A DNA stretch of 32,202 bases. Source: Planctomycetota bacterium (GTDB taxonomy: Bacteria; Planctomycetota; Planctomycetia; Gemmatales; Gemmataceae). The stretch is from contig QWPF01000022.1 in the NCBI GenBank assembly GCA_003671255.1, forward strand, positions 1-32,202, read 5' to 3'. Below, in pieces: positions 1-32,202 of this stretch. The translations under genes and the position numbers were made by a program. The notes below the pieces were generated by a model. The model was given only the letters and a program-made list of their open reading frames with translations. It was not told where the DNA came from and made no database searches. The number at the start of each line of letters is the position of its first letter. The stretch's first letter is position 1.

Positions 1-1943
1 TTCGCACGTGGGGATTCTGCATTGATGTTTTTAAGGTTGTGATGCTTGGCGCCAGTGACGGTGATGACTTTAGAGTTTCCGCTGCGCCTGTTGGGCGGGC
101 CATCGATGGTGATTTTGCCCGAAAGATATTTGCCAGTGAGGCTGTTTTTGTTGGCGACAATGTCATCATAAGAACCTGTTGCGACAATTTCTCCTCCGCG
201 GATACCCGGGCCCGGGCCGAAGTCGACAATAAAATCAGCAGCCCGCATGGTATCTTCATCATGCTCGACCACGATAACGGTATTACCAAAATCGCGCAGT
301 CGTTTCAGGCTTTCGATAAGCCGTTCGTTGTCTCTGGGATGCAATCCAATGCTGGGTTCATCAAGGATATAAAGAACGCCCACAAGGCCGCAGCCAATTT
401 GGCCAGCTAATCTTATGCGCTGAGCCTCGCCGCCAGAAAGCGTAGGTGCAGATCGTTCAAGAGAAAGATAATGAAGGCCGAGGTTTAAAAGGAACCCGAT
501 TCTTCCACGAAGTTCTTTAAGAACTTCATCAGCAATGAGAGCGTGAATGGGAGAGATTTTTTTTGCGAGTACGCCATTGATTGGATCAAGCCATTCAGCA
601 AGTTCTGAAACAGGAAGAGAACAAAGATCGACAAGAGACTTGCCTGCAATTTTAACAAAGCGTGCCTGAGGGTTTAAGCGTTGGCCATGGCAGGCTGAGC
701 ATTTCATAACGCGCATGTATTTTTCGAGTTGATACTTTCTGGGCCCTGCAGCGGTTTTCTTGAAGCTTACCTGTAGCTGGGGCACAACTCCCTCCCAGAT
801 TCCACCATGCTTCCAAACCCCACCGCCACGCATCTTCCATTCGTAAACGATATGAGTATCGCCACTACCAAAGAGAAGCCAATCCTGATGCTGTTTAGGT
901 AAATCTTTCCAAGCAGCTTTGGGGTCGATGCCAAGGGTGTTAACCACGCCTGCATAAATATGCTTGCGCCAGCGACCCATTGCGGGAACTTTCCCAAGAA
1001 TTGCAATTGCACCCTGATAAAAACTTAAGGAAGGATCGGGCACCATCAAATCGGGATCAAAACTATAGGAAATACCCAGGCCATCACATTGCATGCACAT
1101 ACCATGAGGGCTATTAAAGCTGAATAACTGAGGGGAGGGAGGCTCCACACTTTTATTGCATTGTAAACAAGCGTAATGCGAAGAAAGCAAAATGTCGTCG
1201 TAGGTGCCATCTTCTTTTTCGATAGCAACAATAAGGGAGCCTTTGGACTGTTGAAGTGCTTGTTCAACCGCCTCTGCGAGCCTGGAACGCAAATCATCAT
1301 CAATTTTCAGCCTGTCGATAACTACTTCGATATCGTGTTTGATTTTGCGATCAAGCTTGATGTCTTCACCCAATCGAAAGACTTTCTTATCAGCCCTTGC
1401 ACGAACAAACCCTTTGCGCTGAAGATCTTCGAAAAGATCTTTGTACTCGCCTTTTTGGCCACGAATCAAAGGAGCAAGAACAAGGAATTTAGTTCCTTTG
1501 GGTAGAACTAAGATTTGCGCCAGAATTTGTTCTTTGGATTGCGCAGTGATGGGTTTGCCACAATCTGGGCAATGCCCAAGTCCAATCCTTGCAAAAAGAA
1601 CGCGGAGGTAATCATGAATCTCGGTGATGGTGCCAACAGTGCTTCTGGGATTTCTGCCTGCGGATTTTTGCTGAATGCTGATCGTGGGGGATAATCCCGA
1701 AAGGAAATCAACATCGGGTTTCTGGAGTTGACCCAGAAATTGCCTCGCATAGCTCGATAAAGATTCTACATAACGCCTTTGGCCTTCAGCGTATAGGGTG
1801 TCAAAGGCTAGCGAACTTTTGCCCGATCCACTGACCCCCGTAAAAACGATCAGTTGATTTCTAGGGAGAACCAAACTGATATCTCGGAGGTTGTGCTCTC
1901 GTGCCCCTCGAACCACAATCGATTGAGTATCTTCAGATTTCAT
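1..1943 (-). CDS. uvrA: Excinuclease ABC subunit A (UvrA), 3' end outside window
   Basis: Damage-recognition ATPase of nucleotide excision repair, cytoplasmic, partner of UvrB. Translating leftward from the ATG at 1943 gives 647 codons with no stop, so the gene runs off the left edge. Visible: first Walker A (GVSGSGKSS, about residues 36-44), a CPDCGKP zinc-type motif, a second pair of CxxC motifs (CLQC...CMQC) as in the UvrA zinc finger, the ABC signature LSGGEAQRIRLA and Walker B ILDEPSIGLHPRD of the split first nucleotide-binding domain, then the start of the second ABC half (VTGAKHHNLKNI). The second Walker A is not reached; UvrA is usually about 940-950 residues, so about a third is missing through the window boundary, not through mutation. 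The start codon is preceded by GGGAA. The family identification is firm. Confidence 0.97.
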   Translation of the reverse strand, partial: MKSEDTQSIVVRGAREHNLRDISLVLPRNQLIVFTGVSGSGKSSLAFDTLYAEGQRRYVESLSSYARQFLGQLQKPDVDFLSGLSPTISIQQKSAGRNPRSTVGTITEIHDYLRVLFARIGLGHCPDCGKPITAQSKEQILAQILVLPKGTKFLVLAPLIRGQKGEYKDLFEDLQRKGFVRARADKKVFRLGEDIKLDRKIKHDIEVVIDRLKIDDDLRSRLAEAVEQALQQSKGSLIVAIEKEDGTYDDILLSSHYACLQCNKSVEPPSPQLFSFNSPHGMCMQCDGLGISYSFDPDLMVPDPSLSFYQGAIAILGKVPAMGRWRKHIYAGVVNTLGIDPKAAWKDLPKQHQDWLLFGSGDTHIVYEWKMRGGGVWKHGGIWEGVVPQLQVSFKKTAAGPRKYQLEKYMRVMKCSACHGQRLNPQARFVKIAGKSLVDLCSLPVSELAEWLDPINGVLAKKISPIHALIADEVLKELRGRIGFLLNLGLHYLSLERSAPTLSGGEAQRIRLAGQIGCGLVGVLYILDEPSIGLHPRDNERLIESLKRLRDFGNTVIVVEHDEDTMRAADFIVDFGPGPGIRGGEIVATGSYDDIVANKNSLTGKYLSGKITIDGPPNRRSGNSKVITVTGAKHHNLKNINAESPRA

Positions 1944-2002
1944 AATTCCCATCAACCTTGGAGGTTTACCGTAGTTCGGTTGTCGCGTTGCAGATAGAAT
2001 TG

Positions 2003-2008
2003 ATTATA
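2003..2008 (-). promoter_or_regulatory. Possible -10 element of uvrA
   Basis: On the minus strand this reads TATAAT, a perfect sigma70-type -10 hexamer, about 60 nt upstream of the uvrA ATG. No convincing -35 was found: the nearest TTG-type hexamer (TTGGGA) lies 20 nt upstream, which is too far. Inference from a single element only. Confidence 0.3.
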
Positions 2009-2158
2009 AGAGAATCGGGTGGTGTATTTCCCAATCCAAGTTTAACAATTAATATAAAAAGCATGAAGTTGCTGGTAAGGCGCCCCAAGAAAACTTGTAT
2101 TAAAGCTTAGTAAAGGGAACCTTTTGCAACTAATTGCGTCTAACTAACTAGGGTTAAA

Positions 2159-2734
2159 GTGAATTCCTTAGATGACAACACTCTGATTCGATTGGTGCTA
2201 GAAGGTAATACTTCGGCCTTTGATGTCATCGTAAGGCGTTACAATACAAAGGTTTACAGCTTAGCGTTTAGGCTTTTGAATAGTGTTGAAGATGCCGAAG
2301 ATGTGGCTCAAGATACTTTTTCGCAAGCATTTAAAGCACTGGGTAGTTTTCGGGGTACTGCAAAATTTTATACTTGGCTTTTTAGGATTACCTATAACCT
2401 TGCGATAAGTCAAAGACGAAAACGCAAGCCCGCCTTGTCCCTAAATAGTCAGACCGATAGCCAGGGTGAGATAACTTTGCCCTCAGATGATGCGAGTCCC
2501 ATGAAAAACATGGAAGACGAAGAGGGTAAATCCTTGATGGATAAAGCCCTTGGGATGCTTTCGCTGGATCATAGGGCAGGGTTGGTGTTAAAGGAAATAG
2601 AAGGTTTTTCCTACGAAGAGATTGCTTTATCGCTTGGTGTGCCTGTTGGAACGGTTAGAAGCCGTTTGCACAGAGCCAGGCTTGAATTAAGGGCAATCTT
2701 GGAAAAGCTAGATAAGGAAAGAGGTGATTTATGA
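2159..2734 (+). CDS. ECF (sigma-70 family, RpoE/SigW-like) RNA polymerase sigma factor
   Basis: 191-residue extracytoplasmic-function sigma factor that would direct RNA polymerase to a stress or envelope regulon. Region 2 spans about residues 20-90, with the typical AEDVAQDTF core-binding segment and a FYTWLFRITYNLAISQRRKRK-like -10 recognition part. Region 4 (about 130-182) has the helix-turn-helix YEEIALSLGVPVGTVRSRLHRAR. The start is GTG at 2159: an in-frame stop at 2141-2143 leaves no better upstream start, and no strong ribosome binding site is seen. It overlaps the next gene by 4 nt (ATGA), so the pair is translationally coupled, the usual arrangement of an ECF sigma factor with its membrane anti-sigma factor. 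The ECF subgroup cannot be fixed by eye. Confidence 0.95.
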   Translation: MNSLDDNTLIRLVLEGNTSAFDVIVRRYNTKVYSLAFRLLNSVEDAEDVAQDTFSQAFKALGSFRGTAKFYTWLFRITYNLAISQRRKRKPALSLNSQTDSQGEITLPSDDASPMKNMEDEEGKSLMDKALGMLSLDHRAGLVLKEIEGFSYEEIALSLGVPVGTVRSRLHRARLELRAILEKLDKERGDL

Positions 2735-4041
2735 AAAAACATGATCTGAAGCTGCTGACATCCTATGTAGATGGCGAACTTCATGCAAGCATGAAGAGTG
2801 AATTGAATGATTTATTGCAAAACTCTTCCGAAGCTCGGGAATTATTGCGCTTATTGAAACAAGATGCCTTAATGATTCGCAATCAGGTTCCAATGGAATG
2901 CAGTTATGAACTGACGCAAAAAATTCTCGCTAAAATCAAGGTGAGGTCATTGTCTCGGATCGGCCACTTAAACAAACGCGATGATTTGATGATGAGGCCT
3001 TGGTTCTCGCTAGTTGCGGTGGCTGCGATTCTTGCTGTTACCACTTTTATATCTTTTTACGCAGTTAATGCCTTTCTTGGTGTACAAGCAAATGATTTAG
3101 AAAAAGCTAAACGATCTCTTTCGCTTAGTCAGAATAATGAAACCCGGGAAAAGAAGTTGTCTGCTAATCTGAACGCACTTGAGAACTCTGAGAAAACGGA
3201 TCAGATTGCAATGCTTGAGAAGCAAAATGTTCTCCCTGTATCGCCTGAGATAAATAAAGATAATGAGAAATCTGTAAAGATAAATCCACCTTTAGAAACT
3301 GATAAAGTTCCTTTTGCCACAGGCACGCAGGGTAAAGAATTGCTCGCTGCACCTGCAAATGAAGCTTTTAATTTGATCCGTGTCGATGCGCCTCTCCCTT
3401 GGGTGTTGCGTAAGAAAGAAGTATCAGGCGAAGTATCAGGTAAGATGCTCGCAAAAGTTATAAACAATGAAACAAGATTAAAAATAGAGCTTTCTTGCAA
3501 GGATAACGCTGCTGCATTCGCTCAACTTAAAATGAATCTTTCCAAGATGGGGTATTTTGTTTATTCGGATGTAAACACCCTCATGCGTTTAAAAAACAAA
3601 AATGATAAGTCGCCTGTTAATTACATGGTGTACCTAGAGAACGCAAATGCAAATGATCTTGCGCGTTTGTTGGGTCAAGAAAAACCCGCACAAAGCAAGG
3701 AAGCTGCAAAAGTGGCAGCAACAACTTCCTTCTGGGAAGCTTTGGTGCTTTCTAAAATATCAACGAATGATCGTAAAACAATGAAATCCGTGCTAGGTTT
3801 TGAACCAGCAGAGCAGGGCGGTTCGTTTACCAATGCCACCCCACCAAATGAAACTCCCGAGTCTGCTAAGGGAGATTCCTTGCAATCATTGAAAAAGAAT
3901 AAGAGTTCAGCCTTGGCGGTATCTTTTCCAGCAGCACAAAATTTGGTCAACAGCGCTGAAGTAAAGCAATACCTCGAAGCTACCAAATCCAGCAGTCTTA
4001 GTGGTATCAAAGTGCTTATTGTTTTAAGGACAGATAATTAA
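2731..4041 (+). CDS. Putative membrane-anchored anti-sigma factor
   Basis: 436 residues. The N-terminal cytoplasmic part (about 1-88) contains LTSYVDGEL, the usual opening of anti-sigma domains, but lacks the HxxxCxxC zinc motif of ZAS domains. One transmembrane helix lies at about 91-118 (rich in V, A, F). The remaining 315 or so residues are predicted outside the cytoplasm, contain low-complexity charged stretches and no domain I recognise. The start ATG lies inside the sigma-factor stop (ATGA), which is the main reason for the functional call. A 12-bp tandem duplication (3418-3429 and 3430-3441) encodes EVSGEVSG. The 3' end overlaps the convergent hydrolase gene by 4 nt. Role as sensor and inhibitor of the upstream sigma factor is inference from position and topology. 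Confidence 0.8.
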   Translation: MKKHDLKLLTSYVDGELHASMKSELNDLLQNSSEARELLRLLKQDALMIRNQVPMECSYELTQKILAKIKVRSLSRIGHLNKRDDLMMRPWFSLVAVAAILAVTTFISFYAVNAFLGVQANDLEKAKRSLSLSQNNETREKKLSANLNALENSEKTDQIAMLEKQNVLPVSPEINKDNEKSVKINPPLETDKVPFATGTQGKELLAAPANEAFNLIRVDAPLPWVLRKKEVSGEVSGKMLAKVINNETRLKIELSCKDNAAAFAQLKMNLSKMGYFVYSDVNTLMRLKNKNDKSPVNYMVYLENANANDLARLLGQEKPAQSKEAAKVAATTSFWEALVLSKISTNDRKTMKSVLGFEPAEQGGSFTNATPPNETPESAKGDSLQSLKKNKSSALAVSFPAAQNLVNSAEVKQYLEATKSSSLSGIKVLIVLRTDN

Positions 4042-4808
4042 GGTATTACACTCGTAATTTGAGTTTGTGGATTGTTGAAAAGAAGTGGCAGTACTTTCTT
4101 ATCCATGTAGGGTTGACCATAGGCTCCATAATGGCCACCATTATTTCCAATCGCAGCATCTTCAGTCTTCCAGGCATACTGCTTAAGTTTTGTAGCTACG
4201 AGCAATTCTTCTTCGCGGTTTCTTGTAGCAGGAATAAACCCATATCTTCCCGCTGCATTTTGTGTTTTTCTCAGATCAGCAGTTTTTGTAAATCTTAAAA
4301 TTGGTCCAAGAATAAAGGTGTCTTCATGACTGTAAAACACATGAACACTATCTTTCACCGCTGCAATTGCAGGAATGATTGGGTAATCCTTCGATACCGA
4401 GGGCGCCAAAAGAATCAACCGTTCAATGCTGTTTTCGTTCAACAGCGAAACGCCTGCAAGTGCAACCGAAGTGCCTGCACTGTGCGCCAGAATAGTGATT
4501 TCAATATCGGGATTTCTGCTTTGAATTCTTCGAATAGAAGTTGCGAGCATCTCACCATGCTCAGAAATATGTGGTAGATCTGTTTGATCTGCAATAATTC
4601 TTAAGTACCCGTGTGACCAATGGAACCGCTGTAATTCCATATTAGGTGGTAAAAGATTAGGGGAATTTTCAAAAACCTTGGCAACGGCTTGGAAATCGCC
4701 CGCACCTTCTATAAGTATCAGCAACTTCTTTTTAGCAGGCATGCTAAACGAAAATTGTGAACAGATTGCGGTTAGCCCAAGGGAGAGAATGTTTCGACGG
4801 CTAAGCAT
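4038..4808 (-). CDS. Secreted alpha/beta hydrolase-like protein
   Basis: 256 residues. The N-terminus MLSRRNILSLG... resembles a short Tat-type or Sec signal (RR followed by a hydrophobic stretch, about 1-24). The mature part looks like an alpha/beta hydrolase or lipase fold: a strand followed by the nucleophile elbow A-H-S-A-G (Ser110), a later HED segment (acid candidate near 162-163) and NNGGHYG near the C-terminus (His candidate). The exact enzyme class is not recognisable. The start ATG at 4808 has GAGG about 10 nt upstream. The gene is convergent with the anti-sigma gene (4-nt overlap) and divergent from the VIT/VWA gene, so it is probably transcribed alone. Substrate unknown. Confidence 0.7.
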   Translation of the reverse strand: MLSRRNILSLGLTAICSQFSFSMPAKKKLLILIEGAGDFQAVAKVFENSPNLLPPNMELQRFHWSHGYLRIIADQTDLPHISEHGEMLATSIRRIQSRNPDIEITILAHSAGTSVALAGVSLLNENSIERLILLAPSVSKDYPIIPAIAAVKDSVHVFYSHEDTFILGPILRFTKTADLRKTQNAAGRYGFIPATRNREEELLVATKLKQYAWKTEDAAIGNNGGHYGAYGQPYMDKKVLPLLFNNPQTQITSVIP

Positions 4809-5062
4809 TGTTTAAAAACCTCGTGCCAAGATACTTCCTATTTAATCGCTCTTATTGGCTTTTAACCTTAGTTTGAAAGGGGGGATGACTACTACAAATT
4901 TAGTCACAGCCCTAATGCATCGCTAAAGGTTTAGCCATATTGCCCAGATTTTTAAAGATGGGAACAATGGGCTGGTATTTGGCCTTTATTTTTTCAATCT
5001 CTTCAATGCTCTACCTCGTCTTAATTTTAGAACCAATACTAATTTAATTTCATGGGTGCATC
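4809..5062. other. Divergent intergenic region with small dyad
   Basis: 254 nt separating the leftward hydrolase gene and the rightward VIT/VWA gene, so promoters for both should lie here. The only structure I see is the dyad GCTAAA-gg-TTTAGC at 4922-4935, which could be an operator; its loop of 2 nt is too short for an RNA hairpin without opening base pairs. No tRNA or small ORF with a ribosome binding site was found. Confidence 0.3.
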
Positions 5063-7450
5063 ATGTTAAACAAATTTGCAATCATTCTCACCTTGGCAAT
5101 GCTCATTAATCCCAATGCTTTATTTGCCAGGGGCATCTTAATTCCGGAAGACAAGCGAATTGCACCCCTGATTCTCGTCAAACAAATTGTGGACTTTAAA
5201 ATAGAAGATCAAATTGCAGAAACCATGGTTGAGCAGGTTTTTTACAACCATAGTGATCGGCCTTTGGAAGCTACCTATATATTTCCAGTTCCCAAAGGTG
5301 CATCGGTAAACAAATTCACCATGTGGGTGGATGGCAAAGAAACCAAAGGAGAATTGTTGGAAGCGGATAAAGCCCGCGAAATTTACACTAGCATTGTGCG
5401 CAGAATACAAGACCCAGGCTTGCTCGAGTATATGGAAAATAATCTGCTAAGAATGCGAGTTTTTCCAGTTCCTGCCCGAGGCAATCAGCGTGTTTCGGTT
5501 TCGTATACTTCTGTCGTTCCCAAAGAAGGCGATCTTATGGAGTTTGTTTTTCCGTTAAAAGGTGAAATGCGGTCTAATCAGGTCGCCCAAGAGTTCTCCC
5601 TCTCAGGGACCATCAAATCCCAGCATGGTATTGCCAATACTTACAGTCCCACCCACGATATTAATACGCAGCGTAAATCCGACAAAGAAGTTTCACTCAG
5701 TTTGAACAAAGCCGGACTTATGGGAGACAAGGATTTTCAACTTTTTTATTCATTCTCTGACAAAGCTGTAGGCATGAGTATGCTTACTCACCGCCCCATA
5801 GCTTCCGAAGAAGGTTATTTTTCCTTGATGATCAATCCTTCGATGAAGGGAAACAAGGCAAAGCCTATGCCCAGAGATTTTGTTTTTGTCATGGATACAT
5901 CTGGAAGTATGCGTGGTCCGAAAATGGAGCAGGCCAAAAAAGCATTGAAATACTGTATCAATAGCCTTGGTGAAAACGACCGTTTTTCAATGCTTAATTT
6001 TGCCACTAGTATCAGCCTGTTTCGAGATGAATTTGTTCCTGCCAACGAGGAATTTAAGAACATAGGAAGAAAATGGATCGAGGGATTAGATTCCACTGGC
6101 GGGACCGCGATCCGAGATGCCTTACTTGCGGCACTAGAAATTCGAGGCAATGATGCCTCTAGGCCGTTTGTAATTGTTTTCTTTACCGATGGAATGCCCA
6201 CTATTGGTGAAACTAATCCTGAAAAAATCACCCGTGATGTTCTTGCCAAGATTAAACCAAATACCCGGATATTTACTTTTGGTGTAGGTGATGATGTAAA
6301 CGCAACCATGCTTGATATGCTTGCGGAAAAAACAAAAGCTGCAACCACTTATGTTCGCCCTGCAGAAGATATCGAGATTAAATCCAGTGCCATGGTTTCG
6401 AAAATCAGCAACCCGGTTCTTGTAAACCTTTCCCTGACCTTTTCGCCCGACATACAAGTGCTAGATATCTATCCAACCAGCTTGCCTGACATTTTTGAGG
6501 GTAGCCAACTAATGGTGTTTGGGAAATATAAAGGGAAGGGCGGTTCAGCAATCAAATTGAGGGGCGATCTTGCCAATGAAAAGAAAGAATTTGTCTATGA
6601 ATATAACTTTCCCGAAAAGACTTCAGATTCCAAAAGCTTTGTCGAGCAATTGTGGGCACGAAGGAAAGTTGGATTTCTACTCGACCAGATTCGTGCCAAT
6701 GGTGAGAAAGGCGAGCTTGTGGATGAGGTTACCAAGCTTGCAAAGAAATATGGAATAACCACTCCCTACACAAGTTATTTAGTTGTTCCCGATCATGTTG
6801 CATACCCTATTCATAGGCCGGTTCCTGGTTATCCCACTCCCAAGCTTCCTGTTCCGTTTGGCTTGCTACCCTCATCGGGTGGTGATGGAAATCGCAAAGT
6901 TCTTGAATTTGCGCGTGAAAATCAAAGTAGACCGGGCCAACTTGCAGAGGGCAGGGCGACTGCTGCTGAAAAAGCTTTTGAGTTTGCTGGAATTGCAGGT
7001 GCGCCCGGTGCAGAGCAATTGAAAAAAGCCATGGATGCAAAGGGCGATCTCGATCGTGCCAAGGATGCGTTGCGAAGGAGGGATCAGAACGCTGTTCAAG
7101 GAGGGAAAATGGGGGTGGATCTATCGGTCCAAAACCAAAATTTTAGAGATCAGATTACTGTTTCTGAAACTGCAATTAAACAGATTTCAGGTCGAAGTAT
7201 GATCGAGGTAGGCGGGGTTTGGATTGACGAAGGGTTTCAAAAATCCATGCCCACAATGGTTATTCAGGCTCAAAGCGATGCATACTTCCGATTATTAGAA
7301 AAACAGCCCCAGTTAAGAAAACTATTTGGTCTGGGCAACTATTTGATTTGGGTAACCCCCGGAAATACCGCCTTGGTAATTGATACACAAGAAGGCAAAA
7401 ACACGATTTCTGATAAGGAAATTGAACAGATGTTTGCTCCAAACAAATAA
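5063..7450 (+). CDS. Secreted VIT and von Willebrand factor A domain protein
   Basis: 795 residues. Signal peptide about 1-22 (ends ALFARG). A VIT domain follows (about 30-150; EDQIAETMVEQVFYN, EATYIFPVPKGASV, EADKAREIYTSIVRR are typical). The VWA domain has an intact MIDAS metal site: D278-T-S280-G-S282, a central Thr in STGGTA and Asp376 in FFTDGMP. The remainder (about 440-795) holds a beta-rich segment, a Pro/Gly-rich linker (about 580-620), a charged Lys/Arg/Asp-rich stretch and a final folded part (ISGRSMIEVGGVWIDEGF) that I do not recognise. Family members in Gram-negative bacteria resemble inter-alpha-trypsin inhibitor heavy chains and are thought to mediate protein-protein contacts; the partner here is unknown. 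Followed by a clear terminator, so it is a single-gene or last-gene transcript. Confidence 0.9.
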   Translation: MLNKFAIILTLAMLINPNALFARGILIPEDKRIAPLILVKQIVDFKIEDQIAETMVEQVFYNHSDRPLEATYIFPVPKGASVNKFTMWVDGKETKGELLEADKAREIYTSIVRRIQDPGLLEYMENNLLRMRVFPVPARGNQRVSVSYTSVVPKEGDLMEFVFPLKGEMRSNQVAQEFSLSGTIKSQHGIANTYSPTHDINTQRKSDKEVSLSLNKAGLMGDKDFQLFYSFSDKAVGMSMLTHRPIASEEGYFSLMINPSMKGNKAKPMPRDFVFVMDTSGSMRGPKMEQAKKALKYCINSLGENDRFSMLNFATSISLFRDEFVPANEEFKNIGRKWIEGLDSTGGTAIRDALLAALEIRGNDASRPFVIVFFTDGMPTIGETNPEKITRDVLAKIKPNTRIFTFGVGDDVNATMLDMLAEKTKAATTYVRPAEDIEIKSSAMVSKISNPVLVNLSLTFSPDIQVLDIYPTSLPDIFEGSQLMVFGKYKGKGGSAIKLRGDLANEKKEFVYEYNFPEKTSDSKSFVEQLWARRKVGFLLDQIRANGEKGELVDEVTKLAKKYGITTPYTSYLVVPDHVAYPIHRPVPGYPTPKLPVPFGLLPSSGGDGNRKVLEFARENQSRPGQLAEGRATAAEKAFEFAGIAGAPGAEQLKKAMDAKGDLDRAKDALRRRDQNAVQGGKMGVDLSVQNQNFRDQITVSETAIKQISGRSMIEVGGVWIDEGFQKSMPTMVIQAQSDAYFRLLEKQPQLRKLFGLGNYLIWVTPGNTALVIDTQEGKNTISDKEIEQMFAPNK

Positions 7451-7507
7451 CAGGCTTTGAGGGTGAAGATCAGAACTTTTGCTTGTTATCGAAATTTTCA
7501 TGGCCTT

Positions 7508-7551
7508 AATCTCTAGACTATGTTTAACATAGACTAGAGATTTTATTTTTT
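7508..7551 (+). terminator. Intrinsic terminator after VIT/VWA gene
   Basis: Stem AATCTCTAG-a-CTATG / CATAG-a-CTAGAGATT around loop TTTAA, with one A-A mismatch, followed by a T-rich run (TTATTTTTTT). Lies 58 nt after the VIT/VWA stop and 20 nt before the next start. Confidence 0.9.
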
Positions 7552-7571
7552 CCATCTTTGTGGAGATTGCC

Positions 7572-8459
7572 ATGAGTGATTTTGTAAGTAAGAATTCGCG
7601 TAGAGTATTTGTTAAGCAGGCATCCCTGGCTTTGCTTGGAACCAGCCTAGGCGCTCCTTCAATTTTAAAGGCGCAAGAGTTCTTGGGTAAAAAACAGCCC
7701 ACTCCGAAAATTATCTTGGGTGTTCAAACCTACACCTACAGAAACTTTGATCTCGAAACTGCCTTGAAAAAAATGAAGGAGCTTGGCGTTACTCAAGCTG
7801 AGTTTTATCAAAAGCACATTCCTGCAACCAGCACGCCAGAACAACTCAAGGCTATCTTGAACCTTTGCAAAGAATATGGCATTAAGCCAGTGGCCTTTGG
7901 CGTTCAAAGATTTACCAAAGATCATGATGCCAACAAAAAAATGTTTGATTTTGGCAAGGCTGTTGGCGTTACCGCTTTTAGTGCAGACCCTGATCCAGAT
8001 AGTTTTGAGAGCCTCGATAAACTTTGCGCTGAATATAAAATTGCTATCGCAATTCATCCCCATGGTCCCGCAGGCAAGGGGATGTTGCACCGTTGGTATA
8101 GTGCTGAATTAATCATGGCAGGGGTGAAAGACCACCACCCATTGATTGGTTCTTGTTTAGATACGGGTCACCTTATCCGATCTGCCCAATTGGGGAAAAA
8201 TCTTGACCCAGCAACTGAAGTTCGAACCATGGGTAAACGAAACTTTGGTATGCATCTTAAAGATCATGACAATAAAAAGAACACTGATGTGATTTTTGGT
8301 AAGGGTGTTTTGGATGTTGATTCGGTGCTCAAGGCATTAAGTGATGTTGGTTTTAGCGGTATGATAAGCATAGAATACGAAGCTAATCCTCAAGACCCAT
8401 CGCCAGATCTTAAGGCATGCATCGACATTTTTAACACGGCTGTTAAAAAGATTTCTTGA
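7572..8459 (+). CDS. Tat-exported sugar phosphate isomerase/epimerase-like TIM-barrel protein
   Basis: 295 residues. N-terminal Tat-type signal (NSRRVFVKQASLALLG, cleavage perhaps near LKAQE). The mature part is an AP-endonuclease-2/xylose-isomerase-like TIM barrel: metal-ligand candidates are the Glu of AEFYQKH, His of IAIHPHGP, Asp of CLDTGH, His of MHLKDHD and Glu of SIEYEAN, in the order expected for the family. Start chosen as ATG 7572 because GGAG sits 6-7 nt upstream; a GTG at 7560 in the same frame has no ribosome binding site and would overlap the end of the terminator region. It lies 21 nt upstream of the ferredoxin reductase-like gene. Substrate is not predictable; such exported family members are common in planctomycetes. 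Reaction type (isomerase or epimerase) is family inference. Confidence 0.88.
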   Translation: MSDFVSKNSRRVFVKQASLALLGTSLGAPSILKAQEFLGKKQPTPKIILGVQTYTYRNFDLETALKKMKELGVTQAEFYQKHIPATSTPEQLKAILNLCKEYGIKPVAFGVQRFTKDHDANKKMFDFGKAVGVTAFSADPDPDSFESLDKLCAEYKIAIAIHPHGPAGKGMLHRWYSAELIMAGVKDHHPLIGSCLDTGHLIRSAQLGKNLDPATEVRTMGKRNFGMHLKDHDNKKNTDVIFGKGVLDVDSVLKALSDVGFSGMISIEYEANPQDPSPDLKACIDIFNTAVKKIS

Positions 8460-8480
8460 TCAATTATTTGGGAAGAGAAT

Positions 8481-9425
8481 ATGGCCTGCAACTTGCCTGT
8501 TGAACAGATAGAAGAACTTAGGAATACCAAGTACAATGCGACCGTTGTTGAGTTAAAAAAAGCTCATTCTGACTTGATGATTGTTCGGGTGAAACCGGAT
8601 AAGGCCATAAGGCCGCATCGTGCTGGTCAGTATACTTTGCTTGGTTTGGGGTACTGGGAAGGTAGATATCCTGGTTGCCAGGAAGAAACCCTTCCCGAGG
8701 AAGAGTTGACGAAGCTTGCAAGGCGGGCCTATTCTTTATCAAGTTCAATTCTTGGGCCTGATGGTTCATACATCAAAGCAGAAGAAAATGATTGGAACGA
8801 GTTTTATATTGTTTTGGTCCGGGAAACAGGCCGTGAGATCGCACCTGCGTTAACCCCCAGATTGTTTAATCTGGAAGTTGGTTCAAGGCTTTTCATGGGT
8901 GAAAAAATAACTGGGCATTACAATCTTTCTCATGTAAAGCCCGATGATGATGTGATCTTTTTTTCAACCGGAACAGGTGAGGCGCCCCATAACTACATGG
9001 CACTTGAAATGCTACGAAATAAGCATCAGGGGAAGATTATTTCTGCATGCTGTGTGCGTATGGGTAAAGATCTTGGCTACCTTGATGTTCATGATGTGTT
9101 GATGAAGAACGCCCCCAACTATAAATACATAGCGCTTACAACTCGCGAAGGTGATCCTTCGAAAAAGCGTTACTTGCAGGATTTGGTTCGGTCCGGTGAA
9201 ATTGAAGCCATACTCGGTTCTAAACTTAATCCCGAAAAGACCCATGTATATTTGTGCGGAAATCCCGCAATGATTGGTGCCCCATTCAAACATCTTGAAA
9301 CAGGGGTGAGAACTTATCCCAAACCTGAAGGTATCATTGAGCTTTTAGAATCCCGGGGTTTCAATGCAGATTTAGGCCACGGTCATGCCCCAGGCAATAT
9401 TCATTTCGAAGAGTATTGGTCTTAA
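8481..9425 (+). CDS. Ferredoxin-NADP(+) reductase-like flavoprotein
   Basis: 314 residues, cytoplasmic. FNR-type two-domain enzyme that would exchange electrons between NADP(H) and ferredoxin or flavodoxin. Visible: FAD-binding R82-A-Y-S-L-S, nucleotide-binding GTGEAP (164-169), LCGNPAMIG (258-266) and a C-terminus ending in an aromatic-containing HFEEYWS. The segment between about 60 and 80 (GRYPGCQEETLPEEEL) is an insertion before the FAD motif compared with short bacterial FNRs. Start ATG has GGAAGAGA just upstream. It follows the TIM-barrel gene by 21 nt, so co-transcription is likely, but one product is exported and the other not, so a shared pathway is not obvious. The 3' end overlaps the convergent gene by 4 nt. 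Confidence 0.92.
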   Translation: MACNLPVEQIEELRNTKYNATVVELKKAHSDLMIVRVKPDKAIRPHRAGQYTLLGLGYWEGRYPGCQEETLPEEELTKLARRAYSLSSSILGPDGSYIKAEENDWNEFYIVLVRETGREIAPALTPRLFNLEVGSRLFMGEKITGHYNLSHVKPDDDVIFFSTGTGEAPHNYMALEMLRNKHQGKIISACCVRMGKDLGYLDVHDVLMKNAPNYKYIALTTREGDPSKKRYLQDLVRSGEIEAILGSKLNPEKTHVYLCGNPAMIGAPFKHLETGVRTYPKPEGIIELLESRGFNADLGHGHAPGNIHFEEYWS

Positions 9426-10735
9426 TGATGGATTAGAGATTCGTTCGTATTCTTTGTCGAATATCGCAGCATTGTATTTCCTAGAAATAATGAAATGGTG
9501 GACCAAGTCACACCTGCAACCCACAACAGCAGGGTGTAAATATTTGCGCCACTAAGATCTTTGTTTAACAAAATCCCCATCATTAATGGTATTGCGAGAA
9601 AGAACAGAGCGAGGATTTTTTTCTGTGACTCAAGCATTCTTGCAAGGCAAAATGCTGGCAGGATCAAAATTCCGAAATGCGCTTTGCTCGACATCGGGGA
9701 AAGCAAAAGCATTGCGCAAAGGATCATCGAAGCTTCGAGTGCAAATTGTTGCGATCCTAGGGTATTTAAGGTGCTAGGATTTCCTGGCCACCCCCAGCAA
9801 AATAAAGTCATTGCCGTGCCAAAGATTACCAGACCCATGAGAATAGGTTTTACTTTCGTGGATTGCGAGTTATCGCTATCGATGATGACGGAGTATTTAC
9901 CATCTTTTGTTTCAATATGGGTTTGAGTGAACCTTTTTCCCGAACCTGCCAGCGATTGGTTGTAAATAATTTCGCTGCCCCATGTTCCTGGAACAAAGTC
10001 GGGTTTTGTCATTGGGGCTAGAAATCGCTCTACAAAAATAACCGCTCTAGGTTTTCCCTCTTTCGGAAGGCCAAGAATAATGTCTGGAATAAAGTTGCAA
10101 AATAAGAATCCGAGTACAAATGCCAATACTGCCTTCCACCGGAACCTGTAGATCAAGTAGGGAAGAAATAAAAGAGGTGTAAGCTTGCAGGCTGCCGCGA
10201 TCCCTAATAATATCCCACCATTAATTTCTTTGTTTATTGATAGTTGCAGGCATCCAAATAGGATGGTGCCAGCGATGAGTACATCGAATTGCTGATGCGA
10301 AAGGCAGTTGAGGAAATAGGTTGAAGCGCAAATTAAGCCGATGATGAAAGCTATCCACCCGAATTTTTCGTTTGATGGAAAAACAGCCCGACTGATTTTC
10401 CAAGCACTATCGATTGCAAGATAAAGAAAAAAAATATTGATGATTCCCCAGCTTAGTCTGGAGAGCCATTGGGGTAGAGTGTTGAATGGGATGCAGATAA
10501 AAGCCATCCAGGGTGGGTACATGAAGACGGAACCTTCATGATAAATATCTTCGCCTTGGATTAAAAGGTTGGCGTAAGTCTTGAAAACCAGGTCAAACTC
10601 GGAATTGGTGCGAAGAAATATGGGGGAAGCCGCTGCGAGGAGCAGTACTAGACTAATACTGAAAAACACGATTCTATTTTTTAAAGCGCCTGTGTTGTGA
10701 TTGGGTTGCATCGGTATAGTAGACATCGGAACCAT
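9422..10735 (-). CDS. GT87-like (DUF2029) polyprenyl-phosphate-dependent mannosyltransferase-like membrane protein
   Basis: 437 residues with about ten hydrophobic segments, beginning with a helix at roughly residues 22-42. The motif after the first helix, GEDIYHEGSVFMYPPWMAFICIPF, matches the Y...F.YPP pattern of GT87/DUF2029 glycosyltransferases, which transfer sugars from a polyprenyl-phosphate donor on the outer face of the cytoplasmic membrane. A soluble loop at about 235-290 (KPDFVPGTWGSEIIYNQSLAGSG-like) is also typical. Start: ATG 10735; an internal ATG at 10726 is possible, neither has a close ribosome binding site (AAGGAAG lies 16 nt away). Flanked by convergent and divergent neighbours, so transcribed alone. 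The acceptor is unknown. Confidence 0.8.
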   Translation of the reverse strand: MVPMSTIPMQPNHNTGALKNRIVFFSISLVLLLAAASPIFLRTNSEFDLVFKTYANLLIQGEDIYHEGSVFMYPPWMAFICIPFNTLPQWLSRLSWGIINIFFLYLAIDSAWKISRAVFPSNEKFGWIAFIIGLICASTYFLNCLSHQQFDVLIAGTILFGCLQLSINKEINGGILLGIAAACKLTPLLFLPYLIYRFRWKAVLAFVLGFLFCNFIPDIILGLPKEGKPRAVIFVERFLAPMTKPDFVPGTWGSEIIYNQSLAGSGKRFTQTHIETKDGKYSVIIDSDNSQSTKVKPILMGLVIFGTAMTLFCWGWPGNPSTLNTLGSQQFALEASMILCAMLLLSPMSSKAHFGILILPAFCLARMLESQKKILALFFLAIPLMMGILLNKDLSGANIYTLLLWVAGVTWSTISLFLGNTMLRYSTKNTNESLIHH

Positions 10736-10833
10736 CCGGTTTAGTGAGTGCTTCCTTAGGAAGTCAAAATTGGGCTTGTATTCAAATACAATAATTTGAA
10801 AAATCTAGCAATAGAATGAGTTTCATAAGTTGT

Positions 10834-10862
10834 TTGATGTTTTTGAGTTGATAAGATATAAA
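10834..10862 (+). promoter_or_regulatory. Sigma70-type promoter of accA
   Basis: TTGATG (10834-10839), 17-nt spacer, TATAAA (10857-10862). Predicted transcript start near 10869 would give a leader of about 43 nt before the chosen accA ATG. Spacing is optimal and both hexamers are close to consensus. Confidence 0.55.
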
Positions 10863-10902
10863 CAGGTATTCGTGTGGCTGGGATTAGCCATAGTAAATGT
10901 TT

Positions 10903-10908
10903 GAGGGG
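10903..10908 (+). promoter_or_regulatory. Ribosome binding site deciding accA start
   Basis: GAGGGG immediately upstream of ATG 10912 (GAGG core 5 nt away). The in-frame ATG at 10897 has no such sequence, which favours the shorter protein. Confidence 0.6.
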
Positions 10909-10911
10909 TCA

Positions 10912-11907
10912 ATGGGTTCGCAAGCAAGATTACCGTTTGAAAAAGAAATATACGCACTTGAGGATCTTCTTTCATCGTTGGAGGTGAAGGAAGGTTCAGA
11001 TATTTCAAATAGCGAAGAGATTCGTCGTATTCGCAAAGAAGTCGCTAGTCTTAAAAAAGTAAAATTTGGGAATCTTACTTCTTGGGAGACCGTTTTGGTT
11101 TCCCGCCATCCTGATCGTCCACAAATGATGGACTATGTGGAAATGATTTTTGATGATTTTGTAGAACTGCATGGTGACCGTGCATTTGGTGATGATCGAG
11201 CCCTTCGAACCGGTTTTGCAAGAATTGGAGAGCATCGCGTTTTGTTGGTAGGCCATCAAAAAGGCCATACCTTGCAAGAGCGAAGAGAATGCATGTATGG
11301 TTGTGCCCATCCCGAGGGTTATAGAAAAGCTTTGAAGAATATGAAGTTGGCAGAAAAGTTTGGTCTGCCGATCATTTGTCTTATTGATACTCCGGGGGCT
11401 TTCCCCGGCATTGGCGCAGAAGAGCGAGGCCAGTCTTCACTCATCGCTGCCAATATTCTTGAAATGTCCTGCCTTAAGACTCCGGTAATTTGTGTGGTTA
11501 TTGGGGAAGGTGGTTCGGGTGGTGCTTTGGGTATAGGCGTGGGCGACAAAGTTAGTATGCTTGAGTTTTCTTATTATTCCGTGATCAGTCCGGAAGGGTG
11601 TGCAGGTATTCTTTGGAAAGCTGCCACCGAAATAACCAAGCCAATCGCCGCCGATGCTCTGAAACTCACTTCTAAAGAGTTGTCAAAGTTGGGGATCGTG
11701 GATGCGGTAATTCCAGAACCATTGGGTGGAGCACATCGTAATCCCAAAGAAATGTCGAATACTTTGAAGTCGTATTTGCTTCGCTATCTGGGTGAGTTGC
11801 TGCAGGTTCCCGTTGATGAGTTACTCGAAAAGCGTTACCAGAAATTCCGCAACATGGGTGTGTTGTTGGAAGGTAATTCGCAAGAGCAATCTGCCGGCTC
11901 TGCTTGA
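10912..11907 (+). CDS. accA: Acetyl-CoA carboxylase carboxyltransferase subunit alpha
   Basis: 331 residues; alpha subunit of the carboxyltransferase that with AccD moves CO2 from biotin carboxyl carrier protein to acetyl-CoA, the first step of fatty acid synthesis. The sequence is AccA-like throughout: FEKEI..LE..L near the N-terminus, ARHPDRP-like VSRHPDRPQMMDYV, FVELHGDRAFGDD, GHQKG, MYGCAHPEGYRKALK, LIDTPGAFPGIGAEERGQ, GEGGSGGALGIGVGD and SPEGCAGILWK. Length agrees with the usual 315-330. An alternative ATG 15 nt upstream lacks a ribosome binding site. accD is not adjacent, which is common. Expression is probably driven by the promoter at 10834. A long inverted repeat lies 51 nt beyond the stop. 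Confidence 0.97.
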   Translation: MGSQARLPFEKEIYALEDLLSSLEVKEGSDISNSEEIRRIRKEVASLKKVKFGNLTSWETVLVSRHPDRPQMMDYVEMIFDDFVELHGDRAFGDDRALRTGFARIGEHRVLLVGHQKGHTLQERRECMYGCAHPEGYRKALKNMKLAEKFGLPIICLIDTPGAFPGIGAEERGQSSLIAANILEMSCLKTPVICVVIGEGGSGGALGIGVGDKVSMLEFSYYSVISPEGCAGILWKAATEITKPIAADALKLTSKELSKLGIVDAVIPEPLGGAHRNPKEMSNTLKSYLLRYLGELLQVPVDELLEKRYQKFRNMGVLLEGNSQEQSAGSA

Positions 11908-11958
11908 GAAGTGCTCTCATATCTGATTGATAAAAGAATTTGAAGCTATACCACGAAT

Positions 11959-12048
11959 GAAACATAAGATCCGTTATCGGACGCTGTTTGAAGGCGGGAA
12001 TTGGCTGGAACTTATAATAGCAACGTCCGATAACGGCTGTTATGTTTC
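11959..12048. repeat. Long imperfect inverted repeat, 25-nt arms
   Basis: Left arm 11959-11983 and right arm 12024-12048 are reverse complements at 23 of 25 positions: GAAACATAA then three bases, then CCGTTATCGGACG. The 40-nt spacer can extend the stem by four more pairs after one mismatch, leaving a loop of about 30 nt (11989-12018). Each 13-nt inner arm is itself a small dyad (CCG-TTAT-CGG). There is no T-tract after it, so it is not a standard intrinsic terminator, and no target-site duplication or transposase is visible. It may be an RNA hairpin at the accA 3' end, a protein-binding site or a very small non-autonomous element. Confidence 0.85.
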
Positions 12049-12129
12049 CTTAAAGGTATAATGCGCTTTTATCGGTTTCGCCCTTTGTTTTCAGCCCTTT
12101 TAAGCAGTATCGCTAATAACATATTCTTG

Positions 12130-12158
12130 TTGGCCCCGGTTCTTTCTCTGGGTATATT
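12130..12158 (+). promoter_or_regulatory. Candidate promoter of oxidoreductase gene
   Basis: TTGGCC (12130-12135), 17-nt spacer, TATATT (12153-12158), about 50 nt before ATG 12209. The -35 is only a partial match. Confidence 0.35.
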
Positions 12159-12208
12159 GTAACTTGAATTCCAATTGCTTTTCCTGCCTTCCAAAGGATC
12201 TCTTCGAC

Positions 12209-13522
12209 ATGAATCAAAACAAAACTCCTAACGAAGATCACAAAGTTTTACGCGTTGGCATGATCGGCCTCGGGATGATTTTTGATGAAACCTACAAGCC
12301 TGTTTTCCTAGGGTTGGCGAACTCGCCTCTTTACTCCCCTGCCACCGGCCCTGTCGATGTTCGCTGGACAGCGGCTGCAACCCGAACAGGAGCCAGAGGC
12401 CAAAACTACCTCCAGCAGTTGAAGAACATTATTCCCCCGTTTGAAAATTTCCATGGGAATGAATCCATTCAAAAACTGCTCGCATCCAATGTTGATGTGG
12501 TTTGTGTTGCAACACCTGATGACCGGCATTTTGAAGCAGCAAAAATGGCCCTCCTTGCGGGCAAGCATGTCTTGATCGAAAAACCCTCCGTTCTTACCCT
12601 CAAAGAATTGGAGCAACTTCAGGAAATAGCTGATCAAAAGAAAGTTCTCGCCAAAGTTGTTTATCACAAGCTTGCAGACCCCGATCATAAGAAATTGCGC
12701 ACTCACTATGCCGATTCTGTTTTTCGTCATATTAATAATGGCTACTGCTCTTTGCTCGAACCCAAATCAATCAGCGGGAAACAATTTGCAGAATGGATCG
12801 TGGGAAGAAACCCTGGCACTTATGTTGCGGTCCACTATATCAAGTTGATTGATTTTACATTTGGGCCTGCAAGCGTACAGCCGGGTTGGGAGTTGATTCG
12901 TATCAATGCGACAGGCCAGAGGGGTTTGGTCGGAAATGCAGATGGGCCGACTTGGGATTCTTGCCAGCTTCAGATAACTTATAGGCACCCAGATAAGCGT
13001 GAGGCGACTTTTGATATTCATACCAGTTGGGTGATGCCTGATAATTTTCCCGGTTATGTAGAGCAAGAGGTTCAATTTCGATTTGATAACGCAATTTGGA
13101 ATGCCCATCAACGAAAACGCGGGGTCGAAATGGCAATTGAAGATCGCACTCCCAACGAACTTAAGAACACTCCCAATTATCATTACAATGGTTCTTTTTT
13201 AGAGCCTTGGGGTAAACGCAGTCAGCGTGGTTATGGATTAGAGGTGATTCATCGGTTTTTTGAGGAGGTTGCTTTTGTTGAGTTTGCAGGCCCTGCTTTA
13301 AGTCGGGATGAAAGATTGCAATCCATGAAAGAACTTTCTTACAATGATCTTAGTGCGGATAGAAATACGGTTGCGATAGTTCAGGCGATGGAAGCGATTT
13401 TGTCTGAGCATGTTGCTGGAAATTCAGGAGCCCAAGTTTTGGTTAATGGGCCAGATGGTGGATTGGTGTTATATCGGCCTGGTAAATCCGGGCATTTGGT
13501 TCTGCATGCTGCAAAAGTTTAA
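12209..13522 (+). CDS. Gfo/Idh/MocA family oxidoreductase
   Basis: 437 residues, cytoplasmic. NAD(P)-dependent sugar or cyclitol dehydrogenase family. N-terminal Rossmann fold with VGMIGLGMIFDE (nucleotide-binding GxG), a strand VDVVCVATPDDRHFEAA and the family signature GKHVLIEKP (Glu124-Lys125-Pro126; the Lys is the usual catalytic-site residue). The C-terminal alpha/beta domain follows, with H-Y-I-K-L-IDFTFG in the position of the usual dimer/substrate helix. Start chosen as ATG 12209 because AAAGGA lies about 10 nt upstream; a TTG at 12164 in frame lacks one. The class III aminotransferase begins 92 nt downstream on the same strand. The pair could act on a keto sugar or amino compound, but the substrate cannot be read from sequence. 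Confidence 0.9.
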   Translation: MNQNKTPNEDHKVLRVGMIGLGMIFDETYKPVFLGLANSPLYSPATGPVDVRWTAAATRTGARGQNYLQQLKNIIPPFENFHGNESIQKLLASNVDVVCVATPDDRHFEAAKMALLAGKHVLIEKPSVLTLKELEQLQEIADQKKVLAKVVYHKLADPDHKKLRTHYADSVFRHINNGYCSLLEPKSISGKQFAEWIVGRNPGTYVAVHYIKLIDFTFGPASVQPGWELIRINATGQRGLVGNADGPTWDSCQLQITYRHPDKREATFDIHTSWVMPDNFPGYVEQEVQFRFDNAIWNAHQRKRGVEMAIEDRTPNELKNTPNYHYNGSFLEPWGKRSQRGYGLEVIHRFFEEVAFVEFAGPALSRDERLQSMKELSYNDLSADRNTVAIVQAMEAILSEHVAGNSGAQVLVNGPDGGLVLYRPGKSGHLVLHAAKV

Positions 13523-13614
13523 GCCTAATAAGCATATTGTTTCCGTCTGTACTTCCCAAGTATTTACCGCTATTCTTATATGGCTGTATTAATTTGCCTC
13601 CAAAGGAAATTGCC

Positions 13615-15039
13615 ATGATCAAACCCATTCATCATCCTGGTGAAAACAATTCGAATGTTATTCGTGATCATTTGGTGGCTATTGAGCCAAGATCCTTGCG
13701 CACTTATACCCCTAGTCAGGCGATTTTGGCAAAAAGCGCAGGTGCATTTCATTGGACTCCCGAAGGAAGAAAACTTTACGACTTCACTTCCGGTGTATTG
13801 GTTGCAAATCTTGGGCATAACCCTGTTCGATGGACCAAAAGGTTTTTTGAATTGATGGGTTGGAATAATCTTGGTGCTGCAAACGATGGAGATGCTTATT
13901 TTCCTGCCGTCACCATGACCGCTTACAATGCTGCAACCCCAATTGAAATTCAAGCCAGCGAAAAATTGCTTGCCTTGATGCGGGTGCATCCTGTTGGCGT
14001 TCGAATGCAGCAGGTTCTTTGGGCGGCTTCGGGCTCGGAAGGAATTCAAAAGGCGCTTTGGGCTGCGATGGCAAAAGATAAAAACCGCGATATGATCATC
14101 GCAACCCGATATGGGTTTCATGGCAAAAAGGGTTTATCCAACGCAATCACCGGCACCGAAAATGATAAGGAGCGCGACCCCAGGGTTAAATTCATTTCGT
14201 TCCCCATGTGTGAATGCAATGATCTCTCCATGCGGGATAAACCGTTTGATTTTACGCATTACCAAAAAGAATTGGATGCGCTTTGGCATCAATATGGAAG
14301 AAAACTTGGGACATTGATCACCGAGCCTTATCTAGGTGGAGGTGGTTCTTATCATCCCCCAAAAGAATATCTTCAGATGCTCGTTCGTTTTTGCAGAGAG
14401 AAAGACATCGTCTTTATTCTTGATGAAGTGCAGGCGAATTTTGGCCGCACTGGCCAAAACTTTGCCTACGAATCCTATGGCATTGAACCCGATATTGTTG
14501 TGCTGGGAAAAGGCTTGGGCAATGGCGTTCCCGTGGCCGCTGTCGTTGGCAGAAAAGATTTGTTTGATTGTTTGGAATATGGTGAAGCATCAGACACCTG
14601 GAGTGCTAACCCGCTTTGTTGTGCGGCGGTGATTGCTACCCTCGAAGAATTTGAAAACGGTAAAGTGCTTGAGCATTCTCGCAAAGTATCTGCAATTATT
14701 GAGGAGGGCTTGATTGCCCTAAAAAAAGATATGCCTTTTGTTGCCAATGTTCGTGGCGAAAAAGGTGGCATGGTTTGGGGCGTTGAAATGGCGGATTGGG
14801 CAGGGAAAAATTCGCATGAATGGGCCTGCGCCATGGTTGAAGCTTGTTATCGAGGTGAACCCAACGGCGATGGTATTCATATTCTTGGGCCATTAGCCCG
14901 GAAGGTGGTTAGGATATCTCCACCGCTTACTCTTTCGCTGGCAGAGGCTACTGCTTCAATGAAATTATTGCATAAGCTCCTTGCCCCATTGGCTAAAAAT
15001 AATGTCGATCACAGCGCCGCCATTGCGGGTGGGCGCTAA
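13615..15039 (+). CDS. Class III (PLP-dependent) aminotransferase
   Basis: 474 residues, cytoplasmic. Fold type I aminotransferase of class III (family of acetylornithine, GABA and glutamate-1-semialdehyde aminotransferases). Evidence: ASGSEGIQKALWAA (phosphate cup), the signature D270-E-V-Q273 followed by ANFGRTG, and the Schiff-base lysine Lys299 in VLGKGLGNG, then SDTWSANPLCCAAVIATLE. Start chosen as ATG 13615 with AAAGGAAA 5-6 nt upstream; the open frame extends to a TTG at 13537 without a ribosome binding site. A weak promoter-like pair (TTACCG at 13564, TATTAA at 13587, spacer 17) precedes it. Likely co-oriented with the oxidoreductase upstream. The amino donor and acceptor are not predictable by eye. 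Confidence 0.92.
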   Translation: MIKPIHHPGENNSNVIRDHLVAIEPRSLRTYTPSQAILAKSAGAFHWTPEGRKLYDFTSGVLVANLGHNPVRWTKRFFELMGWNNLGAANDGDAYFPAVTMTAYNAATPIEIQASEKLLALMRVHPVGVRMQQVLWAASGSEGIQKALWAAMAKDKNRDMIIATRYGFHGKKGLSNAITGTENDKERDPRVKFISFPMCECNDLSMRDKPFDFTHYQKELDALWHQYGRKLGTLITEPYLGGGGSYHPPKEYLQMLVRFCREKDIVFILDEVQANFGRTGQNFAYESYGIEPDIVVLGKGLGNGVPVAAVVGRKDLFDCLEYGEASDTWSANPLCCAAVIATLEEFENGKVLEHSRKVSAIIEEGLIALKKDMPFVANVRGEKGGMVWGVEMADWAGKNSHEWACAMVEACYRGEPNGDGIHILGPLARKVVRISPPLTLSLAEATASMKLLHKLLAPLAKNNVDHSAAIAGGR

Positions 15040-15070
15040 TTAGTTAACACGATCCTTATGGAATTTTTTT

Positions 15071-15226
15071 ATGCCTGTTGATCTGTTTCATCCTCTGATT
15101 GGTAGTCAGGTATTCATTGGCTTGACCAGATTCTTAATTCTTTTGCCTCGAATTTTTCTGAGGGGTCTTTCTTTAACCAGGTCTTTAACCTTCGAGCGAT
15201 GCTTGCCCTTGCCCTCGTCAGCTTAA
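15071..15226 (+). pseudogene. Out-of-frame N-terminal piece of the ABC permease gene
   Basis: ATG 15071, with GGA 8 nt upstream, opens a 51-codon frame (MPVDLFHPLIGSQVFIGL...) that ends at a TAA inside the permease gene. The permease frame itself stays open upstream of its first ATG and reads DQILNSFASNF...FFNQVFNLRA into TM1, a natural permease N-terminus with no usable ATG. Adding one base near 15121-15126 (TTGACC to TTGGACC) joins the two into a single protein. I interpret this as a one-base deletion, or a sequencing error, that split the true 5' end; no classical slippery heptamer is visible for a programmed -1 shift. Confidence 0.6.
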
Positions 15227-16032
15227 CTTGTGGTGCAGTGGGTTCCATGGTCGTTGGCAGTAGGATGGCTTTTTTTAGCGATGCCCTAGCTCATTGTGCT
15301 TTTGCTGGGGTGAGCTTGGGCTATGTTATTTTCGAGCTATTTATTCTTGGCGCCCGCCCCAAGGAAGAATTCTGGGAATGGGTTACACCCATTATGGTTG
15401 TTTTTGGTATCGCTGTAGGCGCCGGTATCGCCTATGTTAGGGGCCAGACTGGGTTGGCTAGCGACACCGTAATTGGTGTTTTCTTTGCCTTTTCACTTGG
15501 CTTTGCTGCCATGCTTAAAAATATTATCAATGATCGCAGTGTTTTCAGTTTGGAAGATTTTCTATTTGGCGACCCGCTCTTTGTAAGTGCATCCGAGATT
15601 TTATACATGGCGGGATTGGCTGTTTTTACCTGGGTCTTCTTGTTCTTTTTTTATAACCGCATGGTCTTTAGCAGTTTCAACAGCAGCCTTGCACTTTCGA
15701 GGCGTTACCCTGTTACGGTTCTTTACTATTTGTTTGTCATCTTGTTGGCATTAATTGTGAATCTTTGCTTAAGGTATGTGGGAGTGCTTTTGATCAACGC
15801 CTTATTGATTGTACCGGCAGCTACGGCATTCAATCTTGGAAGAAATTTGCGTGAAGTTTTCTGGCTTACCGTTCTGCTGAGTGTCTTTGTGTGTTTAGCT
15901 GGGTTGGGCGCAAGCTGGGAACTCCAAGTTCGTTCGGGGGTTAAGTTTGGGGTTTCAGGCACGATCGTGATGCTGGGTGTGGGGTTGTTTTTTTGCTCGA
16001 TGATCATTGGGAAATTAAAGGCTACTTCTTAA
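15199..16032 (+). CDS. Zinc/manganese-type ABC transporter permease (ABC-3 family, ZnuB-like)
   Basis: 277 residues as an intact frame. Integral membrane subunit of a metal-uptake ABC transporter: repeated hydrophobic helices, and the family motif SRMAFFSDALAHCAFAGVSLG after the first helix (compare RRM..GDALAH.AL.G in ZnuB/MntB). A later VLLINALLIVPAATAFNL segment is also typical. The frame is open before ATG 15199 and that upstream part reads like genuine permease sequence, so the real protein probably starts further upstream (see the frameshift entry). If ATG 15199 is used the first helix is still complete, but there is no good ribosome binding site. The ATPase and substrate-binding subunits are not adjacent. 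Metal specificity cannot be fixed from sequence; zinc or manganese is family inference. Confidence 0.88.
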   Translation: MLALALVSLTCGAVGSMVVGSRMAFFSDALAHCAFAGVSLGYVIFELFILGARPKEEFWEWVTPIMVVFGIAVGAGIAYVRGQTGLASDTVIGVFFAFSLGFAAMLKNIINDRSVFSLEDFLFGDPLFVSASEILYMAGLAVFTWVFLFFFYNRMVFSSFNSSLALSRRYPVTVLYYLFVILLALIVNLCLRYVGVLLINALLIVPAATAFNLGRNLREVFWLTVLLSVFVCLAGLGASWELQVRSGVKFGVSGTIVMLGVGLFFCSMIIGKLKATS

Positions 16033-16158
16033 TATATTTGATATTAATTCAACCAGCTCCTTGATTCCAGCACCGATCTAATTGACAATAGATAAAGCAT
16101 AAATGGTTGGGGCAGGTTCCCAACTAAACTATTTTTTACAGATGGGATAAATGAAGCT

Positions 16159-17217
16159 GTGGATAGTTCTCAAGCTCTCGATAAAATTAAAGATTTCCTT
16201 CTGATTTTCACCAGCATCTTTTATGAAGCTTTGCCCTTTATTGTTATTGGGTCTTTGCTTGCAGGGCTTCTTGAAGAGTTGCTCCCTCAAAAACTGATCG
16301 CAAGGCTTCTTCCGCGGAATCGGTTTTTTGCAATTTTAATAGGCGCACTTCTAGGTTTGATTTTTCCCATGTGCGAATGTGGCATCATACCAGTTATGCG
16401 CAGGTTGCTGCGCAAAGGTTTACCTTTGAGTTGTTGCGTAGCTTATCTTTTAGCTGGCCCCATTATTAATCCCCTCGTTTTACTTAGCACTTATGTTGCT
16501 TTTGATGGTATGGAGAATGCCACCGAAAACGGAACTCTTGCTTTTCAAATGGGCGGACTTGCAATGGTCTTGACTCGTACAGGTATGGCTTATCTCGTTG
16601 CAGTTGGAACCAGCCTTATTGTTGACCGCCTTCATCAAAAACATGGCGATGAACTTCTCATGCCTTTGGCAAAGCCCCCTGTTAAAAGCAAACTTTCACT
16701 TGATGTTGTTGATGATGATGATGTAACTGTAAATAAAGGCAGCATGAATTGGTTTGCCCGTGCTTCCAGAATTTCGGAAACCGCACTTCACGACTTTATC
16801 GATATCACCGTTTTTCTTACCATTGGCGCGCTCCTTGCTGCTTTTACTCGCATTTGGCTTACCCATGATGCTATTTCTGAACTTTCCCGTTCCCATATCA
16901 TTCTTGCTGTTCTTTTGATGATGGCTTTGTCGGTTGTCCTTTGCCTTTGCAGCGAAGCTGATGCCTTTGTCGCTGCCAGTTTTGTTACTTTAAGGCCCGC
17001 AGCTAAAGCTGGGTTCCTTGTACTTGGGCCCATGTTCGATCTTAAACTTTACATGATGTACACCAGGGTGTTTAAACCCAAATTGATTTGGACTATAATA
17101 ATCTCTGTGGTAATTCAGGTTTTTCTTTACACCATGATCTTGCATGGCCTTTGGGAAAACCTTGGACCTAAGTTCTTCTTTCCAAAAATTGATCCTATAA
17201 CTTCAACCTCCAGGTGA
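16159..17217 (+). CDS. YraQ/YcgR-like permease (DUF318 family)
   Basis: 352 residues, about eight hydrophobic segments. Family signature [15 protein letters not shown] (C72-E-C74-G) and [15 protein letters not shown] in the first half, and [15 protein letters not shown] in the second half, a pseudo-repeat arrangement known from DUF318 permeases related to ArsP. A variable loop (about 160-205, with VVDDDDVTV) separates the halves. The cysteine motifs suggest a metal or metalloid ligand, but the transported substrate is not established. Start GTG 16159; only weak ribosome binding sequence (GGGATAA further upstream). The stop is 4 nt before the next GTG and the next gene's ribosome binding site overlaps this stop, so translation is coupled to the TIGR03943-type partner, a conserved pairing. 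Confidence 0.9.
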
Positions 17218-17221
17218 ATTT

Positions 17222-18226
17222 GTGGCTAATGAACATCACCACCACGATAATGCTACCGAATATTACATCGAACAATTAATTGGCGTCGGTATCTCTCTTT
17301 CCATCGCCTATGTTTGCATCATGCTGTGGTGGCCCTTTCCTATTTATGGTGCCGATGGGCAGATTATTTCCTATGGCAACAAATTATCGATCATCTTGCA
17401 TCCCAAGTTTCATTTCTGGGTTTTAACTGGCAGCATTATTCTTTTGGGCATTGTATCTATCCGGGTAATCGCTCTATGGCTTGAATCGGGCAAATTAAAA
17501 TCAGCACCTAAACATGAACATGTACATGGCCCCGATTGCGATCATGATAAAACCCACGATCACGACCATGGCCATAATCATAATCATGTGCATGGACCCG
17601 ATTGTAACCACGATCATGATCATGAACCTGGGCATAATCATAACCATGAATCACCAGGTCATGCAGATTGTGGGCATGATCATAGTCATGGTTCTGCGCC
17701 TGTTCGATTTATTGTCTTACTTCTTCCAATTGTTTTATTCTTCCTTAATGTTCCCAACGAGGTTTTCAGTAATGTCAAGGGTGTAGATCTTTCGCAATTT
17801 AGTGAAGTAGCTTCTGTAGCTGAAAAGGGAATTGACTTTAATGTTGGTTTTTTACAGTTGGAAATGGCTTCCATGACTCAGGAAAGCAGAAATCATTACG
17901 AAGGTAAAACAGTCAGATTGATAGGGAAATATGTGGGTGAAGAAGAAAAGCGCTTTTCACTCATCCGTTTTAAAATTAATTGCTGTGCCGCGGATGCAGT
18001 GCCACTCAACGCAGTCATGATGGTTGATCCTAATTCCACAGAAAAACTATCATGGAAAAAGTATGCTAACAAATGGGTTCAAGTGACGGGCCGTGTACAT
18101 TTTCTCAAACGAAAAGATAATGAACAGTACATGACTGCCTTAGTTTTATACCCCGATGCCGAACACAAACTTAATGATGATTTGGTTAAAGTTGTACCGC
18201 AAGATTCCAACCCCTATGCTAACTAG
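17222..18226 (+). CDS. TIGR03943-type (YcgQ/DUF1980-like) membrane protein with His-rich loop
   Basis: 334 residues. Starts at GTG 17222 behind AGGTGA (17212-17217), which overlaps the permease stop. N-terminus has HHHH (5-8), two helices (about 22-40 and 66-86), then a loop at 98-157 with 21 histidines, three cysteines and many aspartates, including two copies of HVHGPDC. A third helix (about 161-177) leads to an extracytoplasmic domain with the family motif [13 protein letters not shown] (Cys254-Cys255). This C-terminal domain and the adjacency to a DUF318 permease identify the family. Role: the pair is thought to move or supply a metal across the membrane; histidine loops of this kind bind Zn, Ni or Co. 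Metal identity is inference. Confidence 0.88.
17513..17695 (+). repeat. Region encoding His-rich metal-binding-type loop
   Basis: Codes for residues 98-158 of the TIGR03943-type protein: 21 His, 3 Cys and many Asp, built from HD, HN and HVHGPDC units. CAT/CAC and GAT/GAC codons alternate, so the DNA is internally repetitive and could expand or contract. Confidence 0.85.
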
Positions 18227-18272
18227 CATTCCATTATGCGGTAATTTAATCCGTAGAAGTCTTGGAGTTATT

Positions 18273-19436
18273 ATGAACCTTAAGAAGATGTTTTTCATTT
18301 TGCTTTTTTGTTTTGTCGCAGTTACAGGCAGGCTATTCTCCTGCCCTTTTTGCACCATGCAGGGCCAAACCCTTGTAGGGGAAGTCAATCAAGCCAGCAT
18401 GGTTCTTTTTGGTACTTTGAAAAATGCCAAGATTGGTAATGCTGATGGCGCCGATGGTAGCACTGATTTTGAAGTCGAAAAAGTCATTAAAGATCATGCC
18501 ATCCGTGGTGGTAAAAAAACACTGACTCTTCCCCGCTATGTACCACCAGACAAAGATGGGAAATATAAGTTCCTACTTTTTTGTGAGGTTTATAAAGATA
18601 AACTCGACCCTTATCGGGGCGTTGCAGTTCCGCCAGAAAGTGAAATAGTCGCTTACCTACAAGGCGCGTTGGCTTTAAAAGATAGCACCCTGCCTAAAAA
18701 ACTTGGGTTTTATTTTAACTATCTGGAAAACACAGATACTGAAATTTCAAATGATGCGTACAAAGAGTTTGGTAATGCCGGCTACAAAGAATTTGAACTC
18801 GCAGCAAAACTTTTTTCCCGAGAGAAAGTGATTTCATGGCTTAAAAATTCCGCAACGCCATCCTTTAAAATGGGTTTGTACGCTTCAATTCTTGGGCATT
18901 GTGGCAAGCCAGAAGATGCGCAAATTCTTAAACAGTTGCTGGAAGATCCTGAAAAACAATCAGCAAGCGGCATCGATGGCGTGTTTGCCGCCTATGCCAT
19001 GCTCAATCCCAAAGAGGGCTGGGAATATCTAATTGCGGTGATGAAGAATCCCAAGAAAGAATTTTTGTTTAGATATGCAGGTTTACGGGCAGTAAGGTTT
19101 TTTCTGGAGTTTGCGCCAGATTTGATTCCTAAGAAAAATCTGATTGAAGCTATTGTTTTATTGCTGGATCAAGAGGATATTTCCGACTTGGCAATTGAAG
19201 ATATGCGGAAATGGAAGGTTTGGGATCAAGCAGACAAGGTTCTGGGCTTGCAAGAAAAAGATGCGTATAAGAAAATTCCAATCGTTCGAAGAGCTGTGTT
19301 GCGCTACGCATTGTCTTGCAAAGGAAGTGCCGCTGCAGACGATTTTGTTAAAAAGCAAAGGCTTGCAGATGCTCAAGGGGTTATGGACGCAGAGGAATTA
19401 TTGAAATTAGAGCAGCCAGCTCCTCCTGCGAAATAA
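18273..19436 (+). CDS. Secreted CxxC protein of unknown function, paralogue 1 (HEAT-like)
   Basis: 387 residues. Signal peptide 1-22 or so, then CPFC with Cys24 and Cys27. The first mature domain (about 30-130) is beta-rich and includes VLFGTLK and DPYRGVAVPP; it resembles the N-terminal part of the following gene. The rest (about 140-370) is helical with repeated 35-40 residue units that look like HEAT or armadillo-type repeats. The protein is homologous along its length with the next gene (for example LFG.., FRGV.., GLY..ILG.CG, L.LLDQE..DLAIEDMRK and DLAIEELRK). Start ATG 18273 has GGAG 5 nt upstream; the open frame further upstream overlaps the previous gene and has no binding site. No known family recognised. 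Position after the metal genes and the CxxC suggest a periplasmic metal or redox role, inference only. Confidence 0.75.
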   Translation: MNLKKMFFILLFCFVAVTGRLFSCPFCTMQGQTLVGEVNQASMVLFGTLKNAKIGNADGADGSTDFEVEKVIKDHAIRGGKKTLTLPRYVPPDKDGKYKFLLFCEVYKDKLDPYRGVAVPPESEIVAYLQGALALKDSTLPKKLGFYFNYLENTDTEISNDAYKEFGNAGYKEFELAAKLFSREKVISWLKNSATPSFKMGLYASILGHCGKPEDAQILKQLLEDPEKQSASGIDGVFAAYAMLNPKEGWEYLIAVMKNPKKEFLFRYAGLRAVRFFLEFAPDLIPKKNLIEAIVLLLDQEDISDLAIEDMRKWKVWDQADKVLGLQEKDAYKKIPIVRRAVLRYALSCKGSAAADDFVKKQRLADAQGVMDAEELLKLEQPAPPAK

Positions 19437-19481
19437 TTTCTTTGGCTTGTTAATTGCTTAGTCCAGGGAAGGACGGTTTTA

Positions 19482-20636
19482 TTGCGAACTGCTCACCTCA
19501 TTTTTATTGTTGTATTCATTGCTGCAATTTCCGCAGAAAAAATTATTGCATGCAGTATTTGTGCTGGGTATGGGCAATCTCTTTCTCTTCGGGAGCAGGC
19601 ATTAAAATCAAACTCCAAGGTTATTCTGTTTGGCGTCATCACTAAATCAAGCCTTGAAGTTGATGGGACGGGGAAGACTGAAATTTCCGTGCAAAAAAAC
19701 TTTGTACTACCCGCCGATTTTAAGCCTCAGGCTTCTATTTCCATCAAGCAATATCTGCCCTTCGATGCCAATGCCTATAATGGAATTTTGTTATTTGCAG
19801 ACTATTCGAAAGGGCAGCTAGATGTGTTTCGTGGCGTTTCTATTCCATCAAAAGAAGTATCTAATTATGCTGCCGGTGCACTGGGGGCGATAACCCTCAA
19901 GGGCCCTGCTCTGTTAGATTATTACCTTCCTTTTCTGCAATCACCTTCGAGAGAAATAGCCACAGATGCTTTCTTGGAATTTGCCAAGGCTTCAGATTCT
20001 ATGCTTCTTGAGTTTTCAAAAAAAATGAACCCTGCTCTATTGAAAAGTTGGATTTTAGATCCGAAGGTTCCTGAAGAGCGTTTGGGGCTGTATTCTTTTC
20101 TTCTTGGTGGATGTGGAATTGAAGCTGATATCACTTTTTTACTCGAGATGCTTAAGTCGCAGGATTCCAGGGCGCAGGCTGCTTTTGATGGAGCGATGGT
20201 TGCATTAATCCGGTTGCACCCCGCCCAAGGTTGGAATGCACTTGATGGGTTTTTAAAAGCAGATAATACGCCACTGCAGACAAGGCTTTCATGCATTCGT
20301 TCAATCAAAGTTGCCAATGAAATAATGCAGGGCAAATCAGACAAGGCTGAAATTTTCAAAGCTTTAAACATAGCATTGAAACAAGGTGAACTAGCAGATC
20401 TTGCAATTGAAGAACTGCGAAAAATGAAGCACTGGGGTTTTACCCAAGAGATACTGAGTATATATGGAACCAAAGGGTTCACCGCACCCGTCATGAAGCG
20501 TGCGTTTCTTCGTTATGCCCTGACCGCGCCCAAAGATCCGCAGATTGAAAAGTTTTTGGCTCAACTAGAAACCAAGGACTCCCAGATGCTTCTTGAAGTG
20601 AAAGAATCACTGGGTTTGGTTCCATTAAACCCTTGA
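19482..20636 (+). CDS. Secreted CxxC protein of unknown function, paralogue 2 (HEAT-like)
   Basis: 384 residues, 45 nt after its paralogue. Starts with TTG 19482 behind GGGAAGGA (19466-19473). Signal peptide about 1-18 (ISA-EK cleavage) then CSIC with Cys24 and Cys27, exactly the positions seen in the upstream protein; IIAC could also be read as a lipobox, but the preceding Glu-Lys makes this unlikely. Same domain order as paralogue 1: beta-rich N-terminal part with VILFGVITK and DVFRGVSIPS, then a helical repeat region. Identity between the two looks low to moderate, so the duplication is old. The 3' end converges with the PD40 gene, 9 nt apart. Function unknown. Confidence 0.75.
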   Translation: MRTAHLIFIVVFIAAISAEKIIACSICAGYGQSLSLREQALKSNSKVILFGVITKSSLEVDGTGKTEISVQKNFVLPADFKPQASISIKQYLPFDANAYNGILLFADYSKGQLDVFRGVSIPSKEVSNYAAGALGAITLKGPALLDYYLPFLQSPSREIATDAFLEFAKASDSMLLEFSKKMNPALLKSWILDPKVPEERLGLYSFLLGGCGIEADITFLLEMLKSQDSRAQAAFDGAMVALIRLHPAQGWNALDGFLKADNTPLQTRLSCIRSIKVANEIMQGKSDKAEIFKALNIALKQGELADLAIEELRKMKHWGFTQEILSIYGTKGFTAPVMKRAFLRYALTAPKDPQIEKFLAQLETKDSQMLLEVKESLGLVPLNP

Positions 20637-20645
20637 TCATCGGAT

Positions 20646-21569
20646 TTATTTCAGCTTAAGATCTAAAACCGTGACACTGTAAATATCAAGCCCGCCCTGC
20701 CCCCCTGCCCTATCTGAAGCAAAGTATAACTTCAAACCATCCCTGCTTAGCGAGGGCGATTTTGTCCCGATTTTACCAGTCGAATCTTTAAGATTGGCAA
20801 CAGCAATCGGTTTCGACCAACCGCCATTTAAGGTCTTCGTACAAGAGTAGATTTCTAGGCGCCCATCATCAGCAATTCCTTCAAGGAACATCAGGTTTCC
20901 TAATGGGGTGATGGAGGCGTGGTGAAATCCAATCGGGAGATCCTTGAGTGGTTCTGGGGCATCAAAGTTACCTTCGGTTCCCGTGCCTTTGACACGCTTT
21001 GCAACCATCTGTTGCCAGCCTTCTTTGGTTTTTCTGCTGAAGTATAATGACATTTGATCCTTGGAAAGCCAGGGGTGCATTTCATCCGTTTCAGTATCGA
21101 GGGCAAGAAGAGGTTTTCCCGGGTTGAAGGCACGGTCTTCCATATCCTTGCCTGGTTGATCCCTAAAGGAACGGAACAAATCGAAGTTGTTGTTTAGCTT
21201 GTCTTTTTTTGTTGCGTAGATGATGGTTTGAGGGAATTTGCCCTCTTCGGTAAGAAAGCAACTACGATCATCTGCCTCGGTGTCAACATATGCACCAATG
21301 GTTTCAGGATTACTCCATTTACTTGTTTTTTTCAAGAACTTAGAGAAGAAAATAGAATACTTCCCTTTTTCATTCTTGCGGGAAAAATAAAATCTTGCAG
21401 GATAAACTGTGCTTAGAGAAGGAACAAAAAGTGGATCATCTTCATCCATTTCCGTGTTGATTGGCATGGGTGTCAACTTAAGTGGTGCGTCCGCACCACT
21501 GGAATTTAAAGGTGTGAAGATTGCAGCAAAAAATAAAACCACGCCCATCAAACCACTTAAACGCTTCAT
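20646..21569 (-). CDS. Secreted PD40/TolB-like beta-propeller protein
   Basis: 307 residues. Signal peptide about 1-25 (ends NSSGAD). Mature part contains repeated WD40-like (PD40) blades: ARFYFSRKNEKGKYSIFFS, HPWLSKDQMSLYFSRKTKEGW and SPSLSRDGLKLYFASDRAGGQGGLDIY, the last being the classic TolB/PD40 signature. No catalytic domain is attached. Start chosen as ATG 21569, which has GGAGA 7 nt upstream; an upstream in-frame ATG at 21596 would give an unnatural N-terminus before the signal. Lies 36 nt after the SMP-30-like gene on the same strand and is probably co-transcribed with it. Binding partner unknown. Confidence 0.82.
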   Translation of the reverse strand: MKRLSGLMGVVLFFAAIFTPLNSSGADAPLKLTPMPINTEMDEDDPLFVPSLSTVYPARFYFSRKNEKGKYSIFFSKFLKKTSKWSNPETIGAYVDTEADDRSCFLTEEGKFPQTIIYATKKDKLNNNFDLFRSFRDQPGKDMEDRAFNPGKPLLALDTETDEMHPWLSKDQMSLYFSRKTKEGWQQMVAKRVKGTGTEGNFDAPEPLKDLPIGFHHASITPLGNLMFLEGIADDGRLEIYSCTKTLNGGWSKPIAVANLKDSTGKIGTKSPSLSRDGLKLYFASDRAGGQGGLDIYSVTVLDLKLK

Positions 21570-21605
21570 GCAAAAGTCTCCAGAAATCAGAACCATAAAT
21601 AATGT

Positions 21606-22550
21606 TTAATCGGGCCAACACAGGTGGTATCCCTTGGTATTAACTTGAATACGGTAGAGCGAAACCCCAGCGGTAATATAGAGAATATTTCGGTCTTTTC
21701 CTGCAAAAATGCAATTTGATGAAGTTTCTGGGGTGTTTACAAAATCAATGATTTTGCCCATGGGATTAAATACATAAACGCCTGTTTCTTTTCCTGTACC
21801 TGCGGTTGCAAAAATATTCCCTTTTTCATCCACACACATACCATCGATGCCCCTGGATTTTCCAAAATCATGAAGAACTTTTTTAGTGTCAAGTGTGCCA
21901 TCTTCCGCAATGTTGAAGCACACCAGATGTTTATTTCCCTGCGGGTCGTTCTCTGCGATGTAGATGGTTTTTCCATCGGGGGAAATCACGATGCCGTTGG
22001 GTTTCTTGCATTCTCTGGTTGCGATCGAGACTTTTCCTGTGCTAGAGATCATGAAGACACTTTCGTGGTCAAGTTCACGGGGTTCTTTGCCCACATAGCG
22101 GGGGTCGGTAAAGTAGATGCGGTTTTTGGAATCAATCACGAGGTCGTTGGGGCTGTTGAATTTTTTACCTTCAAAGTTGTCTGCAATGATTGTGATTTTG
22201 CCGTCTTTTTCAGTTCTGGAGATTCTGCGATTGCCCCCGGTGTTGGCACCCTCAGCAGCAACAAGTCTGCCCGTGGAATCAAAATCCAATCCGTTTGATC
22301 TTCCGCCTGGATTACGAAATTCGGTGGTGATCTTGGTTGCAGGATCGAACTTCATGATGCGATTCCCGATATCAGAAAAGTAAACGCAGTGATCTTTTCC
22401 ATAAGCAGGGCCCTCAGTGAATTCCCCGCCTGTCCAGACTTTCTCAACTTTATTACCTGCCGAAAACATCAAACCGGATGAGTTAGTTTTATCTTGGGCG
22501 AAAACTACGGTGGTAAGAAGCAGTATTACCATGGTTGCAAGTTGGCGCAT
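21606..22550 (-). CDS. SMP-30/gluconolactonase/LRE-like secreted protein
   Basis: 314 residues. Signal peptide about 1-18 (LLLTTVVFAQ). Six-bladed beta-propeller of the SMP-30/gluconolactonase family: FTEGPAYGKDHCVYFSDI (metal-ligand Glu in TEGP), PGGRSNGLDFDSTGRLVAAE, NSPNDLVIDSKNRIYFTDP (Asn and Asp ligands), CKKPNGIVISPDGKTIYIAE and GIDGMCVDEKGNIFATA. These positions match the divalent-metal site of the family, so lactonase-type activity is plausible; the substrate is not known. ATG 22550 has GAGGT 5-6 nt upstream. Followed closely by the PD40 gene. Separated from coaC by 103 nt in which nothing else was found. Confidence 0.92.
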   Translation of the reverse strand: MRQLATMVILLLTTVVFAQDKTNSSGLMFSAGNKVEKVWTGGEFTEGPAYGKDHCVYFSDIGNRIMKFDPATKITTEFRNPGGRSNGLDFDSTGRLVAAEGANTGGNRRISRTEKDGKITIIADNFEGKKFNSPNDLVIDSKNRIYFTDPRYVGKEPRELDHESVFMISSTGKVSIATRECKKPNGIVISPDGKTIYIAENDPQGNKHLVCFNIAEDGTLDTKKVLHDFGKSRGIDGMCVDEKGNIFATAGTGKETGVYVFNPMGKIIDFVNTPETSSNCIFAGKDRNILYITAGVSLYRIQVNTKGYHLCWPD

Positions 22551-22653
22551 GAGTGACCTCGGGTTGGTGTGAATTTCTACTAATCAATTAGGTATCATTT
22601 AAACAGAAAATACAGATGGGATCATTAAAAAACAATGAACGGCAGAGGATATC

Positions 22654-23283
22654 TTATAAAGAGAGCAATTGCTTTGATGTTTCGATTATTTTGTCGATGG
22701 AAGCCATGGCTCCAACCCCGAGGTCGCCACATGCCAGAAGTTTTTCTTCGGGTTGTAGAACTCTAAGATTTTTTAGAGAGATGTTGATGTTTTCGCAGGC
22801 GTGATCGGGGTTAAGAGGATTGAAATTGAGCAAGCCATTTTCTTCTGCGATGAGTGCCAAGTGCCTTGCTGTGGCGGGTTTTTGCCACATTTGCGTGTTC
22901 ATTGCGGGCGCTAAAAGTACGGGAGTTGCGATGTCGCGGGCACGCCAGATTGAAGTCAGGCAGTTATCAGCCAAACCCAGTGCCATTTTTGCCAGGGTAT
23001 TGGCATCCAAAGGCGCAATGATGAAAAGTTCCGCCCATTTTCTAAGCTCGATGTGCAAGACCTTGTCTTCGCGGGAATAGAGTTGATTTGGCCATTCATT
23101 GACATCGGTGAAAATAGAATCTTTACCGCAAATTGCTTCAAGCTTTGCAGGTGAAACAAAATAGGCTGCATGGTTGGTCATGACGATTCTGAGTTCATGA
23201 TTTTCATTAACCAAGTGGGTTGCAAGTTCTTCCACTTTGATTGCAGCAACAGAACCGGTTACGCCCAGAAGAATTTTTGCCAT
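22654..23283 (-). CDS. coaC: Phosphopantothenoylcysteine decarboxylase (CoaC), separate gene
   Basis: 209 residues, FMN-dependent flavoprotein of CoA synthesis: converts 4'-phospho-N-pantothenoylcysteine to 4'-phosphopantetheine. Seen: LLGVTGSVAAIK near the N-terminus, active-site His77 in LHIELRKWAE, APLDANTLAKMALGLADN, the PxMNxxMW motif (126-133) and the substrate clamp ACGDLGVGAM (184-193), in which the usual GRM reads GAM. Length equals a single decarboxylase domain, so it is not the fused CoaBC. Start ATG 23283 overlaps the coaB stop by one base (TAATG), showing coupled translation; upstream in-frame codons lie within coaB and are not coding. No downstream ligase domain is present. Confidence 0.93.
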   Translation of the reverse strand: MAKILLGVTGSVAAIKVEELATHLVNENHELRIVMTNHAAYFVSPAKLEAICGKDSIFTDVNEWPNQLYSREDKVLHIELRKWAELFIIAPLDANTLAKMALGLADNCLTSIWRARDIATPVLLAPAMNTQMWQKPATARHLALIAEENGLLNFNPLNPDHACENINISLKNLRVLQPEEKLLACGDLGVGAMASIDKIIETSKQLLSL

Positions 23284-23957
23284 TATTGTGGTTTCCAGAT
23301 TTGTTCGATTGCATCGAGAAGGCTTGCGGGTAGATTTTCTCGAGAAACGCATTGGTAATTGGAATTGATGGGGCCGATCCATGCTTTGATCGAGGCATCT
23401 TCTATGCGGTTTGCAACCATCAGGTCTGCATTGGAATGCATTCTTGATTGTTCAGCAATTTGAAGTAGTTTTTGCTCATCAATGTTGGCTTCGAGTTTAA
23501 ATTTAACGAGGGCCCCTTTGAAGTTCCAAGTGGTTCTGAATTGGTCGATCAGTTTAGGCAGAGGTTTTAGCTTCAGCCATAATTCTTGATGACTGCCTGA
23601 TAATTTTTCATTGCCCGAGGTTGAGACCGGGGTGTTGAAATCGGGCGTTTGGAATATCCCCTCACAACCATAATCGCTTACTGCCGCAGTCATGATGATC
23701 GCATCGTAAATGTTTTTGCAAGTTTCTTTTTCAAGGAGAGAGAATAAATCATCGAAGGTATCAAACAGAATGGATTCAATGTTTTGCTGGTTGGTTGTGA
23801 GGTGGGAGTTGCTGGTTAGCAGGCAAACCTGATGGCCTCGTTTTGCGGCTTCAATGGCAAGGGTTTGGCCTGTAAAGCCTTTTGCCAGGTTGGTGATTTT
23901 GCGTGCGGAATCAATCGCAACAGAGGTGGCACCAGCGGTGATAAGAAAGCGGGGCAT
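23283..23957 (-). CDS. coaB: Phosphopantothenate-cysteine ligase (CoaB-type), separate gene
   Basis: 224 residues. Would join cysteine to 4'-phosphopantothenate, the step before CoaC. N-terminal nucleotide-binding motif ITAGATSVAIDSARKITN, followed by G-x-x-G-x-x-LA and a Rossmann-like strand GHQVCLLTS; the AAVSDY motif (Ala-Ala-Val-Ser-Asp-Tyr) and LKLKPLPKLI are typical of the family, as is the later NADLMVANRI. Length and motif variants (SARKITN instead of PVRxITN) resemble the stand-alone CoaB form found for example in streptococci rather than the domain of fused CoaBC. Gene order here is ligase then decarboxylase, the reverse of the fused protein. ATG 23957; nearest ribosome-binding-like AGAAGGG is 15 nt away. 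Confidence 0.88.
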   Translation of the reverse strand: MPRFLITAGATSVAIDSARKITNLAKGFTGQTLAIEAAKRGHQVCLLTSNSHLTTNQQNIESILFDTFDDLFSLLEKETCKNIYDAIIMTAAVSDYGCEGIFQTPDFNTPVSTSGNEKLSGSHQELWLKLKPLPKLIDQFRTTWNFKGALVKFKLEANIDEQKLLQIAEQSRMHSNADLMVANRIEDASIKAWIGPINSNYQCVSRENLPASLLDAIEQIWKPQ

Positions 23958-24030
23958 AAAGCAAAGGTACCCTTCTTGGATCCTGTGATAGGAATTATTT
24001 TACGGAAAGGAGTCGATTTGGCCTAGGAAA

Positions 24031-24945
24031 TTAGGAACCCGCAGGGATGCGTACTTTTTCTGCAGAGGGCAGATTAAGTTTCAGGATGTGGTTTTGTAAT
24101 TCAGATTCAGGAAGTTGAATGACTTCAATCAGTTTTTCGCGCAGGCTACCGGGGCTTGGGTTTTCCCTAAGGGTTTGCATGAAAGCAAGCAGTACCTTTT
24201 TATTTTCTGGAGTTGAATGCAAGAAGTAATGCACCCATGCCCACGATTCGCGGTATTCCGCTCGATTCATTTTGCCCACTTCGTCCATGAGTTCAAGCCT
24301 GATTAAATCGGGCTTAAAATCATTGTTGAGATCTTTTCTTAAATGTTCAACATGCTGGCGGTTGATCCCTTTTTTATCAGGGGGCAATTCGTAATATTCA
24401 GCAAGGCCTTCATCAAGCCATAATGGAACATCTTTTAACACGCTATGAAGCAAGGCGTGCGTGAGTTCATGCCTTAAATCCTGAGCAACGCGTTCGCCCC
24501 AATAGGTGTAAATAAGTAAGTCTTCGGATCTGCCAACGCCTCGGGTCTGGGCGACAAAGAAGGCCCTTCGCGATGGTAGTTTGGGATATTTTGAAACCAT
24601 GAATTTGTCGTACTTTTCCCGATCTTCGAACAGGTAAACTTGAATCATGGTCGAGGATTCAGGCAGTTTTAAATCGCCATATACTTGATCACGAAGCTTG
24701 GCGAGTTCATCGAAAAGGGGAAGGTCTTTTTTGATTTCAAAGTCGCTGAGAAACACATAGGGTGCAACTCGGATCAGGAATTTTCCCGGCAAAACTGGAA
24801 CAGCCAAAAGGTTGGCCTCAGCGGTATCTTTTCCCGGTTGATTGGGATTGAAATTAAAGGTGGAGCAACCACTTGAAATGATGATGGCGAACAGGAGTAT
24901 GCTAAACAACCTTGCAAAAATCAACTTTTCGAACCCTTTTCGCAA
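24031..24945 (-). CDS. Predicted lipoprotein metalloprotease-like protein (HExxH)
   Basis: 304 residues. Signal peptide with lipobox ISSG-Cys27, so a membrane-anchored lipoprotein. Contains H159-E-L-T-H163 followed by PLWLDEGLAEYYE (Glu179 or Glu183 as third zinc ligand), the gluzincin-like arrangement seen in planctomycete DUF1570-type proteins. Upstream part (about 45-150) is of unknown fold. Start is TTG 24945 with GAGAGA about 9 nt upstream; a second in-frame TTG seven codons later is possible. Whether it is an active peptidase is unknown, since the motif could bind zinc without known activity. Lies 73 nt upstream of coaB on the same strand. Confidence 0.78.
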   Translation of the reverse strand: MRKGFEKLIFARLFSILLFAIIISSGCSTFNFNPNQPGKDTAEANLLAVPVLPGKFLIRVAPYVFLSDFEIKKDLPLFDELAKLRDQVYGDLKLPESSTMIQVYLFEDREKYDKFMVSKYPKLPSRRAFFVAQTRGVGRSEDLLIYTYWGERVAQDLRHELTHALLHSVLKDVPLWLDEGLAEYYELPPDKKGINRQHVEHLRKDLNNDFKPDLIRLELMDEVGKMNRAEYRESWAWVHYFLHSTPENKKVLLAFMQTLRENPSPGSLREKLIEVIQLPESELQNHILKLNLPSAEKVRIPAGS

Positions 24946-25021
24946 AAGGAAATCTCTCTTCAGTGGGGAGGAAGCATAGGCAGGAATTGACTTTAAATCA
25001 AGGCTAGTCGGTGTGGAAAAG

Positions 25022-26749
25022 TCAAGCGAGTGGTCTACCTGACTTCTGGTTTTTAGCTATCTTAAAGCCTGTGAGTTTGCCTATTTTGCGCCACCAAGCT
25101 TTCCATGTAAAAGGCCCTTCCATCCCCCATTTTAAGTACTGCCTTAGAAAGCGCAGTTTCTCTGTATTGCTGATCTGTTTAGAATTAACAAAGCTCGAGT
25201 TTAATCGGGCTAGGTTCTGCGCCTTTCTATCATCAGGAAGATGGGTGTGAGTGCGTACCCCAACAAGATCCACTAACCAAATCTTGACATCTCCCCCGCT
25301 TTCAGAAACCATGAGATTGGGGGATTTTAAGTCGCGGTGCGAAACCGCAAGATCGTGCATTTTTCTTATCAAATGGGCCACTTTTTCAACAAGAACCCTT
25401 AGCACTTGAGTTTTTAACGGCTCATCAAGCAGGTCAATTTTTAAAAGATACTTGGGCAGATCCAACGCATCTGGTATTTCTTCGGTGATTATCACCCCGT
25501 CCACTTTTAATCCCAAAGTATGCGTGTGCCACATCGCAAGAGGCCTTGGCGTTGGCAGTTGTCTGATGATCAGAGCGTGGCCCATGGTCCAAGATCTAGA
25601 GGCGCCATCCGGTCTGAATAATGCAAGCAACGGGTCAAGCATTTTGGTTGCAAATATTTTCTTGTAAATGAGCTTTCTTTCGATTGCGCCATCGTTCATC
25701 GTTAAGGAAATTACCTCAGAGCTTTTGGATTTTTTGAGGATCTTTAAGTGCGGGGTATTCCCAGATTCGGTTTGAAGATTGACAAGATCGTTGAGGCAGT
25801 CTTTGCCTAGGTCTGAAACATGATGACCTTGAATGGTGTTGCGATGAAATTTTTTGAATCTGCGGTTGTTTCCCATGCAACGAAGATCAAAGCTGGACCA
25901 AAGCTTCATGTTGGCATTTGATTCCAAAGCCTTCATGATGACGATCTGTTTTTTTAGCCAGTATTTGTCATGAAAAGCGAATGCGTTAGCTCCTTCAAAT
26001 TCGATTACCTCTTTCGTGTAGTAGTCCCAAAGTCGCATCCGATCAGCGAGGCTGGCATGCAAAGCTGCCCACCTATCAAGCATTGCAAGATTTTCCAACC
26101 TGATTTCCCAAGGCACGCTGGTGCTATGGATTCTCACAGGGTGCAAATCCAGCATGATGATTCTTGAGGGCTTTTGTTGTTGAGTTTCAACCATGAGGTT
26201 GCCAGGGTGTAAATCCGTATGGACGACTCCCTTTCGGTGCAGCGCTGCAAGAAAAATTGCAAGTGCTTTGATCAGATTATGCCGATGATCCCATGACTCT
26301 TCCCAACTCTGGTTTTGCAAGGCTTCCCAATAATCGTTTAGAGGTATGGCGTTTTCAATCGTATGGGAGATGATGAAACTATCAGGGATAAAGCCTGAAG
26401 ATGAGCCAAAAGCCAAAGGCGCAATAGTAGGGATTCCCAGTGCCAATAAATCTAAAGCCATCTTAAATTCGTTCTTTGCCTTAGTCGTACGGAAGCACTC
26501 CCTAAGAAAAGCCCTTGGGCCCGAGATGCGATTGTGTTTCAGATGAATATCAAATTCGGAGAGTGGAATTTGGTAGACCGATCTGTGCACTCCACTTTTG
26601 ATGGTCTTGACTATATTTGCATCAAGCCATTGGGGGAAACGAAGTACACCTTCACAAAACAAAGCTTCTCTGATGATTTTGCAATCTGCAACTTCAGGGG
26701 CAAGAATCCATTTCACATGGGCCACCGTGTCGGCGGTTGAGTTTGTCAT
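25022..26749 (-). CDS. Tandem lipopolysaccharide-kinase-like protein (two InaA/WaaP/KdkA-type domains)
   Basis: 575 residues, no signal peptide. Two protein-kinase-like domains of the lipopolysaccharide kinase type. Domain 1 (about 30-270): Lys71, helix Glu near 94, catalytic H177-T-D179-L-H-P-G-N184 and Asp201 (MLDLHP). Domain 2 (about 300-560): KK363-364, SRSWTMGHALI...TPRPLAM, catalytic H471-R-D473 with N478 and Asp494 (LVDLVG). Both keep the catalytic Asp, Asn and metal-binding Asp. Probable role: phosphorylation of a heptose or Kdo residue of an envelope glycan, inferred from family and from the adjacent glycosyltransferase. Start ATG 26749 with AGGG 7 nt upstream; GTG 26752 is the alternative. 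The glycosyltransferase stop is 4 nt upstream, so the two are co-translated. Confidence 0.85.
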   Translation of the reverse strand: MTNSTADTVAHVKWILAPEVADCKIIREALFCEGVLRFPQWLDANIVKTIKSGVHRSVYQIPLSEFDIHLKHNRISGPRAFLRECFRTTKAKNEFKMALDLLALGIPTIAPLAFGSSSGFIPDSFIISHTIENAIPLNDYWEALQNQSWEESWDHRHNLIKALAIFLAALHRKGVVHTDLHPGNLMVETQQQKPSRIIMLDLHPVRIHSTSVPWEIRLENLAMLDRWAALHASLADRMRLWDYYTKEVIEFEGANAFAFHDKYWLKKQIVIMKALESNANMKLWSSFDLRCMGNNRRFKKFHRNTIQGHHVSDLGKDCLNDLVNLQTESGNTPHLKILKKSKSSEVISLTMNDGAIERKLIYKKIFATKMLDPLLALFRPDGASRSWTMGHALIIRQLPTPRPLAMWHTHTLGLKVDGVIITEEIPDALDLPKYLLKIDLLDEPLKTQVLRVLVEKVAHLIRKMHDLAVSHRDLKSPNLMVSESGGDVKIWLVDLVGVRTHTHLPDDRKAQNLARLNSSFVNSKQISNTEKLRFLRQYLKWGMEGPFTWKAWWRKIGKLTGFKIAKNQKSGRPLA

Positions 26750-26753
26750 CACC

Positions 26754-27767
26754 CTACCCTGCCTGAAGTTTTTGATGAGTAAGAGTATTCAACAAGGTGA
26801 CCCAATGGGTTGCATTTGCATTGACACTATAAAGCGAGTCAACGATTTCCCGCCCCCTACTTCCCATTGCTTTTTGCTGCTCTTTGTTTTTGTAAAGAAG
26901 CGCTATGGCATTGGCCCAATCTTCGTAAGTGGTTGCAAGAAATCCGTTGTGCCCATGCCTTATGATTTCACTATGAACCCCAACAGGGTTGGCGATCACG
27001 GGCAAGCCTGCAGCCATGTATTGCAAAAGTTTTAAACCACACTTACCTCTGCTCCAGCGGTCATCGGGCATGAAGCAGATGCCTAGATCTGCAGCGCTGA
27101 TTTCTGCAACTTCGTTGCTTTCTTGCCATTGCACGGGAGAAACCTTGAGATGATCAAAGGTTGGAAAAGAATCGCAAATAATTTTAAGTGAGAGGTTGGG
27201 AAAGGTTTTTCCGAGTTCTTCTAGAATGGGGCGAATGATTTCAAGCGATTGAAGGGTGCTTTTAGATCCTATCCAGACCATTTTGAGGGAATCGCTCAAG
27301 GTACCAGCAGGCGCATTTTGATATTTTGAAGTTTCAATCACCGTCGGAATGACAAATACTTTTGCAGCGCCTGCATAGTGGGTTGCGGAGTCGGCAAGAA
27401 ATCGATTGCCTGCAACCATGGCGTCTGCGGCTTTGGATATTGCGATGAATCTTGCAAGTTTGGAGCGATCATCCAAGCCTTTTTTGGAGTAGGAATCGCG
27501 TAAAAAGATAGCATCATCGAAGTCGAATATCAAATGTTTGCAGCTTCGCCTGATAAGCCAAGTCATCCAAGCAGGGGGTAATTTGCGTTGTAAGATTACG
27601 GTTTTGTTTTGAAGTTTTGCAGCGAGGCTTAGTAAGCCTAACAGGGATTTGGGCCATGTGAGATATCGCAATGTATAGCCCGATTTTCCGAAGTGCTCTT
27701 TGTAGGCACTTAATCGGTAGCGGGTGCAGACATGCTCTTCAGATTCCACCAGTGCAACGATTTCCAA
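26754..27767 (-). CDS. GT4-like glycosyltransferase
   Basis: 337 residues, cytoplasmic or membrane-peripheral. Retaining GT-B glycosyltransferase: N-terminal IVALVESEEHVCTRYRL, an LIFDFDDAIF strand, the C-terminal donor-binding domain with VWIGSKSTLQSLEII, SAADLGICFMPDD and GLKLLQYMAAGLPVIANPVGVHSEII, the classical GT4 motif region (the usual E-x7-E is modified: Gln-Tyr in place of the first Glu-Tyr). Start: I prefer TTG 27767, since GGAGGG lies 4-5 nt upstream and the protein then begins MEIVALVE; the in-frame ATG at 27779 lacks a binding site and overlaps the ribosome binding site. smpB ends 24 nt upstream. Acceptor likely an envelope glycan because of the downstream kinase gene. Confidence 0.88.
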   Translation of the reverse strand: MEIVALVESEEHVCTRYRLSAYKEHFGKSGYTLRYLTWPKSLLGLLSLAAKLQNKTVILQRKLPPAWMTWLIRRSCKHLIFDFDDAIFLRDSYSKKGLDDRSKLARFIAISKAADAMVAGNRFLADSATHYAGAAKVFVIPTVIETSKYQNAPAGTLSDSLKMVWIGSKSTLQSLEIIRPILEELGKTFPNLSLKIICDSFPTFDHLKVSPVQWQESNEVAEISAADLGICFMPDDRWSRGKCGLKLLQYMAAGLPVIANPVGVHSEIIRHGHNGFLATTYEDWANAIALLYKNKEQQKAMGSRGREIVDSLYSVNANATHWVTLLNTLTHQKLQAG

Positions 27768-27771
27768 AAAG

Positions 27772-27778
27772 CCCTCCA
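27772..27778 (-). promoter_or_regulatory. Ribosome binding site deciding TTG start of GT4 gene
   Basis: Minus-strand GGAGGGC followed by TTT and then TTG 27767. It overlaps the ATG at 27779, which is therefore unlikely to be the start. Confidence 0.55.
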
Positions 27779-27791
27779 TGGCGATTGGGTT

Positions 27792-28277
27792 TTAAAGCTT
27801 CCGCCTTTTAGACATTTCCCTGCCTATTTCTCGCTTGGCTTCGTTTTTCTTTTGAGCCTGCCTCTTATCCTGAAGCTTCTTTCCTTTGCCTATCGCAATT
27901 TCAACCTTGGCTTTACCTTCTTTGAAGTACATCTTGGTGGGGATCAGGGTAAGGCCGCGCTGCTCGGATTTTTCTGCAAACTTGGCGATCTCGTTCTTGT
28001 GCAAAAGAAGTTTACGCGCCCGCTTGGGTTCGTGATTTAACTGGTTGGCCATCGTATATTCTGGGATATCGCAACCGTAAAGCCAGATTTCCCCTTTTAA
28101 AATACGCGCATAGGCACCGTCCAAATTCGCCTGACCGGTTCTTAAACTTTTAACTTCACTTCCTCTCAACATGATGCCACATTCCAAACGCTCTTCCAAT
28201 TCGTATTCGAACGAAGCCTTGCGGTTTTGGCAGATGTTGATGTACTCGGGGCCTTCTGATTTCTTTCTGTCCGCCAT
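27792..28277 (-). CDS. smpB: SsrA-binding protein SmpB
   Basis: 161 residues, small basic RNA-binding protein that delivers tmRNA to stalled ribosomes in trans-translation. Sequence is SmpB-like throughout: INICQNRKASFEYELEERLECG, LRGSEVKSLRTGQANLDGAYA, HEPKRARKLLLHKNEI, GLTLIPTKMYFKEGKAKVEIA and the basic tail GKKLQDKRQ..KKNEAKREIGREMSKRRKL. Start chosen as ATG 28277 because the residue run before it in the open frame is unrelated to SmpB; GGGG about 12 nt upstream is the only ribosome-binding-like sequence. 88 nt separate it from purF upstream; the GT4 gene follows at 24 nt. No ssrA gene is recognisable nearby. Confidence 0.96.
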   Translation of the reverse strand: MADRKKSEGPEYINICQNRKASFEYELEERLECGIMLRGSEVKSLRTGQANLDGAYARILKGEIWLYGCDIPEYTMANQLNHEPKRARKLLLHKNEIAKFAEKSEQRGLTLIPTKMYFKEGKAKVEIAIGKGKKLQDKRQAQKKNEAKREIGREMSKRRKL

Positions 28278-28365
28278 TGAATTAACAAAGCCCCTAATAG
28301 AAAACCCTAGAAAAAAGTATTCTAACAAGCGGGCCCCTTTTTGGGAACGCTAGAATCTGGGAATA

Positions 28366-29949
28366 TCAAGACTTTGAAGGTAGCTCGTAGGTTCTACCCC
28401 CAGCGGTTGTGGATTTCAAATTCACGGAGAGTTGATATAGTTGTTCCCCGGTTTTTGTAGGGTATTTCCCGTTGATGCAGGCCTGGCATAGCTGCGATTC
28501 ATCAAGCCCTATACTTCTAGATATATCCTCATAGGGGAGATATCTTAAACTGTCTGCGCCCAGTTCTTTTGCCATGTCGTCTTGTATCTGGGTGCTGATA
28601 GGGTTGCCTTTTAAGAACCTAGGCGCGAACAACTCTTTTACGGTGGACATATCGATGCCATAAAAGCACGGGGCAATAATGGGCGGGCACGCCACTCGAA
28701 CATGAATCTCTTTCGCTTGGCCGCGGGTTTTCATGTCTGCAAGCAGCACCTTCATCGTGGTGCTTCTTACAATGGTATCTTCAATAAGCAGCACTCTTTT
28801 TCCTGCGATGACTTCTTTTAAGGGTGTGTATTTAAGTTGCACTCTTTCAGCGCGGTTTTGCCCTTCGATGAAAGTACGACCCACATAGCGATTGCGCATC
28901 AAACCTTCTACCGAAGGAAGGCCAAGTTCATGAGCCATTGCATCTGCAGCAGCCTTGCCTGTGTCGGGCACGGGCACTATCACCGTATCCTTATCTAGGG
29001 GCACGATGTTTAAAAGTCGTTCCTGTGCTGCAAGCCTTTGCCCCAGCGATGCCCGTGCAAGATAAACGCTGCGGTCATCAAGATTACTTGCAACATTGGC
29101 GAAGTATATCCATTCGAAGAAACAATGGGTGGTTGCGCGCTTCGGGGCAAACCTTGCCTGCCGCATTTTTCCATCCTGAATTACGATCATTTCGCCAGGG
29201 GGAAGCGAGCGCACATCTTTAAACCCAAGGTTTAATAATGCCACGCTTTCACTTGCCGCTGCAAACATTGGACCATCTTGCGCCACGCATAACGGCCTAA
29301 ACCCGTTGGGGTCGCGCAGTACCACCATGTCGCCCATCGCATTTAAAAACACAATATTATAGGCACCATCAAACTTGCTGCAAAGCTTCGAGAAAACCTC
29401 TACAAGATCGGGGGCCTTATCCACATGATTGCTTAATTCATGGCTGAGGTAATGCATGATTACCTCGGTGTCTGTATCGCGGGTGAGGTGGTAATCAGTC
29501 TGGCTTAAAAGTTCTTCTCGAAGCTGAGTGTAATTTGCAAGTTGGCCGTTGAAGGCAAAGCTAAACCATTTCCATCTGCAACCGTGATGTCTTTCGAAAG
29601 GCTGGGCGTAACTTTTATCGTTTGCGCCGCAGGTTGCATAACGGGTGTGGCCAATCGCAGCCATGCCCGCATATTCTTTCATCAAGGCTTCGTATCGATC
29701 TTGATGGCTTAATCTAAAAGCCTCGATGACGGTGCCGATTTGTCTGTGGGTATCAAGTATTTTTTGCCTGCGTGGGTGGAAGGTGCTCATGCCCGCTGCC
29801 AACTGCCCGCGGTTTTGCAAATCCAGCAACATCCTAGGCATTAATCTGGATACTTGATCAGGCCCTGCAAGAGGTACTAATTTTGAAGTCGGTAATTCAG
29901 GGAGATGATAGATCGCTGCTATGCCACACTCGTGTTGAAGTTCGTCCAT
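28366..29949 (-). CDS. purF: Amidophosphoribosyltransferase (PurF), Fe-S cluster type
   Basis: 527 residues; first committed step of purine synthesis, PRPP plus glutamine to phosphoribosylamine. N-terminal glutaminase (Ntn hydrolase): nucleophile Cys8 after a 7-residue propeptide ([13 protein letters not shown]), with GHTRYAT and [10 protein letters not shown]. The phosphoribosyltransferase half has the PRPP loop [13 protein letters not shown] (about 386-398). Four cysteines (276, 428, 488, 491, the last two in [12 protein letters not shown]) sit where the 4Fe-4S ligands of the Bacillus subtilis enzyme lie, so an oxygen-sensitive cluster is likely. The propeptide also fits the Bacillus-type class rather than the E. 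coli type. Transcribed from a good promoter at 30016-30044. smpB lies 88 nt downstream. Confidence 0.96.
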
Positions 29950-30316
29950 AGAATTCTTTAGGCCTGCTTGCCAATCGGAGTTGTAAGTTCATGACTGCAC
30001 CAATCATGTTTCCTTATTCTAGATTACGAAGTGCGGGCACTCAAAAGAATTCATTGTCATTATTTTTGATAGTTTCTTGAAACTCTTTTTCCTTGCACCA
30101 TTCTCCAAAACACTAAAAAAGATGAGAAAAAGATCGTTGTTAAAATGGGGGTTATAGCTCTAAGTGTCTGTAAGGTTTGTGCTTGTGGTTCATTTACTTA
30201 AGCACCACCCACAAAGTTTCTCACTTTTACCATTTTTTGTTCTGTTATTTGCCGATTTCTAATGGTATGCTTGCGTATATAACTTTCCTAACCGCTCCCC
30301 TAAACGGAGTCCCGCC
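29950..30316. other. Divergent intergenic region, purF to DUF1501
   Basis: 367 nt holding the purF promoter (30016-30044). Between about 30050 and 30170 I see nothing distinctive. At 30176-30215 TTTGTG-ctt-GTGG pairs with CCAC-c-CACAAA over a 16-nt loop, a possible regulatory hairpin or operator in front of the DUF1501 gene. The DUF1501 promoter is not clear; TGGTATGCT near 30260 resembles an extended -10 but has no -35. No tRNA or ORF with a binding site. Confidence 0.4.
30016..30044 (-). promoter_or_regulatory. purF: Sigma70-type promoter of purF
   Basis: Minus strand: TTGAGT (30039-30044), 17-nt spacer, TAGAAT (30016-30021). Predicted leader of roughly 60 nt before the purF ATG at 29949. 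Both hexamers are near consensus and the spacing is optimal. Confidence 0.55.
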
Positions 30317-31702
30317 ATGTTTCGAGTCGATGCTGGAAATTCCCAAAAAGGTTATTGTGATGGTGTTAACCGCCGTAGCTTCCTCCAACTTGGTATTGCA
30401 GGCATGGCTTCCGCTGGCTTAGCAGACATTTATAAAGCGAAAGCAGCCTCTAACGCAGAAGGCATCGCCTCCAAAGATACTTCAGTGATTCTTATTTGGC
30501 TCGATGGTGGCCCCGGCCATATGGATATGTACGATATGAAGCCCGATGCCCCGGTAGAATACCGAGGTTTGTGGAAACCCATCCGTTCTAAAGTTCCAGG
30601 CTTTGATGTTACCGAACTTTATCCCAAACAAGCCATGGTCACCGATAAGTTTTCTATGGTTCGCTCGCTTTACCATAATACAGGCGATCACTTCGCGGGC
30701 GGGCATCGCATGCTTACCGCCAAGGATATGGGCGTAAGTGGTGCGAATAACATGCAGAAGTTTCCCGGGATTGGTGCCATTACCAATCGCGAAGTTGGAG
30801 CCAGAAAGCCCGGTATGCCAGGCTATGTTGGTTTGCCCTATGCTGCTAGTATTGGCCTAAATCCAGGCTATTTTGGTGGCCATATGCTTGGTGTTCAGCA
30901 TGATCCGTTTGCTTCGGGTGGCGACCCCAACGCTGCTAACTTCCAAGTTAAAAACCTTCACCTTGCAACTGGCCTTTCCATCGATCGCCTTGAAGATCGT
31001 AAAAGTCTTAGTTCCAGCTTTGATGCAATGAACAAGACTCTTGAAACTTCCAAAACCTTGGACGCCATGGACCGCTTTAACAAGCAAGCATTTGAATTTG
31101 TCAGCGGCGCCTCTGCTAGGCAGGCGTTTGATATTTCACGCGAAGACCCAAAGTTGCGTGATCGCTATGGCAGAAATACTTATGGCCAAAGTACTCTTCT
31201 TGCACGCAGACTTGTAGAAGCTGGTTCTACTTTTGTGACCGTTCATCTGGGTGGCTGGGATCATCACTGGGATCTCAAAGCTGGTTATGAAACTTATCTG
31301 CCCAAGGTTGATGCCTTGGTTAGCACCCTTTTCATCGATCTTGAAGAACGAGGGTTACTCGATTCCACACTTGTAGTTCTCTGTGGCGAGTTTGGTCGAA
31401 CCCCGAAAATGAACGATGGTGGCAACGGTGGCCCAGCTGGCAGCAAAGGCACTCCAGGCCGTGATCACTGGGGCAATTCCATGTTTTGTCTCATGGGTGG
31501 TGGTGGTATTAAAGGTGGGCGTATCATTGGTTCTACCGATAAGCTAGGCACAGCTCCCAATAGCCGACCTGTTACCCCAAGCAATATTCATGCAACCATT
31601 TATCAGGTTCTTGGCATGGATCCCAAGCTTCATCTGCTTGATCCAAGTGGCAGGCCTACTCCCGTGCTGGATGATCCAACTCCAATTCATGAGCTGTTTT
31701 AA
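30317..31702 (+). CDS. DUF1501 family protein, Tat-type signal
   Basis: 461 residues. Tat-type signal (VNRRSFLQLGIAGMASAG). The mature protein is a DUF1501 member, a family related to alkaline phosphatase/sulfatase-like folds and very abundant in planctomycetes: VILIWLDGGPGHMDMYD near the N-terminus, SLYHNTGDHFAGGHRMLT, VHLGGWDHHWD, LVVLCGEFGRTPKMN, GRDHWGNSMFCLMGGGGIKGGRIIGSTD and the C-terminal VTPSNIHATIYQVLGMDP. Histidine and aspartate motifs suggest a metal site; catalytic activity has not been established. Start ATG 30317 has GGAG 8-9 nt upstream. The usual DUF1549/DUF1553 cytochrome-type partner is not upstream here. Ends before a strong terminator. Confidence 0.95.
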   Translation: MFRVDAGNSQKGYCDGVNRRSFLQLGIAGMASAGLADIYKAKAASNAEGIASKDTSVILIWLDGGPGHMDMYDMKPDAPVEYRGLWKPIRSKVPGFDVTELYPKQAMVTDKFSMVRSLYHNTGDHFAGGHRMLTAKDMGVSGANNMQKFPGIGAITNREVGARKPGMPGYVGLPYAASIGLNPGYFGGHMLGVQHDPFASGGDPNAANFQVKNLHLATGLSIDRLEDRKSLSSSFDAMNKTLETSKTLDAMDRFNKQAFEFVSGASARQAFDISREDPKLRDRYGRNTYGQSTLLARRLVEAGSTFVTVHLGGWDHHWDLKAGYETYLPKVDALVSTLFIDLEERGLLDSTLVVLCGEFGRTPKMNDGGNGGPAGSKGTPGRDHWGNSMFCLMGGGGIKGGRIIGSTDKLGTAPNSRPVTPSNIHATIYQVLGMDPKLHLLDPSGRPTPVLDDPTPIHELF

Positions 31703-31719
31703 GCGCAAACTATCAAAGC

Positions 31720-31751
31720 AAAAAGCCAGCACTTTAAAATGCTGGCTTTTT
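31720..31751. terminator. Bidirectional intrinsic terminator between convergent DUF1501 genes
   Basis: Perfect stem AAAAAGCCAGCA / TGCTGGCTTTTT around an 8-nt loop. The T-run on the right ends rightward transcription of the first DUF1501 gene; the A-run on the left serves as the T-run for the leftward gene. It lies 18 nt past the rightward stop and 28 nt before the leftward stop. Confidence 0.92.
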
Positions 31752-31778
31752 TTGTTTCATCAACTTACATCAAAGAAG

Positions 31779-32202
31779 TTAGATCAACTCAGAAATCGGG
31801 TCGCCACCCGTTAGCATTGGCATTGGTCTGCCCGAATGATCATTGAATGCAATGTTCTTGTAATCAACGCCTAGGTGGTTAAACATGGTGGCCCAAAGAT
31901 CGTTAGGGCTAAGAGGTCTATCTTTGGGGTGTTCACCCTTCTGGTTGGTAGAACCTACAATCTGGCCCATTTTCAATCCACCACCGGAAACAAGCACCGA
32001 CATCGCTTGTGGCCAATGATCGCGACCTGGTTGTTTCACTCCTGTTTGAGTGCCAACGGAATAGCTGATCCTAGGAGTACGGCCAAACTCACCCGTCACA
32101 ATCAGGAGAACTTTTTTATCAAGGCCCCTATCGTAAAGAGCATTGATCAGCGGTGTGATTGATTGATCATACATGGGGAAGCGCCAGCGGGCATCACTAA
32201 AA
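31779..32202 (-). CDS. DUF1501 family protein, C-terminal part, 5' end outside window
   Basis: The frame is open to the right edge (FSDARWRFPMYDQSITPL...), so the internal ATG at 32174 is not the start. About 140 residues of the C-terminal part are present. Diagnostic DUF1501 motifs: LLIVTGEFGRTPRI, GRDHWPQAMSVLVSGGGLKMGQIVGSTN and LSPNDLWATMFNHLGVD, matching the corresponding parts of the neighbouring DUF1501 protein at clear but low identity. It is therefore a diverged paralogue lying head to head at the 3' ends, sharing one terminator. Probably a Tat-exported protein like its neighbour, but the N-terminus is not visible. Confidence 0.9.
   Translation of the reverse strand, partial: FSDARWRFPMYDQSITPLINALYDRGLDKKVLLIVTGEFGRTPRISYSVGTQTGVKQPGRDHWPQAMSVLVSGGGLKMGQIVGSTNQKGEHPKDRPLSPNDLWATMFNHLGVDYKNIAFNDHSGRPMPMLTGGDPISELI

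Follow-up and report, generated by a model that had tools for sequence, protein, structure and literature searches.

Two secreted CxxC proteins of no recognized family stand directly behind a set of metal-type transport genes in a planctomycete of the order Gemmatales, raising the question of whether the five genes form one metal-handling locus and what exported proteins would contribute to it. An earlier note had proposed that they do, as a membrane-plus-periplasm relay for zinc or another soft metal. We analysed the locus within the whole stretch of DNA to which it belongs (the window, 32,202 nucleotides) and in the loci of relatives.

Organization of the locus

The five genes are indeed co-directional. 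They and the neighbouring features are as follows.

13537..15039, + strand: class-III aminotransferase (PF00202, 1.3e-67), adjoining the trio of transport genes upstream in most order-level relatives
15199..16032, + strand: ABC-3 (ZnuB-type) permease ORF (PF00950, 1.5e-45), expected start at ~15071
~15100..15119, + strand: bases missing compared with relatives, a frameshift or assembly error (MAFFT alignment)
16104..16126, + strand: terminator-like hairpin separating ABC-3 from DUF318, recognized by consensus alone and weakly conserved among relatives
16159..17217, + strand: DUF318/ArsP_1 permease, SO_0444/YcgR-like (PF03773, 3.6e-50; NF033936, 78.9 bits)
17222..18226, + strand: TIGR03943/YcgQ-like partner with hydrophobic segments, a 21-His loop and a C-terminal CC-motif domain
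18273..19436, + strand: P5, predicted secreted NTR-like and HEAT protein with CPFC at the predicted mature N-terminus (AF2; N-domain matches TIMP/NTR structures)
19482..20636, + strand: P6, tandem paralogue of P5 with CSIC at the predicted mature N-terminus (by comparison with P5)

Coupling between the DUF318 gene and its partner is as tight as first read, the GTG at 17222 following the stop at 17217 after a gap of 4 nt. The gap between ABC-3 and DUF318 is 126 bp and, because it holds the terminator-like hairpin, the five genes may not share a single transcript. An Rfam search over the whole window gave no match. Perfect 7-1-7 or 8-1-8 dyads were not enriched upstream of the ABC-3, DUF318, TIGR03943, AMT, GFO, P5/P6 and Zrg-like ATPase genes, and this search turned up no Zur-like operator.

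An ABC-3 permease without an adjacent ATPase

The first gene of the locus encodes an ABC-3 permease well beyond the family cut-off (PF00950, 156.2 bits versus 20.1), and in this the locus resembles ZnuABC and other ABC-3 zinc-manganese importers. The gene had been placed from 15071, and in the near relatives L003, L004, L005, L007 and L008 a 321-aa protein does begin at the equivalent site, whereas in the window the frame is not open there and the ORF spans 15199-16032. DNA alignment with L003-L009 (MAFFT) located the break: IHWLDQILNSFASNFSEGSFFNQVFNLRA is still present in the window in the 15199 frame but lies downstream of a stop, the result of missing bases at ~15100-15119. The 5' end of ABC-3 in the window is a frameshift or assembly error.

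The ATPase of ZnuABC is encoded with its permease; the locus differs in having no such gene alongside, a motif scan of the window and 24 relatives' loci having found no typical ABC ATPase beside ABC-3. Just two long ORFs matched in that scan, one of 667 aa in the window and one of 712 aa in L042, the latter being of ABC-F type and on the opposite strand. On this result we rejected, for the window and the 24 sampled loci, the idea of one plain operon encoding an ordinary ZnuB importer. Nor does a ZnuA-type solute-binding protein occur among the neighbours that could be named. The genome contains three further ABC-3 matches besides the one in the locus.

The hairpin and the 126-bp gap, together with the want of an adjacent ATPase and the frameshift in the window's assembly, would fit two separate units adjoining here, ABC-3 being co-transcribed with the aminotransferase and playing no part with a separate DUF318-TIGR03943-P5-P6 operon. 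We regard this arrangement as possible but somewhat doubtful, since ABC-3, DUF318 and TIGR03943 lie side by side in most sampled order-level loci, even where P5 and P6 have moved away, and since the hairpin is poorly kept among relatives. It can also be reconciled with a metal-handling module made up of the remaining genes. The aminotransferase, though a recurrent upstream neighbour, probably lies outside the function of the trio.

The DUF318 permease and its histidine-rich partner

The second gene product is a DUF318/ArsP_1 permease, matching PF03773 over model positions 3-293 of 294 with 171.2 bits against a cut-off of 32.3; with the narrower model for the SO_0444 Cu/Zn efflux transporter (NF033936) its score lies below the cut-off of 300 bits. 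Its partner, described earlier as a TIGR03943-type protein, passes the cut-off for the DUF1980_C domain (PF21537, 34.7 bits versus 25.9) but reaches 65.2 bits with TIGR03943, where the curated NCBIfam cut-off is 88.8. The loop noted before contains exactly 21 histidines within residues 98-157; the His-rich loop of TIGR03943 members has a median of 20 His in 60 aa. Both gene families, their adjacency (4 nt apart) and the C-terminal CC-motif domain are shared with the YcgR/YcgQ-type pair of Bacillus subtilis, from which the locus differs in the 21-His loop and sub-threshold TIGR03943 score of the partner and in its additional ABC-3 permease and NTR-HEAT proteins. In B. anthracis, Zur binds the gene of an ArsP_1 permease (PMC6336718). 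The ycgR/ycgQ genes of B. subtilis are described as controlled by ECF sigma factors that act in envelope stress, and for pairs of this type in Gram-positives a connection with envelope or acid stress has also been drawn (PMC5584981).

Both the aligned TIGR03943 set and an aligned set of DUF3299-like proteins from planctomycetes show an invariant vicinal CC. Comparison of the two sets by hhalign (Prob 93.9, E 1.6e-7) indicates that the TIGR03943 C-terminal domain and the DUF3299-like family are related at profile level. The DUF3299-like profile matched PDB 4hsp (7.9e-9), and one member passed the PF11736 cut-off (25.7 versus 22); for most of the planctomycete proteins, DUF3299 membership would hold at profile level only.

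P5 and P6 are predicted to combine an NTR-like barrel with a HEAT solenoid

P5 and P6 gave no Pfam or NCBIfam match, in keeping with their description as tandem secreted proteins of no recognized family, and a search of the literature on TIGR03943, DUF318 and zinc, ycgQ and Zur, and planctomycete TIMP-like proteins yielded, among the papers covered, none that names the family. They align with 27% identity over 383 aa (E 7e-50), which identifies them by sequence as tandem paralogues. In the AF2 model of P5 (pLDDT 85.4, pTM 0.80) an NTR/TIMP-like barrel is predicted to be followed by a HEAT solenoid. Taken by itself (pLDDT 81.7), the N-domain matched TIMP-1 (Foldseek, 2j0t_D, E 2.9e-4, prob 1.0) and the NTR domain of Sizzled (VIA-align, Z 9.5 over 98 residues at 2.6 A), so that the modelled domain is an OB-type barrel matching solved NTR domains. 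None of 32 family members had a Pfam NTR sequence match, and a PDB profile search gave nothing significant. The HEAT-like character suggested earlier was borne out by the alpha solenoid of the model and its structural matches to helical repeats; HEAT_2 matched weakly in 4 of the 32 members (best 6.6e-4), below the curated cut-off where shown.

The CxxC motif is invariant in all 32 members and the barrel begins at it, while 57 of 62 members carry an AxA|C cleavage pattern; the mature protein may therefore start with the first cysteine, as TIMPs do. The pattern is consistent with a TIMP-like N-terminal cysteine of the kind that chelates the catalytic zinc of a protease. We rejected the possibility that P5 and P6 are lipoproteins, a lipobox being found in only 4 of the 62. 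The predicted OB-type barrel opening with an N-terminal cysteine motif is common to P5/P6 and the NTR modules of TIMP, agrin NtA, meteorin, Sizzled and complement C345C, whereas P5 and P6 are bacterial, fused to a HEAT solenoid, without significant sequence match, and have CxxC where TIMP has CxC. Beyond CxxC, neither P5 nor P6 showed an obvious metal site, His-rich or otherwise.

Invariant cysteines in both the secreted family (CxxC) and the TIGR03943 and DUF3299-like sets (vicinal CC) could also belong to a thiol/redox or envelope-stress system, in which P5/P6 would keep the CC motif of the partner reduced or oxidized and the permeases would carry something other than metal; the sigma factors governing ycgR/ycgQ fit such a role. 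We nevertheless consider it improbable. The model of the CxxC domain matches NTR/OB folds, not thioredoxin folds, and the histidine-rich loop of TIGR03943 proteins better suits metals. P5 and P6 as thioredoxin-like redox proteins were rejected on the same structural matches, the missing thioredoxin match being itself no proof, and the domain is predicted to be NTR/TIMP-like rather than of a thioredoxin redox type.

Association of the P5 family with two types of transporter

The P5/P6 family is present in 303 of 340 good Planctomycetia genomes. Recurrent linkage of these proteins to DUF318/TIGR03943 genes, as the earlier note had expected, was found in part. P5-family genes are directly linked to TIGR03943 in six of six genomes of a sister family within the order. 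Of the 79 genomes in the window's GTDB family that carry both, 31, from 20 of 36 genera, have them side by side; in the other 48 (16 genera) P5/P6 are apart from the trio, often flanked by an HD hydrolase (HD_4) and an M17 leucyl aminopeptidase, neighbours that give no hint of metals. ABC-3-DUF318-TIGR03943 is itself a recurrent block in this family, including genomes with P5/P6 elsewhere. Taken alone, this linkage test gives a mixed result.

TIGR03943 is largely absent from 17 further family-level groups beyond the order; there, a DUF3299-like gene lies no more than 3 kb from a P5-family gene in 45 of 48 genomes. Across the genomes outside Gemmatales and group f5, 233 have both P5 and a DUF3299-like gene, 4 have P5 only, 16 have a DUF3299-like gene only and 40 have neither; group f8 has DUF3299-like genes without P5. 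Some of these P5/DUF3299-like loci also hold an ABC transporter of MacB/FtsX type, the permeases matching MacB_PCD/FtsX, and in the relatives' loci L099 and L103, as distinct from the window, such a permease, an ATPase and a DUF3299-like protein occur together. ZrgE, which belongs to the Zur-regulated zinc system ZrgABCDE and is up 75.8-fold in zinc lack, is a DUF3299 protein (PMC9817125), and ZrgB is MacB-like (PMC9820375). Compared with Vibrio ZrgABCDE, loci of P5 relatives (Pirellulaceae-like and other groups) match ZrgC (LolD-like ATPase), ZrgB (MacB/FtsX permease) and ZrgE (DUF3299-like), but have two DUF3299-like proteins instead of one, plus the NTR-HEAT protein, and among their neighbours no ZrgA (DUF2796) was seen; the window carries DUF318/TIGR03943, not the ABC system. 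Since DUF3299 is the family of ZrgE, is profile-related to the TIGR03943 C-terminal domain and is encoded near P5 in 45 of 48 genomes, the association of the P5 family with metal-type transport genes is well supported.

Conserved gene order of this kind can be inherited instead of functional. P5 and P6 would then be general envelope proteins, such as TIMP-like inhibitors or scaffolds for secreted enzymes, with no metal role and with old gene order as the main cause of their adjacency to transporters. Their separation from the trio in 16 genera, often beside the HD_4 hydrolase and M17 aminopeptidase, agrees with this, as does an NTR fold familiar chiefly from inhibitors of proteases and from binding modules outside the cell, and the near-universal presence of the family in the class suggests a core function. 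We judge the explanation unlikely, however, given that the family is tied to two transporter types sharing only a CC-motif partner and that its presence outside Gemmatales tracks this partner; inherited order would need separate retention in both contexts.

A candidate zinc-handling module

Our follow-up strengthens the metal-handling reading. We favour, by a modest degree of belief, a transition-metal handling module of Gemmatales-type planctomycetes, with zinc as the most likely metal and P5/P6 as exported accessory proteins. Its core would be the DUF318 permease together with the TIGR03943-type protein, which would supply metal ligands in its His-rich loop and CC-motif domain; the ABC-3 permease without an ATPase of its own sits directly upstream. 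The exported P5 and P6, each a barrel opening with the cysteine of CxxC at the mature N-terminus and continuing into the HEAT solenoid, might dock on the external side of the transporter, at or close to the CC-motif domain, where they would aid metal capture, hand-over or gating. What stands of the relay proposed earlier is the association with metal-type transport genes; its unity across ABC-3, the DUF318 pair and P5/P6 is conjecture, and we infer zinc as its metal, the direction in which metal would move, any contact between the proteins and the part played by the N-terminal cysteine or CxxC. Relatives of DUF318 have been connected with efflux but Zrg with uptake, so no single direction of transport fits.

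A bolder version, which we offer as a long shot, is that P5/P6 would be founding members of a planctomycete family whose TIMP-like domain, once its N-terminal cysteine is freed, caps a zinc site of the transporter subunit that bears the CC motif and His loop. The cysteine's backbone amine and carbonyl would act in this along with CxxC, such TIMP-style chelation serving metal transport by two unrelated transporter types and not protease inhibition.

The recurrent adjacency of the P5 family to transporters suggests a new extra-membrane helper in metal transport. A near-universal planctomycete family without a Pfam or NCBIfam model thereby gains a testable role, and TIGR03943/DUF1980, a domain of unknown function, is now linked to DUF3299 (ZrgE). 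In bacterial metal transport, finding an NTR/TIMP-like module joined to HEAT repeats would be unexpected and, if P5/P6 serve transporters of both kinds, they would probably dock at the CC-motif domain that these have in common.

Five co-directional genes and their surroundings

The contig that carries the locus is 32.2 kb long and belongs to a 3.2 Mb genome; most of the genome's nearest named relatives are Planctomycetaceae or Gemmataceae MAGs. The five co-directional genes proposed in an earlier note were confirmed. The first encodes an ABC-3 permease, the second a permease of the DUF318/ArsP_1 type, the third a TIGR03943-like protein, and the last two, P5 and P6, secreted CxxC proteins:

18273-19436, P5, secreted CxxC protein
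19482-20636, P6, secreted CxxC protein

P5 and P6 are paralogues (27% identity over 383 aa), and a genome search found no further copy. The TIGR03943-like protein has three predicted hydrophobic segments, a C-terminal domain with a CC motif and, as claimed, a 21-His loop (residues 98-157). The proposed ABC-3 start at 15071 did not hold, the reading frame not being open from there. In near relatives a 321-aa protein begins at the equivalent position. The window lacks bases at ∼15100-15119 that these relatives have, so that its conserved N-terminal segment stands behind a stop and can be read in the 15199 frame alone; this may be a genuine frameshift or a fault of the assembly. A terminator-like hairpin in the ABC-3/DUF318 interval (16104-16126) is poorly kept among relatives. 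The gene next after P6, on the opposite strand (20646-21596), encodes a PD40/TolB-like protein that recurs beside the P5/P6 pair in several genera. Gene order is identical, at 97% identity, in CAMDHK010000020.1 (L005), whose record title, Candidatus Kuenenia stuttgartiensis, looks wrong for the contig.

Among 95 genomes of the GTDB family, DUF318 was found in 91, ABC-3 in 93 and TIGR03943-like genes in 83. The three adjoin in most sampled loci, including those with P5/P6 elsewhere, usually preceded by an aminotransferase and an oxidoreductase; no typical ABC ATPase was found next to them in the window or the sampled relatives' loci. In the window, 10897-15039 encodes AccA, a Gfo/Idh-like oxidoreductase and a class-III aminotransferase, upstream neighbours that recur order-wide.

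Predicted fold of P5

AlphaFold2, run on 15 sequences, modelled P5 as a five-stranded barrel followed by a helical solenoid (pLDDT 85.4, pTM 0.80; N-terminal domain alone, pLDDT 81.7). Taken by itself, the N-terminal domain matched TIMP-1 (E 2.9e-4) as well as the NTR domains of agrin (NtA), meteorin and Sizzled. All VIA-align matches are proteins with an NTR module (best Z 9.5, 98 residues, 2.6 Å). Such Z values are of middling strength; what counts for the predicted NTR fold is how consistent the list is. Pfam and PDB profile searches gave no sequence match of the family to NTR, and our literature search found no paper naming the family. In TIMPs, a cysteine is residue 1 of the mature protein. 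Since the residues before CxxC fit an AxA|C pattern in 57 of 62 members (a lipobox in 4/62), the predicted cleavage pattern suggests that the first cysteine of CxxC may likewise be residue 1.

Linkage to TIGR03943 and DUF3299-like genes

The expectation that the CxxC family is recurrently linked to TIGR03943 was upheld in a sister family of the order (6/6 genomes, match edges 73-88 bp apart) and in 20 of 36 genera of the window's family, where P5 lies ≤3 kb from TIGR03943 in 31 of 79 genomes carrying both, but not in the remaining 48, where the two are apart or on separate contigs. From these counts, the tie to the three-gene set is old within the order and often lost. The main rival reading takes P5/P6 for general envelope proteins whose position reflects inherited gene order. 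In several unlinked and some linked genomes the pair is bordered by genes for an HD_4 hydrolase and an M17 leucyl aminopeptidase. Examples of this MESH1/SpoT-like hydrolase and the aminopeptidase, from genera other than the window's, are L059:8932-9507 and L059:12284-13840, and the loci L052, L054 and L077.

In the class Planctomycetia, a profile of the P5 family (A2) had matches in 332 of 398 genomes (303/340 good genomes); outside the class, in a phylum sample, only three genomes matched, over the helical part. TIGR03943 is absent from most other family-level groups of the class, and there P5-family genes adjoin pairs of CC-motif DUF3299-like proteins, several loci also carrying a LolD-like ATPase and a MacB/FtsX permease. 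DUF3299-like genes occurred in 48 of 57 genomes examined, ≤3 kb from P5 in 45 of the 48, across 17 family-level groups. In the genome tables, leaving out Gemmatales and group f5, 233 genomes had both families, 4 P5 alone, 16 DUF3299-like alone and 40 neither, counts to which we attach no probability because related genomes are not independent. Five genomes of group f8 (G103, G127, G140, G230 and G269) have DUF3299-like genes, the P5 family not being found in them.

A proposed metal transport module, probably for zinc

The TIGR03943 and DUF3299-like sets align across the CC-motif domain (hhalign Prob 93.9, E 1.6e-7), and the DUF3299-like profile matched the solved structure 4hsp at 7.9e-9. In the Vibrio Zrg zinc system, ZrgE is a DUF3299 protein whose gene is up 75.8-fold in zinc lack (PMC9817125); ZrgB is a MacB-like permease, and single knockouts were without effect (PMC9820375). 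In B. anthracis, Zur binds a DUF318-type permease gene at positions suggesting positive control (PMC6336718), which would fit efflux, whereas Zrg is an importer, so that no single direction of transport fits both. Dyad searches of the upstream regions found no Zur-like operator.

From gene content, linkage and predicted fold we read the locus as part of a metal, probably zinc, transport module, with P5/P6 as exported accessory proteins. We infer the metal, the direction, the contact and a chemical role of the cysteines: P5/P6 would work at the CC-motif partner, outside the cell membrane.
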